A stretch of 64,000 nt of DNA from Hephaestia mangrovi (lineage in GTDB: Bacteria > Pseudomonadota > Alphaproteobacteria > Sphingomonadales > Sphingomonadaceae). Location of the stretch: positions 1-64,000 of the forward strand of contig NZ_JAINVU010000002.1 of the NCBI RefSeq assembly GCF_019880555.1, written 5' to 3'. Below the pieces are notes generated by a model. The model did not search any database, was not told the DNA's origin, and worked only from the letters and a program-made list of their open reading frames with translations. Of the stretch, positions 1 through 64,000 are shown in pieces (positions within the stretch are counted from its first letter, which is position 1; each line of letters opens with the position of its first letter). A program made the translations under genes and the position numbers.

Positions 1-56
1 GGAAGCAACCCCTTCAAAACACGCCATTCTGCTTCGGTAAGATCGCCCCGACTCAA
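1..56 (-). CDS. IS5-family transposase, N-terminal fragment (runs off window)
   Basis: Read on the minus strand, a TTG start at 56-54 follows a good GGAGG ribosome site with five-base spacing. It begins M-S-R-G-D-L-T-E-A-E-W-R-V-L-K-G-L-L-P and then leaves the window. SRGDLT(D/E)AEWR is the characteristic N-terminus of the small DUF4096 domain that opens many IS5-family transposases in sphingomonads. Only 18 codons are visible, so catalytic residues and completeness cannot be judged. Confidence 0.7.
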   Translation of the reverse strand, partial: MSRGDLTEAEWRVLKGLL

Positions 57-126
57 ACCCGCCTCCAAAAGGCAGCCTTGAATCAACCGGCCATCGCAAC
101 GTCAACCAATTTGTCCACGCCGCCTA
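1..126 (-). mobile_element. End of an IS5-family insertion sequence (partial)
   Basis: The left edge carries the beginning of an IS5-like transposase gene on the minus strand. The element's terminus should therefore lie just to the right of that gene. A self-complementary CCTAGG at 123-128 contains CTAG, a target type used by some IS5-family members, and GGCGGCGTGGAC read on the minus strand from about 123 could be the terminal inverted repeat. The exact boundary is inferred, because the other end is outside the window. Confidence 0.55.
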
Positions 127-381
127 GGCGATCGCCAGCCAACGCGAAAAGTGCCGGCGGCTGGACAAACGGCCAGGTCATCGCTCCTAAGCGACCACAA
201 AAGGCAAAGACCTAACCTCTCGTTGACGTGTCCAAATTCGCCATTCCTGAGACATACAGCCGTGACTCTGTTTCGTGCGAGAGGGTTGCGAGCGATCACC
301 CCCAATTACCAAGCTATTGCCCGGCGGCGTGGGCCGTGTCTTCCGGTTTGCTATGAAGGCGATCGCGCCCGGAGCGGCATT

Positions 382-879
382 ATGGACGACGTTCACGACC
401 GTCTCGAACAGCCCAGACTGGTGGGCGATGAGACGCGCCGCGCCCGCCCGGCGCGAGAACTGGTGCTGGAGCGCCTGCTAGAGGTGCTGCTGATCGAGGC
501 GTTGCGCTGCGGGGCCGACAGGCTTTCGGCGGCGAGCGTCGCCCGGGGACTGTCGGACGATCGCCTGGTGTCCGCCTTGCGGGCCATGCATGCGCGGTCC
601 GCGCATGGCAGGACCGTCGCCGCTCTCGCCGCGGAGGCGGCGATGTCCCGCTCCGCGTTCTTCGCGCGCTTCAGCCGCATCGTCGGCTTGCCCCCCATCG
701 AATATTTGCTGACCTGGCGGATGGCGCTCGCCAAGCGGCTGCTACGCACGCGGGAACTCGCGATCGACCGTGTCGCGGCGCAGGTCGGTTATGCCTCCGC
801 GAGTACCTTCAGCACTGCCTTCAGCCGACACGTCGGGTCATCGCCCACGCGATATGCTCGGGCCGCGCTTGAAGTTTGA
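382..879 (+). CDS. AraC-family regulator, N-terminally truncated
   Basis: The 165 residues from the ATG at 382 (GGAG seven bases upstream) match only the back half of a cupin_6-type AraC regulator. They comprise a helical linker rich in Arg/Leu (RELVLERLLEVLLIEALR) and then two helix-turn-helix units. The first is around AALAAEAAMSRSAFFARF; the second is around IDRVAAQVGYASASTFSTAFSRH, followed by the usual G-x-S-P-x-R-Y close. Family members are about 300 residues and carry an N-terminal cupin sensor, which is absent here. An open frame continues upstream to 151, but its translation has no cupin features. The gene lies about 250 bases from an insertion-sequence end, so truncation by insertion or deletion is likely. 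It may be a non-functional remnant. Confidence 0.65.
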   Translation: MDDVHDRLEQPRLVGDETRRARPARELVLERLLEVLLIEALRCGADRLSAASVARGLSDDRLVSALRAMHARSAHGRTVAALAAEAAMSRSAFFARFSRIVGLPPIEYLLTWRMALAKRLLRTRELAIDRVAAQVGYASASTFSTAFSRHVGSSPTRYARAALEV

Positions 880-1175
880 CCAGCATCAGGCCACCGCTCA
901 ATGCCTGCTCATGATGATCGCTGCCACTCGACCTATCCCTGTGGGATCGCTGAAGATTCGCGACCGGCGCTTCGGGCCGATTGGCAACCCGTCTGCTTTT
1001 AAGTGATTGGTTGGCGAGCCGCAATGTCCGACATCAAGGGCGAAGCTGTCACCGCCTCGGAAGGCCGGTCGAGGGTACCGAAAAAATTTCGCGGTGAAAT
1101 AACGAGGATGAAATAGGGCATTTTATGCGACTACGAACTAAAGAGTTAATTTATATCAAATAGATAGTTCTTGAT

Positions 1176-1198
1176 TTCGAATCCCACCCTCTCCGCCA
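1176..1198 (+). other. Orphan tRNA-Ser 3' end, probable island attachment site
   Basis: The 23 bases decompose exactly into a tRNA-Ser 3' end: T-loop TTCGAAT, T-stem strand CCCAC, acceptor strand CCTCTCC, discriminator G and CCA. The bases just upstream (TTCTTGA) do not supply the matching GTGGG T-stem strand, and no D- or anticodon arm precedes it, so this is a fragment and not a gene. Such 3' tRNA duplications are left when integrases insert islands into the 3' end of a tRNA gene. In this orientation the island would lie to the left and the host chromosome to the right. Confidence 0.7.
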
Positions 1199-1505
1199 TT
1201 ATTCGATCTCGCGGCCTGTTCGCTTCGCTCGCGTCTCCGATGGGGCGGCCTAGCGGCCGGTCGCGCAGTCGCGCTCCTCTCTCCACCAGAGCCTCTTCCG
1301 AGGTTCGTGCCAATCCACCGATCTCGACTATTCTCCCTTAGCCGTCAGACCCGGCCATAGCCGCCCGTGGGCCTCCGGGTGCCACGTGGGTTGTCGGTGC
1401 GTGGTCTCGGCCTTGGAAAAACGGGGTTTCGCGGCGAGCGATATCGCGCAAAAGCCAACGGGCAACATTGATAGAAATCGGTTTTAGAAATCTCTTGAGC
1501 CAATT

Positions 1506-1517
1506 TTGATATATTAA
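1506..1517. promoter_or_regulatory. Operator-like palindrome (GntR regulon candidate)
   Basis: TTGATATATTAA differs by one base from the perfect palindrome TTGATATATCAA, which recurs at 7418, 7708 and 10839. It lies about 100 bases before the GH29 start, in an AT-rich pocket. Confidence 0.55.
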
Positions 1518-1615
1518 ATTCGGCATAGCGCCTTGTCACGCCGCGTTTCGACCTATAGCGTTCCGCGCTCCCACTCCTGCGCCAAGAAGGGGGTGGGGCG
1601 AGGAGAGGGCGTGCG

Positions 1616-3235
1616 ATGGATCGAAGGCTTTTCTTAAGCGGCGGGGCGTTGGTCGCCGCCACAGCCGCTAAAGCATCCATGCGCTCCGCCCTGTTCAAGG
1701 GCGACGTGCCCGAGGGGCCGTTCATGCCCTATTGGGAATCGCTCAAAAGCTATCGTTGCCCCGAATGGTTCCGTGACGCGAAATTCGGCATCTGGGCACA
1801 TTGGGATCCCCAATGCGTGCCGGAGCAAGGCGATTGGTATGCGCGCAACATGTATATTCAGGGCATGCCTCAATACGATTATCACGTGAGAACCTATGGG
1901 CACCCTTCGCGCTTCGGCTACAAGGACATCTGCCATCTCTGGAAAGCGGAACGCTGGGATCCGGAGGCGCTTGTCGCGCTCTACAAGAAGGCCGGCGCGG
2001 AATATCTGGTGGCACTCGCCACGCATCACGACAATTACGATTGCTGGGATTCGGCCTACCAACCCTGGAACTGCATGAATGTCGGGCCGAAACGCGACAT
2101 TGTCGGGGGCTGGTCGAGGGCCGCGCGAGCACAGGGCCTCAAGTTCGGTGTGAGCTATCACGGCACGCCGCATCGGACCTGGGACGAGTTTTTACCGGTC
2201 CGGTACAAGAGCGACGCAACGGGGCCGTTGGCTGGCGTTCCTTATGAGGGGGTGATGACAAAGGCGGACGGGAAGGGGCTGTGGTGGGAAGGCATGGACC
2301 CCCGCCAGCTCAATGGTACCCCGCATCTCAAGGGGACGCCCTGTCCTGATTTCGTTCGCCAGTTTCTGCTGCGCGTGCAGGATGTCATCGATCGCTATGA
2401 TCCGGATATCCTGACCTTCGACGATGGCGCGAAGTTCAATTTCGATGCTGGCGGTCCGGGCGCGCCCGACTTGGGTGTGTGGCTCGGCATTCCCGATCTG
2501 GCGCCACAGATCATCGCTTATTATTACAACCGCAACGTCGAGCGCCATGGCGGCCGGCTGGAGGGCGTGCTCGACCTCAAGGAGGTGCCGGAACCGGTCT
2601 GGGGCGCGCTGACGCGCGATTTCGAGATGCTTATGGCCGACAAGCTCGAAGAGCAGCCGTGGCAGACCGAAGCCTGTATCGGCCATTGGCATTACGACAG
2701 ATCGCTTTTCGTCAATCACGCATATAAGCAGCCGTCGCTGATGATTCCGCTGTTCGTGGACATCGTCAGCAAGAACGGGAATCTGCTGTTGAGCATTCCG
2801 CTTCCCGGACATGGCGAACCGGATAGCGACGAGATCGCTTTTCTCCATGCGATGAGCGAGTGGCACGCGGTCAATCACGAGGCGATCAAGGGTAGTCGGC
2901 CGTGGAAAATCTATGGCGAGGGGCCGTCCACCAAGGCCAGACAGGCAAGGTCTTACCAGCTCGATCAACTCCATTTCGATCACCGCGACATCCGCTTCAC
3001 CACCAAGGGCGAGACGCTCTATGCAATCGCGCTCGGATGGCCGCCCGAGCGGCGGTTCACGATCGCGTCGCTGCGCGAGGGGAGCGCGCTCTACCCCGGC
3101 AGGATCGGCAAGGTGGAGCTTCTCGGCTCAAATGCCGCGTTGCGGTGGCAGCGCACGGGTGCGGGACTGGAGATCGAGGCGCCGGGCAAGGCGCCGAGTG
3201 ATTATGCCGTCTCGTTCCGGATCAACCCGGCATGA
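1616..3235 (+). CDS. GH29 alpha-L-fucosidase
   Basis: This 539-residue glycoside hydrolase family 29 enzyme should release terminal alpha-L-fucose (or the C6-hydroxylated analogue L-galactose) from glycans. The N-terminus MDRRLFLSGGALVAATA resembles a Tat-like export signal (RR at residues 3-4), so a periplasmic location is likely. The TIM-barrel signature starts near residue 48 with EWFRDAKFGIWAHW and continues with YGHPS, HHDN and GPKRDIVGGW. The family nucleophile is expected in the DILTFDDG strand, D269 or D270. The ATG at 1616 follows AGGAGAGGG. A paralogue lies at 27278. It heads a run that continues with fucose oxidation genes. An operator-like palindrome upstream suggests control by the GntR protein encoded at 6642. 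Confidence 0.9.
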   Translation: MDRRLFLSGGALVAATAAKASMRSALFKGDVPEGPFMPYWESLKSYRCPEWFRDAKFGIWAHWDPQCVPEQGDWYARNMYIQGMPQYDYHVRTYGHPSRFGYKDICHLWKAERWDPEALVALYKKAGAEYLVALATHHDNYDCWDSAYQPWNCMNVGPKRDIVGGWSRAARAQGLKFGVSYHGTPHRTWDEFLPVRYKSDATGPLAGVPYEGVMTKADGKGLWWEGMDPRQLNGTPHLKGTPCPDFVRQFLLRVQDVIDRYDPDILTFDDGAKFNFDAGGPGAPDLGVWLGIPDLAPQIIAYYYNRNVERHGGRLEGVLDLKEVPEPVWGALTRDFEMLMADKLEEQPWQTEACIGHWHYDRSLFVNHAYKQPSLMIPLFVDIVSKNGNLLLSIPLPGHGEPDSDEIAFLHAMSEWHAVNHEAIKGSRPWKIYGEGPSTKARQARSYQLDQLHFDHRDIRFTTKGETLYAIALGWPPERRFTIASLREGSALYPGRIGKVELLGSNAALRWQRTGAGLEIEAPGKAPSDYAVSFRINPA

Positions 3236-3314
3236 GCGGCAAGCTCCGCGGCCCAGCGACCGGTATGACTTTGCCCATTGAGGCTGAGCCCACCATGACG
3301 ACGGGGAATTGAAG

Positions 3315-4388
3315 ATGAATATTGCGAAGCGCCGCGTTGGATCGACGGGTATCTCGGTAACCGAACTGGGCTTCGGGGCTGGCACTTTGGGCAATCTGTA
3401 TCGCGCGCTGGACGACAGTGAAGCGCGGGCAACGGCCGATGCCGCGATCGAGGCCGGAATCACCTATTTCGACACCGCGCCGTTTTACGGATTCGGGTTG
3501 AGCGAGCGCCGGCTTGGCGACGCCACCAGGCGGTGCAGTGACCTCGTCATTTCGAGCAAGGTTGGTCGGTTGCTCGTTGCCGATCGCTTGTTGGCGGCGA
3601 CCGAAACGCGCGATGGGTTCGCCGCGCCGCTGCCGTTCAGGGTGCGTTACGACTATAGTTATGATGGCGTCATGCGGTCATACGAAGCGAGCCTGCAGCG
3701 ACTGGGGCTGGCGCGGATCGATTTTCTGTTCGTGCACGATATCGGGCGCATGAATCTGGGCGATGCTCACGATCAGCATTGGCGCGATCTGGTCGATGGC
3801 GGCGGGTTCAGAGCCCTCGGCGAACTGCGCGAGAGCGGCGCGATCGCCGGATTCGGCCTCGGGGTCAATGAAACGGCCGTGTGCATGGACGCGATCGCCG
3901 AGGCCGATCTCGACGTTATCCTGCTTGCCGGGCGTTACACCCTGCTCGAACAGGAAGCGCTGGACGATCTGCTGCCGACCTGCGTGGCGAAAGGCATATC
4001 GATCGTGATCGGCGGTCCGTACAATAGCGGCATCCTGGCCACAGGCACCAAAAGCGAGCAGCCCACTCACTACAATTACCAACTGGCGCCCGCGCCGATC
4101 GTCGAGCGGGTCCGGCGTATCGAGGCCGTGGCCGATTCTCATGGAGTGTCGTTGCCGGCGGCCGCGCTGCAGTTTCCGTTGGCGCACCCAGCGGTCGCGA
4201 GCGTGATTCCAGGCATGGCCAGCCCCCGGCAGGTTCAGCAAAGCGTCGAGCTGATGCGCGAGGCGGTGCCGGAAGCCTTTTGGCGGGATCTTCGCCAGGC
4301 CGGCCTGATCAGGGCCGACGCGCCCGTGCCGGCCTTGGCATCGAGCCGCGATGCCGAGCGGCCTCCCATGGTCGCCGAAAGCGAATGA
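3315..4388 (+). CDS. Aldo-keto reductase, L-fucose/L-galactose 1-dehydrogenase type
   Basis: This 357-residue aldo-keto reductase is of the D-threo-aldose 1-dehydrogenase/L-fucose dehydrogenase group. It oxidises the sugar C1 with NAD(P) to the 1,5- or 1,4-lactone. The catalytic tetrad residues are recognisable: D53 in FDTAPFYG, Y58, K82 in ISSKVGR, and the histidine of FLFVHD. Enzymes of this group commonly accept L-fucose, L-galactose and D-arabinose, which share the relevant stereocentres. The ATG at 3315 was preferred over the TTG at 3309 because GGGGAA sits seven bases upstream. Its stop overlaps the next start (ATGA). A lactonase to open its product is encoded at 13293. Confidence 0.85.
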   Translation: MNIAKRRVGSTGISVTELGFGAGTLGNLYRALDDSEARATADAAIEAGITYFDTAPFYGFGLSERRLGDATRRCSDLVISSKVGRLLVADRLLAATETRDGFAAPLPFRVRYDYSYDGVMRSYEASLQRLGLARIDFLFVHDIGRMNLGDAHDQHWRDLVDGGGFRALGELRESGAIAGFGLGVNETAVCMDAIAEADLDVILLAGRYTLLEQEALDDLLPTCVAKGISIVIGGPYNSGILATGTKSEQPTHYNYQLAPAPIVERVRRIEAVADSHGVSLPAAALQFPLAHPAVASVIPGMASPRQVQQSVELMREAVPEAFWRDLRQAGLIRADAPVPALASSRDAERPPMVAESE

Positions 4389-5380
4389 GGTCGTCGGTGC
4401 AGCCTGGTCCCGAGAATCGCATCACCCTGCGCGTGACCCGCCGGCTTCCCGAGGCGGTGGAAGCGCGTCTCGCGCAGCATTTCGACGCGACGTTCAATGC
4501 CGACGATACGCCGCTCAGCCGCGCCGAATTACGGCAAGCATTGTGTGATTTCGACGCGTTGCTGCCAACGATTACCGACACGATCGATGGCGAATTGATC
4601 CATGTCGAAGGGCGGCGCGCACGGATAATCGCCAATTATGGAGCCGGCGTCGATCATATCGATCTCGCGGCGGCGGCCAGTGCCGGGGTGGCGGTGACCA
4701 ATACCCCGGACGCGCTCACCGATACGACCGCGGAACTCGCGATCCTGCTGATGCTGATGGCCGGGCGCCGGGCCGGCGAGGGGGAGCGCGAACTTCGCGC
4801 CGGCCGCTGGACAGGCTGGCGTCCGACCCATCTGGTCGGGCAGTCGCTTTCGGGCCGAACGCTGGGCCTGATCGGGTTTGGCCGGATCGCGCAGCGCACG
4901 GCGGCGATGGCGCGAGCGCACGGGATGGCCATTCGCTATTTTTCCCGCCGCGCCGCCGATCCGGCAATAGAGGCCGAGCTCGAAGCCATCCGCTCACCCT
5001 CGGCCGAGGCGCTGGTCGCCGAGGCGGATATCGTGTCGCTGCACGTGCCCGGCGGGTCGGAGACTCACCACCTGGTCGGCGAAGCGCTGCTGGCCAGGAT
5101 GAAGCCGGGTGCGATCCTGATCAACACCGCGCGCGGGTCCGTCGTCGACGAACGGGCGCTCGCGGCGGCGCTTCGCTCGGGGCATCTCGCGGCGGTGGGG
5201 CTCGACGTCTATGAAAAGGAGCCAGCGGTGAATCGGGATCTTCTCGATCACCCGCGCGCCGTTCTTCTCCCGCATTTGGGAAGCGCCACGATCGAAACGC
5301 GGAACGCAATGGGTTTTCAGGCGGCGGACAATCTCGAGGCGTTTTTCGCTGGCCGCGACCTGCCCAACCGTGTCGCCTGA
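4385..5380 (+). CDS. 2-hydroxyacid dehydrogenase (glyoxylate/hydroxypyruvate reductase type)
   Basis: This 331-residue D-isomer-specific 2-hydroxyacid dehydrogenase has a split catalytic domain around a Rossmann fold. The nucleotide loop is GLIGFGRIAQ. The substrate-binding NYGAGVDHID, the INTARGSVVDE strand with its catalytic arginine, the YEKEP glutamate and the HLGSAT histidine are all present. The likely reaction is NAD(P)H-dependent interconversion of glyoxylate/glycolate or hydroxypyruvate/glycerate. The ATG at 4385 overlaps the preceding stop as ATGA, so I reject the in-frame upstream start inside the previous gene. It overlaps a glycerate kinase gene, which points to glycerate metabolism. 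The exact substrate cannot be read from sequence. Confidence 0.85.
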   Translation: MRSSVQPGPENRITLRVTRRLPEAVEARLAQHFDATFNADDTPLSRAELRQALCDFDALLPTITDTIDGELIHVEGRRARIIANYGAGVDHIDLAAAASAGVAVTNTPDALTDTTAELAILLMLMAGRRAGEGERELRAGRWTGWRPTHLVGQSLSGRTLGLIGFGRIAQRTAAMARAHGMAIRYFSRRAADPAIEAELEAIRSPSAEALVAEADIVSLHVPGGSETHHLVGEALLARMKPGAILINTARGSVVDERALAAALRSGHLAAVGLDVYEKEPAVNRDLLDHPRAVLLPHLGSATIETRNAMGFQAADNLEAFFAGRDLPNRVA

Positions 5381-6254
5381 AACCGCGCTGGCGGCGGCGC
5401 TTGAGCGCGCGCTGAGCAAGGCCAAGCGGCCGCTGGTGGTTGGGCTTTGCGGGCCCCAGGGGAGCGGTAAATCGACGCTTGCCGCCGCCATGACACGGCG
5501 TTTCGATCGCGCCGTCGCGCTTTCGCTGGACGATCTTTATTTGACGCGCGCCGAGCGAGACGACCTCGCCCGGACCGTCCATCCGTTGTTCGCGACGCGC
5601 GGCCCGCCCGGCACACACGACCTCGAGCTCGGCCTCGCCACCCTGGCAGCGCTCGACCGGGGCGAGCCGGTGGCGCTCCCCCGGTTCGACAAGGCGATCG
5701 ACGACCGTGTTTCCACCGGCCCGATCGATCACGCGCCGCCGGGATGCAGGCTGGTGATCTTCGAAGGCTGGTGCGTCGGCGCCACACCGCAATCGCCAAG
5801 CGCGCTCCAGGCGCCGATCAATAGACTCGAATGCGAGGAGGACGCGGCGGCAACTTGGCGAACCTACGCCAATCGCGCGCTTGCCGGCGGCTATCAGCAA
5901 CTTTTCGCCCGGATCGATCTGCTCGTTTTTCTGCGCGCGCCGGGGTGGCACGCCGTGCTCGAGTGGCGGCGGGAACAGGAGCAGACGCTGCGGCGCTCGG
6001 GTGCGCGCGGGGCGGGGCTGATGAGCGACGATGAGATTGAACGGTTCGTCAGCCATTACGAGCGCCTGACGCGCCACATGCTGGAGGAAATGCCGGCGCG
6101 GGCCGACCTCGTGATCGATCTGGACGATCAGCGGCGGTGCCTGTCGATCGAGGGGCCGGTTAGCGACGACATTGAGGCGCGCGTGCGAGACAATATTGCC
6201 TCAAGCGAAAATGGGGGACGTTCCGTCCATCCACGACCGACCTCAAAGAGCTAA
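5370..6254 (+). CDS. Glycerate kinase (GLYK-like P-loop kinase)
   Basis: This 294-residue P-loop kinase is of the plant/yeast GLYK type and not the GarK/GlxK type. It has Walker A GPQGSGKS at 28-35, LSLDDLYLTRAER, a VHPL..RGPPGTHD segment and the FEGWCVG strand that typifies D-glycerate 3-kinases. It would phosphorylate glycerate to phosphoglycerate and feed lower glycolysis. Start is the GTG at 5370, overlapping the previous gene by 11 bases, so translation is probably coupled. The C-terminal 35 residues are poorly conserved-looking. Its presence in a fucose locus is odd, because fucose itself yields lactate or lactaldehyde, not glycerate. Confidence 0.85.
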   Translation: MSPETALAAALERALSKAKRPLVVGLCGPQGSGKSTLAAAMTRRFDRAVALSLDDLYLTRAERDDLARTVHPLFATRGPPGTHDLELGLATLAALDRGEPVALPRFDKAIDDRVSTGPIDHAPPGCRLVIFEGWCVGATPQSPSALQAPINRLECEEDAAATWRTYANRALAGGYQQLFARIDLLVFLRAPGWHAVLEWRREQEQTLRRSGARGAGLMSDDEIERFVSHYERLTRHMLEEMPARADLVIDLDDQRRCLSIEGPVSDDIEARVRDNIASSENGGRSVHPRPTSKS

Positions 6255-6277
6255 TGATGCGATGTGGAGGAATGACG

Positions 6278-6622
6278 ATGAAGCACGTTTTGGTGCTCGA
6301 CCTCAAAAACGATGCCGATGCGATCAGCGCATATCGGCACTGGCATCGTCCGGGCGGACCGCCGGCGGCCGTGACTGAAGCGATCCGGCAGAGCGGCATC
6401 GCCGAAATGGAGATCTGGCAGGTCGGCGATCGCCTCGTCATGACGATGGAGACGACGCCCGAGTTCGATCCGGCGGCGAACGCCAAGCGGGACGCCGGCA
6501 ATCCCGATATCGTCGCGTGGGAAAAGCTGATGGATCAGTTCCAGAAGCGCCTGCCGTTCGCGCCCGACGGTGCCAAGTGGGTCGAAGCAGAGCGAATCTA
6601 TACGCTGGCTGACCAACCCTAA
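6278..6622 (+). CDS. L-fucose mutarotase, RhaM/DUF718 family
   Basis: This 114-residue protein belongs to the small alpha/beta-barrel sugar mutarotase family containing L-rhamnose mutarotase RhaM. Diagnostic segments are LVLDLKNDADAISAYRHWHR, the SGIAEMEIWQVGDRLVMTME core and WEKLMDQFQKRLP. It would speed interconversion of sugar anomers before oxidation. The ATG at 6278 is chosen because GGAGG at 6266-6270 is seven bases away, whereas the ATG at 6272 is too close. In this context L-fucose (or L-galactose) is the likely substrate. It ends the first plus-strand run and converges with the GntR gene. Confidence 0.85.
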   Translation: MKHVLVLDLKNDADAISAYRHWHRPGGPPAAVTEAIRQSGIAEMEIWQVGDRLVMTMETTPEFDPAANAKRDAGNPDIVAWEKLMDQFQKRLPFAPDGAKWVEAERIYTLADQP

Positions 6623-6641
6623 AGCATCCCTGCCGCCCGCG

Positions 6642-7361
6642 TCAGGTCATCCCGATCAGGCGCTGCAGCGCCAGCTGGAAATGCGTGGCCAGGGCCGCCT
6701 CTGCCGCGTCGGCATCGCGCGAGGCGCAAGCGTTCAGGATATCGAGATGCTCGCGCACGGTCCTGATGGCCAACGGCCTCGTGGTAAGCCAGTCAAGCCG
6801 CACCAATGTAACGTAATTCTTGAGGCGGCGCGCCGTCATCTCGATCAACTCATTGCGGAGCGCCGAGATCAGCGCGCCGTGCAGCCGTTCTTCCAGGCTA
6901 TCGAGCTGCTCTTCCTCGGCAATTCCCCACGCGCCTGCTTCCAACCGCTCCAGCAGATCGACATGTTCGTCGCGCAGCGCCTTGATTTCCTCGGCGTGGC
7001 CGGTCTCCGCCCAACTGCGCGCACCGGCGCGTTCGATCAGCGATCGGAATTGATAGGTCGAGCGGGACAGTTCGAGGTCGGCGCGCACGAAGCGAATACA
7101 GGATCGGGCGTGGATCGTGACCAGCCCTTCGCTCTCCAGGCGTTGGAGCGCATCCCTTAACGGCTGCACGGTGGTACCGAGCAGCGAAACCAGCTCGGAT
7201 TGCGAGAATTCCGCGCCGGCCGGGATCGATCGATCGAAAAGGCCCTTGAGAAGGGCCGCATAAGCCTTGTCGGCCAGCGTTTGATCATTCGCAACCGCAA
7301 CAGGGCGTAACCGACTCGATCTGGTCTGACTTCGAACTGCTCTTTTGGCCCCGGCCTTCAT
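6642..7361 (-). CDS. GntR-family regulator with FCD domain
   Basis: This 239-residue regulator has an N-terminal winged helix (LADKAYAALLKGLFDRSIPAGAEFSQSELVSLLG, then QPLRDALQRLESEGLVTIHA) followed by an all-helical FCD effector domain from about residue 95. FCD-type GntR proteins usually repress sugar-acid or organic-acid genes and are released by a pathway intermediate. The ATG at 7361 was preferred to the adjacent TTG at 7364. It is transcribed away from the TonB receptor gene. Copies of the palindrome TTGATATATCAA lie in this divergent region and before the GH29 and enolase-superfamily genes, so these are probably its operators. The inducer is unknown; an aldonate or 2-keto-3-deoxy-acid is a reasonable guess. 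Confidence 0.9.
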   Translation of the reverse strand: MKAGAKRAVRSQTRSSRLRPVAVANDQTLADKAYAALLKGLFDRSIPAGAEFSQSELVSLLGTTVQPLRDALQRLESEGLVTIHARSCIRFVRADLELSRSTYQFRSLIERAGARSWAETGHAEEIKALRDEHVDLLERLEAGAWGIAEEEQLDSLEERLHGALISALRNELIEMTARRLKNYVTLVRLDWLTTRPLAIRTVREHLDILNACASRDADAAEAALATHFQLALQRLIGMT

Positions 7362-7417
7362 CAATTCTTCCCGACAATATTAGCTCAAGCGTGAGAGCGC
7401 TGCCGCTCCCGCGCAAA

Positions 7418-7429
7418 TTGATATAGCAA
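7418..7429. promoter_or_regulatory. Operator-like palindrome, regulator promoter
   Basis: TTGATATAGCAA differs by one base from TTGATATATCAA. It is 57 bases upstream of the GntR start, consistent with autoregulation. Confidence 0.55.
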
Positions 7430-7526
7430 TTATAAGCACGTTGGCCGGGCGATGCCAGCGCGGTGCGTCAGCGAGCATTCCAGCCAAAACGCAACGCCGC
7501 GCCCTCCGCCCGGCACCATAATTATT

Positions 7527-7538
7527 ACGCTATAGCAA
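7527..7538. promoter_or_regulatory. Weak operator-like site
   Basis: ACGCTATAGCAA keeps a GCTATAGC core and one good half-site but has four mismatches to TTGATATATCAA. It is listed because of its position between two better copies. Confidence 0.25.
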
Positions 7539-7651
7539 TTGATTACCGAAATCGTCGGAAATTTCGTGCGGCATAAGCTGGCAGCCCCGACTGGCGGGCG
7601 CTGTTCGGCAACGACGCCGGATGCCCGCCCCGGATCGAGGAGGATTCACGG

Positions 7652-7675
7652 ATGATATCGAGCGACCATCGGTGA
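7652..7675 (+). other. Seven-codon leader-like frame
   Basis: AGGAGGA at 7637-7643 stands eight bases before an ATG that encodes M-I-S-S-D-H-R and then stops. The ribosome site is better than that of most full genes here. It may be a leader peptide, a remnant or chance. The operator at 7708 lies downstream of it, which argues against a simple attenuator for the receptor gene. Confidence 0.25.
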
Positions 7676-7707
7676 AAAACTGTTTACACATATTCTAAAT
7701 GGCAATA

Positions 7708-7719
7708 TTGATATATCTA
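7708..7719. promoter_or_regulatory. Operator-like palindrome before TonB receptor
   Basis: TTGATATATCTA, one mismatch to TTGATATATCAA, ends 19 bases before the receptor start codon. A bound repressor would block the promoter or early elongation. Confidence 0.6.
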
Positions 7720-7738
7720 TAACAAAGGGAGAGGTTCG

Positions 7739-10624
7739 ATGTCTCGTGCGGGGAGATTTCATATCGGTGCTGCGCCACTGGTGCTGGCGGTTTCGCTAAT
7801 ATGCGGCTCACATGCCCAAGCGCAGGCGCTGGGCAATTCGGAAAAGGCGGGGGACGTTGGCTCGGTCACCCCGGCATCTTCAGGTCAACCGGCGGATGCG
7901 CAGGATGGCCGACAGGCCGCGGCAATGCCCGAAGAAATCGTCGTCACCGGCATTCGCGCCAGTCAACGGCAGTCGATCGATATCAAGCGAAACGCGATCA
8001 ACTCTGTCGACGCAATCGCGAGCGAGGATCTTGGCAAGATGCCGGATCAGAACGTCGCCGAGTCGCTGCAGCGCGTGCCGGGGATCACCATCAGTCACGA
8101 TCGCGGCGTGGGCAACGGCGTTACCGTGCGGGGGCTCGGGCCGCAGTTCAATACCGTCACGGTCAACGGGCGGGTGATCGCGACCGATGGCGCGGGTCGC
8201 GAGTTCAATTTCGACATCCTGCCGTCAGAACTCATTTCGGGCGCCGATGTTTACAAGAGTCCGCAGGCGAACCTGAATGGCGCCAGTATCGGCGCGACGA
8301 TCGACATCCACACGCTGCGCCCGCTGGATCGCAAGACGGGCTTTGAGGGCGGCGGATCGCTACGCGCCAATTTCGACGCGCTGGGCAAGAAAACCACGCC
8401 GTCGGGCGCTGCTTATGTCACGTGGAAGAGCGAGTCAGGCCGCCTGGGCGCGTCCTTCGTCGTATCCTATGACGAGCGCAACGAGCGAACCGACAATTTC
8501 TCGGTCGGCGCCAGTTCCTATCCGCGCAGTTTCGATGATGGCTATTATGGTTCGGTGACCGACAATGGTGGATCGCTATGCGTTGGAACGGTGACGAACG
8601 GCACCTGCTCGCCTCGTATCGATACAAGCACGGTGACGTTGTTTCGTAACGTCGATATGTATCACAACTTCGTGAAGCAGGTCGAATTCTCGCATCGCAA
8701 GCGATTGGGGTTCGATGCGACTGTCCAGTACAAGCCGATCGAGTCACTGCTGCTGACGGTCGACGGCCTGTATTCGCATGATGACGAACATTATCATGGG
8801 TCGGGTATCGTGCCTGATTTCAGCGGGGGCTCGCTCGTCGACCAGGTCGTGTCGGGCGGGAGCGATACGACGGAAATGGTCGCCGGCCAGAATCGGACGG
8901 TACATGTTGGCGGGACCGCGGTTTCCGAGACGTTCCATGACGGCACCGTGGACGAAATCGTCGAGAATCGCCCGGCGAAGTCGACAACCTATCTGTTCGG
9001 CTTCAATGCGAAATGGTCGCACGGCCCCCTTAACGTCGCTCTCGATCTTGATACGACGAAGGCCAAATTCCGCGATCCGGATGGATTGTTCACCACCGTC
9101 CGCCTGAAGCACATGGATTACACCTATGATCGGCGCACCGGCACGCCGGTTGCCAGCTTCGACTTGAGCAATCACGATTATGCCAACGCGTCGACCGATG
9201 TGAATCACCGGCTGGCCCATTACGTGGGGCCAGAAGGCCAGAATTTCGATGACCGCATCAATGCGGCGCATCTGGACGCGAGTTGGGATGGCGGTTCGAT
9301 CACCGCTTATGCCGGCGTCGGTTATTCGGACCGCACGAAAAAGACCATCGGGTTCAAGGAGCCGAATGTCTGTGCCTATTGTGGCAGCGACGTGCCTTTG
9401 CCCGCGAGCCTCTTTAGCCCGACGAATTACAATTTCTTCGGTGGCACCGGCGGCAACACCGACGATTGGGTGGATTACAATACCGACCAGTTATTCCAGA
9501 CGATGATCGGGCTCAACAACACCGCCGATCCGGCGCTTCATAGTGGCGACTTGCTGCCGATCGTCGTTGACCCGGCGGGCAGCTCATCGGTGAACGAGAA
9601 GGTGGCGCTCGGCTATCTCATGTTCCAGTTCAAGGGCAACCTTGGAAGCCTGCCACTCGCCATCAATACCGGGGTGAGGATCGAGGACACCAATTTCACG
9701 TCGAGCGGTTACGGGCAAACCGTGGTCAGCGCGAAGCCGAACGGCACCGGGCAAAATATCATCGTTCTTTCGGATCTGACGCCGCTTAGCTTCAGCGGCC
9801 ATTACACGGATATCCTGCCGTCGATCAACGCGCGTCTCAACCTCACCTCCGACCTGATTTTCCGGGCGGCCGCGTCGCGGGTGATCTCGCGCCCGACGCT
9901 CACCGATCTTTCGCCGGCGCAAAGCATTTCCAGCAATCCCGGCAACGAGCGGATCACGCATGGCAATCCCGACCTGCTGCCGTTCCGGGCGTCGCAGGCG
10001 GAGGCCGGGCTCGAATGGTATTATAATCCGGATTCGTTGCTCTCGGCGACGTTCTTCTACAAATCCATCGACTCGTTCATCACGCGTGGCGTAAGCACGC
10101 AGAAGGTCGATCAGGTGACCTTCATCGTTGACCAGCCGGTGAACGGCAAAGGCGCCGACGTGAAAGGCGTCGAGCTGAGCTTTCGCACCTTGTTCCGCGG
10201 ATTGCCGGCGCCGTTTGACGGTCTCGGCACGCAGCTGAGCTATACCTACACGGACAGCAATGCCGATTACAGCAATGCGGCCAAGGAGGCGACGCATTAT
10301 TCGCTCGAGGGCCTGTCGAAGAATTCCTACACCATCGTCGGCTTTTACGAGAAAGGCCCCTTGCAGTTGCGCGCTTCCTATACCTGGCGCGGCCGCTATC
10401 TGGTCGCCCCGCAGACGCAGACCGGCATACCGGAATTCAGCACGAGCTATGGGCAGCTCGACGCCGGGCTCCAGATATCGCTCACCCACAACATCATCGT
10501 GACGGCTGACGCGACCAATCTGACCGACGCCCGAGAGTTCCTATACGCCAATGTGATTGGTGATACGCAGGAATATCGCGACGTGGGGCGGCGTTACAGC
10601 GCGGGCGTTCGGGTCCGGTTCTGA
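7739..10624 (+). CDS. TonB-dependent receptor, carbohydrate-type
   Basis: This 961-residue outer-membrane receptor should import oligosaccharides released from a fucosylated polymer. A signal peptide ends near SHAQAQA (about residue 29). The TonB box is EEIVVTGIRAS near 63-73. The plug domain follows, with IASEDLGKMPDQNVAESLQRVPGITI and VTVRGLGPQFNTVTVNGR. The 22-strand barrel ends in the terminal aromatic of VRF. The IASEDLGKMPDQNVAE version of the plug is typical of the large sugar-linked receptors of Caulobacter and sphingomonads, which work without a SusD. An operator-like palindrome sits immediately before the gene. The substrate cannot be read directly; alpha-L-fucosides or L-galactosides are inferred from neighbours. 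Confidence 0.9.
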   Translation: MSRAGRFHIGAAPLVLAVSLICGSHAQAQALGNSEKAGDVGSVTPASSGQPADAQDGRQAAAMPEEIVVTGIRASQRQSIDIKRNAINSVDAIASEDLGKMPDQNVAESLQRVPGITISHDRGVGNGVTVRGLGPQFNTVTVNGRVIATDGAGREFNFDILPSELISGADVYKSPQANLNGASIGATIDIHTLRPLDRKTGFEGGGSLRANFDALGKKTTPSGAAYVTWKSESGRLGASFVVSYDERNERTDNFSVGASSYPRSFDDGYYGSVTDNGGSLCVGTVTNGTCSPRIDTSTVTLFRNVDMYHNFVKQVEFSHRKRLGFDATVQYKPIESLLLTVDGLYSHDDEHYHGSGIVPDFSGGSLVDQVVSGGSDTTEMVAGQNRTVHVGGTAVSETFHDGTVDEIVENRPAKSTTYLFGFNAKWSHGPLNVALDLDTTKAKFRDPDGLFTTVRLKHMDYTYDRRTGTPVASFDLSNHDYANASTDVNHRLAHYVGPEGQNFDDRINAAHLDASWDGGSITAYAGVGYSDRTKKTIGFKEPNVCAYCGSDVPLPASLFSPTNYNFFGGTGGNTDDWVDYNTDQLFQTMIGLNNTADPALHSGDLLPIVVDPAGSSSVNEKVALGYLMFQFKGNLGSLPLAINTGVRIEDTNFTSSGYGQTVVSAKPNGTGQNIIVLSDLTPLSFSGHYTDILPSINARLNLTSDLIFRAAASRVISRPTLTDLSPAQSISSNPGNERITHGNPDLLPFRASQAEAGLEWYYNPDSLLSATFFYKSIDSFITRGVSTQKVDQVTFIVDQPVNGKGADVKGVELSFRTLFRGLPAPFDGLGTQLSYTYTDSNADYSNAAKEATHYSLEGLSKNSYTIVGFYEKGPLQLRASYTWRGRYLVAPQTQTGIPEFSTSYGQLDAGLQISLTHNIIVTADATNLTDAREFLYANVIGDTQEYRDVGRRYSAGVRVRF

Positions 10625-10838
10625 GCCGGGCCGGCGGGCGCTTGTGGTACGGTCCTTCCCCGAGGTCACGGGTCGGGCGCGGCGGATTTTGACCGATCGG
10701 CGCGCTCCCTCTCGCGCTGGCACTGGTGCCGCGAGGCCACCCGTGTCGACCGATCGGGCCGCTTCCGGCCCGTGGCAATGCGTCGATAATTTCCCGGCCC
10801 TCAGTGCTTGCGCTCATCCCGCCCGATGCTCTAGGGCA

Positions 10839-10850
10839 ATGATATATCAA
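10839..10850. promoter_or_regulatory. Operator-like palindrome before enolase-superfamily gene
   Basis: ATGATATATCAA, one mismatch to TTGATATATCAA, ends 14 bases before the ATG at 10865 and abuts the ribosome site. This placement suits repression. Confidence 0.6.
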
Positions 10851-10864
10851 AATGGGGTATAGAA

Positions 10865-11977
10865 ATGTCTTTCTCGTCGCCAATCGTCGAGTTTCGTCTG
10901 GCTCCGCTGGCGTTCGAACGGGATAGGGTGATTGGCGACTCGCAGGTGCGATCCGATCGTGCCCAATTGGTCGCTATCGAACTGGTCGACGCTTCGGGTG
11001 AAACCGGGCTCGGCTTCGCCCAGTCTCTGCTCCAGTCGTTGCCCGCACCCGATGAGATCGAACGCATATTCGCGACCGAGGCCTGGCCGATGCTCGAGGG
11101 TCGCCATCCCGCCGCCGTGGCGCTGGCGGTCAGCCGCGTTCGGGGCGGGAACGCAAGGCGGATGACCTTCCCGTTCGAGGAATCGATACAGCACGCCGTG
11201 TGGGACTTGTTCGCCAAGCAATCGGGCCTGCCGCTTTGGCGGATGCTCGGCGCCGATCGCACGACGGTTCCGGTCTATGCCAGCGGGCTCGATTTCCACC
11301 TCCCGGATCATGATTTCACCGAATTGTTCGGCAATGCCTGCGAGCGTGGCTTCCGCGGCTTCAAGATCAAGGTGGGTCATCCCGATATCGAGCGTGACCT
11401 GCACCGGCTCGATCTGCTCAAAAAGGCGACGGGTGGCGCGGGGCGGGTGATGATCGACGCCAACGAGGCGTGGACGGCGCAGGAGGCGATACAGGCCTTG
11501 CGCCTCTTCGAGCGCGCCGGTCACTCGATCTACTGGCTCGAGGATCCCATCCCGCGCGACGATTTCGACGGGCTGAAGATGCTTCGCCGCCTCGGTCTCA
11601 CCCGGATCAATGCCGGAGAATATCTCGATGTGACCGGCAAGCGAAAATTGATCGAGGCGCGGGCATGCGACATGCTCAACGTTCACGGTCAGGTGTCCGA
11701 CGTCATGCGCGCGGGCTGGCTGGCCAACGAAGCGAATGTCGAGGTGACGCTCGGCAACACCTTCCTCGAACTGGGCGTCAATATGGCGCTCGCTTTGCCG
11801 GGCGTCCGGTGGTTGGAGTACAGTTTCCAGAATTTCGATCATCTGGTTGAGGCGCCATATGAGATGGCCGATGGGTTGATCCATGGACGCGATGCGCCCG
11901 GTCATGGACTGACCCTGAACGAGGCGGCGCGACAGTCCGGCGGCGCGCTGCCCGGCGATCGGGGGATGGCGGCGTGA
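10865..11977 (+). CDS. Enolase-superfamily enzyme (putative sugar-acid dehydratase)
   Basis: This 370-residue mandelate racemase/muconate lactonising-type enzyme is the best candidate here to dehydrate L-fuconate to 2-keto-3-deoxy-L-fuconate. The capping domain is followed by the barrel with the K-x-K motif FKIKVG (K167, K169). The metal ligands are D198 (MIDANEAW), E226 (WLEDPIP) and E252 (NAGEYLD). The usual second catalytic pair, an Asp in QPDV and a His about 25 residues later, is not visible: H274 and G297/N298 occupy those places. At 370 residues it is shorter than characterised L-fuconate dehydratases (about 440). It starts a seven-gene run through 19066 that also contains the lactonase, SDR and FAH-fold enzymes, so a pathway role is likely, but the reaction is uncertain. 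Confidence 0.8.
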   Translation: MSFSSPIVEFRLAPLAFERDRVIGDSQVRSDRAQLVAIELVDASGETGLGFAQSLLQSLPAPDEIERIFATEAWPMLEGRHPAAVALAVSRVRGGNARRMTFPFEESIQHAVWDLFAKQSGLPLWRMLGADRTTVPVYASGLDFHLPDHDFTELFGNACERGFRGFKIKVGHPDIERDLHRLDLLKKATGGAGRVMIDANEAWTAQEAIQALRLFERAGHSIYWLEDPIPRDDFDGLKMLRRLGLTRINAGEYLDVTGKRKLIEARACDMLNVHGQVSDVMRAGWLANEANVEVTLGNTFLELGVNMALALPGVRWLEYSFQNFDHLVEAPYEMADGLIHGRDAPGHGLTLNEAARQSGGALPGDRGMAA

Positions 11978-13254
11978 CGGTCAGCGGCGATCTGTCGCAA
12001 ACCGGAGTCCTGGCCGTGCGGGCTGAGCGAAAGTGGGTGCTGATCGTCAGCCTTGGCGTCGTCTTTTTCCTGCTGCTGATGCTGTATGCCGCCATTCTCG
12101 GCGTTTTGCTGCCCAACCAGATCGAGGATATCGATCCCGCCGGAAAGACGGCGATGCTGGGCATTGTGTTCGCCATCACCTCGGTCTTCAGCACGGTGAC
12201 GACGCCGGTTTCGGGCGCATTGTCGGACCGCACCCGCACGCGCTTCGGCCGGCGTACGCCTTGGATCGTGATCGGCGGCGTGGTTGGCGGTATCGCGACG
12301 ATATTGATCCCGTTTGGCGGCACCATCGTCGGCGTGACCGCGTTCTGGCTGGTCGCGACCGTCAGCCTGAATTCGATGCAGCCGGCGATCACGACGGTGG
12401 TCGCCGATCGGTTCGCGCCGAACGAACGCGGTACGGTATCGGGCGTCGTCGGTGCCAGCATGACTGCCGGTGTATCCTCGGGAACCATTTTCGGCGGCCT
12501 GCTCGCCGGGCATCTTTTTCTCGCCTATGCGATCATCGGCGCCGGCATCATCATTGCCTGCCTGGCCTTCGTCCTGATCAACCCCGAACCGCCGTTGCCG
12601 GCAACGCAATCCCCGCAGGAGCCGTTCCGGCTCGGTCCGTTCCTGCGCAGTTTCTGGATCAGCCCCACCGACCATCCCGATTTCGCCTGGGCGTTTTTCG
12701 GCCGATTCTCGATCTATATGGGATATCAGGGGATTTTGACCTATCTTCTCTATATTCTGGAGGATCATATCGGCCTCGGCCAGGCCCGGGCCAACCTCAC
12801 CATCGCCCATATGTCATCGGTGACGTTCGTCGCGCTGGTCATTTCCGGCCTGCTTTCAGGCTGGCTGTCGGACAGGATCGGGCGCCTAAAACCGCTGGTC
12901 TTCGCGGCCGGCCTGATCATGGCGATCGCCGAACTGGCTCCGGTGGTGTCGCCCGATGTCGAAGGCATGTTCGCTTACGCCGCACTGATCGGCCTTGGTT
13001 ACGGGGCTTTCATGTCGGTCGACCTCGCGCTGATGACGCGGGTTATTCCGTCCCGACCGGCGGGCGACGAGGCGACGGGCAAGGATCTCGGTATCCTGAC
13101 GACCGCGATCAACGTGCCGCAAATCCTCAGTCCGGTCCTTGCCGCGACATTGCTGCACGCCTCCGGCAACAATTATACGTTGCTGTTCATCGTCGCCGGC
13201 GGCTTCGTCCTGGTCGGCGCGTGCCTGGTGCTGCCCATCCGGTCGGTTCGATGA
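11974..13254 (+). CDS. MFS sugar/sugar-acid transporter
   Basis: This 426-residue major facilitator has about twelve hydrophobic segments. A cytoplasmic loop after segment 2-3 reads GALSDRTRTRFGRRTPW, the D-R-x(4)-F-G-R-R signature shared by GPH- and SLC45-like sugar symporters. The second-half counterpart is GWLSDRIGRLKP. It starts with a GTG that overlaps the preceding stop as GTGA. It would carry the monosaccharide, aldonate or disaccharide from periplasm to cytoplasm. A separate FucP-type symporter lies at 21440, so the two may divide substrates between them. Substrate is inferred from context only. Confidence 0.85.
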   Translation: MTVSGDLSQTGVLAVRAERKWVLIVSLGVVFFLLLMLYAAILGVLLPNQIEDIDPAGKTAMLGIVFAITSVFSTVTTPVSGALSDRTRTRFGRRTPWIVIGGVVGGIATILIPFGGTIVGVTAFWLVATVSLNSMQPAITTVVADRFAPNERGTVSGVVGASMTAGVSSGTIFGGLLAGHLFLAYAIIGAGIIIACLAFVLINPEPPLPATQSPQEPFRLGPFLRSFWISPTDHPDFAWAFFGRFSIYMGYQGILTYLLYILEDHIGLGQARANLTIAHMSSVTFVALVISGLLSGWLSDRIGRLKPLVFAAGLIMAIAELAPVVSPDVEGMFAYAALIGLGYGAFMSVDLALMTRVIPSRPAGDEATGKDLGILTTAINVPQILSPVLAATLLHASGNNYTLLFIVAGGFVLVGACLVLPIRSVR

Positions 13255-13292
13255 TGTTCGGTGACGAAGCGGCATTGGGAGGCAATTCGGCG

Positions 13293-14123
13293 ATGACCAG
13301 GATCATCGATGCACACCAGCATTTCTGGGCATTGGCGACCGAGGGACATGAATGGCCCACGTCGCAAGAGAAGCCCATTCATCGCGACTTCGGGCCAGAA
13401 GACCTGGTCGCCGAGGTCGGGGCCGCGCCGCTTGCCGGCACGATCCTCGTCCAATCCCAGCCAACCGACCGCGATACCGATTGGCTGCTGGCACTGGCCG
13501 ACCGGCATCCGATCGTCCTCGGCGTCGTCGGCTGGGTGAATCTTGCGAGCCCGGCGGCGCCTGATCGGATTCAGGCATTGGCGCAAGCGCCGAAATTGCG
13601 CGGATTGCGCCCGATGCTTCAGTCCATCGATGACACCGACTGGCTGTTGCGCGATGCGCTTTCCCCGGCGCTAGAAGCAATGATGGCAACCGGGCTGCGC
13701 CTCGATTGCCTCGTTCAGCCACGACACCTACCGATGCTCGCGCGCTTTACCGAACGCTGGCCCGATCTGCCGATCGTCATCGATCATGCCGCCAAGCCTT
13801 ATGTCGCCGCCGCACAGATCGATCCCTGGCGCGACGAGATTGCGGCGCTTGCCGCACGCGGAGCGCATTGCAAATTGTCGGGCCTGCGAACCGAACAGGC
13901 GCCGGGACAGCCGGCCGACCTGCTCATGCCTTATGTCGACCATCTCGTCGGCGCGTTCGGTGATCGGTTGATGTGGGGCAGCGACTGGCCCGTCCTGCTG
14001 ATGTCCGGCGATAGCTGGCGACGCTGGCTTGATGACGCCACCGAATTTGCGCGGTGCTCGGGCGCCGATCTGGCGCGCCTGTTCAGCGGCTGCGCCGCCG
14101 ATTTCTACGACCTGGAGCCCTGA
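13293..14123 (+). CDS. Amidohydrolase, L-fucono-1,5-lactonase family
   Basis: This 276-residue TIM-barrel amidohydrolase of the amidohydrolase_2 (PF04909) type opens with IIDAHQHFW (H8, H10). It later shows the DHAAKP and WGSDWPV segments expected for L-fuconolactonase and its relatives. It would hydrolyse L-fuconolactone or L-galactonolactone made by the aldose dehydrogenase at 3315. The ATG at 13293 follows GGGAGG ten bases upstream. A much longer in-frame reading from 12033 is rejected because it only translates the transporter gene out of frame. Family and context agree well. Confidence 0.87.
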   Translation: MTRIIDAHQHFWALATEGHEWPTSQEKPIHRDFGPEDLVAEVGAAPLAGTILVQSQPTDRDTDWLLALADRHPIVLGVVGWVNLASPAAPDRIQALAQAPKLRGLRPMLQSIDDTDWLLRDALSPALEAMMATGLRLDCLVQPRHLPMLARFTERWPDLPIVIDHAAKPYVAAAQIDPWRDEIAALAARGAHCKLSGLRTEQAPGQPADLLMPYVDHLVGAFGDRLMWGSDWPVLLMSGDSWRRWLDDATEFARCSGADLARLFSGCAADFYDLEP

Positions 14124-14124
14124 C

Positions 14125-16230
14125 ATGACGAAGCGACTCCCGATGACGCCCCTTTTCGCGGCCGCCATCCTGGCGTCGCCGGCGACGGCTCAGCTCACGC
14201 CCGTGCCCGACATCCCGAGCTTCACGCCACCGTCGGTCAGCCGAGCGCAAACCGCCAGCGCGATCCACATCGCGCATCGCCCCGAACCCGTTCCGGTGGT
14301 CTTTTCGGTTTCGCCCCAGGGTTCGGATGATGGCGATGGCACGCCGACCCATCCCTTTGCGACGCTGGCGCGGGCGCAGCAGGCGGTAAGAGGCGTGAAC
14401 GACGATCACGACGTCACCGTCAGGCTCGCCGATGGCATCTATCGCCTGCGCAACCCGTTGCGTTTCACGGCGGCCGATGGCGGTCACAAGGGCTATACGG
14501 TGCGGTGGGAAGCGGCTCCCGGCGCGCACCCGATTATTTCCGGCGGAACGCCCGTCACCGGCTGGACGCTGGCCGATTCCGCGCGCGACATCTGGTCGGC
14601 GGATATTCCGCGCGGCGTCGATCCCCGGCAGCTTTGGGTTGATGGCCATATGGCGCCGCGCGCCGCGGTTCGTGCGCCCCGCACTGCTTTCAAGTTCCAC
14701 GATTGGGGGATTGAGATCACCGATCCCGCGTGGGGCTTCCTGTCCAGGCTGCCCGATCAGTCCCGGCTTGAGGTCGAGAGCACTGGCTGGTTCACCGATC
14801 GGCACGCGATGGTCGATCGGATCGAGGACAACCGCATCATCATGCAGGAGCCGGGCTGGCGCAACAATCTGGTCGGCTATGATACATTCGCGCGCTCGGT
14901 CTGGGGCGACAATGCCGGCCTGTTCTTCGTCAATTCGATGGCGTTTCTTCGCAAGGCGGGCGAGTGGTACATCGATCCGGTGGCCGGCAAGCTCTATTAC
15001 AAGCCGGCCGCCGGCCAGAACATGCGGCAGCTCCACGTGGTGCTGCCCCGATTGCAGTTCCTCATGTCGATCGCCGGAAATTACGACGATCCGATCAAGG
15101 ACCTGCAGTTCCGCGGCCTCAGCTTCCGCGATACGAGCTGGCTGCTTCCCTCCGGTCCGGAAGGCTATGCCAGCCAGCAAAGCGGCTCGTTCCTCGCCGG
15201 CAATTGGGCGGATTATCCGGATCATCCGATCCGCGATTGCTCCTGGGGATGCTGGCCGTTCGAGGCGATGCGCAACCATTGGCGGCAGCAGCCCGCCGCG
15301 GTGCAGGTCGCTGCCGCGACCCGCATCGTCTTCGATCATGACGAATTCATGGATCTTGGCCAGATCGGCCTAGGCATCGGCAACGATGCTGACGCCAATG
15401 ACAGCGGCATCGGACTGGGCGCGAGCGCGATCGACGTCCGCCGGTCGCGTTTCACCGATCTCGCCGGCGGTGCGATCATGGTGGGCGGCGTCAGGCCCGA
15501 CGCGCATCACCCGTCGCGCCCCGAAATGACCGTGCGCGACATCCTGATAAGCAACAATCTGATCCATGATATCTCGCAACATTATCGCGAGCAGGCCGCC
15601 GTTCTCGTCACCTATGCGAGTGGCGCGGTGATCTGGCACAATGACGTATCGGACGCTCCCTATGACGGGATCGACGTCGGCTGGGGATGGGGCATCAACG
15701 ATCCGGGCGGCAGTGCCGCCTATCTCACCGCCAATCGCGGCTATTACGACCAGCCGGGCAATCGTTTGTACAATTCCCCGACGATCCTCCATGATTCGGT
15801 GGTGGTGGGCAACCGCGTCCACGACGTGAAGCAATGGTTTCCCGACGGTGGCGCGATCTATCACCTGTCTTCCGACCCGGGCGCGCTGATCGCCGAGAAT
15901 TACGTATATGATGTGTCCGACGGTATCGCCTTGTATCTCGACGAAGGGTCCCGCCACGTAACCTTGCGCAACAATGTCGTGAGCGATGTCGGCGTCTGGC
16001 TGAATCTCAATTCGCAGGACAATCTCGCGCCGCGGCGGACCGCTATGGACAACACGGCCATCGACAATTGGTATGATTCGGGCCGGCGGACGGGATCGTG
16101 GACGCCCTATCTCAACAATCGCGTCATCGACAACACGCTGATCGTCAAGGGACAATGGCCCGCCGCCGCTAAAGACGTCATCGCGCGTGCCGGGATCGAG
16201 CCCGAAGGCGAGCGAACGGGCGATCGCTGA
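14125..16230 (+). CDS. Secreted right-handed beta-helix protein, GH141-like
   Basis: This protein of 701 residues has an N-terminal signal peptide ending near SPATA. From about residue 60 it carries the VSPQGSDDGDGTPTHPFATLARAQQAV opening seen in large parallel beta-helix glycan enzymes. Repeating right-handed helix turns follow, such as ISNNLIHDI, IWHNDVSDAPYDGIDV, VVGNRVHDV, IAENYVYDVSDGI and TLRNNVVSDVG. This architecture resembles GH141, whose founding member BT1002 removes alpha-L-fucose from rhamnogalacturonan-II; some GH141 members act on xylan. Given the fucose setting I call it a probable alpha-L-fucosidase or related debranching enzyme. It follows the lactonase gene by one base, so it is in the operon. 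The catalytic residues cannot be assigned by eye. Confidence 0.7.
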   Translation: MTKRLPMTPLFAAAILASPATAQLTPVPDIPSFTPPSVSRAQTASAIHIAHRPEPVPVVFSVSPQGSDDGDGTPTHPFATLARAQQAVRGVNDDHDVTVRLADGIYRLRNPLRFTAADGGHKGYTVRWEAAPGAHPIISGGTPVTGWTLADSARDIWSADIPRGVDPRQLWVDGHMAPRAAVRAPRTAFKFHDWGIEITDPAWGFLSRLPDQSRLEVESTGWFTDRHAMVDRIEDNRIIMQEPGWRNNLVGYDTFARSVWGDNAGLFFVNSMAFLRKAGEWYIDPVAGKLYYKPAAGQNMRQLHVVLPRLQFLMSIAGNYDDPIKDLQFRGLSFRDTSWLLPSGPEGYASQQSGSFLAGNWADYPDHPIRDCSWGCWPFEAMRNHWRQQPAAVQVAAATRIVFDHDEFMDLGQIGLGIGNDADANDSGIGLGASAIDVRRSRFTDLAGGAIMVGGVRPDAHHPSRPEMTVRDILISNNLIHDISQHYREQAAVLVTYASGAVIWHNDVSDAPYDGIDVGWGWGINDPGGSAAYLTANRGYYDQPGNRLYNSPTILHDSVVVGNRVHDVKQWFPDGGAIYHLSSDPGALIAENYVYDVSDGIALYLDEGSRHVTLRNNVVSDVGVWLNLNSQDNLAPRRTAMDNTAIDNWYDSGRRTGSWTPYLNNRVIDNTLIVKGQWPAAAKDVIARAGIEPEGERTGDR

Positions 16231-16303
16231 TATCATGGAGCGGGGGCGGGCAAGGCGGCACGGCCCGCGACCACTCGGATTTGCCGAAAGGAGAATATCA
16301 CGC

Positions 16304-17035
16304 ATGGCACGTCTCGCCGGAAAACGCGCTCTCGTCACCGGAGCTGGCCAAGGCATCGGCCGCGCGATCGCCGACCTGTATGCGCGCGAAGGGGCGACGG
16401 TCCTTGCGCTGGATGTCAACGGTGATGCGCTATCGACGCTCACCGATTGTGAGCCGATCGTCGTCGATCTGCTCGATCCGGCGGCAATCATCCGCACGGG
16501 CGAGGCGATCGGCACGCTCGACGTGCTGGTGAATTGCGCGGGCTATGTCGACAATGGCGCGCTCCTTGAGACGACCGAGGCGGGACTCGATCTGTCCTTG
16601 AACCTCAACGTGCGGGCGACGATCCGGATGACCCAGGCGGTGCTGCCGGCGATGCTGGCGGCGGGCGGTGGCGCCATCGTCAACATCGCGTCGGTTGCCG
16701 GGGCGATGATCGGCGTGCCCAACCGGCTAGCCTATTGCGCGTCCAAGGGCGCGGTGGCCGGCATGACGCGGTCGATCGCGCTCGATTATGTGGGCAAGGG
16801 CATTCGCTGCAACGCGATCTGCCCGGGCACCGTGCAATCGCCATCGCTCGATCAGCGTCTCGCCGCGACCGGTGATGCCGCGGCGGCAATGGCCGCCTTT
16901 GTCGCGCGGCAGCCGATGGGGCGCCTCGGTACGCCGGAGGAGATCGCGTTCCTAGCGCTCTATCTCGCGAGCGACGAGAGCGCCTATACCACCGGCGCGG
17001 TGATCGCGATCGATGGCGGCTGGACCATGGCATGA
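16304..17035 (+). CDS. SDR oxidoreductase, 2-keto-3-deoxy-L-fuconate dehydrogenase candidate
   Basis: This 243-residue classical short-chain dehydrogenase has the cofactor loop TGAGQGIG (12-19), NCAG (77-80), catalytic S130, Y144 and K148 (YCASK), and the closing [13 protein letters not shown]. In the non-phosphorylating fucose route this step oxidises 2-keto-3-deoxy-L-fuconate at C4 to the 2,4-diketo acid. The placement beside an FAH-fold hydrolase and a lactate oxidase fits exactly that role. The ATG at 16304 follows AAGGAG. The upstream in-frame start at 16187 lies inside the previous gene and is rejected. Confidence 0.83.
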
Positions 17036-17048
17036 GCGTAGACAGGCG

Positions 17049-18221
17049 ATGACGATTATTGCCGCTATCGAGGATTTCCGCGTGGCAGCGCGCCGGCGAC
17101 TGCCCCGCTTCCTGTTCGATTATGCCGACGGCGGCGCGCAATCCGAGCAAACGATGAACCGCAATATCTCGGATCTTGCGGAGATCACCGTTCGCCAGCG
17201 CGTCTTGCAGGATGTCGCCGAGATCGACCTGTCGGCGCGATGGTTCGGCGATAGAGTCCCGCTGCCGGTGGCGCTTGGTCCGATCGGGATCGGGGGCATG
17301 TTTCGGCGACGCGGCGAAGTGCAGGCGGCGCGGGCGAGCGCGTCGCGCGGCATCCCCTTCACCTTGTCCACCGTATCGATATGCTCGATGACCGAGGTTC
17401 GCGCGAGCGTCCCCGACGCGCGACTATGGTTCCAGCTCTATGTCATCCGCGATCGCGGCTTCATGCGCGACCTGATTGCGATCGCGAAGGAGCAAGGGGC
17501 CCAGGCGCTGGTCTTCACCGTCGACATGCCGATACCCGGAATCCGGTATCGTGATCCTCGATCGGGCATGTCAGGCCCGCACGGCCCGGCCCGCCGTTTC
17601 GTTCAGGCGCTGGGAAAACCCGGCTGGGCATGGGATGTCGGCTTGCGCGGCCGGCCCCATCAACTGGGCAACCTCGTCCCCGTCCTCGGCAAGGACAGCG
17701 GGATGGAGGATTATATCGGGTGGCTGGCCAGGAACTTCGATCCGGCTATTCGATGGAATGATCTGGAATGGCTGCGCGAGGCGTGGGACGGCCCGCTGAT
17801 CATCAAGGGCATCCTTGATCCCGCGGATGCCCGCGACGCGGCGGATTATGGCGCGCAGGGGATCGTGGTCTCCAACCATGGCGGCCGGCAGCTTGACGGT
17901 GCCCCCTCCGTCGCTCGCGCGCTGCCGGCGATCGCGGATGCCGTCGGTGACCGGCTGACGCTGTTCGCCGATGGCGGCGTTCGGTCGGGCCTTGATGTGG
18001 TGCGGATGCTGGCGCTGGGCGCGCGCGGCGTGTTGCTCGGGCGCGCCTGGCTGTGGGCGCTTGCCGCTCAAGGAGAGGCTGGCGTCGACCGCATGGTGTC
18101 GATGCTCGCGCAGGAGATGCGCGTGGTGATGACGCTGGCCGGCTGCAATAGCGTTGCGGCGCTCGACCGAACGATCCTTGCGACAAGTCCTTCTGTTCGC
18201 TTCCGAGGAGTGACCCTATGA
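17049..18221 (+). CDS. lldD: FMN-dependent alpha-hydroxyacid dehydrogenase (L-lactate dehydrogenase, LldD type)
   Basis: This 390-residue FMN enzyme oxidises L-2-hydroxyacids to 2-keto acids. The diagnostic pieces are the N-terminal [33 protein letters not shown], and the active-site stretch [13 protein letters not shown] containing catalytic H277, followed by [20 protein letters not shown] for the FMN phosphate. L-lactate released from 2,4-diketo-3-deoxy-L-fuconate would become pyruvate, completing the pathway. The ATG at 17049 is chosen, 13 bases after the SDR stop. The following gene overlaps as ATGA. Glycolate or L-glycerate-type substrates are alternatives within the family. Confidence 0.87.
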
Positions 18222-19066
18222 AACTCTGCCGGTACGGTGCATGCGGCGCGGAAAAGCCAGGCATTCTCGACGCTGAAGGGCGCATTCGGGATCTGTCGTC
18301 GGTAATCGGCGATATCGACGCCGCAGCGATTTCGCCTGAAGGGATCGAGCGGCTTCGGCAGGTGGACATTGACGCGCTGCCGCTGGTGCCTGACGGCGTG
18401 CGTTATGGCGTGCCGGTGACGGGCACGCGCAAGTTCATCGCGATCGGGCTCAATTATGCCGATCACGCGGCGGAATCGAATCTGCCGATCCCGTCCGAGC
18501 CGGTCGTCTTCAACAAATGGGTCAATTGCCTGCAGGGGGCGAATGATCCGATCGTGATTCCGCGGGGATCGACGAAGACCGACTGGGAAGTCGAACTCGG
18601 CGTCGTGATCGGGACCGCCGCGCATGACGTCGCCGAGGCGGATGCGTTGACCCATGTCGCCGGCTATTGCGTGGTCAACGACGTCTCCGAACGCCACTGG
18701 CAACAGGAACGCGGCCCGACCTGGGACAAGGGCAAGGGCTTCCCGACCTTCGGCCCGGTCGGCCCCTGGCTGGTCACCGCCGACGAGGTGGGCGATCCGC
18801 AGGCACTCGGCATGTGGCTGGCGGTGAACGGCCGCCGCGTGCAGGACGGAAACACCAGGACGATGATTTTCACCGTCGCGCAGATCGTCGCTTATTGCTC
18901 GCGTTTCATGGCCCTGGAGCCGGGCGATATCATCACCACTGGCACGCCGCCGGGCGTCGGCATGGGGCAGAAGCCCGATCCCTGGTACCTCAAGGAGGGC
19001 GATGTCGTCACGCTGGGCATCACCGGCCTCGGCGAGCAGCGGCAGGAGTGCCTGCGGACATCCTAG
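18218..19066 (+). CDS. FAH-family hydrolase, 2,4-diketo-3-deoxy-L-fuconate hydrolase
   Basis: This 282-residue fumarylacetoacetate-hydrolase-fold enzyme has the metal-binding E124, E126 ([10 protein letters not shown]) and D155 (CVVNDVSER) and the typical [15 protein letters not shown] and [13 protein letters not shown] segments. Proteins of this exact layout cleave acylpyruvates; in fucose loci the substrate is 2,4-diketo-3-deoxy-L-fuconate, giving pyruvate and L-lactate. With L-galactonate as substrate the same chemistry would give pyruvate and glycerate, which would explain the glycerate kinase at 5370. It overlaps the previous gene as ATGA and is the last gene of the run. Confidence 0.87.
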
Positions 19067-19244
19067 CCCATGTGGCTCGATCGACGCCGGTTAAGAACCA
19101 TTGCTTTCTATCGCCGCTTGTTGGCAAAATCGTCGCCAAGCCAGTATCAAGGGGCTCTCAGGCGCGTTGAGACTTGAGCGACAATGGGCGGGCAAGATTA
19201 ACCGGGTCTGCTCGCGCCGAAGGTAGACTTTCAACGGAGACTCT

Positions 19245-20054
19245 ATGCCCCGACCAGGCCCTAAAGGGACATATGCGGCGCCTGCCATCGAAAAGGCATT
19301 CGAGGTGCTCGAGATGTTGGCGAGCCAGCGCGAAGGAGCGCTGGTCAGCGAGATGGCGGCGTATCTCGACCGGTCGGTCGGCGAGCTGTTTCGGATCGTC
19401 ATTGTCATGGAGCAAATGGGCTACCTCCAGAAGTCCGCGAAATCAGATCGTTACACGGTCGGATATAAGCTGCTCGATTTGGCTTATCGCGCGACGCCGG
19501 CCCAGAATCTGGTCAATGCTGCGTTGCCCGAAATGCGGATGCTTGCCATTGAAACCGGGCAATCTTGCCATTTCGTCGTACCCAATGGCGGCGAAGGGCT
19601 GGTTATTGCGCGCGAGGAGAATCCGGGCACCCGCGGCTTCTCACTGCGGTTGGGCGCGGCAATCGATATGGTTAAAAGCTGCTCGGGGCAGGTAATTCTT
19701 GCGTTTTCCAGCGCCGAGCGCGCCGACCATATCATCGCCGAAGCGGAAGCGATTCAGGGCATCAAGGTTGATCGCGCGGCGCTGAGTGCGCGGCTGGAGA
19801 AAATCCGGCAGGCCGGGTTCGATCATCGGAAAAGCCCGATCACCCATGGGGTGACCGATATCAGTTATCCGGTGTTCGGCTTTCACGAGGACATCGTCGG
19901 GGCGCTGACGATTCCTTTTCTCGAACTCATCGATGGGTCACAGAAAGTCGGCTTCGATGCGGCCCTCGGCGTTCTGAAAACCGCTGCAGCCAACATTTCG
20001 GAGACGCTCGGTTATCACGCCGGGCGCGGCGATACCATCGCCGTCCGCGGGTGA
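19245..20054 (+). CDS. IclR-family regulator
   Basis: This 269-residue regulator has an N-terminal winged helix (AIEKAFEVLEMLASQREGALVSEMAAYLDRSVGELFRIVIVMEQMGYL) and a C-terminal GAF-like effector domain (CHFVVPNGGEGLVIARE, SLRLGAAIDMVKSCSGQVILAF, VTDISYPVFGFHEDIVGALTIPFLE). IclR proteins of sugar loci usually respond to an aldonate or keto-acid. The ATG at 19245 follows ACGGAGA. It is a second regulator distinct from the GntR protein at 6642, and sits at the boundary between the fucose run and the uronate-like run. Motif copies near 21116, 27213 and 31066 might be its targets, but this is unproven. Confidence 0.9.
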   Translation: MPRPGPKGTYAAPAIEKAFEVLEMLASQREGALVSEMAAYLDRSVGELFRIVIVMEQMGYLQKSAKSDRYTVGYKLLDLAYRATPAQNLVNAALPEMRMLAIETGQSCHFVVPNGGEGLVIAREENPGTRGFSLRLGAAIDMVKSCSGQVILAFSSAERADHIIAEAEAIQGIKVDRAALSARLEKIRQAGFDHRKSPITHGVTDISYPVFGFHEDIVGALTIPFLELIDGSQKVGFDAALGVLKTAAANISETLGYHAGRGDTIAVRG

Positions 20055-20078
20055 AACGCGGCGAGGGCCGGTATCAGA

Positions 20079-21089
20079 TCAAAAGCTGGCCACCGCCTTC
20101 AGCACGTGATCGGCCTCCGCGATCAGTTCCGGAAGCCGGACCGGCATCTCCTCGCCGATAACGCTGTGGGTCTGCAAGTCGCTGGCCTTGATGTCGCCAC
20201 GCTTCATTGCGCCGATAACCCGGGCAAAATCGCCGGGCAGGGCGTTGCGGCTGGCTATCAATGTGGTTTCGCGCTTGTGAAACTCGGGGTCGTCGAACTG
20301 GATTTCCCCAGGCGAAACGCCGACGAAGACCAGCTTGCCGCCATGGCCGAGGTAGGACAACGCGTTGTTCATAGCTGCGATAGAGCCGGTTGCATCTATG
20401 GCAACGTCGAAGAACTCTCCGTCGGTCTTGGCCCGCAGCGTCTCCGCAAGCGCCGCATCGGCTTCCACGATGTCGTCGAAGCCGAGCCTCGACCTGGCAT
20501 AATCCAGCCGGCTCCGCCGCTGGTCGACCAGAGTAATGCTTGCGCCGTCCAGCCTGGCAAACAAGGCGGCCGCGATTCCGATCGGCCCGGCACCGACGAT
20601 CAGCACCCGATCACCGGACGAAATCGTGGCTCGCGCCACCGCGTGCGCGCCAATCGACAAGAATTCCAGCAGTGCGGCCTCATCGAGCGACAGCCCAGTA
20701 GCGTCGATGACCGCGCTCTCCGGGACCGCCAGCAATTCACACATGCCGCCGTCGGCATGCACGCCCAGCACGGAGATGTTGGCGCAGGCGTTGGGCTTTC
20801 CACGTCTACAGGCCAAGCACGTCCCACAGGCGAGATAAGGATTGACGGCGACGACTTGGCCGACCTGAAAAGTCGAGCCCTGCGGTGCGTGCTCGATCTC
20901 GCCGGCGAGTTCATGACCCATGACGCGGGGATAGGTGAGATAGGGGTGGCGGCCACCGTAAATGTGGAAATCGGTGCCACACAAGCCGACCCGCCGGATT
21001 CTGATAAGGACCTCGCCTGCTTTCGGGACGGGCGGCTCGCGCGTTGCGACCGCAAGGCGATGTGGCTCCTGGCAAACGATTGCTTTCAT
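20079..21089 (-). CDS. Zinc-dependent medium-chain alcohol dehydrogenase, L-galactonate 5-dehydrogenase-like
   Basis: This 336-residue medium-chain dehydrogenase has catalytic zinc ligands C37 (GLCGTDFHIYGG), H59 and E60 (VMGHELAG), structural zinc cysteines C88, C91, C94 and C102, and the Rossmann loop VGAGPIG. The subfamily includes sugar-acid dehydrogenases such as E. coli LgoD (L-galactonate to D-tagaturonate) and L-gulonate dehydrogenases. The downstream neighbours on the other strand are a tagaturonate-reductase-type enzyme and altronate dehydratase, the next two steps of exactly that route. L-fuconate is another possible substrate. The gene is divergent from the transporter at 21440. 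Confidence 0.75.
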   Translation of the reverse strand: MKAIVCQEPHRLAVATREPPVPKAGEVLIRIRRVGLCGTDFHIYGGRHPYLTYPRVMGHELAGEIEHAPQGSTFQVGQVVAVNPYLACGTCLACRRGKPNACANISVLGVHADGGMCELLAVPESAVIDATGLSLDEAALLEFLSIGAHAVARATISSGDRVLIVGAGPIGIAAALFARLDGASITLVDQRRSRLDYARSRLGFDDIVEADAALAETLRAKTDGEFFDVAIDATGSIAAMNNALSYLGHGGKLVFVGVSPGEIQFDDPEFHKRETTLIASRNALPGDFARVIGAMKRGDIKASDLQTHSVIGEEMPVRLPELIAEADHVLKAVASF

Positions 21090-21439
21090 ACACCCTCGCC
21101 TAACAAAATCATTGATGCAAATACGCTATCGCTTATGGAAAGCAAGCGGGAACGGATAACCGTGCTTGCCGGCGATGCAACCGCTAATGTCGGAGCGTTG
21201 CGCGCGGGTGAGGAGTGTTCGGCTCGTGTCGCTCGACCTACTTGCGAGGTACAATTTGTTTATGGGAGCGCTTGTGGAACGTCCCAACGCCATATATGAA
21301 AAGTAGTTATTATAAGAGAAAGCTGTTGGGGAGGGTCTGTGAGCGTCGCCATCGCCCGGGATTTCAGTGACGCGCGCTTGCTGGCTCAAGGCGTCTGCCC
21401 GTTTGCCACTACGACGCACGCCTGCAGGGGAGATTCGGT
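21090..21439. other. Divergent promoter region, zinc dehydrogenase / fucose permease
   Basis: 350 bases, no gene. It contains the motif copy at 21116-21129 close to the dehydrogenase start and an AT-rich patch around 21290-21320 that probably holds the permease promoter. Confidence 0.6.
21116..21129 (+). promoter_or_regulatory. Shared upstream motif, copy 1
   Basis: TGCAAATACGCTAT, 27 bases upstream of the zinc dehydrogenase start, matches TGCAAATATGATAA (27213) and TGAAAATACGATAA (31066) at 11 of 14 positions each. It is either an operator for the IclR regulator or a promoter element. Confidence 0.35.
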
Positions 21440-22723
21440 TTGAGCGAGGATTCTGTATTTCCGCGCCGGTGGGCGACGGCGTTTATCCTCACGATCGCGT
21501 TGTTCTTCCTGTGGGGAGTCGCAAACAATCTCAACGACATCCTAATCGCGCATTTCAAAGTGGTATTCACTCTCAGCGATCTTGGCGCGGGACTGATCCA
21601 GTCGGCATTCTATCTCGGCTATTTCTGTCTCGCGATTCCGGCGGCGGTATTCATGCGGGCGAGAGGGTATCGCGCAGCGGTGATTCTCGGCCTGGGCCTC
21701 TACGGCGTGGGCGCGCTGCTGTTCTGGCCAGCCGCAGCGACGCTCAGCTATCCATTCTTTCTGTGCGCGTTGTTTGTGATCGCCGCCGGTCTCGCGTTTC
21801 TCGAGACCTCGGCGAATCCGTTGGTTGCGCGACTCGGGCCGGAAGGGAGCGCGTCGCTCCGATTGAGCTTCGCGCAGGCTTTCAACCCGCTTGGGTCGAT
21901 CGCCGGCGTGCTGATCGGACGACGTTTTATCCTCGCGGAGTCGACCGTTCCGGCGCCATTGTCCTCGGCGGTCGAGGCGACCCAACGGGCGACGCAGGCA
22001 GCGAGCGTCCAGATGCCCTATCTGCTGATCGGCCTTGGGGTAATCGCGTGGGCCATCCTGATACGGTTGACGCCCTTTCCTGCGGTCGCCACCGACGCGG
22101 ACGCCATCGAGGATTCGGCTGCGGCCGCGGCATTCGGCTCGGTGATCCGTACGCCGCGGGTGATGTTCGGGGTCGCCGCCCAATTCTTCTATGTCGGCGC
22201 GCAGGTTGGCGTGTGGAGCTTCCTGATCCGCTATGCCGAGATTGCGTTGCCCGGCACCGCTGCGCGGACGGGGGCGACGTATCTGACGATCTCGCTCGTG
22301 CTGTTCATGGTGGGACGATTTATCGGTGCCGCGCTAATGACCAGGGTCCGCCCGCTCGCGCTGCTCACCCTGTTCGCGGCGATCGACGCGGCATTGTGTG
22401 CGTTTGCGACGTTCGTTCACGGGGTTCCCGGGGTGACAGCCCTGGTCGTGTCGAGCTTCTTCATGTCGATCATGTATCCGACGATCTTCGCAGAATCGGT
22501 CGCCGGCCTGGGAGATCGAACCAAACCGGCATCGGCATTGTTGGTGATGGCGATCATCGGCGGCGCGATCTTTCCGGCGCTGATGGGCTTTGTCTCAGAC
22601 CGGTCGGGATCGATCGTCAATGCGATGCTCGTCCCGGCGCTGTGCTTCGCGATGGTGTTCGCGTTCGGCGCCGTCAACCGCCGTGGGCTGGCCGAGGTCG
22701 TAAATGGGGCCGCGAAGCAGTGA
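21440..22723 (+). CDS. fucP: L-fucose:H+ symporter-type MFS permease (FucP family)
   Basis: This 427-residue twelve-segment transporter carries clear FucP signatures: FFLWGVANNLNDILIAHF in segment 1, FYLGYFCLAIPAAVFM, LETSANPLVARLGP and RLSFAQAFNPLGS. FucP proteins move L-fucose, and often L-galactose and D-arabinose, with protons, which suits the sugars proposed for this locus. Start is a TTG at 21440 with AGGGGAG seven bases before it. The stop overlaps the next start as GTGA, so it is cotranscribed with the reductase and altronate dehydratase genes. Confidence 0.85.
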   Translation: MSEDSVFPRRWATAFILTIALFFLWGVANNLNDILIAHFKVVFTLSDLGAGLIQSAFYLGYFCLAIPAAVFMRARGYRAAVILGLGLYGVGALLFWPAAATLSYPFFLCALFVIAAGLAFLETSANPLVARLGPEGSASLRLSFAQAFNPLGSIAGVLIGRRFILAESTVPAPLSSAVEATQRATQAASVQMPYLLIGLGVIAWAILIRLTPFPAVATDADAIEDSAAAAAFGSVIRTPRVMFGVAAQFFYVGAQVGVWSFLIRYAEIALPGTAARTGATYLTISLVLFMVGRFIGAALMTRVRPLALLTLFAAIDAALCAFATFVHGVPGVTALVVSSFFMSIMYPTIFAESVAGLGDRTKPASALLVMAIIGGAIFPALMGFVSDRSGSIVNAMLVPALCFAMVFAFGAVNRRGLAEVVNGAAKQ

Positions 22724-23832
22724 TCCTCCAGTTCGGAACCAGTCGCTTTCTGCAGGCCCATGTCGATTTGTTTGCCTGGCAAGCGCGCACGTCGGGCCAG
22801 GACGTGCCGCCGATTGTGATCGCCCAGGTTACCGATGACGAAGCGCGATCGCGTCGCCTGTCGGCATTCGCCGATCCCAGCGGCTTTTCGGTGATCGTCC
22901 GCGGCGTAGAAAAGGGGCGGCGGATCGCGAGCTCGATAATCGTTCGCAGCGTGGTCGACGGCATCAGTGCGCGTCGGGATTGGCGGAAACTTGTCGCCCT
23001 GTTTGTCTCGTCGGTTACCCATGTGGTTTCCAACACGGGCGCGACGGGCTTCGAGTCGATTGAAGGCGAACAGCCGCCGAACTCGGTTCAGCCGCCGACC
23101 GGCTTCATCGGCATGATCGTGCAGCTGCTATATAATCGTTGGAAGGCGGGTCGGGACGGCGTGACGTTCCTTCCATGCGAACTCATCCGGACCAATGGCG
23201 CCGTCCTCCATCACCGCGTGAAGGCGCTCTCAAACCAATGGGGCTATGGGGCGGCGTTCGAAGAATGGCTCGATACCGAATGCCGATGGGTCGACACACT
23301 GGTCGATCGCATTGTCAGCGAGCCGCTGAATCCCGCCGGCGCCATAACCGAACCCTATGCGCTGTGGGCGGTGAGCCGGCAGCCGGGTCTCGTTATGCCT
23401 TTCAACCATCCGGCAATCGAGCTGACCGATGATCTCGAGCATTTCGAACGTCTGAAACTTCACATTCTCAATCTTGGCCATACCTGGCTCGCCGCACAGT
23501 GGCGGCGGCTGGGAGAGCCGTCGGCGATGACGGTGCTCGACGCGATGAGCACGCCCGCCCTGGCCGATTCCCTCACGGCGGTCTATCGCGACGAGGTCGT
23601 TCCCGGGTTTATCGCCCGCGGCGCTGGTGACGCGGCGCACGACTATGTCGAGACGACGCTCGAGCGATTTCGCAATCCGTTTCTTGCCCATCGCCTCGCT
23701 GATATCGCGACCGATCACTCGACGAAGATCAAGACACGGATTGGCGGTTTCGTCGATTGGGTCGAACGGAGCGGCACCGTGTTGCCGATGCCGAAGCTCC
23801 AACATCTCCTGCAAGCGAGAAGCGCATCATGA
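22720..23832 (+). CDS. Polyol-dehydrogenase-family reductase (tagaturonate/fructuronate reductase-like), short form
   Basis: This 370-residue protein belongs to the long-chain mannitol/fructuronate dehydrogenase family. It opens with VILQFGTSRFLQAHVD and carries the catalytic K-x4-N-x2-H signature in KLHILNLGHTWLAA (K246, N251, H254), as well as PCELIRTNG. It is about 110 residues shorter than E. coli UxaB. With altronate dehydratase directly downstream it should reduce D-tagaturonate to D-altronate. The GTG at 22720 overlaps the permease stop; the long upstream reading from 21367 is an out-of-frame translation of the permease. Fructuronate as substrate is possible but fits the dehydratase less well. 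Confidence 0.78.
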   Translation: MILQFGTSRFLQAHVDLFAWQARTSGQDVPPIVIAQVTDDEARSRRLSAFADPSGFSVIVRGVEKGRRIASSIIVRSVVDGISARRDWRKLVALFVSSVTHVVSNTGATGFESIEGEQPPNSVQPPTGFIGMIVQLLYNRWKAGRDGVTFLPCELIRTNGAVLHHRVKALSNQWGYGAAFEEWLDTECRWVDTLVDRIVSEPLNPAGAITEPYALWAVSRQPGLVMPFNHPAIELTDDLEHFERLKLHILNLGHTWLAAQWRRLGEPSAMTVLDAMSTPALADSLTAVYRDEVVPGFIARGAGDAAHDYVETTLERFRNPFLAHRLADIATDHSTKIKTRIGGFVDWVERSGTVLPMPKLQHLLQARSAS

Positions 23833-25334
23833 CCAGGGCTTTGTGTTTGACGAGTGGCGACGACGTCGCCGTCTTGATAGACGATGGGACGCCAGGTGAC
23901 ACTGTCCTTGGCGTCGGCCTGCGCGACGCAATCGCGAGCGGTCATAAAATGGCGTTGCGGCGCATTGCCAGGGGCGAGACAGTCCGCAAGTACGGACAAG
24001 CAATCGGCATCGCGAGCACCGACATTGCGGCCGGCAGCCATGTTCATACGCATAATCTATCGGTCGGAGATGGCCGAGCCGCCGTCCGAGCGGGTTTGCC
24101 GTCCGCGACGTGGACGCCCCCGGTGCCGAAAGAAACGCTACCGCTCACTTTCGCCGGATATCGGCGCGATAACGGCAGCGTAGGGACGCGCAACGCGATC
24201 GGTGTTATCTCCAGCGTCAATTGCTCGGCAACTGTCGTGCGGCGCATTGCTCGCCAATTCGAGGACAACCTGCCGTCCGGTGTCGATGCCGTAGTGCCGA
24301 TCACCCATACACGAGGATGTGGCATGGCGGGGACGGGCGAGGCATTTGAAACGCTGGAGCGGACGCTGGCCGGCTACGCGCGCCACGCCAATTTCGGCGC
24401 CGTGCTGATGATCGGCTTGGGTTGCGAGCAAGTCCAGATCGAGGGGCTGCTCGCTCGCTATGGCCTTGCGCCCGGAGCGCGATTGAGGACGCTCTCCATT
24501 CAGGACGCTGGCGGTACCGCTGAGGCTATCGACCGCGGCGTAGCGATCGTGTCCGATTTCGTCGATCTCCTGAGGAACGATCGACGTAGCGACTGCCCTG
24601 TATCTGACTTGGTGCTGGGTCTGCAATGCGGGGGGTCGGATGGTTGGTCCGGCATCACGGCCAACCCCGCACTGGGGGCAGCCGCTGACTTTCTGATAGC
24701 GGCTGGAGCGACAGTGCTGCTGTCGGAAACGCCGGAAATTTATGGTGCCGAACATCTGTTGCTGGCACGTGCCGCAAGTCCCGCAGTCGCCAACGCGCTC
24801 GACGAGCGGATCGCCTGGTGGGAGCGATACGCCAGCCGTAATGGCGTCAGCCTCGACAATAATCCATCCCCCGGCAACAAGGCTGGAGGGCTGACCACCA
24901 TCTTCGAAAAATCGCTCGGTGCGATCTCGAAGGCCGGAACGGGGCCGCTCAATGACGTGATCCTTTATGGGGCGCCATGTCGTCACCGCGGTCTGGTGTT
25001 CATGGATTCGCCCGGTTACGATCCCTGCTCGGCCACCGGCCAGATTGCCTCGGGCGCCAATCTTCTTGCTTTCACCACGGGGCGCGGATCGGCGTTCGGC
25101 GCGCTGCCAACGCCCTGTCTGAAAATCGCTTCGAACGCACGCTTGGCCGCGGCAATGGCGAACGACATGGACATCGATTGCTCGCCGATCCTCGACGGGA
25201 TGTCGGTCGCGGAGGCGGGCGAGTTGATCTACCGGATGCTCGTCGCGACCGCTTCAGGTCAGGAAACCAAGTCGGAGCGGCTCGGTCTTGGCGATTTCGA
25301 GTTCGTGCCTTGGGACATGGGTGCCTGGCTATAG
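23829..25334 (+). CDS. uxaA: Altronate dehydratase
   Basis: This 501-residue full-length UxaA/GarD-type dehydratase has an N-terminal SAF domain (about residues 1-90, GSHVHTHNL), the middle segment GYRRDNGSVGTRNAIGVISSVNCSAT, and the C-terminal catalytic region with THTRGCG, LGLQCGGSDGWSGITANPALG and NPSPGNKAGGLTTI. It removes water from D-altronate to give 2-keto-3-deoxy-D-gluconate, which would then be phosphorylated and split by enzymes not in this window. It overlaps the reductase gene as ATGA. No uronate isomerase (UxaC) is present, so the tagaturonate feeding this pair probably comes from the zinc dehydrogenase at 20079. Confidence 0.9.
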   Translation: MTRALCLTSGDDVAVLIDDGTPGDTVLGVGLRDAIASGHKMALRRIARGETVRKYGQAIGIASTDIAAGSHVHTHNLSVGDGRAAVRAGLPSATWTPPVPKETLPLTFAGYRRDNGSVGTRNAIGVISSVNCSATVVRRIARQFEDNLPSGVDAVVPITHTRGCGMAGTGEAFETLERTLAGYARHANFGAVLMIGLGCEQVQIEGLLARYGLAPGARLRTLSIQDAGGTAEAIDRGVAIVSDFVDLLRNDRRSDCPVSDLVLGLQCGGSDGWSGITANPALGAAADFLIAAGATVLLSETPEIYGAEHLLLARAASPAVANALDERIAWWERYASRNGVSLDNNPSPGNKAGGLTTIFEKSLGAISKAGTGPLNDVILYGAPCRHRGLVFMDSPGYDPCSATGQIASGANLLAFTTGRGSAFGALPTPCLKIASNARLAAAMANDMDIDCSPILDGMSVAEAGELIYRMLVATASGQETKSERLGLGDFEFVPWDMGAWL

Positions 25335-25420
25335 ACGTCCCTGGCCGTCCGTATCGCCCTGAATTGGCGATGCCTTGCTTCTTTCCTTGAGTATGCGCGA
25401 CTGGGAACTGTCGGGGCGGC

Positions 25421-27058
25421 TCACTTGTAGCTCCCCATCGTCACCTTCAGCAGATAGGGCGTATCGACGAAATTGAGCCCATAGTCGGTCTCGTCGCCGT
25501 TCCATACGCGGTCCATCACCCACGTGCCCTTATCGAAATGGCCTTCTTCGACGCGCACCATCAAGGGGTGAGGGGGGCCGTCATTCGACGCGTCGATGTG
25601 CAGGCGGACGTGATCGCCGGTAATCAGAAACGTATCGGGGCCGAGCGCAGCGACGAGACACCCGCCGATCGGCTTGGCGGCCCAGGGCGGGGCGTCCTGG
25701 CGCCGCATGTCGTCCTCGTCGGGTCCGAACTGCCATTGGCCGTATTTGGCGGTAATCGTCCAGGCGCCGAAGGTTTTCTTTTGCGCGGCGCCGTCGTCCG
25801 GCCGCGAACAGCCCCAGGTCTCATGCTCGTACGCGATCCTTGCCCAATCGCGGTCGATCGGGGCGATCAACGCATATTTGCTGGCGAAGGCGTCTATGAT
25901 CTCGTCGTCGAGCGGACCGGCGCCGAGAGGGTAGTTGAAATAGCCCGTCGCATCCATGCCGAACGGCGCATAGCCGATCGCACCGTGACCCAAAGCGGAC
26001 CAGAAATACCGTGCGAATTTGGGTGCGTTGCCCGTTTCGGGGACAAACAATGGATTGTCGGGGCGATCGTAGTGATCGAGATAAGCCGCGACGTCTGCGC
26101 TCTTGGCATCGTATATGTCGGGCGCCTCGGTGTCGATTGCCGGCGCCGCCGCTTTCCAAATGTCGAGGACGTCCCATTGTGGTCCACCGCTTGCCACCGC
26201 TTTAGGATCGGGCGTTCCGAACGCGCCGGCGAGGGCCGCGTTGGCATACATCGGCAGCGGCTTTACTTCCTTGCCGGCGGCGGCGATTTCGTTGACGTAA
26301 CGAGCCAGATACCAGGTGTTGAAATAGCGATCGGCTTGGTCGCCGAACACCCGCGCCCAGTTTCCAGGCTGCTTGTGCTGCGCCTTGACCAGCGCCGCAG
26401 GCACGGGCCCGTCGAACAGCTTCTGCGCGGCCATGCCGTAATCGCGCGGGTTGCCGTAGCTGCCGGTTTCGTTTTCGACTTGCACCATCAGCACGGTGTT
26501 CTGCGGATCGTGCGCCTTGAGATAGGACATTAGCTGCACGAAGGCGCGCTTGTCGGCCTCCAGCGTCGAGCGGTACATTGGCGATAGCGCGTAAGAATCA
26601 CTGCCATCCGGCTTCTTCATGCGCGGAAAGCGCCTGTTGTTGGTCAGCACCCAGGCTGGCGTGTAATTGGGATTGGTATTCTTCCAGGTGCCGAACCACA
26701 ACAGCACCAGGCGCTTGTCGTGCGACCGCGCCTGCTCGAGCAGCGTTTGCACCCAGGAAAAATCGAACTTCCCTTCCTCCGGTTCGACTTGCTGCCAGGC
26801 GACCGGAATCTCCAGCGTATTGGCGTGCAATTGATCGAGCACCGGCCAGACCTTCGGCAGCGCAGACGGATAATTGCTCGAATTGTTCGCCTGCGCCCCA
26901 AGCATCAGGAACGGGGCGCCGTCGACCAGTAGCGCGTGATGATTGCCGTTTGTCACCAATCGGGGAAGCGGCGCTTCCGCCTGTTGTGCGGCCGCCGGGG
27001 TATTCGTCGCGGTCAAGAGCGCTACCAGCGTCGCCGTCACGCCGCTTCTTGCAATCAT
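25421..27058 (-). CDS. GH35 beta-galactosidase with DUF5597 domain
   Basis: This 545-residue exported glycoside hydrolase has a signal peptide ending near NTPAAAQQ. The barrel contains NTLEIPVAWQQVEPEEG, MVQVENETGS with the acid/base in NE (E197), and LFVPETGN with the likely nucleophile E341. The C-terminal third matches the beta-rich domain (DUF5597) found in proteobacterial GH35 enzymes. It would remove terminal beta-galactose, for instance the galactose carrying fucose in xyloglucan side chains. The ATG at 27058 (GGGGAGAGAAAA before it) was preferred to the in-frame upstream start, which lacks a ribosome site and breaks the signal peptide. It is divergent from the second GH29 gene. Confidence 0.87.
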   Translation of the reverse strand: MIARSGVTATLVALLTATNTPAAAQQAEAPLPRLVTNGNHHALLVDGAPFLMLGAQANNSSNYPSALPKVWPVLDQLHANTLEIPVAWQQVEPEEGKFDFSWVQTLLEQARSHDKRLVLLWFGTWKNTNPNYTPAWVLTNNRRFPRMKKPDGSDSYALSPMYRSTLEADKRAFVQLMSYLKAHDPQNTVLMVQVENETGSYGNPRDYGMAAQKLFDGPVPAALVKAQHKQPGNWARVFGDQADRYFNTWYLARYVNEIAAAGKEVKPLPMYANAALAGAFGTPDPKAVASGGPQWDVLDIWKAAAPAIDTEAPDIYDAKSADVAAYLDHYDRPDNPLFVPETGNAPKFARYFWSALGHGAIGYAPFGMDATGYFNYPLGAGPLDDEIIDAFASKYALIAPIDRDWARIAYEHETWGCSRPDDGAAQKKTFGAWTITAKYGQWQFGPDEDDMRRQDAPPWAAKPIGGCLVAALGPDTFLITGDHVRLHIDASNDGPPHPLMVRVEEGHFDKGTWVMDRVWNGDETDYGLNFVDTPYLLKVTMGSYK

Positions 27059-27212
27059 TTTTCTCTCCCCTTCAGTTGATCTGTCAATCTTTGCGCGAGG
27101 GCGGGAGGGTGAGCGAGACACGGTGCGTAGCTCGATGCCCGGAAGGCTCAACGCGCGTCGCTGTGTCCTTGTCTCGAATCTTCAACTCCTACTTGCCTAA
27201 TGAGAACCTGTT

Positions 27213-27226
27213 TGCAAATATGATAA
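27213..27226 (+). promoter_or_regulatory. Shared upstream motif, copy 2
   Basis: TGCAAATATGATAA lies 52 bases before the second GH29 gene in the region divergent with the GH35 gene. It matches the copy at 31066 at 12 of 14 positions. Confidence 0.35.
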
Positions 27227-27277
27227 ATAGGGCGGCGCTGTCGAGATGCGTTGCCGGTCAGGCAAAGGAGAGGCTCG

Positions 27278-28840
27278 ATGATCAAGCTTAACAAGCGAGA
27301 GTTGCTGGGTGCATCGCTCGCCACGGCGCTTTCCTCGAGGGCGCTGGCGCGCGGTTCCGGCGCGTCTGCTTCGCTGCCGGGCCTCGATGCCGACGTGCCC
27401 AAGCCGGTGGCAGGCCGCTTTCAGCCGACCACCGAATCGCTGATGACCTACCGAACGCCCGAGTGGTTCCGCGACGCCAAGTTCGGTATCTGGGCGCATT
27501 GGGGGCCGCAAGCGGTGCCGGGGCAGGGCGATTGGTATGCCCGCTTCATGTATGTGCCCGGCCACCCGCATTACGATCATCATCTGAAGACCTACGGCCA
27601 CCCTTCCGAACACGGCTACAAGGACGTCATTCCGCTGTGGACCGCCGATCGGTTCGATGCCGATGCGCTGATGACGAAATATGCGGCAGCGGGCGCGAAA
27701 TATTTCGTGTCGATGGGGGTCCATCACGACAATTTCGATCTGTGGAATTCAAGGCATCACCGCTGGAACGCGGCGGCGATGGGCCCCGAGCGCGACATCG
27801 TCGGCACATGGCAGGCCGCGGCGAAGCGGCACGGCTTGCGCTTCGGCGTTTCCGAGCATCTCGGCGCCAGCTATTGCTGGTGGTATCCCAACCATCTCTA
27901 CGACCAGTTCTGGCCGAAACTCGGCGTCAGCTATGACGGCGCCGACCCGCGCTATGCCGATCTCTACCACGACAATCGTGACCAGCCGTTCCTCAACAAG
28001 CCGGGCACCTGGTACACCGACAACGCCGAATACCATCACATATGGTACAAGCGTATCCGCGACCTGGTCGACAGCTACCAGCCCGATTTGCTTTATTCTG
28101 ACGGCGGTTTGCCGTTCGGGTCGATCGGAAAATCGCTGGTCGCCGACTTCTACAACAGCAGCATTGCGCGCAGCGGCAAGTTGGATGCGGTCTACAATTG
28201 CAAAGATTCGGGCTCCGGAGAATTCCACAAGGAATGGGCGGTGCAGGATGTCGAGCGCGGCGTGCTCAAGGGGATCAGCCCACTTCCCTGGCAGACCGAC
28301 ACATCAAATGGCGACTGGTTTTTCAACGAGAACTACAAATACAAAACCGCTGATGAAGTCATCACGATGCTGGCCGACATCGTCAGCAAAAACGGCAACA
28401 TGCTGCTCAACGTCGTGTTGCATGCCGACGGCAGCTTGCCGCCCGAATCCGAGCAGCTGCTTGCCGAGTTGACGGCATGGATGGCGGTTAACGCCGAAGC
28501 GATTCACGGAACACGGCCATGGAAGATTGACGGTGAAGGTCCGACCGAAGCCGCCGCCGGCATGTTCAAGGAACAGGTCGCCTATACGGCCAAGGATATC
28601 AGGTTCACCACGAAAGGCGATCGTCTGTTCGCGATCACGCTCGGCGAGCCGGCAGGCAGCGTCGCGATTACCGCGCTTGCGCAGGGCAATCCGTACGAGA
28701 GGCGGCCGGTGAGCCGCGTCCGGCTGCTCGGCGCGCGGCAAAAGACCAGGTTCCGGCAATCCGGGCAAGCACTGGTCATCGACATGCCTGCGGCGCTGCC
28801 GACGCGCCACGCCAGCGTCTTCGAGATCAGCTTCGCCTGA
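27278..28840 (+). CDS. GH29 alpha-L-fucosidase (second copy)
   Basis: This 520-residue GH29 enzyme has an export signal (LLGASLATALSSRALA). The same opening EWFRDAKFGIWAHWGPQ is seen as in the enzyme at 1616. It also has HHDNFDLWNS, GPERDIVGTW and the nucleophile strand PDLLYSDGG with D275. The two proteins are clear paralogues but differ around the active site (DGG here, FDDG there) and so may differ in linkage or in Fuc/Gal preference. The ATG at 27278 follows AAAGGAGAGG. It leads a plus-strand run with the GH42 gene and the second TonB receptor, an oligosaccharide-processing module. Confidence 0.9.
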   Translation: MIKLNKRELLGASLATALSSRALARGSGASASLPGLDADVPKPVAGRFQPTTESLMTYRTPEWFRDAKFGIWAHWGPQAVPGQGDWYARFMYVPGHPHYDHHLKTYGHPSEHGYKDVIPLWTADRFDADALMTKYAAAGAKYFVSMGVHHDNFDLWNSRHHRWNAAAMGPERDIVGTWQAAAKRHGLRFGVSEHLGASYCWWYPNHLYDQFWPKLGVSYDGADPRYADLYHDNRDQPFLNKPGTWYTDNAEYHHIWYKRIRDLVDSYQPDLLYSDGGLPFGSIGKSLVADFYNSSIARSGKLDAVYNCKDSGSGEFHKEWAVQDVERGVLKGISPLPWQTDTSNGDWFFNENYKYKTADEVITMLADIVSKNGNMLLNVVLHADGSLPPESEQLLAELTAWMAVNAEAIHGTRPWKIDGEGPTEAAAGMFKEQVAYTAKDIRFTTKGDRLFAITLGEPAGSVAITALAQGNPYERRPVSRVRLLGARQKTRFRQSGQALVIDMPAALPTRHASVFEISFA

Positions 28841-28870
28841 CCACTTCCCCCTTTTCCGACCTTCGAATGG

Positions 28871-30958
28871 ATGACGATGACAATTCCCACCAGGCTTTCG
28901 GCTGTCCGCGGCGCACTGGCGTTAGGGCTATGTGCTGTGATCGCGCCAGTTGCGCTGCCCATATCGGCGGCAGCGCAGAGTCCCGCCGGCCATCCCGATT
29001 GGCCGGGCAGCGGCCAGTTGTTCGTCGGCGCCTGCTATCAGCCGATCGACCGCTCGCCTGAACAGATCAGGCAAGACATCGCGATCATGAAGAAGGTAGG
29101 CTTCACGATGGTTCGCATGGGCGACCTGTCCTGGGATTCGTTCGAGCCCGAAGAAGGCAAGTTCACCTTCGACTGGTTCGACGACGTGCTCGCCCAGATG
29201 CGCGCGGCCGGGATCAAGGTCATCCTCGATATCCCCGGACTGCCGGCGCCGACCTGGCTGCACAAGAAGTATCCCGGTGTCGATATCGTCAATCAGAACG
29301 GTGTCCGGCTCCATCCCGCGACGCGCTATTGGGATGATATCAGCGATCCCGACTATCGGCGCGAAGTCCACGACCTCGCGGTGGCGATGCTCAAGCGATA
29401 CGCTCACAATCCGGCGGTTGTCGCCGTCGGCTACGACAACGAAGTCGGCAGTTCGCCGATGTCCTATTCGGAAGGCGATCGTCAGCGTTTCATTGCCTGG
29501 CTCAAAAAGCGCTACGGCACGATCGAGGCGCTCAATAAGGCATGGGCAACGCAGCGCTGGTCACGGCGCATCGACAATTGGGACGAGGTGTATCTGCCCT
29601 ATGGCGACGGGCCGGGGCCGAACGAGCGCAACCTCGATCTTCATCGTTTCTGGTCTGACGTGACGATCGCCGATTTGAACGATCTCGATTCGGTGCGTGA
29701 ACAATATGCGCCGAACCTGCCGGCGGTTTCGAACCTGTGGCCGGATGCACCGGCGAAGGGATTCGATTATCTGCGCTCCTGGAACGGCTATTCGACCTAC
29801 GGAGCGGAGGGCTTCTACCCGGGCGAGCCGCTGGGCGCGGCCTTCGGCGTAATGATGATGCGCGCCGGACACGAGACACCGGTCTGGTTCAACGAATTTA
29901 CCGCGGGAGGCGGCGGCTATTACGGCACGCCGGGCCGATCGCGCATGTGGGCCTATTTCGGCCTGCTTTATTATTCGCAGACGTTCCTCGCCTGGACCTT
30001 CAACTCGCATATCGGGGGCGAGGAGCAATCGCTGTTCGGCCTGCTCGATCACGACAGCCGACCATCGTGGAAGGTCGACGAATTCGGCACGATCGCCAGC
30101 GAGTTCGCCAAGCTGAAGTCGATGGGTTTCCCGCGCTATCGCGATCCGCAGGTGGCGATCGCTTATTCCTTCGAGACCAACTGGCTGACGACGCCGCCGC
30201 CAGGCCCAAACACGATGAAGCAGTATTTTACCGGGAATTACGTCGATCAGGCGCGCGAGGCGTTCAAGCCGCTGTTCGAGGACAATATTGATGCCGCAGT
30301 CATCGACATCGCGCATGACCCGATCGACAAATACAAGCTCGTCGTGCTGCCCAGCGCCTATATGATGGACGCGCCGACCGCCGAGGCGGTGCGCCATTAT
30401 GTCGCGAATGGCGGCACGGTAATCATGACCGGTTATTCAGCGAAGGTCGATGCAACCGGCAAGTGGTTCGAAACACCGTTGCCGGGGCAGCTAAGTGATG
30501 TCTTCGGCTTGCGGACGGACCAATTCTACCGATCCGAACAGCCGCTCAAGGTCAGATTCGATGGCCATGATCTGACCGGCACCGACAGCTATTACGAGGT
30601 CCTGGAGCCAAGCACCGCGGCGACGATCGCCAGCTTCGAGAACACGCCGCAAAAGAGCCCCGCGATCACCGTCAACCATTTCGGAAAGGGCACCGCGATC
30701 TATCTTGCAACGGCGCCGCAAGCAGCGTTGCTGGGCCCGCTCGAACGCTCGCTCTACGACAAGTTGGGGATCACGCGCGGCCCGCAGACGCCGGCGGGCG
30801 TCGTTGCTCGCGTCGTCGATGGTCGCACCATGTATGTCAACACCACGGAAAGCCCGAAAGCTGTGGTGTTCGATGGCACGAAGCGCGACGCGCTGACCGG
30901 CACTGCCCATACCGGCACCATGACACTGGCAGGATACGGCGCCGCCCTGCTGCAGTGA
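28871..30958 (+). CDS. GH42 beta-galactosidase, exported
   Basis: This 695-residue family 42 glycosidase has a signal peptide ending near ISAAAQS. The first domain is a barrel with MVRMGDLSWDSFEPEEGKF, the acid/base E191 in GYDNEVG, and the nucleophile E342 in VWFNEFTAGGGG. A trimerisation-like domain follows (around YKLVVLPSAYMMDA, YVANGGTVIMTGYS), then a short beta domain. Most GH42 enzymes are cytoplasmic; the signal peptide places this one in the periplasm, in keeping with the other hydrolases here. It begins 30 bases after the GH29 stop. Confidence 0.88.
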   Translation: MTMTIPTRLSAVRGALALGLCAVIAPVALPISAAAQSPAGHPDWPGSGQLFVGACYQPIDRSPEQIRQDIAIMKKVGFTMVRMGDLSWDSFEPEEGKFTFDWFDDVLAQMRAAGIKVILDIPGLPAPTWLHKKYPGVDIVNQNGVRLHPATRYWDDISDPDYRREVHDLAVAMLKRYAHNPAVVAVGYDNEVGSSPMSYSEGDRQRFIAWLKKRYGTIEALNKAWATQRWSRRIDNWDEVYLPYGDGPGPNERNLDLHRFWSDVTIADLNDLDSVREQYAPNLPAVSNLWPDAPAKGFDYLRSWNGYSTYGAEGFYPGEPLGAAFGVMMMRAGHETPVWFNEFTAGGGGYYGTPGRSRMWAYFGLLYYSQTFLAWTFNSHIGGEEQSLFGLLDHDSRPSWKVDEFGTIASEFAKLKSMGFPRYRDPQVAIAYSFETNWLTTPPPGPNTMKQYFTGNYVDQAREAFKPLFEDNIDAAVIDIAHDPIDKYKLVVLPSAYMMDAPTAEAVRHYVANGGTVIMTGYSAKVDATGKWFETPLPGQLSDVFGLRTDQFYRSEQPLKVRFDGHDLTGTDSYYEVLEPSTAATIASFENTPQKSPAITVNHFGKGTAIYLATAPQAALLGPLERSLYDKLGITRGPQTPAGVVARVVDGRTMYVNTTESPKAVVFDGTKRDALTGTAHTGTMTLAGYGAALLQ

Positions 30959-31065
30959 TAATCGGGCGCGTGCGGCGCGCGCCGGCAACGATCCGCACAA
31001 GCTGCGCCCCATCCCTCGAAAACAACGATAAAGGCATTGCGCTGACGGAAAACCAATTCTATCGG

Positions 31066-31079
31066 TGAAAATACGATAA
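31066..31079 (+). promoter_or_regulatory. Shared upstream motif, copy 3
   Basis: TGAAAATACGATAA lies 30 bases before the second TonB receptor. See the copies at 21116 and 27213. Confidence 0.35.
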
Positions 31080-31108
31080 GTCAGAAGAGATTGTCAGGAG
31101 AGTATCCA

Positions 31109-33886
31109 ATGCTTCCTCGCCGCCCTGCCGCCGTTATGCTGGCGCTGGCCGCTGCGCCGCTGCCACTCGCGCTCGTTTGGGCCGCTCCCGCCGCAGCGCA
31201 GGCCGACGATGCGACAGGCGAATCCCCCGCCGCTGCCGCGCAAACGGCCACTGATGCAACGGCGCCCCAGGCGAATGCCGGGACTGGCGACATTGTGGTT
31301 ACCGGTGTTCGCGCCAGTCTTCAGTCGGCCGAAGCAATCAAGCGTGACGCGCCCGAAATCGTTGATTCGATTGTGGCGGAGGACATCGGCAAACTCCCCG
31401 ACCGGAATGTCGCAGAGGCGTTGCAGCGGGTGGCGGGCATCCAAATCCAGCGTAATTACGGCGAAGGCAGTTCGGTCGCGATCCGGGGCCTGACGCAGGT
31501 GCGCACCGAATTGAACGGCCGCGACATCTTCACGGCCGGCGGCGTCGATCAGCTCAATCTCGAAGACGTCCCGGCCGAACTACTCGCCGGCATTGACGTC
31601 TACAAGAATCCCTCGGCAGATCAGATCGAGGGTCAGCTTGCCGGCGTCATCAACTTTCGCACCCGCAAGCCATTTGATTTCTCGGGTTTCAAATTTTCCG
31701 GCGGGGTCACACAGAATTATTACGATCTCATCGGCAAGAGCGGACCTTCAGCCTCGGCGTTGATTAGCGATCGCTGGGACACCGGCATCGGCGAAATCGG
31801 CGTGCTCGCCGACGTGGCCTATCAGAAGGATTATTTTCGCGACGATCAAATTTCGACCGAGCCTTTCTACACGCTTGATCAGAGCAAGGATGCGCAAGGC
31901 AATTATAACAATCCCGCCGATGCCGCCGTTGCCGCCGCTCTGGGCCGCGTTGGCGAAACGACCACCATCCCGCATGGAGGCGGCCTCAACAAGAATTACG
32001 GCCACCGGCAGCGGTTCGGCGTTGACGTCGCGCTGCAATGGAAGCCAACCGATACGCTCGAGTTCACGGGCGAGGTGTTCCGCAACAATTACAAGTTCAA
32101 TATCCGCGGCAACGCGTTCTTCGCAACGACAGGCGACGCGGACATCAGCCCGTTGCCGGGCGCCGATTTCAGCTTTGCCGACAATGGCGATTTCATCAGC
32201 GGCACATGGCAGAATGTACCGCTGGGTTCGTATGCGAGCCTCAATACGCGCGAATCGACGACGACCGATTACTCGCTGACCGCGAAGTGGAAGCCCACCC
32301 CCAACCTTGAGATTACCGCGGACGGACAATACGTTCGTTCGAATACCCACCAATCGAACTTCATCGTCATCAGCAACGGGCCGAATGTCACCTTTCAGCA
32401 GGACGTGTCGGGCGACGTGGCGTCGTTCCACACGCTACCGGCCAGCGACACCACCGATCCGTCACTATTTTCGAACAACGGCTTCCTGGACGATTTTTCC
32501 CACTCTCACGGGACGGAAAAGGCTGGCCGGATTGACTTAAAATATGATTTTGAAGGCGGGCTGATTTCGTCGTTGCGCGCTGGATTTCGTTACACGGACC
32601 GTTACAATGAGAACGACGATACGGGATATCGCTACTCTACGATTACCGGACGGGGCAGCCTCGTTCCGTATGACTTGAGCGACATCTTCCGCGGCAATGC
32701 CGACGTGTTCGGCTCGGTCGTCACCTTCCCGCTTGAGACGATCGGCAATTATGACGAAACGTTGGCCGCGTTCGGCATTTCCGGTGCGCCACCGTTCCTG
32801 CCGAGCGGCAGCAACTCGCAAAGCCAGAAGACCTACGCCGGCTATGCCGCCGCGTTCTTCGATGCCAGCCCCTTGTCGATCCCGCTCGACGGCAATGTCG
32901 GCGTGCGCGTCGTCAAAACCGACGTTGATGTAGCAGGCTATTACCAGCAAGTGCCGCAGATCGTGCAGCCCGACGGATCAACGGCAACCGGGGATCCTGA
33001 ATTCACGGCGATCGGCTTTCGGAATTCCTACACAAAGGTCTTGCCCAGCGTAAACCTGCGGTTCCATCTGACGAACAACCTGCAGTTGCGCGTCGCCGCC
33101 TCGAAAAATCTGGCACGCCCGACCTTCTCGCAGCTCAATCCGAGCTTGACGTTGACCGAGCCGGGCCCGGCGCAGTCCAATGAGATACACACGGCAACGG
33201 GCGGCAATCCGTTCCTCGCGCCGATGACGTCGCGCAATTTCGATGCCTCGCTCGAATGGTATTTCTCGCGCCATGGCTATGTCTCGGTCGCAGGCTTCTA
33301 CAAGAAGGTCCACGGCTACATCCAGACGGCGATCACCCCGCGCGACATCACCTTCCCGGACAACAAGACTTATACGTATCAAGTGACGTCGTACACCAAT
33401 GCCGCCGATGCCACGGTGAAGGGCGCCGAAGTCTCGTTCCAGCAGTTTTTCGACTTCCTGCCGGGGCCGCTCAGCGGCTTGGGGATGCAGGCGAACTTCA
33501 CGTATGTCGATTCGCATGCGCCGAGCCCTGCAACGTCGGGTCCCGTAACGCAGGTGCCGCTCGAGCTGCTGTCGAAGTACAGCTACAACATCATCGGCAT
33601 TTACGAAAAGGGTCCGATCTCGGCCCGGTTGGCGTACAATTGGCGCAGCAAGTTTGTGGAAACGACCGCAGGCGTCGGCACCGGCAATCTGCCGCAATTC
33701 GACCGGCCCTATGGCCAGCTCGACGGGTCGATCACTTATCAGGTCACACCGCATTTCTCGCTGGGCGTTGATGCGCGCAACATCAACAATGCGCTCAAGC
33801 AATCTTATTTCGGGATCACGACGCGGCCACGCACTGCGACTATCGCCGATCGCCGCTTCAGCATCACCGCGCGCGTTACCTATTGA
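31109..33886 (+). CDS. TonB-dependent receptor, carbohydrate-type (second)
   Basis: This 925-residue outer-membrane receptor has a signal peptide ending in PAAAQADD, TonB box GDIVVTGVRASLQSAE, and plug with IVAEDIGKLPDRNVAEALQRVAGIQI and VAIRGLTQVRTELNGRDIF. The barrel ends in ARVTY. The ATG at 31109 is preferred over the upstream TTG because AGGAGAG lies directly before it. It belongs to the same sugar-linked class as the receptor at 7739 but to a different branch, so the two probably import different oligosaccharides. A strong terminator follows. Confidence 0.9.
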   Translation: MLPRRPAAVMLALAAAPLPLALVWAAPAAAQADDATGESPAAAAQTATDATAPQANAGTGDIVVTGVRASLQSAEAIKRDAPEIVDSIVAEDIGKLPDRNVAEALQRVAGIQIQRNYGEGSSVAIRGLTQVRTELNGRDIFTAGGVDQLNLEDVPAELLAGIDVYKNPSADQIEGQLAGVINFRTRKPFDFSGFKFSGGVTQNYYDLIGKSGPSASALISDRWDTGIGEIGVLADVAYQKDYFRDDQISTEPFYTLDQSKDAQGNYNNPADAAVAAALGRVGETTTIPHGGGLNKNYGHRQRFGVDVALQWKPTDTLEFTGEVFRNNYKFNIRGNAFFATTGDADISPLPGADFSFADNGDFISGTWQNVPLGSYASLNTRESTTTDYSLTAKWKPTPNLEITADGQYVRSNTHQSNFIVISNGPNVTFQQDVSGDVASFHTLPASDTTDPSLFSNNGFLDDFSHSHGTEKAGRIDLKYDFEGGLISSLRAGFRYTDRYNENDDTGYRYSTITGRGSLVPYDLSDIFRGNADVFGSVVTFPLETIGNYDETLAAFGISGAPPFLPSGSNSQSQKTYAGYAAAFFDASPLSIPLDGNVGVRVVKTDVDVAGYYQQVPQIVQPDGSTATGDPEFTAIGFRNSYTKVLPSVNLRFHLTNNLQLRVAASKNLARPTFSQLNPSLTLTEPGPAQSNEIHTATGGNPFLAPMTSRNFDASLEWYFSRHGYVSVAGFYKKVHGYIQTAITPRDITFPDNKTYTYQVTSYTNAADATVKGAEVSFQQFFDFLPGPLSGLGMQANFTYVDSHAPSPATSGPVTQVPLELLSKYSYNIIGIYEKGPISARLAYNWRSKFVETTAGVGTGNLPQFDRPYGQLDGSITYQVTPHFSLGVDARNINNALKQSYFGITTRPRTATIADRRFSITARVTY

Positions 33887-34236
33887 GCGCTGCGGCTACC
33901 GGTTCACGATCTCCCCCTGACGTGGCCAAGGCAATAAATCGCCTTGGCCACCTTTTTGGGGGCAGTCCACTGGTTTAATTGAAGAAGCCGCTTGGTTAGG
34001 TGCGCGGGTGTGCGCTGCGCCGGTTGGCGCCTCGCGTTCGGCGACGGTGCCGATCCGGCGAAGGATTTCGGCTTCGGCCGGGGCAGAGCGATTTCTCGAA
34101 TAGGGCTGGGTCATGAAACGGGGAGGGCAGGTCAAACATTGTAAAGAATGCCTCGCTTCGTCTCGTGCCACTTGACGGCACGCGCTTGCGCCGGAAGCTC
34201 GTTGGAGCCGGGGGGGCAAACAGTGGGGCGTAGCGT
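33887..34236. other. Intergenic region after the sugar locus
   Basis: 350 bases. Apart from the terminator at 33922-33957, nothing recognisable was seen. It marks the right end of the fucose/galactose locus. Confidence 0.6.
33922..33957 (+). terminator. Intrinsic terminator
   Basis: A perfect 11-bp stem, GTGGCCAAGGC (33922-33932) with GCCTTGGCCAC (33941-33951), encloses an eight-base AT-rich loop and is followed by a T run at 33953-33957. It lies 36 bases after the second TonB receptor. Confidence 0.9.
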
Positions 34237-34509
34237 ATGACCGACGGCGAATCCGACATTCCTGTGCGTGCGGTGCAGGCATGGAGTGATGGGCGCGGCC
34301 ATCTCTATTCGACGAAAGAAGCAGCATTGCTCGTCGAGATCGAGCGTGTGTTGGGGCATTTCGGCACGGGCGAGAGCATGGCGCCGGGCATTGCAAGATT
34401 GATCGCCGCAAAACGGGATGAACTGATGCCGCTACTTGCCGCTTTCGGGCCCGATACCGTCAAAGCGATCAGCCTGGATCTGGCGCGGGAGCGGCGCGGC
34501 GCTGGATGA
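34237..34509 (+). CDS. Small hypothetical protein
   Basis: This 90-residue protein has no family I recognise. It is mostly helical and charged, without signal or membrane segments. The stretch LLVEIERVLGHFGTGESMAPGIARLIAAKRDELMPLLAAFGPDTVKAI looks like real protein and not a shadow frame. The ribosome site before the ATG is weak. There are no operon partners: it is isolated between a terminator and a dyad upstream of the desaturase-family gene. Confidence 0.55.
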   Translation: MTDGESDIPVRAVQAWSDGRGHLYSTKEAALLVEIERVLGHFGTGESMAPGIARLIAAKRDELMPLLAAFGPDTVKAISLDLARERRGAG

Positions 34510-34694
34510 TCGGGCCGAGCGCGTCGGCTCGCCAACCGTCGTTTTGGCGCGCCGCACCTGATCCCGTGATTGACGCCGCCAGTGCAAAATCGCGCGATCG
34601 TCGTCGCTATCGATCTTCGCGCGTGCCGGCGGTGCTTTAAATCGGGCCGCCGCCTCCGACGGCGGGCCCTTCGCAGCCGACGCGGAGGAGCGAG

Positions 34695-34714
34695 TATACG
34701 TTCGATGACGTATA
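34695..34714. promoter_or_regulatory. Dyad upstream of sterol-desaturase-family gene
   Basis: TATACGT-(TCGATG)-ACGTATA, perfect seven-base arms with a six-base spacer, ends 58 bases before the ATG at 34773. The size fits a dimeric repressor site. No regulator gene is adjacent. Confidence 0.45.
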
Positions 34715-34772
34715 ACGCTGCTGCCGGACTTCGGACATCTTGCCACCGCAACTTGATTATCGCGGGGACAAG

Positions 34773-35759
34773 ATGGACGGCATTCGCGTAGGCAAGAGGA
34801 TCATCGGCGCCGATTCACCGGTGATCGTGGGTTGGGAGAATATCGGGCGCGTCGAAGGCGGCCCCGTGAAACAGTTCATCTTCACCTGGTTCCAGCCTAC
34901 CGTGTTGTTCGCGGCGATCCTGTTTTGGTATTACGCGCCCAATTCGATCGCCAAGGCTTCGACCGCAATCGGCATCGGCATCGGTTTCAAGCTGCTGCTG
35001 CTGTCGCTCGAGTGGGTAAACCCGCGTTACGACAGCTGGCGGCTGACCTGGAAGGAACTGGTCACCGATCTGTTCTACGTCGGGCTCGGCTATACGGTGT
35101 TGCGGATCGTCGACAGCTATATCGGCAGCTCGGTGATGGTCGAAGCCATCCAGCATCTGTTCCATTGGGACAAGTTCGCATGGTTCACCAGCCTGCCTCT
35201 ACTGGTGCAGGCCTTTCTGATCTCTTTCATCTTCGATTTCGGGCAATATTGGATGCATCGCGGGATGCACAATTGGTATCCGCTGTGGCTGCCGCATTCG
35301 GTGCATCACTACATCACGCAGATGAACATCAACAAAGGCGCGGTTGGCAATCCGGTGGAGTTGTTCCTGATCGGCCTGGGTATCGGCGGCTTCTTCGATT
35401 TCGTGCCGCGCGCCTTCCTGTTGGCCGGCGCGATCGGCATGTCGGTGGGTAGCTATATGCACATCAACGTGCGCTTCAATACGCCCCGGTGGTGGCGGTT
35501 CCTGTTCAATACCACCGAGCATCACAGCGTGCACCATTCGCGCGACTATGAAGCGAGCCGCAGCAACTTCGCCGGAACCTATATCTTCATCGATCGCATC
35601 TTCGGCACCTGCGTCGATGGCGAGGCCGAGCTTCTCGGCATGGAAGGCGGACGCCGCATGTCGATCCGCGAACAGATGACCTATCCCTTCACCGAGGCAT
35701 GGAAGACGCTGAAGGAAAAATTCGCGCGGCCGGGCGCCATGGTGATGCCGGCCGAGTGA
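34773..35759 (+). CDS. Sterol desaturase/fatty-acid hydroxylase family membrane protein
   Basis: This 328-residue integral membrane di-iron oxygenase has the three histidine clusters of the family in order: HRGMH (162-166), HSVHH (175-179) and HHSVHH (250-255). The hydrophobic segments flank them as usual. Members hydroxylate or desaturate lipids such as carotenoids, hopanoids or fatty acids; the substrate cannot be told here. The ATG at 34773, after CGGGGACA, gives a typical N-terminus. Context gives no partner pathway. Confidence 0.85.
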   Translation: MDGIRVGKRIIGADSPVIVGWENIGRVEGGPVKQFIFTWFQPTVLFAAILFWYYAPNSIAKASTAIGIGIGFKLLLLSLEWVNPRYDSWRLTWKELVTDLFYVGLGYTVLRIVDSYIGSSVMVEAIQHLFHWDKFAWFTSLPLLVQAFLISFIFDFGQYWMHRGMHNWYPLWLPHSVHHYITQMNINKGAVGNPVELFLIGLGIGGFFDFVPRAFLLAGAIGMSVGSYMHINVRFNTPRWWRFLFNTTEHHSVHHSRDYEASRSNFAGTYIFIDRIFGTCVDGEAELLGMEGGRRMSIREQMTYPFTEAWKTLKEKFARPGAMVMPAE

Positions 35760-35840
35760 GGGCTGGCCGATCGCCGGGCTTGGTCGCCAGCATCGCAATG
35801 AGGGCCGCGACAAACGCGACATCGATCATAGGATAATCAT

Positions 35841-36515
35841 GTGAACATGCGTTTGATCGACTGGATCTGGCACATCAGGGGCAGCGTGGCGCTCGCCCCC
35901 GGGCAATCGAGCGATGACGCCTTCGGCAAGCTCGAGCCGCTGTTTCGCCAGCCCAACACCAGCTTCGAGCGATCGAACGACATGCTGGTGTTCCAGAAGA
36001 AGGATCAGGCCGCCCAGGACAAGATGTCGATTTTCGACGACGGCACCTTGCGGATCGAACGAGGCACGAGCGGCGCCGTGCTGCGCTATCATCTCACCAG
36101 CCGGGCCCTGCTGGCCTGCTTTCTGGCGCCGCTATTGTTCCTGGGCATCGCGCAATTCACCGTCATGTTGGGGCAGCATCAGGCCAAGACCGAACACGCG
36201 TCCGACAAAAGCGCGGACGCGAAGAAGGACAAGGACAAAAAGATCGTGCCGCTGAATCCGATCGACAAGTTTCTCGGCGCCCCCGCGCCCGAGAAGCCCG
36301 ACAAAAAGGATGCCGACAAAGGCGGGAAGCGCGACAAGAAGCCCTCGCCGACGCCCGCCTATGTCTTTGCCGCGATCTTCGCCGCGCTCTATGTCGGCGG
36401 GCGCATCCTCGAAGACCGGTTGATCAAATCGCACTTCGCCAAGCGGTTGCGCGGCTCGCGATCAACGATGACCCGCGAGCCCGCGCTTCCCCCGGTTGGC
36501 GGTCGCGCGGCTTAG
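35841..36515 (+). CDS. Membrane protein with lysine/aspartate-rich linker, unknown function
   Basis: This 224-residue protein is not one I can assign. The N-terminal 85 residues look soluble (MLVFQKKDQAAQDKMSIFDDGTLRIER). A hydrophobic segment (about 87-110, LLACFLAPLLFLGIAQFTVML) is followed by a highly charged stretch dominated by K and D (about 115-170), then a second hydrophobic segment (AYVFAAIFAALYVGGRIL). Two membrane passes would place the charged loop outside the cytoplasm if the N-terminus is inside. The start is a GTG at 35841, with an ATG at 35847 as alternative. Its stop overlaps the convergent UrcA gene's stop (TTAG). Confidence 0.65.
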   Translation: MNMRLIDWIWHIRGSVALAPGQSSDDAFGKLEPLFRQPNTSFERSNDMLVFQKKDQAAQDKMSIFDDGTLRIERGTSGAVLRYHLTSRALLACFLAPLLFLGIAQFTVMLGQHQAKTEHASDKSADAKKDKDKKIVPLNPIDKFLGAPAPEKPDKKDADKGGKRDKKPSPTPAYVFAAIFAALYVGGRILEDRLIKSHFAKRLRGSRSTMTREPALPPVGGRAA

Positions 36516-36844
36516 CGCAGCGCGGCGATCTGCGTCGCTTCGGGGGCAGTCCGCGCCGCCGTCGCGGTGGCGATGCGGCTCTTGATATCGGCGATCACAT
36601 CCGCGTGGCAGGCGCGCGCCTGAGCGCCGAGCGCCAGGTGGATCGAATCCATGCCCTCGCCGCAGACGGCACTCGCGGCCTGATCCATTCGGATCGCGAG
36701 CCGTTGCTGGCCTTCCACGGTGGTGAGATCGATCCCGCGCAGGTTGAGCACCGCGCTGTCGGCCGAAAAGGGATTGTCGCCGGATGCGGCAACGGCAGGT
36801 GCCGCCAGCAGAACCGCGACAAGCGGCGCAAGAACCATTTTCAT
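36512..36844 (-). CDS. UrcA family protein
   Basis: This 110-residue secreted protein has a signal peptide (MKMVLAPLVAVLLAAPAVAA). It then shows the UrcA-family pattern: a hydrophobic strand VLNLRGIDLTTVEGQQRLAIRMDQAASAVCG, with two cysteines (the second in RACHADV) likely disulfide-bonded. UrcA proteins are small periplasmic proteins of unknown function common in sphingomonads. Three tandem ATGs occur; the third at 36844 has the best spacing from GGAG. Confidence 0.8.
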   Translation of the reverse strand: MKMVLAPLVAVLLAAPAVAASGDNPFSADSAVLNLRGIDLTTVEGQQRLAIRMDQAASAVCGEGMDSIHLALGAQARACHADVIADIKSRIATATAARTAPEATQIAALR

Positions 36845-36950
36845 CATCATCTCCTAATCCTGCGTGGCCTGTCGCTCTGCGTCGATCAGGTGCATTTCAG
36901 GTAGGAGCGGCGCATGGTGTTGACAAGTATCGGGGTAGATCGCCCGCCGG

Positions 36951-37349
36951 TCAGCGCGGGTAGACCATCAATGTCGCGAGCTCGACCTGCCGGCCGAGCG
37001 CGCCCGGCGGCAGTTCGACGCGATCGGTGCTTTCGCTTCCCGTCCGGCGGTCGATCAGCGCGAGCGTCAGCATCGGCCCGGACGCGCCAGGCCAGCGGCG
37101 CGCGGTTTCGAGGGGAACGGTAACCCGCCAGGAGCGGCCGCCCTCAACGGCGAGCGTCTGCTCGCCGATCCTGATCGCAACTGCCCGGCTCGACCGGTGG
37201 CCGGAGAGGCGTAGGCAGGTCTGTTCGCCGCAATGAACCAGCCGCGCTTTCGGTGCGCTTGCCGCCGATGCGGGCGCCGCGGTCACGGCGCCGACGAGTA
37301 GCAAGCCGGCCCAGCCGGCGTGTCCTGATGTTCGGAAAAAAGCGGCCAT
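36951..37349 (-). CDS. Small secreted protein of unknown function
   Basis: This 132-residue protein has a signal peptide ending near ASAAS. The mature part contains HCGEQTCLRLSGH, a likely disulfide loop, and an alternating hydrophobic pattern suggestive of a beta-sandwich. I do not recognise the family. It is transcribed with or just after the leader region of the third TonB receptor, in the opposite direction. Confidence 0.6.
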   Translation of the reverse strand: MAAFFRTSGHAGWAGLLLVGAVTAAPASAASAPKARLVHCGEQTCLRLSGHRSSRAVAIRIGEQTLAVEGGRSWRVTVPLETARRWPGASGPMLTLALIDRRTGSESTDRVELPPGALGRQVELATLMVYPR

Positions 37350-37496
37350 GGCGTTCGGATACGTCGCTGCGCCCGGCCGCGGAATTGGTCGTTTAACGTA
37401 GTCGCGCTGCCGCCGCGGAACCGGGCTTTGTCACGGTTACGTCAAATACCCCATGTCCGCGATCATAAAAATCTACAAATCTGTAATAACGAAAGG

Positions 37497-37563
37497 GCCC
37501 CCGTTCGAGGCGGCCGGCACAGGAAGGATGCCCCGGGAGAAACAGTTTTAGAGAAACGGGGGC
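37497..37563 (+). promoter_or_regulatory. Structured 5' leader of TonB receptor gene
   Basis: GCCCCCGTT (37497-37505) is perfectly complementary to AACGGGGGC (37555-37563). The 3' arm ends five bases before the ATG at 37568 and takes in part of its G-rich ribosome site. Inside lies a second hairpin built on CCGGCA and TGCCCCGG. The arrangement would hide the ribosome site when folded, as in translational riboswitches or thermosensors. No known riboswitch class was recognised. Confidence 0.5.
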
Positions 37564-37567
37564 AGGG

Positions 37568-40030
37568 ATGGCAGTACGACTCTTTCGCACGAGCTTGTTG
37601 GGTGCGACCACGCTGATCGGCGTCGCGGGAACGCCCGCACTGGCGCAGGACGCGCCGGATACGGCGTCGACCACGACGACCGACGCAAACGCCTCCACCG
37701 GCGGAGCCACGCAGGAGATCGTGGTGACCGGCAGTCGCCGGCGGACCACGCTGCAGGACGCGCCGATCAACATCAGCGCGGCTTCGCAGGAGATGATTCA
37801 GGACCAGCGGCTGGATGACATCCGGTCTCTTGCCGCGTTCACGCCCGGCGTCACGGTGGCGGATACCGGGCCGAAATCGACCGGCAACATCATCCTGCGC
37901 GGCATTTCCTCGGGCGACACCAGCGTTTCCGGCGCGAACAGCAACGACGCGCTCGGGGTCTATCTCGGCGAGGTGCCGCTCTATCTCGACTTCAAGCTGA
38001 TCGATATCGATCGCGTGGAAGTGCTGCAGGGGCCGCAGGGCACGCTATACGGCCTCGGCACGCTGGCGGGCGCGGTGCGCTACATCCCCAACCGGCCGAA
38101 CGCCGACCGTCTGTCGATCGATCTTCACGGCCGCGGCTTCGCCGAATCGCATTCCGACGATTTCGGCGTGAATGGCGACATCGCCGTCAATCTGCCGATC
38201 GTGACCGATCATATCGCCTTGCGATCCGCGACTGGCTATTATGACAATCCCGGCTTCATCGATTATACGCACCTGCTGCAGAATCCGGGTGTTTCCGATC
38301 CCCAGCCGGTTCGCGCCACGGCCGGTTCGACGGGCTCGTTCGGCGATACCACCGATTATGGGCAGAATTTCAAGCGTCGCAAAGACGTCAATTTCGAGCA
38401 CACGTTCACCACGCGCAACCAGTTGCTGCTCGAGTACAATCCCGACTTCAAGGCGTACCTTACCTACGCCCACCAGACGACCAAGACCGACGGACGCCAG
38501 GCAAATGGCGCCGGCGTGCTCGGCACCGGCAATTATGAGGGGCCGTGGCGCTATCTCGAGCCGAGCAAACGTAAATCGGATCTTTTCTCGGCCGAGGTCT
38601 ATCTCAATTTCTTCAATTTCGCCCAGCTCGTCAGCACCACCGCCTATACGAAGCAGACGAACCACAGCACCGATGACAATACCGATCTGCTGCTCGACCT
38701 CGACTATGGCTATGAGGCGTTCCCCGAATTCTCCTCTTATGCCCACAATGAATCGACCACCCGCCAGTTCGACCAGGAGGTGCGGCTGGTTTCGACTCAC
38801 GGCGGGCCGTTCAACTGGGTGATCGGCGGGTTCTACAATCGCCAGAAATATAAGTCCCACCGCCATGAATATACGCCGGGCTTTGCTCAATGGGACGGCT
38901 ATTGGGGCGTCGATCGACCCGACAACCTCGAATATGTTTCGCAGGTCAACAACGTCAACAAGGAGAAGGCGGTCTATGGCGAAGGCACGCTGCACATAAC
39001 CCACAAGTGGCAGGTGACCGGCGGCATCCGCTATTTCAAATACGACGTGATGTCGTCCGGCGGATCGGCTCTGCCGCTGCTGGGCATCGGCGTTGACGAT
39101 TATCCGGCGGACACGGTTCTCCCGACCCGGATAAAGACCGGAACCGCATCAAAGGACGGTGTCGTCTGGAAGGCGAATACCTCTTACAAGTTCAGCAACA
39201 ATCTGCTCGCTTACTTCACCTATTCGACCGGGTATCGCGTGGGCGGCGCCAACCATGTGGTGGCGTGCACGCCCGAAGATTTGCAAAGAGCGGCGGAAGG
39301 CAAGCAGGTGCTTTGCGCGTTGCCGAACGAGCTGTTCTATGGCCCGGACAAGACGCGCAACAAGGAAATCGGCGTGCGCGGCAGCCTGTTCGACAGGCGC
39401 CTGCAATTCACGATCGACGCCTATCACATCGATTGGACCGGCGTGCAGGTGCCCAGCCAGACGGTGAACGGCGCGATCGGCATTACCGTGAACGGTGCCG
39501 ACGCGGTTTCCAAGGGCTTCGATGTTCAGGGCACGCTGCGGGTCACGCCGAATCTGACGATGATCGGCACCTATTCCTATGTCGACGCGCATCTGACCAC
39601 GGGGGTCGCCGGCCTGGTGGTGAGCCAGGGCGTGCGATACGATGCCGAGGCGGGCGACCGCTTGCCGGGATCGGCCAAGAATTCGGCGACCGGCCGGATC
39701 ATCTACACCTATCCGCTGGATAATGGCGCCAAGATCCAGGCGACCTGGGCCTCGGTATATCACGGCGACATCTATTCGCGGGTCGGCCTGCGCGGCAATG
39801 GCGAGGTGATCCCGCACTACATCACTCACAGCGCCTCGGTGAATTATATCACCGATCGCTTCGAGATCGGGCTGTTCGCCGACAACCTGACCGACAAATA
39901 TGCGGTAACCTCGGTGAGCAACGACCTGTCGTCGTACAATCTGGTCCGCACCGACGTGGTCGAGCGCTATTATGCGCGCGGTGTGCTGACGCCGCGTCGC
40001 GTGGGCATCGATTTCCGTATTCACTATTGA
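37568..40030 (+). CDS. TonB-dependent receptor (iron-complex/general type)
   Basis: This 820-residue outer-membrane receptor has a signal peptide ending at TPALAQ, TonB box EIVVTGSRRRTTLQDAPINISA, and plug with LDDIRSLAAFTPGVTVADTG, NIILRGISSG and the IDRVEVLQGPQGTLYG motif of the siderophore-type class. The barrel ends in RIHY. Unlike the two receptors at 7739 and 31109 it lacks the sugar-type plug. Many sphingomonad receptors of this class carry small aromatic or unknown ligands, so iron is not assured. Its leader is structured (37497-37563). Confidence 0.88.
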   Translation: MAVRLFRTSLLGATTLIGVAGTPALAQDAPDTASTTTTDANASTGGATQEIVVTGSRRRTTLQDAPINISAASQEMIQDQRLDDIRSLAAFTPGVTVADTGPKSTGNIILRGISSGDTSVSGANSNDALGVYLGEVPLYLDFKLIDIDRVEVLQGPQGTLYGLGTLAGAVRYIPNRPNADRLSIDLHGRGFAESHSDDFGVNGDIAVNLPIVTDHIALRSATGYYDNPGFIDYTHLLQNPGVSDPQPVRATAGSTGSFGDTTDYGQNFKRRKDVNFEHTFTTRNQLLLEYNPDFKAYLTYAHQTTKTDGRQANGAGVLGTGNYEGPWRYLEPSKRKSDLFSAEVYLNFFNFAQLVSTTAYTKQTNHSTDDNTDLLLDLDYGYEAFPEFSSYAHNESTTRQFDQEVRLVSTHGGPFNWVIGGFYNRQKYKSHRHEYTPGFAQWDGYWGVDRPDNLEYVSQVNNVNKEKAVYGEGTLHITHKWQVTGGIRYFKYDVMSSGGSALPLLGIGVDDYPADTVLPTRIKTGTASKDGVVWKANTSYKFSNNLLAYFTYSTGYRVGGANHVVACTPEDLQRAAEGKQVLCALPNELFYGPDKTRNKEIGVRGSLFDRRLQFTIDAYHIDWTGVQVPSQTVNGAIGITVNGADAVSKGFDVQGTLRVTPNLTMIGTYSYVDAHLTTGVAGLVVSQGVRYDAEAGDRLPGSAKNSATGRIIYTYPLDNGAKIQATWASVYHGDIYSRVGLRGNGEVIPHYITHSASVNYITDRFEIGLFADNLTDKYAVTSVSNDLSSYNLVRTDVVERYYARGVLTPRRVGIDFRIHY

Positions 40031-40053
40031 GCCGATAGCCGCGCCGCCCGGCG

Positions 40054-41631
40054 TCAATCGATGGGAATGCCTGCCGCCTCGATCAGGCGGCGGGCAGGCT
40101 CCAGGGCCTCTTCATGATTGCGCCAGCGTGCGATGCTGTCGGTATAGATGGGGCGCCGCACCTGCGCCGCGCTTGGCGTCGAAACCGGCGCGGCGTTGGT
40201 ATGGAATTCGAGGCAGCGCACCGACCAGTCGAGCCCGCAATGCGCGAGCAGTCGGCGCGTCTCCCCTTCCTGATCGGCGACTAGCGCCTCATATCCGATT
40301 TCGAGCACGCGGCCCGGTAGCAGCCGGCGCCAGGCGGCCATCAGTCGATCGAAACGGACATAATAAGCCGCGATATCAGCCAGATCGTAGCTATAGTCAT
40401 AATAGCGCGAGCTGATCGCGAACAGGTTGCGAAAGTTGCTGAGCACGGTATCGAGCGGGTGACGCCGCAGGCAGACGATCGCGGCGTTGGGCAAGGCCCG
40501 CGCGATCGGGCCGACATAGTGGAAATTACCGGGAAACTTGTCGACGAAGCGCGGCGTGCCGGTTCGCCGGTGTGGGCGGGCGCGGTCGAGATAGTCGCTG
40601 CCGATCGCCGCCGGGTTCGCGCGCGCGGCGGCAGCGATGGTATCCGGATCGAGCACGGTGCGCGATCGTGTCGCGGCTGCGGCCTTCAGCGCGAGGGGCA
40701 TCGCCTGCAATTCGCCGGCGCTCTCCACTTCGGGGTGCGAGGAAAGGATGCGATCGACCAGCGTGGTGCCGGTGCGCGGCATCCCGATCACGAAAATCGG
40801 TGCCCGATCGACCGGCGCGCCGGGGGCCGGACCGGCATCGGTCGCCCAACAGGCCTCGATCGCATCGAACACCGCGGCGTCGCGCGCGAAATCGTAAGGC
40901 AAGGCTCGACGATGCGCGCCATTGGCCGACGACAGAGCGGCAAACGCCTCCTGTGCCCGGCCGAGATCTTCGAGTTCCTTGGCCAGGGCATGGCCGAGCA
41001 GCAGACGATCGCGGTCCGCCGTCGCCTGCGCGCACAACGAGCGCAGCCGGGGGACGTGATTGCGCGCCGCCGTCTGACGCCGCAGCCCACTAAGGAGGTG
41101 ATGCGCGCGCGACTCTCCGGGCGCGGCTGCGATCAGCGTTTCGAGCTCGGCCTCAGCATCCTCGGCGCGGCCGAGGAAGCTGAGCGTCGCGGCACGATTG
41201 TATCGGAAGTCGGTCCGGTCCGGCGCGCGCCGCACTGCGTCGTCGAAATGGGGCAGGGCCGCCTCGTGATTGCCCAGCCGTGCGTAAGCGCAGCCGATCG
41301 TGTCACGGCTGAGCGCATCGTCGGGCGGATCGGTTTCGACCGCGGCGAGCACCGCCGCGGCTTCCGCGTCACGCCGCATCATGACCAGCATGCGCGCGAG
41401 CTGGGCGCGATATTCGCCGCGCGGCGCCAGCGCGACGGCTGACTGTAATTGCGCCACCGCCGCGCCGACCCGTCCGGTGGCCGCCATCGCGAGCGCGAGC
41501 AGGAAATGGCCTTCGGGCTCGTCGGGCGTGCGCTCGGTCAGCGATTGCGCGAGGCGCTGGACGGTCGCCATGTCACCGCGGGCCAGCGCCTCGCGTGCTA
41601 GACCGATGTCCCGGCTGTCATCCTCGCGCAC
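40054..41631 (-). CDS. TPR-sulfotransferase fusion protein
   Basis: This 525-residue protein has an N-terminal array of tetratricopeptide-like repeats (about 1-230, for example ALARGDMATVQRLAQSLTERTPDEPEGHFLLALAMAATGR). A C-terminal sulfotransferase domain starts at APIFVIGMPRTGTTLVDRILSSHPEV, the 5'-phosphosulfate loop; FVDKFPGNFHYVGPIARALPNA and CLRRHPLDT supply the 3'-phosphate loop. It would transfer sulfate from PAPS to an unknown acceptor. The GTG at 41631 was chosen to keep the first repeat intact, although it overlaps the presumed ribosome site; an ATG about 60 bases downstream is the alternative. It follows the response regulator by eight bases. Confidence 0.8.
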   Translation of the reverse strand: MREDDSRDIGLAREALARGDMATVQRLAQSLTERTPDEPEGHFLLALAMAATGRVGAAVAQLQSAVALAPRGEYRAQLARMLVMMRRDAEAAAVLAAVETDPPDDALSRDTIGCAYARLGNHEAALPHFDDAVRRAPDRTDFRYNRAATLSFLGRAEDAEAELETLIAAAPGESRAHHLLSGLRRQTAARNHVPRLRSLCAQATADRDRLLLGHALAKELEDLGRAQEAFAALSSANGAHRRALPYDFARDAAVFDAIEACWATDAGPAPGAPVDRAPIFVIGMPRTGTTLVDRILSSHPEVESAGELQAMPLALKAAAATRSRTVLDPDTIAAAARANPAAIGSDYLDRARPHRRTGTPRFVDKFPGNFHYVGPIARALPNAAIVCLRRHPLDTVLSNFRNLFAISSRYYDYSYDLADIAAYYVRFDRLMAAWRRLLPGRVLEIGYEALVADQEGETRRLLAHCGLDWSVRCLEFHTNAAPVSTPSAAQVRRPIYTDSIARWRNHEEALEPARRLIEAAGIPID

Positions 41632-41639
41632 CTCCCGCC

Positions 41640-42575
41640 TCAGCCGTTGAGCGTGCCGACCGCGATGGCGGCCGCCGAAGCGCGGTTTTCGACCCCGATC
41701 TTCTGGAAGATCTGCTCGAGATGCTTGTTCACGGTACGCGGGCTGATGTTGAGAATTTCGCTCACCTCGCGATTCTGCTTGCCGCGGCTGATCCACAGCA
41801 GCACTTCGGCTTCGCGCGAGGTAAGCCCGTGGCGTTCGGCGAGTAGCCGCTCTTGATCCTGATCGCGCTGCTCGCTGAGTCGGAACAGCCATTCGTCGCC
41901 ATCGGTTCGCCGCAACAGCGTGCATCCCAGCTTGCTGTCGCCGACCTCCAGCGCGATCCGGTCTACCGCCGGCTCGCCTGCCAGCAGCCGTTTGAGCGGC
42001 GCGGCCAGCGGATCGGGGAGATCGCCGTCGCGCCCGGTCCAGCCGGGGAAGAGCCGCTCGAGCATTTCCGACGCGAGCGGGGTGAACCAGCGCGGCACCC
42101 CTTGCCCGTCGACCGCGAAGGCGGGTCGGCGATTCTCGTCGAGCGCGGTGTGGCTGCCCTGCGTCACGCGCGCGTTGGCGAGGTGGATCCGCACGCGCGC
42201 GAGCAGCTCGTCGATCACGATCGGCTTGCTGACATAGTCGACGCCACCCGCTTCGAGGCCGCGCACGACGTCCTCGGTTTCGGTGAGCCCGGTCATGAAA
42301 ATGACCGGCAGATGGCGAAAACGCGGATCGGCCTTGATCCGGCGGGTGGTCTCGAAGCCGTCCAGCCCCGGCATCACAGCGTCCATCAGGATAAGATCGG
42401 GCGTGACGTGCTCGAGCAGATCGAGCGCCGCCGATCCGTCGATCGCGATGAGTACGGTGATGCCCGCCCCTTCGAGCACCGTGGTGAGGAAGCGCAGCGA
42501 TTCCGGCGTGTCGTCGACGACCAGTACGGTGGCCGCAGCGCCGGCGAGCGCCGCGCTAGTTGAGCTGGCCATCAT
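41640..42575 (-). CDS. Response regulator, REC + LuxR-type HTH
   Basis: This 311-residue protein has an N-terminal receiver domain with acidic pocket D21/D22, phospho-acceptor D65 (LILMDAVMPG) and K117 (SKPIV). A middle segment (about 145-235) resembles a small PAS-like sensor. The LuxR/NarL helix-turn-helix closes the protein: GLTSREAEVLLWISRGKQNREVSEILNISPRTVNKHLEQIFQKIGV. It overlaps the histidine kinase gene by 20 bases, so it is its cognate partner. GAGG before the first ATG supports the chosen start. Confidence 0.9.
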   Translation of the reverse strand: MMASSTSAALAGAAATVLVVDDTPESLRFLTTVLEGAGITVLIAIDGSAALDLLEHVTPDLILMDAVMPGLDGFETTRRIKADPRFRHLPVIFMTGLTETEDVVRGLEAGGVDYVSKPIVIDELLARVRIHLANARVTQGSHTALDENRRPAFAVDGQGVPRWFTPLASEMLERLFPGWTGRDGDLPDPLAAPLKRLLAGEPAVDRIALEVGDSKLGCTLLRRTDGDEWLFRLSEQRDQDQERLLAERHGLTSREAEVLLWISRGKQNREVSEILNISPRTVNKHLEQIFQKIGVENRASAAAIAVGTLNG

Positions 42576-44265
42576 CGAGCATCCTCATCAGCGAGCCGAG
42601 ATCGAAATTGTTCACATGATAGCGCATTGCGGCGACAGCGCCGACGCTTTCCGGCACGTTCTCTTCGAGCTCGGAGAGCGTCGCCTCGACGCCTCGGATG
42701 TGGCCGACCTTCGCCAGGCGGCGTAGCTGCGTAAGCCATTTGTCGGCCGAGGCGGGGAGGGGAGGAGGAGGCGCGGCAACTGCGCGCCGCGGCGGATCGT
42801 TCGCCGTTTCCCAGTCGAGGCGCAACACGCGGCCGACCACGGCAAGCAGGGCTTCCAGGTCCACCGGCTTGGAAACGAACGCGTCATGGGGTGGCGCGTC
42901 TTCGTCATATCGATGGATTTCGGGCGCGTTGGCGGAGACCATGACGATGCGAATCGCATCGCCATAGGCTGCGCGGAGGCGGGTCGCGGTTTCCCATCCG
43001 CTGATGCCCGGCATCTGAATATCGAGCAGCACCAGATCGGGAAGGCAGCGTTCGGCGAGCGCCAGCCCCTCGGCGCCGTTGGATGCGGTAAAAACATCGA
43101 AGCCGATCGGCCGCAGCAAATTTTCGAGGACGATGGTCTGCGATTGCTGATCGTCGACCACCAATATCGTCTTGCGCGAGCCCGCGTAGCCGGTGATGCG
43201 GCTGCGCGTCGCGACATCGCCGGGCGGGGAGGCGGGCTCGGGCAGGAACAGGCGAAGCGTGAAGCAGCTGCCGATGCCCGGCGTGCTGGCCGCGGTGATC
43301 TCTCCACCCAGCACCCGCGCCAGCATCCGCGTGATCGCAAGCCCCAGACCGACGCCGGGCTGCAGCGCCGCCTCCGCCGAGCTGCCGCGCTCGAACGGCT
43401 CGAATATCCGCTCCAGATCCTCCGGCGCGATGCCGATCCCGGTATCGGTGATGGCCACTTCCGCTACCTGGCTGCGATAGGCGACCGAGAGCGTCACGCT
43501 GCCGGCGATGGTATATTTGATCGCGTTCGACAGCAGGTTGATGAGGATCTGGCGAAGCCGCTTCTCATCGGTCCGCACGAAGCGCGGCAAGCGGCCCGCG
43601 GGCTCGTACCGTAGCTCGATACCCTTCGCCTTCGCCTGCATCCGGAACATGTCGACCACGTCGTCGAGCAGGGCGGGAAGCTGGACGACATCGCTGCGCA
43701 GCTTGACCGTGCCGCTTTCGATCCGCGAGATTTCCAGCAGGCTCTCGACCAGGTTCGCGAGATGTTCGGCCGAGCGGCGGATGACGCCGCCCGCCTCGAC
43801 GGCGGAAATCGTGCCGTCGCGCTCGAGCAATTGGGCATAGCCGTAGATGGCGTTGAGCGGCGAGCGGATTTCGTGGTTCACTGCCACCAGGTATCGCGTC
43901 TTGGCGGCGTTGGCTGCTTCTGCGGCCTCCTGGGCGCGCTCCAATTCGGAGCGGCTTGCCAATTGTGCTGCGATCTCGGCCGTCAGTGCTTCCGTTCGAT
44001 CTTCCGCACGAAGCGCCGCGGTGCGGTGGCGGCGATTTGCCCTTGTGAACAGCAAGGCAACCGCCCCGCCGAGCAGCACTATCGCCGCCGCTGCGCCGAC
44101 CCGCATCGGCGCCACCGCGTCGCCGGGAACGGCCAGGTAGAGCGCCAGGGCGGCAATGACGACGAAGACGACGATCGCCGCTAAGACTGCCCGGTCGCCG
44201 GCGCGCGATGCGGCGCTGGTCGTCGGCTCGCCCTGGGGGCTTTTCCGGGCGATCAGATCGGGCAA
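42556..44265 (-). CDS. Hybrid sensor histidine kinase
   Basis: This protein of about 569 residues has two membrane segments (about 26-45 and 55-74), a coiled linker, a HisKA domain with H131 (VNHEIRSPLNAIYGYAQLL) and an HATPase domain (LLSNAIKY, DTGIGIAPEDLERIFEPFERG, GVGLGLAI). A receiver domain follows (LLDIQMPG) and a short helical tail. With almost no periplasmic loop the signal is probably membrane-linked. The TTG at 44265 with GGAGG five bases upstream is preferred; the in-frame ATG at 44433 would add a basic, disordered-looking leader. It is operonic with the response regulator and the TPR-sulfotransferase. Confidence 0.85.
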   Translation of the reverse strand: MPDLIARKSPQGEPTTSAASRAGDRAVLAAIVVFVVIAALALYLAVPGDAVAPMRVGAAAAIVLLGGAVALLFTRANRRHRTAALRAEDRTEALTAEIAAQLASRSELERAQEAAEAANAAKTRYLVAVNHEIRSPLNAIYGYAQLLERDGTISAVEAGGVIRRSAEHLANLVESLLEISRIESGTVKLRSDVVQLPALLDDVVDMFRMQAKAKGIELRYEPAGRLPRFVRTDEKRLRQILINLLSNAIKYTIAGSVTLSVAYRSQVAEVAITDTGIGIAPEDLERIFEPFERGSSAEAALQPGVGLGLAITRMLARVLGGEITAASTPGIGSCFTLRLFLPEPASPPGDVATRSRITGYAGSRKTILVVDDQQSQTIVLENLLRPIGFDVFTASNGAEGLALAERCLPDLVLLDIQMPGISGWETATRLRAAYGDAIRIVMVSANAPEIHRYDEDAPPHDAFVSKPVDLEALLAVVGRVLRLDWETANDPPRRAVAAPPPPLPASADKWLTQLRRLAKVGHIRGVEATLSELEENVPESVGAVAAMRYHVNNFDLGSLMRMLDDGQLN

Positions 44266-44453
44266 GGCGTCCTCCGATACGGCCCCGCTCTCTCCGGCAC
44301 GGCACGCCGCGCTGTCAATCGCCTTCGCCCGCGAGCGTGGCTCCCGGCAAAGGAGGCGCGACAGGCATCCAGGCAGGGGGCATTTGACGTATCGGTCGGC
44401 AGTTTCGCCGCGCCTAGCCTGATCTCGCAACAATATCGGGGGCGAAAAGCACG

Positions 44454-45398
44454 ATGAAGAAAATCCTGTTCAGCTATGTCACGCCGATGATTGCCGCGGT
44501 GATCGGCGGCTGCGGCGCGGCGACGGCAGCGTCGGGCGCCGTTGCGGGCGAACAGGAAATGTCCGTGCCCGGCTTCGCCGACTTCATCGCCGTCGATGGT
44601 GCGACCGTTTGGGTGACGAACCGGGGACGCGTCGAACATTGGTCCCGCAAGGGCAAGCTCGCCGCCGTCGCCATGGATCATCCGTGTGGCGCGATGGCGA
44701 TCGCATCGGGCTCGCTGTGGGTCGCCGATTGCCAGGACAAGACGCTGGAGCGGATCGACCTGGAGAGCGCGACCCGGTCCGCGACGATTGCCACCGGGAT
44801 CGGCAGCCGCGGCGAACTGAACGTCGTCGCCGGTGCCGGATCGATTTGGGTGCCGAGCGACCCCAAGGGCGGGATCGCGCGTGTCGACCCGGCGACCAAC
44901 AAGGTCATCGCCACGATCAAGGTCGCGCCTGACAGTCATTACCTCGCGTTCGGCCTCGGCGCGCTGTGGGCAGTGAGCGCCGACCGGCAATTGCTCCAGA
45001 AGATCGACCCCGCGACGAACAAGGTCGTCAAGCGGACCAAGCTGGGCAAGGAGCCGGGGTTTCTCGCCGCCGGCGAGGGCGCGGTGTGGGTGCAGGAACA
45101 AGGCGACGGCACGGTGGCCCGCATCGATCCGGCGACCGGCAAGGTCTCCGACCGGGTGAAGGTCTCCGAAACGCTCAAATATGGCGATATCGATGTGGGC
45201 GGCGGCAAGGTGTGGTTGCGCACCACGACCGGCCAGACCTTCGTCGAGATCGATCCCCGGTCGCTCGCCATTTTGGCGCGGGTCGGCAAGGACGTCGGTA
45301 GCGGCGGATTGCGCTATTCGCCGGACGGAGTGTGGACGACGGCGCACGACCAGCACACGCTGACCTGGTGGCCGGTACCGACCTCCGGCGAGGATTGA
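44454..45398 (+). CDS. Beta-propeller protein, probable lipoprotein
   Basis: This 314-residue exported protein has a signal peptide with the possible lipobox VIGGC (C20). It is followed by repeated YncE/NHL-like blades with the recurring phrase ARIDPATNKVIATIKV, QKIDPATNKVVKRTKL, ARIDPATGKVSDRVKV and VEIDPRSLAILARV, each preceded by an [A/S]xWV strand. Such propellers are binding or scaffold proteins; the ligand is unknown. It is transcribed divergently from the histidine kinase operon, so a link in signalling is possible but unproven. Confidence 0.75.
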   Translation: MKKILFSYVTPMIAAVIGGCGAATAASGAVAGEQEMSVPGFADFIAVDGATVWVTNRGRVEHWSRKGKLAAVAMDHPCGAMAIASGSLWVADCQDKTLERIDLESATRSATIATGIGSRGELNVVAGAGSIWVPSDPKGGIARVDPATNKVIATIKVAPDSHYLAFGLGALWAVSADRQLLQKIDPATNKVVKRTKLGKEPGFLAAGEGAVWVQEQGDGTVARIDPATGKVSDRVKVSETLKYGDIDVGGGKVWLRTTTGQTFVEIDPRSLAILARVGKDVGSGGLRYSPDGVWTTAHDQHTLTWWPVPTSGED

Positions 45399-45430
45399 TC
45401 GGTCGGCGGGCGCCGGCGGGCGATCGCCGA

Positions 45431-46324
45431 TCAACGGCGCGGCCTCGGCGCCAGCGGATATAGGATGAAATCGGCATGGCGATCGATGACGGGCGGTGAT
45501 GGCTCGCCGGCCGCTGCCCGTTGCAATTCGTCGATCGCCGCGGGCGGCAGCGCGAGGGGATGTTCGTGCGGGTGCGCGGCGGCCTTCATCGGGAAATCCT
45601 GGCCCGGCGTCGTCGTCATCTCGATATGCGCGCCGAGCACCGCGCGGATGCGGTGCGTGGCGGCAAAGGCCGCGAGGCGATCGGCACTGGCACGGAACGT
45701 ATCGAGTTGATCGGCCGGAAAGTAGAGGCGCCCTGGATACAGCATGTCGCCGGAAAACAGCAGCCGCGTGCGCGAATCATAGATCATGATGTGCGACGGT
45801 TCATGGCCTGGGGTCGGGATGATGTCGATCGTGCGGCCGCCGAGATCGTAATGGCCGATCTCGCGCGGCCAATCGGTGATATGGAAGAACGCGGCAACAT
45901 CGGCGGGCGCGAGGCCGATTACCTCGGTATCCGGCCGATCACGGAATTCGTCGTCGCCGGCGTGGTGATCGCCATGGGCATGGGTGTGTGCGACGATCAG
46001 ATGCAAGGGCCGGCCGTGATGGCGCACGCGCCAGTCGGCGATCATCCGGTCGATCGTGGGTCGTATCTTGAGCCCGCCCGCGCCGGTATCGAGCAGCAGC
46101 ACCTGCCGGTCGCCGAAGAGCAGATAGAGAAACGGCGCCTCGAAATTGGTTTCGACCGACTGTCGGACGACGATCGTGTCGGGGCCGATTCGCTGCACCT
46201 GGGTTGCCGGCTCATCCGGCTTCGTGCCGTTGATCCATGGCGCGAAACGCGGGCCGATATGCGATGGCGACGCAGCGCCGCCGAGCAGCAGGGCGGCAGC
46301 GAGCAGCGTGCCTGAATGACGCAT
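45431..46324 (-). CDS. Metallo-beta-lactamase-fold hydrolase, exported
   Basis: This 297-residue MBL-fold hydrolase has the metal motif HTHAHGDHHAGD, a later TPGHEPSHIMIYD histidine, the SGDMLYPG aspartate and GAHIEM. A hydrophobic leader (LLAAALLLGGAASPS) indicates export. This arrangement suits glyoxalase-II-like or lactonase-like hydrolases more than true beta-lactamases. The ATG at 46324 is tentative because its ribosome site is poor; upstream in-frame ATGs near 46368 would lengthen the leader. It is divergent from the guanidine operon and shares its promoter region, including the dyad at 46386, so it may be coregulated. Confidence 0.8.
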   Translation of the reverse strand: MRHSGTLLAAALLLGGAASPSHIGPRFAPWINGTKPDEPATQVQRIGPDTIVVRQSVETNFEAPFLYLLFGDRQVLLLDTGAGGLKIRPTIDRMIADWRVRHHGRPLHLIVAHTHAHGDHHAGDDEFRDRPDTEVIGLAPADVAAFFHITDWPREIGHYDLGGRTIDIIPTPGHEPSHIMIYDSRTRLLFSGDMLYPGRLYFPADQLDTFRASADRLAAFAATHRIRAVLGAHIEMTTTPGQDFPMKAAAHPHEHPLALPPAAIDELQRAAAGEPSPPVIDRHADFILYPLAPRPRR

Positions 46325-46385
46325 TGCAGCAATGCGATTCACGACACGAAACGGCGTGACAAGCATCATGAAACTGATGTAGACG

Positions 46386-46413
46386 GTATTACTCACTTGC
46401 GCAAACGTAATAT
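46386..46413. promoter_or_regulatory. 28-bp dyad, candidate operator of the NikR-like regulator (site 1)
   Basis: GTATTA-N16-TAATAT, more fully GTATTAC-N14-GTAATA. It lies 44 bases before the transporter gene that leads the guanidine operon. The 6-16-6 geometry equals that of E. coli NikR operators (GTATGA-N16-TCATAC). An identical layout recurs at 49166-49193. Confidence 0.7.
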
Positions 46414-46457
46414 TCGTGCTGCATTGCAACAGTCGTTGGCCGATCAAGGGGGTGACA

Positions 46458-47543
46458 ATGGGTAGCTGGGTGTCGAAAGCGCGTTTCGCGATCGCGGCCG
46501 CCGCGATGTTGATCGTGGCTTCATGCAGCAGCGGGTCTCAGCAAGCGGCCGCCAAGCGCACGAACTTCAACATCGGCTGGTCGATCTATGCCGGATGGAT
46601 GCCCTGGCCCTATGCCCAGAAGGCTGGGATCGTGAAGAAGTGGGCCGACAAATACCACCTCAAGATCAACTTCGTGCAGGTCAACGACTATGTCGAATCG
46701 GTGAACCAATACACCGCCGGCAAGCTCGACGGCGTCACCGTCACCAACATGGACGCGCTGACCATCCCCGCCGCCGGCGGCAAGGACACCAGCGCGATCA
46801 TCCTGGGCGATTATTCGAACGGCAATGACGGCATCGTGCTGAAGGACGCGAACGGCCTTGCCGACATCAAGGGCCGCACGGTCTACATGGTCGAGCTTTC
46901 GGTGTCGCATTATCTGCTGGCGCGCGCGCTCTCGACGGTCGGGCTGCAGCTTTCGGACGTCAAGACGATGAATACCTCCGACGCCGATATCGTCAGCGCG
47001 TTCTCGAACCCGGCCGCGACGGCCGCGGTCACGTGGAACCCGCAGCTTACCGAGCTCACCAAGATGCCAGGCGCCAAGCTGGTGTTCGATTCGCACCAGA
47101 TCCCCGGCGAGATTCTCGACTTGCTGTGCGTCGACACCGCTACGCTCAAGGCCAACCCCGATCTCGGCAAGGCGCTCGCCGGCATCTGGTACGATACGAT
47201 CACGCTGATGCAGCGGCAGGACGCCGAGGGCGCGGCGGCCCGCGCGGCGATGGCCAAGATGGCGGGCACGACGCCCGAGGCGTTCGATGCGCAGTTGCGC
47301 ACCACCTATCTCTACACCAAGCCGCAAGAAGCGGTCGCCGCGATGAAGGCGCCGGCGCTGGTCGATACGATGACCAAGGTGCGCGACTTCAGCTATTCGA
47401 AGGGCCTGTTCGGGCCGGGCGCGGCCTCCGCCGATGCGATCGGCATCGCCTTCCCTGGCGGCAAGACGCTCGGCAGCAGCGCCAATGTGAAGCTGCGGTT
47501 CGATCCGACCTTCATGGAGCAAGCGGCGGTGGGCAAGCTCTGA
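46458..47543 (+). CDS. ABC transporter substrate-binding lipoprotein, urea-carboxylase-region type
   Basis: This 361-residue protein has a lipoprotein signal (AMLIVASCSSG, lipobox VASC). It is followed by an NMT1/SsuA-like periplasmic binding domain: NFNIGWSIYAGWMPWPYAQKAGIVKKW, DGVTVTNMDALTIPAAGGKDTSAIILGDYS, and HQIPGEILDLLCVDTATLKANPDLGKAL. This is the binding-protein group consistently found next to urea/guanidine carboxylase genes, so it should capture guanidine (or urea). The ATG at 46458 follows AAGGGGGTG. It heads a run with permease and ATPase and is preceded by the first regulator dyad. Confidence 0.85.
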   Translation: MGSWVSKARFAIAAAAMLIVASCSSGSQQAAAKRTNFNIGWSIYAGWMPWPYAQKAGIVKKWADKYHLKINFVQVNDYVESVNQYTAGKLDGVTVTNMDALTIPAAGGKDTSAIILGDYSNGNDGIVLKDANGLADIKGRTVYMVELSVSHYLLARALSTVGLQLSDVKTMNTSDADIVSAFSNPAATAAVTWNPQLTELTKMPGAKLVFDSHQIPGEILDLLCVDTATLKANPDLGKALAGIWYDTITLMQRQDAEGAAARAAMAKMAGTTPEAFDAQLRTTYLYTKPQEAVAAMKAPALVDTMTKVRDFSYSKGLFGPGAASADAIGIAFPGGKTLGSSANVKLRFDPTFMEQAAVGKL

Positions 47544-47598
47544 GCGTGCGCATCAGCGAACCTTTCGTCCGTAACGTCATGACGGCGAGGTCTTGCCT

Positions 47599-48414
47599 AT
47601 GCGTTGGGTGAATATCAGGCCCGGCCGCCGCCAATCGACGGTGCTCGGTGCCGTGCCGCTGCTGCTGATCGTTCTCGTCTATGTGATCGCGTCGGCCAGC
47701 CGGCACGCGGCCAATCCGTCGGACAAGGTGTTGCCGACCCCCGGCGCCATGGCGACGGCGATGCACGGCCTGTTGACCAGCGCCGATCCGCTGAGCGGCA
47801 AGCTGATTTTCTGGGCGGATACGATGGCGAGCCTCGAACGGCTGGGGCTGGCGCTCGGCATTTGCACGCTGTCGGCGTTGCTGGTCGGAATGGTGCTCGG
47901 GGTGCTGCCGGCGGCGCGCGCGACCTTGGGCGGACTGGTCACGACGATCGCGGTGATCCCGCCGATTGCGCTGCTGCCGATCCTGTTCATCGCCTTCGGC
48001 CTGGGCGAAACCGCCAAGGTGGCGCTGATCGTGATCGGCATCACGCCATTCATGATCCGCGATCTCGCCGATCATGTCGCGACGATCCCGCGCGAGCAGC
48101 TCATCAAGGCGCAGACATTGGGCGCGAGTAGCTGGCAGCTCGCGCTGCGTGTCGCGCTGCCACAGGCGCTGCCGCGGCTGATTGCCGGGTTGCGCCTCTC
48201 GCTCGGCCCGGCCTGGGTGTATCTCATCTCGGCCGAGGCGATCGCCTCCGATGTCGGGCTCGGCTACCGCATCTTCCTGGTGCGGCGCTATCTCTCGATG
48301 GACATCATCATTCCCTATGTCGCGTGGATTTCGTTGCTCGCGATCGCAATGGATTTCGCGCTGATGCAATTGAGCCGGCGGGCCTTCGCCTGGGCGCATG
48401 CGGGGGCGCGATGA
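47599..48414 (+). CDS. ABC transporter permease, guanidine/urea uptake
   Basis: This 271-residue inner-membrane permease of the SsuC/TauC (BPD_transp_1) type has about six hydrophobic segments and the cytoplasmic loop EQLIKAQTLGASSWQLALRVALPQALPRLIAGLRLSLGPAW containing the EAA-type ATPase-docking motif. The ATG at 47599 is chosen over the TTG at 47593. It overlaps the ATPase gene as ATGA and together with its neighbours forms a complete importer. Confidence 0.85.
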   Translation: MRWVNIRPGRRQSTVLGAVPLLLIVLVYVIASASRHAANPSDKVLPTPGAMATAMHGLLTSADPLSGKLIFWADTMASLERLGLALGICTLSALLVGMVLGVLPAARATLGGLVTTIAVIPPIALLPILFIAFGLGETAKVALIVIGITPFMIRDLADHVATIPREQLIKAQTLGASSWQLALRVALPQALPRLIAGLRLSLGPAWVYLISAEAIASDVGLGYRIFLVRRYLSMDIIIPYVAWISLLAIAMDFALMQLSRRAFAWAHAGAR

Positions 48415-49160
48415 GCGAACCGCTGCTCTCGTTCGAGAATGTCTGGCTCGAATATGGCGACAAGGTCGTCCTCGAGCATGTCGACCTGGCGATCGCGGCG
48501 GGGAGCTTCGTCTCGATCGTCGGCCCCTCGGGCGCGGGCAAGAGCAGTTTCCTGCGCCTGGTGCTGGGCCAGGAAGCGCCGACCCGCGGCCGCATTCTGC
48601 TCGACGGCGCGGCGCTGGCGGCCGAATGCGGCCCCGATCGCGGAATCGTCTTCCAACGCTATTCGGTTTTCCCGCACCTGAGCGCGCTTGGCAACGTGAT
48701 GCTAAATCGCGAATTCGCCGCGGCACCGTTCACCGCGCGGCTGTTCGGCCGGGCGCGGCGCGAGGCGGAGGCAGAGGCGGAGGCGATGCTGACCGAAGTC
48801 GGCCTCGGCGATGCGCTGCACCTTTATCCGGCGCAGCTTTCGGGCGGGATGCAGCAACGCCTTGCGATCGCGCAGGCGCTGATGGCGCGACCGCGCGTGC
48901 TGTTGCTCGACGAGCCGTTCGGCGCGCTCGATCCCGGTATCCGGCAAGACATGCACCGGCTCATCCTGAGCTTGTGGAGCGAGCACGAACTGACCGTGCT
49001 GATGGTGACGCACGACATCGGTGAGGCGTTCAAGCTGGGCACGCGCATCCTCTCATTCGACAAGCGCCGCATCGATCCGCACGCGCCGCACCGTTTCGGC
49101 GCGACCGCCGTCTACGACCTCGCACTTCGGGCCAAACCGCAGGAAAAAATTGCCGAATAA
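48411..49160 (+). CDS. ABC transporter ATP-binding protein, guanidine/urea uptake
   Basis: This 249-residue nucleotide-binding subunit has Walker A GPSGAGKS (38-45), the Q-loop in VFQRYSVFP, signature LSGGMQQR, Walker B VLLLDEPFGALD and the H-loop VTHDIGEAF. It resembles the SsuB/TauB group. It ends six bases before the second regulator dyad, so the operon is split at this point by an internal promoter for the regulator and the enzyme genes. Confidence 0.88.
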   Translation: MSEPLLSFENVWLEYGDKVVLEHVDLAIAAGSFVSIVGPSGAGKSSFLRLVLGQEAPTRGRILLDGAALAAECGPDRGIVFQRYSVFPHLSALGNVMLNREFAAAPFTARLFGRARREAEAEAEAMLTEVGLGDALHLYPAQLSGGMQQRLAIAQALMARPRVLLLDEPFGALDPGIRQDMHRLILSLWSEHELTVLMVTHDIGEAFKLGTRILSFDKRRIDPHAPHRFGATAVYDLALRAKPQEKIAE

Positions 49161-49165
49161 AGCTA

Positions 49166-49193
49166 GTATTACGATTGACAGAATCGGTAATAA
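49166..49193. promoter_or_regulatory. 28-bp dyad, candidate operator of the NikR-like regulator (site 2)
   Basis: GTATTA-N16-TAATAA (GTATTAC-N14-GTAATA) ends 17 bases before the regulator's own start, implying autoregulation. The spacer contains an additional inner dyad CGATT-GACAG-AATCG. Confidence 0.7.
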
Positions 49194-49210
49194 CAATGAG
49201 AGTTGCCGTC

Positions 49211-49693
49211 ATGAAGGAAACACCGCCCGCCAGCCTGGCGCGGCTCAGCATGAGCCTGCCGGCCGAACTGTCCCGTCAGCTTGATGCCATGGTCGAGGAG
49301 CGCGGCCTGCCGTCGCGATCGCAATTGATTGCCGAGTTGATCCGCGATGAGCTCGCCGCACATGGCGCCGACGAGCATCCCGAAGACATGCTCGCGGGCA
49401 CGATCACGCTGGTCTATCGCGGCGACATGGGGCGGGTCCGCCACCAACTGGCGCAGACCCAGGCCGAATATCTGAAAGAAGTGATCTCCTCGCAGCACGT
49501 CTTCCTCGAGGATGACCAGTCGCTCGAGGTGCTGCTGGTGCAGGGGCCGCCGGCGCGCTTGCGCAGCCTGTGCGATGCGATGCGCAAGGTTCGCGGCGTG
49601 CAGCAGCTTCGCTTGTTCACCACCACCGCGCTGCTGCCGCCGCTCCATGAACAGGAGCTTGGCGCGGCCGCGTTACGGAGCGAAACGGCATGA
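49211..49693 (+). CDS. NikR-fold ribbon-helix-helix regulator lacking nickel ligands
   Basis: This 160-residue regulator is built like NikR. It has an N-terminal ribbon-helix-helix (ARLSMSLPAELSRQLDAMVEERGLPSRSQLIAELIRDEL, 10-48) and a C-terminal ACT-like ferredoxin-fold domain (GTITLVYRGDM... to LRLFTT, 63-138). Aligned with E. coli NikR, only one of four high-affinity nickel ligands remains: H96 for H87. H76 becomes A85, H89 becomes F98 and C95 becomes S104. It is therefore unlikely to sense nickel in the standard way. It lies between the transporter and enzyme genes of a guanidine operon with a NikR-style dyad before it. The ATG at 49211 (GAGAG eight bases before) is chosen; the TTG at 49175 lies inside the dyad. 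Confidence 0.85.
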   Translation: MKETPPASLARLSMSLPAELSRQLDAMVEERGLPSRSQLIAELIRDELAAHGADEHPEDMLAGTITLVYRGDMGRVRHQLAQTQAEYLKEVISSQHVFLEDDQSLEVLLVQGPPARLRSLCDAMRKVRGVQQLRLFTTTALLPPLHEQELGAAALRSETA

Positions 49694-50511
49694 GCGCGGC
49701 GCTGGCCAATCCCAACGCCGCGCGGGATCATGCGCGGGCGATGGCGGGAACCGTCGTCGAGGCGATGCCGGTGTTGCCGCCGCGTGCCGACGACCTGCCG
49801 CAAGCCGTCGCGCCGGACGACCTGGTGTGGGAAGAGACAATCGCCGCCGGGGGCTATGCGTCCCGCGCGATCGCCCGTGGCACGCGGGTGCGCCTGATCG
49901 ACCTGCAGGGCGACGCCTGCGCTTCGCTGTTGCTGTTCAATGCCAACATGCCGACCGAGCGCCTCAACGTCGCCGACACGCTGAAGGTGCAGTGGAACGC
50001 CTATCCGGGGCAGGGGAGCCTGTTGCTTTCCGACATGGGGCGGGTTCTCGCCAGCATCGAGCAGGACGAGGCGGGCACGCATGATGCCTTTTGCGGCGCC
50101 TCCACCGCGGCGTCCAACAGGAAACGCTACGGCGATGGCCGCAATTCGGGCGATTTCCCCAACGCGCGTGATCGCCTGCTGCTCGGCACCGCCAAGCACG
50201 GGCTCGGCCGCCGCGACGTTCATCCCTGCCTCAACCTGTTCAAGGGCGTGCGCATCGGCGCCGACGGCGCGATCGAGCCGCAGCTCGGCCCGTTCCCGCC
50301 CGGCCGCTCGCTGGTGTTGCGCGCGGAGATGGCGCTGATCGTGGTGATCGCCAATTGTCCGCATGTGCTTGACACCCGGTCGTGGAGCGTGACGCCGTTG
50401 CGAGCCACCGCATGGCGCGGGCCGATAACCGCCGAAACCGACCCGATCCGCAACGCGACGCCCGAGGGGCAGCGCGCCTTCCTCAACACCGAGGATCTCT
50501 ACCGCCGATGA
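49690..50511 (+). CDS. Carboxyguanidine deiminase subunit (urea-amidolyase-associated protein 1, DUF1989)
   Basis: This 273-residue DUF1989 protein has family marks RLIDLQGDACASLLLFNANMPTERLNVADT, the cysteine-bearing AFCGASTAASNRKRYGDG, HPCLNLFKGVRI and VVIANCPHVLD, which are expected metal ligands. The family, long labelled urea-amidolyase-associated, is now known as one half of the two-subunit carboxyguanidine deiminase CgdAB. That enzyme converts carboxyguanidine to allophanate and ammonia. It overlaps the regulator gene and its partner as ATGA, so the subunits are translationally coupled. The first 30 residues are variable-looking. Confidence 0.85.
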   Translation: MSAALANPNAARDHARAMAGTVVEAMPVLPPRADDLPQAVAPDDLVWEETIAAGGYASRAIARGTRVRLIDLQGDACASLLLFNANMPTERLNVADTLKVQWNAYPGQGSLLLSDMGRVLASIEQDEAGTHDAFCGASTAASNRKRYGDGRNSGDFPNARDRLLLGTAKHGLGRRDVHPCLNLFKGVRIGADGAIEPQLGPFPPGRSLVLRAEMALIVVIANCPHVLDTRSWSVTPLRATAWRGPITAETDPIRNATPEGQRAFLNTEDLYRR

Positions 50512-51146
50512 CAACCGAAGATTCCTATCTCGCCGGGCTTTCCGGTGCCGTTGTCCATGATGAAGTGGTGCCAGCACGCGCGCCATGGATGCACCGCGTG
50601 AATGCCGGCGAAACGCTGCGCATCGTCGATCTCGGCGGCAATCAGTCGGTCGATTTCCTGCTCTACGCCGCCGATGACGACGCCGAACGCTACAGCGCGC
50701 AGGACACGATTGCCGCGCAAGCCAACATCTTCCTGCGCACCGGCAGCGTCCTGCTCTCGAACGAGGGGCGCCCGATGATGACGATCACCGATACCGCGGT
50801 CGATTATCACGATACGATCGGCGGCGCCTGTTCGTGCGAATCGAACACGCTGCGCTACGGCCATCACACCAAGTCGCACCATGCCTGTGTCGATAATTTC
50901 CTCGAGGCCAATCTGCGCGCCGGGCGCGGCAAGCGGGACATCGTCTCGAACATCAATTTCTTCATGAACGTGCCGGTGGAAGCCGATGGCGCTCTTGGCA
51001 TCGTCGACGGCATTTCGGCGCCGGGCCTGACGGTCGACCTGCGCGCCGAGATGGACGTGACGGTCGTGGTGTCAAACTGCCCGCAGATGAACAACCCCTG
51101 CAATGGCTTCGATCCGACGCCGGTGCGGATGATCGTCGCGGCATGA
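50508..51146 (+). CDS. Carboxyguanidine deiminase subunit (urea-amidolyase-associated protein 2, DUF1989)
   Basis: This 212-residue DUF1989 protein is paralogous to the gene before it. Visible family marks are LRIVDLGGNQSVDFLLYAADD, GGACSCESNTLRYG, HHACVDNFLEA, SNINFFMNVPV and VVSNCPQMNNPCNGFDPTPVRMIV; the clustered cysteines and histidines should bind a metal. It is the second half of the CgdAB deiminase. Both ends overlap neighbours as ATGA, giving tight stoichiometry with the carboxylase. Confidence 0.87.
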   Translation: MTTEDSYLAGLSGAVVHDEVVPARAPWMHRVNAGETLRIVDLGGNQSVDFLLYAADDDAERYSAQDTIAAQANIFLRTGSVLLSNEGRPMMTITDTAVDYHDTIGGACSCESNTLRYGHHTKSHHACVDNFLEANLRAGRGKRDIVSNINFFMNVPVEADGALGIVDGISAPGLTVDLRAEMDVTVVVSNCPQMNNPCNGFDPTPVRMIVAA

Positions 51147-54100
51147 CATTCGGCACGGTCCTGGTCGCCAATCGGGGGGCGATCGCATGTCGGATCATCC
51201 GCACGCTGAAGCGGATGGGCATCCGCTCGGTCGCGGTGTTCTCCGACGCCGACGAGGCCTCGCGGCACGTCGCCGAAGCCGATGTGGCGGTGCGAATCGG
51301 GCCGGGGCCGGCGGCCGAGAGCTATCTCGACGTCCAGCGTATCCTCGCCGCCGCACGGGAAACCGGCGCGCAAGCGATCCACCCCGGCTACGGCTTCCTG
51401 TCGGAAAATGCCGAATTCGCCGAGGCGTGCGAAGCAGCTGGCATCGCCTTCATCGGGCCGACCCCGGCCAATATCCGCTCCTTCGGCCTGAAGCACAGCG
51501 CCCGCGCGCTCGCCGAGGCGCAAGGCGTGCCGCTGGCGCCCGGCACCGGCCTGCTCGCCGATCCCGAGGAGGCCATCGCTGCGGCGAAGCAGATCGGCTA
51601 TCCGGTGATGCTCAAGGCGACCGCGGGCGGCGGCGGCATCGGCATGCGCGTATGCAACGATGCCCGCGCGGTGCGCGAGGGCTATGCCGCGGTAGCGCGG
51701 CTGGGCGCCGGCAATTTCGGTGATGCGGGGCTGTTCCTTGAACGCTTCGTGCCGCGCGCGCGCCACATCGAGGTGCAGATTTTCGGCGACGGCGCCGGCA
51801 AGGTGGTGGCGCTCGGCGAGCGTGATTGCTCGCTCCAGCGCCGCAACCAGAAGGTGATCGAGGAGGCGCCGGCGCCCAACCTGCCCGATCGCATCCGCGC
51901 CGAGCTGACCGATGCCGCGATCCGGCTCGGCGTCGCTGCCGGTTATCGCTCGGCCGGCACGGTTGAATTCCTCTATGATGCCGAACGTGAGGACTGGTTC
52001 TTCTTGGAGGTCAACACGCGGCTGCAGGTCGAGCATGGCGTCACCGAAGAAGTGACCGGCGTCGACCTGGTCGAGTGGATGGTGCGCGGCGGGGCGGGGG
52101 ATTTTGCTTTCCTCGACGCGCCGGTGCCGCCGCCGAACGGCTGGTCGATCCAGGCGCGGCTTTATGCCGAAGACCCGATGCTCGATTTCCGCCCGGCATC
52201 GGGCATGCTGACCGACGTCGCCTTTCCCGCTGACGCGCGGGCCGAGACGTGGGTGGAAAGCGGCACGGCCGTCTCCCCCTTCTACGATCCGATGCTGGCG
52301 AAGCTGATCGTCCACGGATCGAGCCGCGAAACCGCGCTGGCGAAGATGCAGGCGGCGCTCGGGCAGACGCGCTTCGCCGGGATCGAGACCAACCTGCGCT
52401 GGCTGCGCGATGTCGCGCAGAGCGCCGATTTCCTGTCGGGCAAGGTATCGACGCGGCTGCTCGATTCGATCGCGCATCATCCGCGCAGCATCATCGTCCA
52501 GTCGGGCGGGGCGGCGACCAGCGTGCAGGATTATCCCGGCCGTATCGGCCTGTGGGACGTTGGCGTGCCGCCATCGGGTCCGATGGATGCGCGCGCCTTT
52601 CGCCTCGGCAACCAGTTGCTCGGCAATCCATCCGATGCCGCCGGGCTGGAAGTCACTGCGACCGGGCCCACCCTGGTGTTCAACCATGTGACCCGCATCT
52701 GCCTGACCGGTGCCGATTTCGGCGCGACGCTCGATGGACGCCCGGTGGAGCGCAACCAGCCGATCGCCGTTGCCGAAGGGCAGACGCTCAGCCTCGGCCG
52801 CGTCACCGGCGGCGGGATGCGCGGCTATATCCTGTTCGCCGGCGGGCTCGACGTGCCTAGCTATCTCGGCAGCGGCAGCACCTTCGATCTCGGTGAATTC
52901 GGCGGGCATGGCGGGCGGCGGCTGCGCGCGGGCGACACACTCCACCTCGCGCTTCATCCGCCGGCGGTGGTGCCGGGACGGCGCAGCGTCGACCAGCCGA
53001 GGCTCGGCCCGGACTGGACGGTGCGTGTGCTCTATGGCCCGCACGGCGCGCCCGATTTCTTCGCGCCGGAGGATATCGAGACGATCCTCTCCGCCGACTG
53101 GCGGGTGCATTACAACAGCAACCGCACCGGCGTCCGCCTGGTCGGCCCCAAGCCGCACTGGGCGCGCACCGACGGCGGCGAAGCGGGGCTCCACCCGTCG
53201 AACATTCACGACAACCCCTATGCGATCGGCGCGATCGATTTCACTGGCGACATGCCGATCATCCTCGGTCCCGACGGGCCGTCGCTGGGCGGCTTCGTCT
53301 GCCCGTTCGTGGTGATCGCGGCGGATTTGTGGAAGATCGGCCAGCTTGCCGCCGGCGACCGCATTCGCTTCGAACAGGTCGATCTTGCCGAGGCCGAGGC
53401 GGCGAGCATCGCCGAGAACGCATGGATCGAAGGTCGCGCGGTTGCCGCGGCACCGGCCAGGCGCGGGCCGTTCGGTGACGCCGACGCCATCCTGCAGGAA
53501 TTGCCCGAGCAGGGCCGGCGCCCGCGCGTGCTTTACCGCCGGCAGGGCGACCGCAACCTGCTGGTCGAATATGGCCCGATCACGCTCGACCTCGAACTGC
53601 GCCTGCGCGTCCATGGCGCGACGTCCGCGCTCGCCGAACTGAACCTGCCTGGCATCATCGACATCGTGCCCGGCATCCGCTCGTTTCAGGTGCATTTCGA
53701 TGGCGTGCGGCTGCGCGAGGCGGCGCTGCTCGATCGGTTGACGGCGATTGAGGAAGACCTGGGCGAGCTCGATGATTTCGTCATCCCGTCGCGAATCGTC
53801 CATCTGCCGCTGAGCTGGGACGATCCAGCCATCCACCAGACGGTTGATCGTTACATGGCGGTGGTGCGCGACGATGCGCCTTGGTGCCCGGACAATATCG
53901 AGTTCATCCGGCGGGTGAACGGGCTGGACAGCGCGGACGACGTCCGCCGCACCGTGTTCGACGCGAGCTATTTCGTCTACGGGCTTGGCGACGTCTATCT
54001 CGGCGCGCCGGTCGCCACGCCGATCGATCCGCGCCATCGGCTCGTCACGACCAAATACAACCCGGCGCGCACCTGGACGCCGCCCAACGTCGTCGGGATC

Positions 54101-54748
54101 GGCGGCGCCTATATGTGCATCTACGGCATGGAAGGGCCGGGCGGATACCAGTTGTTCGGCCGTACCATCCAGGTGTGGAACACCTATCGGCAGACCGAGG
54201 CCTTCGCCGACGGCAAGCCCTGGCTGCTGCGCTTCTTCGACCAGGTTCGCTTCTTCCCGGTCAGTCACGGCGAGTTGAACGAGTGGCGCCGCGACTTCCC
54301 GCTCGGCCGGCGGACGATCGAAATCGAGGAAACCGAGTTCAGGCTTGCCGATTACCGGGCGTTCCTGGAAGAAAACGCCGCGTCGATCGCCGCGTTCGAG
54401 GCGCGCCGCAACGCTGCCTTCGCTGCCGAGCGCGAGGAATGGGCGCGCCGCGGCGAATTCGATCGCGTCGCCAGCCTGATCGAGGAAGCGGATGACGACG
54501 CCGCCGACGCGGTCGCGCTGCCCGATGGCGCGGAGCTGATCGAGGCGCCGTTCGGCGGCAGTATCTGGAAGCTGATGAAGGCGCCCGGCGATGAAGTCAC
54601 CGCCGGTGAGACGATCGCGGTGATCGAGGCGATGAAGACCGAGCTTCCGGTCACCAGCCCGGCCGCCGGCACGATCGCGGAGATTTTCGTCGCGGAACGG
54701 CAGACCGTGTCGCCCGGTGCGGCGATGCTGGCGCTGGTGCGCGCGTGA
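51143..54748 (+). CDS. Guanidine/urea carboxylase (biotin-dependent, single chain)
   Basis: This 1201-residue biotin enzyme is full-length. Domains in order: biotin carboxylase (about 1-445; ANRGAIACRIIRTLKRMG, ATP-grasp KATAGGGGIGMRVC, EVNTRLQVEHGVTEE), the carboxyltransferase portion with KipA- and KipI-like halves (about 450-1010; SVQDYPGRIGLWDVGVPPSGPMD, GAIDFTGDMPIILGPDGPS), and the C-terminal biotinyl domain with the target lysine K1165 in EAMKTE. It carboxylates guanidine (or urea) with bicarbonate and ATP. Next to the CgdAB pair, guanidine is the expected substrate, with carboxyguanidine as product. A long open frame on the opposite strand is a GC-codon shadow. Confidence 0.92.
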   Translation: MTFGTVLVANRGAIACRIIRTLKRMGIRSVAVFSDADEASRHVAEADVAVRIGPGPAAESYLDVQRILAAARETGAQAIHPGYGFLSENAEFAEACEAAGIAFIGPTPANIRSFGLKHSARALAEAQGVPLAPGTGLLADPEEAIAAAKQIGYPVMLKATAGGGGIGMRVCNDARAVREGYAAVARLGAGNFGDAGLFLERFVPRARHIEVQIFGDGAGKVVALGERDCSLQRRNQKVIEEAPAPNLPDRIRAELTDAAIRLGVAAGYRSAGTVEFLYDAEREDWFFLEVNTRLQVEHGVTEEVTGVDLVEWMVRGGAGDFAFLDAPVPPPNGWSIQARLYAEDPMLDFRPASGMLTDVAFPADARAETWVESGTAVSPFYDPMLAKLIVHGSSRETALAKMQAALGQTRFAGIETNLRWLRDVAQSADFLSGKVSTRLLDSIAHHPRSIIVQSGGAATSVQDYPGRIGLWDVGVPPSGPMDARAFRLGNQLLGNPSDAAGLEVTATGPTLVFNHVTRICLTGADFGATLDGRPVERNQPIAVAEGQTLSLGRVTGGGMRGYILFAGGLDVPSYLGSGSTFDLGEFGGHGGRRLRAGDTLHLALHPPAVVPGRRSVDQPRLGPDWTVRVLYGPHGAPDFFAPEDIETILSADWRVHYNSNRTGVRLVGPKPHWARTDGGEAGLHPSNIHDNPYAIGAIDFTGDMPIILGPDGPSLGGFVCPFVVIAADLWKIGQLAAGDRIRFEQVDLAEAEAASIAENAWIEGRAVAAAPARRGPFGDADAILQELPEQGRRPRVLYRRQGDRNLLVEYGPITLDLELRLRVHGATSALAELNLPGIIDIVPGIRSFQVHFDGVRLREAALLDRLTAIEEDLGELDDFVIPSRIVHLPLSWDDPAIHQTVDRYMAVVRDDAPWCPDNIEFIRRVNGLDSADDVRRTVFDASYFVYGLGDVYLGAPVATPIDPRHRLVTTKYNPARTWTPPNVVGIGGAYMCIYGMEGPGGYQLFGRTIQVWNTYRQTEAFADGKPWLLRFFDQVRFFPVSHGELNEWRRDFPLGRRTIEIEETEFRLADYRAFLEENAASIAAFEARRNAAFAAEREEWARRGEFDRVASLIEEADDDAADAVALPDGAELIEAPFGGSIWKLMKAPGDEVTAGETIAVIEAMKTELPVTSPAAGTIAEIFVAERQTVSPGAAMLALVRA

Positions 54749-56490
54749 TCGCGCTCGATCGCCTGTCGGCGGAAGCGATCGCTGGCGACGTGCTTGCCGG
54801 CCGCCGCAGCGCCGTTGCGGTGATCGAGGAAGTGCTCGATCGCCTCGCGGCCTATGATGCGCTCCAGCCCGCCGTGTGGATCTCTCGCTTCGATGCCGAT
54901 GCGTTGCGCGCCATGGCGGCGCGTGTCGACAAGCGCATCGCAGCGGGCGAGACGCTGCTGCTGGCCGGCGTGCCCTTCGCGGTGAAGGACAATATCGACG
55001 TCGCCGGCCTCGACACCACCGCCGGATGCCCCGCTTTCGCTTACGCGCCGCCCGCATCGGCGACGGTCGTCGAGCGGCTGGTCGCGGCCGGCGCGATCCC
55101 GGTCGGCAAGACCAATCTCGATCAGTTCGCCACCGGGCTCAACGGCACCCGCAGCCCCTATGGCATCCCGCGCAACGCCTATAATCGCGCCTGGATCAGC
55201 GGCGGATCGAGCTCGGGCTCGGCGGTCGCGGTCGCCGCCGGCCTCGTCGCTTTCGCCCTCGGCACCGATACGGCGGGATCGGGGCGCGTGCCCGCCGCCT
55301 TCAACCATCTTATCGGGCTCAAACCGTCGCGCGGCCGGTGGAGCTCGCACGGACTCGTCCCGGCGTGCCGGACGCTCGATTGCATCACCGTGTTCGCCGG
55401 CACCGCGAGCGACGCCGGGCTGGTCGATTCGGTCGTGGCGGGCTTCGACTGGCAAGACACGCTCTCGCGTGATCTGGCCGACATGCCGCGTGCCGCGCGG
55501 CGGATCGGCGTCCCGCGCGCCGACCAGCGCCAGTGGTTCGGCGATATCGAGTCCGGCGCCCTCTACGATCGCGCGCTTGCCCGGCTCGATGCCGAGCTGG
55601 TCGAGATCGACCTGGCCCCGCTCAGCGAAGCCGCGCGCCTGCTCTATGACGGCCCCTGGGTCGCCGAGCGCACCGCCGCTTTGCAAACCATCCTCGACGA
55701 TCACCCCGAGGCAGTTCACTCCACTGTGCGCGCCATCGTCGAGGCGGGGCGCGACTATAGCGCCGTGGATGCCTTCAATGGCCAGTATCGTCTTGCCGAG
55801 CTGGCCCGCGCCGCCGAGGCGATGTGGCGCGAGATCGACCTGCTGCTGCTGCCCACCGCGCCGACCAGCTATCGCGTTGCCGAGATGCTCGCCTCGCCGA
55901 TCGCGCTCAACGCCCATCTCGGCGCCTACACCAATTTCGTGAACCTGCTCGACATGGCGGCGATCGCGGTGCCCGCCGGGGCCTATGCCAGCGGCGTCGG
56001 CTTCGGCGTTACGCTGATCGGTCCCGCAGGCACCGATCGCGCGCTGCTCGACGCGGCAACAGCGCTGTTTCCCGTGCCGGCACCCCCGGCGCTCGACATG
56101 GAGGGACGAATGGAAACCGTGAAGCTGGCCGTGGTCGGCGCGCACCTCAAGGACATGCCGCTGCACTGGCAGCTCACCTCGCGCGACGCGGCCTTCGTCG
56201 GCGAGGCGATGACCGCGCCGACCTATCGCCTCTACGCGATGGAGAGCACGCCGCCCAAGCCGGCGCTGGTCCACGCCGACGATGGCGCATCGATCCCGAT
56301 CGAAATTTACGAGCTCGACATGGCGGCGTTCGGCAGCTTCGTCGCCGAAGTGCCGCCGCCACTCGCCATCGGCACGGTGACGCTGGCCGACGGCAGCATG
56401 GTCAAGGGCTTCGTTGCCGAGCCGCGCGCGACCGAGGGCGCCGAAGACATCACCGCGCTGGGTGGCTGGCGCGCCTATGTGGCCCGTTGA
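54745..56490 (+). CDS. atzF: Allophanate hydrolase
   Basis: This 581-residue amidase-signature enzyme hydrolyses allophanate to two ammonia and two CO2. The Ser-cisSer-Lys triad is K81 (FAVKDNIDVAG), S155 (GGSSSGS) and S179 (DTAGSGR). The C-terminal alpha/beta domain (about 450-581, LAVVGAHLKDMPLHWQL) is the second, decarboxylation-linked domain of AtzF-type enzymes. The GTG at 54745 overlaps the carboxylase stop as GTGA. It closes the pathway guanidine -> carboxyguanidine -> allophanate -> ammonia. Confidence 0.93.
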   Translation: MIALDRLSAEAIAGDVLAGRRSAVAVIEEVLDRLAAYDALQPAVWISRFDADALRAMAARVDKRIAAGETLLLAGVPFAVKDNIDVAGLDTTAGCPAFAYAPPASATVVERLVAAGAIPVGKTNLDQFATGLNGTRSPYGIPRNAYNRAWISGGSSSGSAVAVAAGLVAFALGTDTAGSGRVPAAFNHLIGLKPSRGRWSSHGLVPACRTLDCITVFAGTASDAGLVDSVVAGFDWQDTLSRDLADMPRAARRIGVPRADQRQWFGDIESGALYDRALARLDAELVEIDLAPLSEAARLLYDGPWVAERTAALQTILDDHPEAVHSTVRAIVEAGRDYSAVDAFNGQYRLAELARAAEAMWREIDLLLLPTAPTSYRVAEMLASPIALNAHLGAYTNFVNLLDMAAIAVPAGAYASGVGFGVTLIGPAGTDRALLDAATALFPVPAPPALDMEGRMETVKLAVVGAHLKDMPLHWQLTSRDAAFVGEAMTAPTYRLYAMESTPPKPALVHADDGASIPIEIYELDMAAFGSFVAEVPPPLAIGTVTLADGSMVKGFVAEPRATEGAEDITALGGWRAYVAR

Positions 56491-56517
56491 AGCGGCCGAC
56501 CTTCATCAAAGGGGAAA

Positions 56518-56841
56518 ATGAGAGTGGCGATCCTGCATGTGACGACGCGCGAAGGCGAGCAAAAGGACGTTTCGGGCGAAGAAGGCCTGTCGGTGATGGA
56601 AGTCCTACGCGACAACGGCGTCGACGATGCCTTTGCCTTGTGCGGCGGCTGCTGCTCCTGCGCGACCTGCCATATCTATGTGCAGGAAGATCGTCTCGCG
56701 GCCTTGCCGCCGATGAGTGAGGACGAGAATGACCTGCTCGACAGTTCCAGCCATCGGCAGGCGAATTCGCGGCTTTCCTGCCAGATTCCCTGGTCTGCCA
56801 GCTTCGACGGCTTGGCCGTGACCGTCGCCCCCGAAGACTGA
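56518..56841 (+). CDS. [2Fe-2S] ferredoxin, adrenodoxin type
   Basis: This 107-residue ferredoxin has cluster ligands in the C-x5-C-x2-C...C pattern: C42, C48, C51 and C88 (LSCQI). Two extra cysteines (C45, C46 in CGGCCSCATCH) sit inside the loop where most relatives have one. It would donate electrons to a cytochrome P450 or ring-hydroxylating oxygenase, none of which is nearby. It starts 28 bases after the allophanate hydrolase stop with AAAGGGGAAA before the ATG, so it may be read through from the guanidine operon without a functional link. Confidence 0.88.
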   Translation: MRVAILHVTTREGEQKDVSGEEGLSVMEVLRDNGVDDAFALCGGCCSCATCHIYVQEDRLAALPPMSEDENDLLDSSSHRQANSRLSCQIPWSASFDGLAVTVAPED

Positions 56842-56970
56842 AAGGCGGTTTGTGGCTGCGTGGCGAGCATGTCGTAGCGGTTTCCATTACCCTGTGAGGG
56901 ATGAAGGCATGCGCGCCTTGCGGTCACCGGCGCTGTCGATTTTTTCGTGCGCCGCCTCGCGTGTTGCGGG

Positions 56971-57816
56971 TCAGGACGCGAACCCGGTCGATCGCGACAG
57001 CGGCTCCCAGGCTGCCATTTCCGACTTCATGCCATCCAGCTTCTGTTCGACGAGACCCAGCGCGTCCTCGCCCAGCAACAGCCGCGCCGGCGGGTTGGGG
57101 GCATCGACGAGCGCCAGCAGCGCCCTGGCAGCCTTCGCCGGATCGCCCGGTTGACGGCCGCTCTTGGCCTGCCGCGCGGCGCGGATCGGGTCCATCACCG
57201 CATCATAATCCGCAATGCTGCGTGCGGTGCGATCCATCGATCGTCCTGCCCAATCGGTGCGGAATTGGCCCGGCGCGAGCGTGGTCACGCGGATGCCGAA
57301 CCCCGCAACCTCCTTGCCGAGTGCTTCGGAAATGCCTTCGAGAGCGAACTTGCTGCCGCAATAGAAGCTGATCCCCGGCATGGTGATGAAGCCGCCCATC
57401 GAGGTGACGTTGACGATATGGCCGCGCCGCCGCTCGCGCATGCCCGGCAGCACCGCCTTCACCATCGCGACCGGGCCGAACACGTTGGCGGCAAACTGGC
57501 GCTGGAGATCGTCCATCGAGGATTCCTCCAGCACGCCCTCATGGCCGTAGCCGGCATTGTTGACCAGCACGTCGATCGGCCCCGCCATGTGCTCGGCCTC
57601 GCGCACCGCACTGGGGATTGCCTCGAAATCCGTCACGTCGAGCTTGAGCGGATTCGCACGATCGGCTGCCAGCGCCGCGAAAGTGGTCGCGTCGGCATCG
57701 CGCCGCACGGTCCCGATCACCCGGTGGCCTGCCTCCAGCGCGCCGGCGGCAAAAGCGCGCCCGAGACCCGAGCTGACGCCGGTGATGAGGAAGGTTTTGG
57801 GGTTGGTGACAGCCAT
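56971..57816 (-). CDS. SDR-family oxidoreductase
   Basis: This 281-residue short-chain dehydrogenase has the TGVSSGLG cofactor loop (12-19), NNAGYG, and the Y-x3-K catalytic pair in FYCGSKFALEG. The tail is longer than classical SDRs and includes GDPAKAARALLALVDAPNPPARLLLGEDAL, as in the YusZ-like oxidoreductases often paired with TetR regulators. Substrate unknown. The ATG at 57816 with GGAG eight bases before it is chosen; the in-frame reading to 58152 overlaps the divergent regulator gene and is rejected. Confidence 0.87.
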   Translation of the reverse strand: MAVTNPKTFLITGVSSGLGRAFAAGALEAGHRVIGTVRRDADATTFAALAADRANPLKLDVTDFEAIPSAVREAEHMAGPIDVLVNNAGYGHEGVLEESSMDDLQRQFAANVFGPVAMVKAVLPGMRERRRGHIVNVTSMGGFITMPGISFYCGSKFALEGISEALGKEVAGFGIRVTTLAPGQFRTDWAGRSMDRTARSIADYDAVMDPIRAARQAKSGRQPGDPAKAARALLALVDAPNPPARLLLGEDALGLVEQKLDGMKSEMAAWEPLSRSTGFAS

Positions 57817-57842
57817 AGTGTATCTCCGGAGTATCAACGTAA

Positions 57843-57858
57843 CTATATCGTGATATAG
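57843..57858. promoter_or_regulatory. TetR operator dyad
   Basis: CTATATC-GT-GATATAG, perfect seven-base arms, lies in the 49-base gap between the divergent SDR and TetR genes and 7 bases before the regulator ATG. This is the classic position for autoregulation and control of the SDR gene. Confidence 0.65.
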
Positions 57859-57865
57859 ATATCCG

Positions 57866-58468
57866 ATGACCATCAACAAGAGTTCCGCGTCGTCCCCCGG
57901 AATCCGAGGCGAGAAACTGCGCCAGCACGTGCTGGATGCTGCCGAGCGATTGCTTCGCGACGGCAATGCCGCGTTTTCGATGCGCGATCTCGCCGCCGAA
58001 GCGGGAGTCAGTTTCGCGACGCCCTTCAACCAGTTCGGCAGCAAGGCGGAGATCATGCGCGCGCTCTCCGGGCGGCGCATCGACACCATGATCGAACGGT
58101 TTGGCGAGGCGCCGCGGCTGGCGGCGGCTGCCGATCGCGTGCTGCTTGCCATCGATGTCGGCGCCGGCGTGATGATCGAGGAGCCCGCGGTGAATCGAAC
58201 GGTGATGGGCTGGATCGGAACACAGAGCGCGCCCGCCGGACATGTTCTGTCGCATTCGACGGCCCTGTGGGCCGCGGCGATCGGGGCGGGCGAGGGCCTG
58301 ATCGAAGCGCGGCGCGATCAGGCGTTGCGCGTGTTACCGCGGCAGCTCGCATTTGGCTTTCGCGGAGTGCTTTCCTTCTGGACGGCGGGCGAGCTTTCCG
58401 ACGAAGCACTCGCCGCCGATGCGCACGAAGTGGCGCGCGCGCTGTTGGCCGGCTTTGTGGAAGCTTAG
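57866..58468 (+). CDS. TetR-family regulator
   Basis: This 200-residue regulator has an N-terminal TetR helix-turn-helix (LRQHVLDAAERLLRDGNAAFSMRDLAAEAGVSFATPFNQFGSKAEIMRAL, about 17-65) followed by an all-helical ligand domain (LLAIDVGAGVMIEEPAVNRTVMGW and on). It is divergent from the SDR gene with a dyad between them, so it probably represses that gene. Ligand unknown. Confidence 0.88.
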   Translation: MTINKSSASSPGIRGEKLRQHVLDAAERLLRDGNAAFSMRDLAAEAGVSFATPFNQFGSKAEIMRALSGRRIDTMIERFGEAPRLAAAADRVLLAIDVGAGVMIEEPAVNRTVMGWIGTQSAPAGHVLSHSTALWAAAIGAGEGLIEARRDQALRVLPRQLAFGFRGVLSFWTAGELSDEALAADAHEVARALLAGFVEA

Positions 58469-58986
58469 CCGATCGGGGCGCAACGGTACGGAAAGGGGCT
58501 GAGATGCGGACCGATCGCGCCCTCGCTAGCGGAATCGCGCTTTCTGCAATCGACTCGCAAAAATCCGGTTTTGCTAGGCAGCATTCGTTGATTCGGCTAT
58601 CAATTTCCCAACAGGCGAGGCCAAGTCGAGCGGCGGCAATCATGCTCTCCGCAAACGCCTTGTTCGAGGAGATATCATGATGTTCGCCCGTTCGGCAAAA
58701 AGGCGAAGTCACTGATCATCCGACGGGGTGACGGGGCTTAGCTGCTCTTGTTATCCGCGCTATTCGCTCGACCTGTCCGGTCGCGGATCAACTTTCATCA
58801 TCGCTATGCTGTCATGGGTCTGTCTTTGGCTCGTGGAAAATACTGCGCGCGTCGTGGTGCAGCGGCTGGCGTGTGTCGGAACGTCATTTCTGTTGAGCTG
58901 CGCGGCAAAGCACGGCTGAGCTGGGATGAAATCCAAATAATGCGGGGCATGGTGCCGTCCGCGGCATCCCAAAAAGGAGAAAGACA
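58469..58986. other. Intergenic region before flotillin gene
   Basis: 518 bases without a recognisable gene, RNA or repeat. Short frames in it have no coherent content. The last 15 bases hold AAAAAGGAGAAA, the flotillin ribosome site. Confidence 0.55.
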
Positions 58987-60669
58987 ATGGGTGGCCTTTT
59001 CAATGGCCTGATGGGCATCGGCGTAATCGCCGTCGGCTTCGTTATCCTGCTGATCGCGTTCGGCATTATGCTGGCGCGGCTGTACCATCGCGCGAGCAAG
59101 GAAATCGCCTTCGTGCGCACCGGCATCGGCGGGGAGAAGGTCGTGATGAACGGCGGCGCGCTGGTGTTGCCGATCTTCCACGAGACGATGTCGGTGAACA
59201 TGAACACCGTGCGCCTGGCCGTGGAGCGCAAGAACAACGATGCGCTGATCACGCTCGACCGGTTGCGGATCGACGTGAAGGCGGAGTTCTATGTCCGGGT
59301 TCGTCCCGATGCGGGGGCCATTGCCATGGCCGCGCAGACGCTCGGCGCGCGTACGATGCACCCCGAGGCGCTGAAGGATCTGGTCGAAGGCAAGTTCGTC
59401 GACGCGCTGCGATCGGTCGCAGCGGGCATGTCGATGAACCAGCTTCACGAGCAGCGCGCCGACTTCGTGCAGAAGGTGCAGCAGGTGTCATCGTCGGATC
59501 TGGCGATGAACGGTCTTGAACTGGAGTCGGTCTCGCTGACCGGCCTCGACCAGACTTCGATCGAGCATTTCAACGCGAACAACGCGTTCGATGCCGAAGG
59601 CCTGACCAAGCTGACCGAGCAGATCGAGCTGCGCAAGAAGACCCGCAACGACATCGAGCAGGAAACACGCGTCCAGATCGAGACCAAGAACCTGGAAGCC
59701 GAGCGGCAGTCGCTCGAGATCCAGCGGGACAATGAGTTCGCCCGTCTGGAGCAGGAGCGCGAGGTGGAGATGCGCCGGGCCGAGCAGGCGGCGGAAGTCG
59801 CCCGCGAGCAGGCGTTGCGCGGCCGCGAGGCGGAGGAAGCCCGCATCCAGGCCAAGCAGTTGGTCGATGCCAAGCAGATCGAGGCTGACCGCGCCGTCCA
59901 GGAAGCCCGGATCGCGCAGCAGCAGGCGGTCGAACTGGCAAGGCAGGAGCAGCAGATCGCGATCCAGAACAAGAGCCGTGAAGAAAGCCAGGCCAAGGCG
60001 GAAGCCGACGCGGCACGCGCCAAGGCGGTGGCCGCCGAGGAGCAGGTCTCGACCAGCCGCGATACGGAAATCGCCGAACGCGCGAAGAGGATTGAGCTGA
60101 TCGAAGCCGCCAAGGAAGCCGAGCGTCAAGCGATCGCCATCAAGGTCGAGGCCGAGGCCGAAAAGGAAGCTGCATCCAACCGCGCCGAAGCCGCGAGGCT
60201 CGAAGCGGAAGGCGAGGCCGAGGCCGAGAAGCTGCGCGCCGACGCCGCGCGGGTTCGCATGGAAGTCGAGGCGGCCGGCCAGCGCGCGATCAACGAAGCG
60301 GCGAACATCCTGTCTTCGGATCAGGTGTCGCTGCAGATGAAGATGGCGTTGCTGCAGGTTCTGCCCGAGGTCGTCCGCGAAAGCGTGCGGCCGATGGAAG
60401 CGATCGATTCGATCAAGATCGTGCAGGTCGACGGCCTGACCCAGAAGGGTGGCGGCACGGTCGGCGCGCAGGCAACCGGCAGCGGATCGGGCAACCTCGC
60501 CAATGATGCGGTGAGCGCTGCTCTGGCCTATCGCGCGCAGGCGCCGTTGATCGACGGGCTGATGAACGAGCTCGGCCTGAATGGTGCCTCGCTCGAAGCG
60601 CTGGTGGGCGACCGCGTGCCGGCGTCAGCACCGGCCGAGCAAGAGGAGACGGTGGCTGCCGCCGACTGA
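58987..60669 (+). CDS. Flotillin-family membrane scaffold (YqiK-like)
   Basis: This 560-residue protein has one N-terminal membrane segment (about 8-31), then an SPFH/band-7 domain (about 35-200: VRTGIGGEKVVMNGGALVLPIFHETMSVNM, IDVKAEFYVRVRPD, VEGKFVDALRSVAAGMS). A very long Ala/Glu/Arg/Gln coiled coil follows (about 215-450), and a Gly-rich C-terminus. Flotillins form ring-shaped cages that order membrane microdomains. Its partner YqiJ-like gene follows at 60770, as in E. coli, although here the flotillin gene comes first. Confidence 0.9.
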   Translation: MGGLFNGLMGIGVIAVGFVILLIAFGIMLARLYHRASKEIAFVRTGIGGEKVVMNGGALVLPIFHETMSVNMNTVRLAVERKNNDALITLDRLRIDVKAEFYVRVRPDAGAIAMAAQTLGARTMHPEALKDLVEGKFVDALRSVAAGMSMNQLHEQRADFVQKVQQVSSSDLAMNGLELESVSLTGLDQTSIEHFNANNAFDAEGLTKLTEQIELRKKTRNDIEQETRVQIETKNLEAERQSLEIQRDNEFARLEQEREVEMRRAEQAAEVAREQALRGREAEEARIQAKQLVDAKQIEADRAVQEARIAQQQAVELARQEQQIAIQNKSREESQAKAEADAARAKAVAAEEQVSTSRDTEIAERAKRIELIEAAKEAERQAIAIKVEAEAEKEAASNRAEAARLEAEGEAEAEKLRADAARVRMEVEAAGQRAINEAANILSSDQVSLQMKMALLQVLPEVVRESVRPMEAIDSIKIVQVDGLTQKGGGTVGAQATGSGSGNLANDAVSAALAYRAQAPLIDGLMNELGLNGASLEALVGDRVPASAPAEQEETVAAAD

Positions 60670-60678
60670 GGGGAGGGC

Positions 60679-60710
60679 GGGGGTTGTATCGGAACATCGA
60701 TACAACCCCC
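60679..60710. repeat. Strong 13-bp hairpin without T run
   Basis: GGGGGTTGTATCG (60679-60691) pairs perfectly with CGATACAACCCCC (60698-60710) across a six-base loop. No T run follows on either strand, so classical intrinsic termination is unlikely. It may stabilise the upstream mRNA or attenuate transcription into the downstream gene. Confidence 0.7.
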
Positions 60711-60769
60711 AACCGACGAACCGGACAATGCCGGGGCGAAGTCGATCGTAGCTCGCTCCAAGCAAGGGA

Positions 60770-61417
60770 ATGACGAAGATGCTGGACCTGTTGACTCATG
60801 CGGGAAACCTGCCGTTCGCGGTGGCGCTTGCGGTCGTCATGCTGCTGGCCCTGCTGCAGTTCGTCGGTCTGGCCGACATACTGGGCGCGCATCTGCATCT
60901 CGATGCCGACGTTCACGCGGATGGCGATCTGGCTGTCGATGCCGGGCTGTTGTCGCTGTTCGGCGTTGGCCGCGTGCCGTTCATGATGTGGCTGATGATC
61001 TTGCTGGTGCTGTTTGCCGTGATTGGCCTGACTGGCCAGGAACTCCTGGCGGCGTTCGCCGGCGTGCGGTGGCCGGCGTGGGCGGCGGCGCTGGGCTCTG
61101 CGGCGCTGACGCTACCCGCCACCGGTGCGCTCTGCCGTCCGCTGAGCCGCGTGCTGCCGCATGACGAGACGACCGCGATCGACGTGCAGGCGCTGACCGG
61201 TCGCGAGGCGGAAATCGTCATCGGCACCGCCGCGCCGGGCAATCCCGCACGCGGCAGGGTGATCGACCGTTTCGGCCAGACGCATTACGTCATGCTGGAG
61301 CCCGACGGCGCGGATCAACATTTCGTGCAGGGTGAAAGGGTGTTGCTCATTCGGTGCGAGAGTGGCCTTTTCAAGGCGATCGCGCGGGGCGACCATTATC
61401 TGCCGAAACTGGGTTAG
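60770..61417 (+). CDS. YqiJ/NfeD-like inner-membrane protein
   Basis: This 215-residue protein has hydrophobic segments near 16-38, 70-95 and 100-125 and a C-terminal OB-fold (about 140-210: ALTGREAEIVIGTAAPGNPARGRVIDRFGQTHYVMLEPD, FVQGERVLLIRCESGLFKAI). The layout is that of YqiJ, the usual partner of YqiK-type flotillins. The start at 60770 lacks an obvious strong ribosome site, so internal ATGs are possible. Its stop overlaps the convergent kinase gene's stop (TTAG, 61414-61417). Confidence 0.83.
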   Translation: MTKMLDLLTHAGNLPFAVALAVVMLLALLQFVGLADILGAHLHLDADVHADGDLAVDAGLLSLFGVGRVPFMMWLMILLVLFAVIGLTGQELLAAFAGVRWPAWAAALGSAALTLPATGALCRPLSRVLPHDETTAIDVQALTGREAEIVIGTAAPGNPARGRVIDRFGQTHYVMLEPDGADQHFVQGERVLLIRCESGLFKAIARGDHYLPKLG

Positions 61418-62368
61418 CGGCGGTTGGAAGGGTGTTGGTCCGCGAGGAGGAGCGCGCCAAGCGGGCCGGCGTCGCTGCTCAGCGCGGCGGGCACGATCGT
61501 GCGGGCGACAGCGTGGCGGTCCATGCCGGGAAGATAGCCCGCGAGCTTTGCCACGGTGCCGGCCCGGATCTTGTCGAACAGGTGCGGCTGACCGACTCCG
61601 ACACCGCCGCCGATCACGATCCGCTCGCACGACAGGGTAAGCAGCAGATTGGCCATGGCCTCGGCCAGAGCGTCGGCGACCGGCGCCCAGACCGGATCGT
61701 TCGGCGAGAGCGTTTCCGCAGGCGCTCCCGCTCGGGCAGCGATCGCGGGGCCGGAGGCGAGGCCCTCCAGACAATCGCCATGGAAAGGGGCAGACCCCGG
61801 CGAATGTGTCCCCGATCGATCGCCGGATGCGGATATGGCCGGCTTCTGGATGCATCCGTCCGGAGATCGGCCGGCCATTGGCGATGATTCCCATGCCGAT
61901 GCCCGTGCCGACTGTGACATAGACGAAATCGTCGAGCCCTTCGGCGGCGCCCCAGCGCCCTTCGGCCAAGGCGGCGGCGGTCACGTCGGTATGCACCGTC
62001 GTGGGGACGGGCATGGCCTTCAGCAGCGGACCGAGCACATCGGCGCCCGACCAGCCCGGCTTGGGGTTCGGCAACATCACGCCTCGATTGCCATGACGTG
62101 CGTCGAGCGCGATCGGGCCGAAGCTGGCAATGCCCATCGCATCCGGCCGGTATTGCTCACGCCACGTCCGCAGTCGGGCCGCGACGGCATCGAGCGTCGT
62201 TCCGGGCGCTGCTGTCGGTACGACGAGGCGATCGACTATCTGGCGATCATGACCAACGACCGCGATCGTCTTGGTGCCGCCGAGTTCGACGCCAACCGTC
62301 AGCCGCACCTGTCGCGCCGGCCCGCTCCCGTCTTGCGACACGACGGACCGGGGCATTTCTTTGTTCAT
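61414..62368 (-). pseudogene. ROK-family sugar kinase (fructokinase type), frameshifted
   Basis: The N-terminal two thirds begin at the ATG at 62368 (AGGGG six bases before). They read as a ROK kinase: VGVELGGTKTIAVVG, HTDVTAAALAEGRWGAAEG, YVTVGTGIGMGIIANG and MHPEAGHIRIRR, then DTFAGVCPF. At that point the frame changes. The continuation HGDCLEGLASGPAIAAR...DPVWAPVADALAEAMANLLLTLSCERIVIGGGVG is found one frame over. The family's zinc motif CPFHGDCLEG is split by one extra base at about 61781-61783. Read in one frame the product is truncated and scrambled. Either the gene is broken or this is a base-calling error in a C/T run. If repaired it would be about 318 residues and phosphorylate fructose or a related hexose. 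Confidence 0.82.
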
Positions 62369-62629
62369 AAGCAACCCCTGGTTGGCGCCGCCGCTAAGTC
62401 GGCAGGCACAGGTGCGATTGAGTGACGGATTTTATGACGACATATGTAGAGTTATTAGTCAAGTGGTTGAAGCCGGAGTAAGTATCGAATCGGCCGATGA
62501 CCGATCGCCTCGCTTTGGTGCGCATCGGGGCGCCGATGGTCTGCCCCGGTGAGACGAACTGTGCAGCTTGCGCCGCAGCGACGGTTTCCGATCAACTGAT
62601 TGTCAACCCGGCGGCGCTAGATCGGCTGC

Positions 62630-63604
62630 ATGTCTACCGCCGTGCTCATCACCGTCGATACCGAATTGTCCGCGGGGCGGCAGGGGCGCGGCTGGAGCGT
62701 GGGCGACAATTTTCGCAGCTCGTTTCTCGGCCGGTGCGGCCAAGGCGATTTCGGCGTTCCCTGGTTGCTCGACCGGCTCGACGCCGCCGGAGCGCGCGGT
62801 GTGTTCTTCGTCGATCCGATGCCGGCGCTGGTGCATGGCGACGCGTTGATTGCCGACATGGTAGGCCCGATCGTCGATCGCGGGCACGAGGTGCAGCTTC
62901 ATATCCACACCGAGTGGCTGGAATGGGCGCGCCATTCGCCGGTCGGTGAGCGCCGCGGGCGCAATATCGGCGATTTTTCGCTGGAGGACCAGGTTGTCCT
63001 GATCGGCTATGCCCGCGACGTGCTGATGCGCGCGGGCGCACCGGCGCCGATCGCCTTCCGGGCGGGAAATTACGGCGCCGATGATCGCACCATCGCCGCG
63101 CTCGATCGGCTCGGCATCGCCTGGGATACGAGCTTCAATGCCGGCTATCTGGGCGGAGACTGCACGATCACCGCGCTGCCCTCTTTGGTCACGCCGCAGC
63201 AGCGCGGTAGCGTCGGCCTGGTTCCCGTGTCGGGCATCTTCGATCGCCCCGGTCATTTCCGGCCGGCGCAGGTCTGCGCGATGTCGGCGCGCGAGATGCG
63301 CGCCGCGCTCGACCATGCCGCGCGCAACGCACATCCCTGTTTCACGATCGTCACGCACAGTTTCGAGATGCTGTCGCGCGACCGATCGCGGCCCAACCGC
63401 GCGGTGATGGCCCGCTTCGAGGCGCTGTGCCGTCATATCGCGGCCCAGCCGGCGCTTCGGGCCGAAGGGTTCCGCGATCTGCCGCCCATGCTTCCCGAAC
63501 AGCCGCTTGGGTTGGCCCGCCACAGTTATGCGCGCACGGCAGCGCGCGTCGTGGCGCAGGTGCTGGCGACGTGGCGCTACGAGCGCAGCTTGCGCCCGGC
63601 ATGA
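62630..63604 (+). CDS. Polysaccharide deacetylase-like protein
   Basis: This 324-residue protein is related to the NodB/CE4 fold: VLITVDTELS with the first-motif aspartate, GVFFVDPMPAL, HEVQLHIHTEWLEW in place of the H-x3-H motif, FRAGNYGADDRTIAALDRLGIAWDTSF and ITHSFEML-like TIVTHSFEML. It probably acts on an N- or O-acyl sugar or is a non-canonical relative in envelope glycan assembly. It overlaps the following ATP-grasp gene, a pairing seen in exopolysaccharide loci. Neither a signal peptide nor membrane segments are evident. Confidence 0.8.
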   Translation: MSTAVLITVDTELSAGRQGRGWSVGDNFRSSFLGRCGQGDFGVPWLLDRLDAAGARGVFFVDPMPALVHGDALIADMVGPIVDRGHEVQLHIHTEWLEWARHSPVGERRGRNIGDFSLEDQVVLIGYARDVLMRAGAPAPIAFRAGNYGADDRTIAALDRLGIAWDTSFNAGYLGGDCTITALPSLVTPQQRGSVGLVPVSGIFDRPGHFRPAQVCAMSAREMRAALDHAARNAHPCFTIVTHSFEMLSRDRSRPNRAVMARFEALCRHIAAQPALRAEGFRDLPPMLPEQPLGLARHSYARTAARVVAQVLATWRYERSLRPA

Positions 63605-64000
63605 GCAGCCTGCCCCCGGCGATCGTGCTCGGCGTCGATTCGCCGATCGGCTTGACGGTGATGCGCGAGCTTGGCGAGCAGGGCGTGCCGGTTCACGCCA
63701 TCGGCTCGCGCCGGTCGATCGGGCGCGCGTCGCGTTATTGCCGCGGGTTTACCGAGCGGCCGGCCGGCCCGATCGGCGACTGGCTGCCTGACGTGATTGC
63801 GGAAACACAGGCCCGCGCGCTGCTGGCGGTTTCGGAAAACGACCTTTTGCAACTCGCGGTATTGCCTGCCGAGATCGATGGGTGCGCGATCCTGACGCCG
63901 CGCGCGGCGCCGCTGGGCATCGTGCTCGACAAGGCCGAGACGCTGCGCCGCGCCGCCGCGATCGGCATCGATACGCCGCCGACCTGGCAGCCCATGCCCG
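63601..64000 (+). CDS. ATP-grasp enzyme, N-terminal fragment (runs off window)
   Basis: The first 133 residues of a protein that begins with a Rossmann-like pre-ATP-grasp domain: AIVLGVDSPIGLTVMRELGEQGVPVHAIGSRRSIGRASRYCRGF, then LLAVSENDLLQLAVLPAEIDGCAILTPRAAPLGIVLDKAETLRRAAAIGIDTPPTWQPMP. The DKAETLRRAAAIGIDTPPTW stretch is the usual lead-in to the ATP-grasp lid. These proteins ligate carboxylates to amines. The ATG overlaps the deacetylase stop. The rest is outside the window. Confidence 0.8.
   Translation, partial: MSSLPPAIVLGVDSPIGLTVMRELGEQGVPVHAIGSRRSIGRASRYCRGFTERPAGPIGDWLPDVIAETQARALLAVSENDLLQLAVLPAEIDGCAILTPRAAPLGIVLDKAETLRRAAAIGIDTPPTWQPMP

Follow-up and report, generated by a model that had tools for sequence, protein, structure and literature searches.

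The window, a stretch of 64,000 nucleotides from Hephaestia mangrovi, contains a gene for a NikR-type protein, designated P0001, located among genes for guanidine import and breakdown. This location raises the question of which genes P0001 controls and to which signal it responds. The locus has the following features.

46386..46413, no strand assigned: operator-like site with the sequence GTATTAC-N14-GTAATAT; the start codon (ATG) of the substrate-binding protein gene follows after 44 nt
46458..47543, + strand: ABC substrate-binding protein (TIGR03427 ABC_peri_uca, 522.4 bits for a cut-off of 333.9), likely part of a guanidine importer
47593..48414, + strand: ABC permease (PF00528)
48411..49160, + strand: ABC ATPase (PF00005)
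49166..49193, no strand assigned: operator-like site with the sequence GTATTAC-N14-GTAATAA; the start codon (ATG) of the regulator gene follows after 17 nt
49211..49693, + strand: NikR-type regulator P0001, 160 aa, ribbon-helix-helix (RHH) DNA-binding domain and ACT-like NikR_C domain
49690..50511, + strand: UAAP1 (TIGR03425), likely carboxyguanidine deiminase subunit CgdA
50505..51146, + strand: UAAP2 (TIGR03424), likely carboxyguanidine deiminase subunit CgdB
51143..54748, + strand: protein of the urea carboxylase family (TIGR02712) with a guanidine carboxylase signature
54745..56490, + strand: allophanate hydrolase AtzF (TIGR02713)

The window contains every gene expected of a guanidine carboxylase operon, encoding a uca-type ABC importer, both deiminase subunits (CgdA and CgdB), the carboxylase, and allophanate hydrolase. 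Residue D699 of the carboxylase aligned with N1330 of the K. lactis enzyme, a position described in the excerpted text of PMC11410670 as Asp in guanidine carboxylase and Asn in urea carboxylase. D699 is the guanidine-type residue and disfavours assignment of the 51143..54748 product as a urea carboxylase. A 2Fe-2S ferredoxin gene (56518-56841) is located after the operon; a homologue was present 3' of the cluster in L047, L048, L050, and L052, and at a greater distance in L120.

Fold and nickel-ligand positions of the regulator

P0001 has the domain layout of NikR, and a ranking of its fold placed NikR first, with regulatory ACT domains of other proteins close behind. Residues A85, H96, F98, and S104 occupied the positions of the E. 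coli NikR nickel ligands H76, H87, H89, and C95, respectively. This confirmed the original prediction of a NikR fold with one of the four E. coli ligands, the retained residue being the equivalent of H87 (H96). P0001 scored below all five curated NCBIfam NikR cut-offs (score/cut-off of 91.6/105, 87.1/111, 61.3/83, 58.2/119, and 52/175.45); L183, the one Methylophilaceae relative scored in this way, exceeded three of the five. The fold of P0001 is that of NikR, yet membership of the nickel-responsive family cannot be claimed, since a defining feature, the complete set of high-affinity Ni(II) ligands, was checked and found to be absent from P0001 and from its clade as a whole. A function as nickel regulator was not supported in view of this loss, of the association of close operator matches with guanidine genes (see below), and of the host genome, in which searches for two nickel enzymes, urease alpha and [NiFe] hydrogenase, gave no match. 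Profile matches revealed no nickel families among the other proteins of the window cluster.

Distant relatives of P0001 were sought in the class, the phylum, the families of genomes G1087 and G283, and a plasmid collection; based on named relatives, we take the G1087 family to be Methylophilaceae. Unrooted trees were computed from representatives at 90 percent identity with exclusion of the ligand columns, and rows with at most 100 filled columns were removed before counting. The clade containing P0001 formed one side of a branch with a support of 87 in the tree of all 100 rows. When four long or odd rows, including L143, were omitted (the quick tree had retained them), a careful tree gave the clade branch a support of 98/94. 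Members were found in sphingomonads, Caulobacterales (Asticcacaulis), other Alphaproteobacteria, Methylophilaceae, Acinetobacter, and family f70, with identities of 29-44 percent for the last three groups. Guanidine genes were present in the locus of 37 of the 38 clade representatives versus none of the 35 other NikR-type representatives (loci of at least 8 kb), the latter comprising 22 proteins with the complete ligand set (HHHC) and 13 with otherwise altered sets. The 37 loci were divided into 35 with CgdA/CgdB/carboxylase genes and two with only the transporter, creatininase, or GS-III genes found alongside these in Methylophilaceae. The 38th representative, L143 (7840-8436 in G518), is a lone diverged AHFS paralogue; its locus has neither guanidine genes nor an operator scoring 11/14, an observation that counts against the main reading given below.

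Among the 38 representatives, His was present at E. coli position 76 in a single protein and at position 87 in all of them. Position 89 was occupied by F (20 proteins), H (11), V (3), Q (2), N (1), or P (1), and position 95 by S (23), T (13), I (1), or V (1), never by C. H89 was lost in the sphingomonad, Asticcacaulis, and Acinetobacter members. The HxH pair (H87 and H89) was mostly kept in the Methylophilaceae/f70 branch (11 representatives), in which metal sensing may be possible. The regulators of four sphingomonad loci were of the HHFS type, with H76 and H87 kept and H89 and C95 gone. HHHC was absent from all 38 representatives and from all regulator rows of the 103 guanidine loci; the HHHC comparison group is defined by its ligands, and its own ligand counts hold by construction. 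The distinct ligand-lacking clade fixed beside CgdAB genes that the original prediction had called for is therefore present, and extends to Beta- and Gammaproteobacteria, and no relative in the same neighbourhood had conserved all nickel ligands. Loss of the ligands, as opposed to their never having been present, appears to be the simpler reading since P. horikoshii NikR and the main other NikR group are both HHHC.

H96 (100 percent) was the only His or Cys column of the clade reaching at least 90 percent, with H51 at 87 percent. E90 was present in 36 of the 38 members and in none of the 46 HHHC representatives. The C-terminal proline P143, which is rare in canonical NikR, was found in all 38 members. 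At the column matched through the NRSE motif to E30, the Glu of the K+ site in E. coli NikR, 36 of the 38 members have Gln. The ACT-like domain, with invariant residues, was retained across three proteobacterial classes. Around the former nickel region, H96, E106, Y69, and Q84 were kept; we take these residues to line the former site, as they would in NikR structures, and the region is a plausible place for a planar cation.

Other NikR-type proteins were encountered in the course of this survey. Some Novosphingobium and Sphingobium clusters (L067, L068, L073, L141, and similar loci) contain a second NikR-type paralogue, in which the residue matching H89 is often V rather than F. Altered ligand sets (HARS, HHVS, HHIS, HNAS, HART, and HTVS) mark a second NikR type in sphingomonads (L132, L134-L138, and L142), near which guanidine genes were not seen. 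The NikR_C proteins of four loci from other genomes of the phylum (L140, L180, L181, and L182) also lack the ligand set and have RQPY, LSPA, NLCR, and LSPS in its place.

Operators and co-occurrence with guanidine genes

The two window sites, GTATTAC-N14-GTAATA(T/A), correspond to the consensus GTATTAC-N14-GTAATAC, and were the only sites with at most two mismatches in the home genome (3.79 Mb). A TTGACA hexamer (49175-49180) lies inside the spacer of the 49166..49193 site. Operators were scored as matches out of the 14 half-site bases. All 103 guanidine loci encoding the regulator (102 distinct loci, L076 and L141 being one place) had a site of at least 11/14, and 102 of them had a site of at least 12/14, versus one of the 39 loci of other NikRs at the latter threshold. 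Five guanidine loci lacking the regulator had no operator, even at 11/14 or more. The possibility that the operator is a chance palindrome was rejected by two controls: 214 sites were found at spacing 14, with no more than nine at each of the other spacings in the range 8 to 21, and the reversed pattern gave a single site. In 101 of the 103 loci, a match to the substrate-binding protein, regulator, CgdA, or permease gene followed downstream of a site at a distance of 400 bp or less. The exceptions were L232, in which the site is further upstream and a riboswitch lies between the site and the genes, and L225, which has no site of at least 12/14 and none near its genes, the contig piece ending inside the binding-protein gene.

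Two half-sites at the NikR spacing are thus seen in the DNA, and binding to them is predicted. The clade operator (GTATTA-N16-TAATAC) has the same geometry as the E. coli NikR operator given in the excerpted text of PMC7055735 (GTATGA-N16-TCATAC). At L177, the operator GTATGAC-N14-GTCATAC contains the E. coli half-sites themselves. On this evidence, the part of NikR that reads DNA appears to have been retained during decay of the metal site.

TonB-dependent receptor genes were found near some of the clusters. A site of at least 11/14 was present within 700 bp of the N-terminal side of the receptor match in 31 of the 62 loci with such a match (examples among the scan loci are L083 6883, L092 6884, and L111 6840). 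This suggests that outer-membrane uptake belongs to the same regulon, and the site of a divergent importer may be counted in some loci. The window TonB receptor gene (37568-40030) had no site at 11/14; its best score was 9/14, and no operator is claimed there.

CgdA, CgdB, and carboxylase genes were present in each of the best 80 of 199 genome-scan loci, which were picked by similarity to the window protein. Among 397 genomes of the same family as the window, taken from named relatives to be Sphingomonadaceae, 56 had CgdB over the cut-off, 57 had NikR_C, and 51 had both, for approximately 8 expected if the two were independent (these genomes share ancestry). The six genomes with NikR_C only encode other NikR types, beside which guanidine genes were not seen: the nickel ligands are altered in another way in G475, G508, G632, G666, and G678, and G514 has two copies, a canonical HHHC one and an HHVS one.

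The five clusters with CgdB only (L127-L131) had no NikR_C match, no operator, and no riboswitch at cut-off. In all five, a LysR gene was located 170-365 bp from the substrate-binding protein match. Two of these LysR proteins, used as queries against the 103 regulator-bearing guanidine loci, gave one weak match, 10 kb off, in a search that an unrelated LysR could escape. Clusters without the NikR-type gene thus seem to have a LysR gene in its stead, which is what a dedicated regulator would lead one to expect. LysR regulators are usually ligand-responsive, and the LysR gene of L127-L131 is a second candidate for a guanidine-responsive regulator. Taken as a whole, the original prediction is partly borne out. 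Operator conservation and LysR replacement in the five clusters give good support to its repurposed NikR-type regulator for guanidine use, and guanidine is the best guess for what is sensed. Its suggestion that a different metal might be sensed through other residues is disfavoured, H96 and H51 being the only His or Cys residues that stand out in a clade whose host here has no match to the two nickel enzymes.

Promoter elements and guanidine riboswitches

Of the 16 Methylophilaceae sites, 14 had beside them a sigma-54-like -24/-12 box matching at least 9 of 12 positions, versus 5 percent in shuffles. Among the 15 sites preceding the cluster, 13 have a box that starts 19-20 nt ahead of the operator (minus-strand offsets were obtained by hand arithmetic), so that the transcription start would fall within the operator. 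Two Acinetobacter records had a sigma-54-like box at all six sites, and one of the three operators per record is located upstream of the box. There was no excess of such boxes at the sphingomonad sites (10 of 188, or 5.3 percent, versus 4.8 percent in mononucleotide shuffles, five per site). No consensus sigma-70 promoter was found in the window between positions 46200 and 50000.

A search of the window with all Rfam families at gathering cut-offs gave no match, and therefore no guanidine riboswitch aptamer. At the same cut-offs, no guanidine riboswitch was detected in the sphingomonad clusters scanned (the window, L047, L058, L066, L085, and L127-L131). Of the 24 clade loci from outside the sphingomonads that were scanned, 13 had a guanidine riboswitch, which was Guanidine-I in L189, L190, and L232, and Guanidine-II in L139, L229, L230, L235-L240, and L253. 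The operator is upstream of the Guanidine-I aptamer, at a distance of 35 nt (L189), 34 nt (L190), and 16 nt (L232).

Candidate effector and relation to known systems

We propose, with a probability of about 55 percent, that P0001 is a dedicated repressor of the guanidine genes, which binds the GTATTAC-N14-GTAATAC operator and is released by guanidine or a close guanidino compound in its ACT-like domain. P0001 would sit on the operators at 46386 and 49166, repressing the genes for guanidine import and breakdown; occupancy of the ACT-like domain by the inducer, perhaps held between subunits where Ni(II) once bound, would cause the repressor to leave the DNA. In H. mangrovi, P0001 would be the only visible specific control of the operon, the window being devoid of a riboswitch. 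The link between regulator, operator, and pathway is strong, and guanidine is the most likely candidate effector. Guanidine is favoured since close operator matches occur in the home genome only at guanidine genes, sigma-54 would already supply nitrogen control in the lineages with the box, and the scanned sphingomonad clusters have no riboswitch for the job. Some observations fit less well. A riboswitch already senses guanidine in Acinetobacter and in many Methylophilaceae clusters, where the signal relayed by the protein may be another one. Nor does any residue of the pocket single out a site for guanidinium, as E90 is also Glu in the nickel-binding NikR of P. horikoshii. Finally, the Acinetobacter operator upstream of the sigma-54 box fits less simply with repression.

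Riboswitch coexistence, by which a second guanidine sensor may look redundant, and the rank of regulatory ACT domains right behind NikR would both suit a protein that acts at the same operators and senses in its ACT-like domain a later intermediate (carboxyguanidine or allophanate) or a nitrogen-status metabolite. We consider such a signal rather unlikely, as the sigma-54-like boxes of Methylophilaceae and Acinetobacter would already provide nitrogen control and the confinement of close operators to guanidine genes suits a pathway-specific inducer. Sensing of nickel or of another metal through altered ligands appears very unlikely. The family fold, the invariant H87, the HxH pair of the Methylophilaceae/f70 branch, and the NCBIfam scores of L183 are in its favour; they are opposed by the loss of C95 in 38/38 and of H76 in 37/38 representatives, by the loss of H89 in three groups, by the scarcity of conserved His or Cys columns apart from H96, and by the lack of nickel families in the window cluster and of the two nickel enzymes in the host. 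We also give little credence to P0001 being a ligand-free autorepressor or an architectural DNA-binding protein that sets only the basal level of the operon. Many RHH proteins do repress without a small ligand, and none is known here, but retention of the ACT-like domain in three classes with invariant residues, P143 included, and the presence of a LysR gene, of a usually ligand-responsive type, in all five clusters without the regulator argue against this option.

The proposed guanidine-responsive repression by P0001 can be compared with known systems. The clade shares the RHH and ACT-like fold with NikR from E. coli, H. pylori, and P. horikoshii, but is devoid of H76 (with one exception) and C95 and mostly of H89, and its neighbours are guanidine genes rather than nickel transport genes. 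The Guanidine-I and Guanidine-II riboswitches of guanidine carboxylase operons have target genes in common with the clade and coexist with it in some clusters; they are RNAs in the leader, whereas the clade regulator is a protein predicted to act at the promoter. NikR has been redesigned for uranyl by the substitutions H76D, C95D, and V72S, according to the excerpted text of PMC4101488. Positions 76 and 95, changed there in the laboratory, were lost naturally in most clade members. In Ectopseudomonas, a LysR regulator, whose role is predicted, is described beside urea/guanidine carboxylase genes with a guanidine-I riboswitch (PMC13296017, excerpted text). This LysR is adjacent to the pathway, as is the clade regulator, but belongs to an unrelated protein family, and can be likened to the LysR of L127-L131 by position only.

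In the excerpted passages of a 2025 review (PMC12186494), riboswitches are the only known guanidine receptors besides transporters and enzymes, and guanidine-binding transcription factors are mentioned as a possible future find. Titles and abstract starts among the open-access matches listed, a set outside which fall most subscription journals and bioRxiv, contained no NikR-type or other ribbon-helix-helix guanidine regulator. The clade is a widely distributed, concrete, and directly testable candidate for such a factor, with a defined operator. Tentatively, and at somewhat less than even odds, it could represent the first protein transcription factor sensing guanidine. The planar Ni(II) site between subunits would have been remade for planar guanidinium; in some bacteria the factor would form one layer of control beside sigma-54 and guanidine riboswitches, and in sphingomonads it would stand in for the riboswitch entirely. 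If true, this would reveal a route from metal sensor to organic-cation sensor with conservation of the DNA-binding geometry. The finding also bears on annotation, several Methylophilaceae clade members being named 'nickel-responsive transcriptional regulator NikR' at source.

Additional genes were observed in some of the clusters. Creatininase-family and type III glutamine synthetase genes are located between the importer and the regulator in L183, L225, L228-L232, L234, L236, L237, L239, and L240, and after the importer in L139; they are perhaps for other guanidino compounds. Genes for an SMR transporter and for a 2OG-Fe(II) oxygenase, the latter with an adjoining hypothetical gene, are present in the Acinetobacter plasmid cluster and recall, by resemblance only, the methylguanidine demethylation genes described in the excerpted text of PMC12508155.
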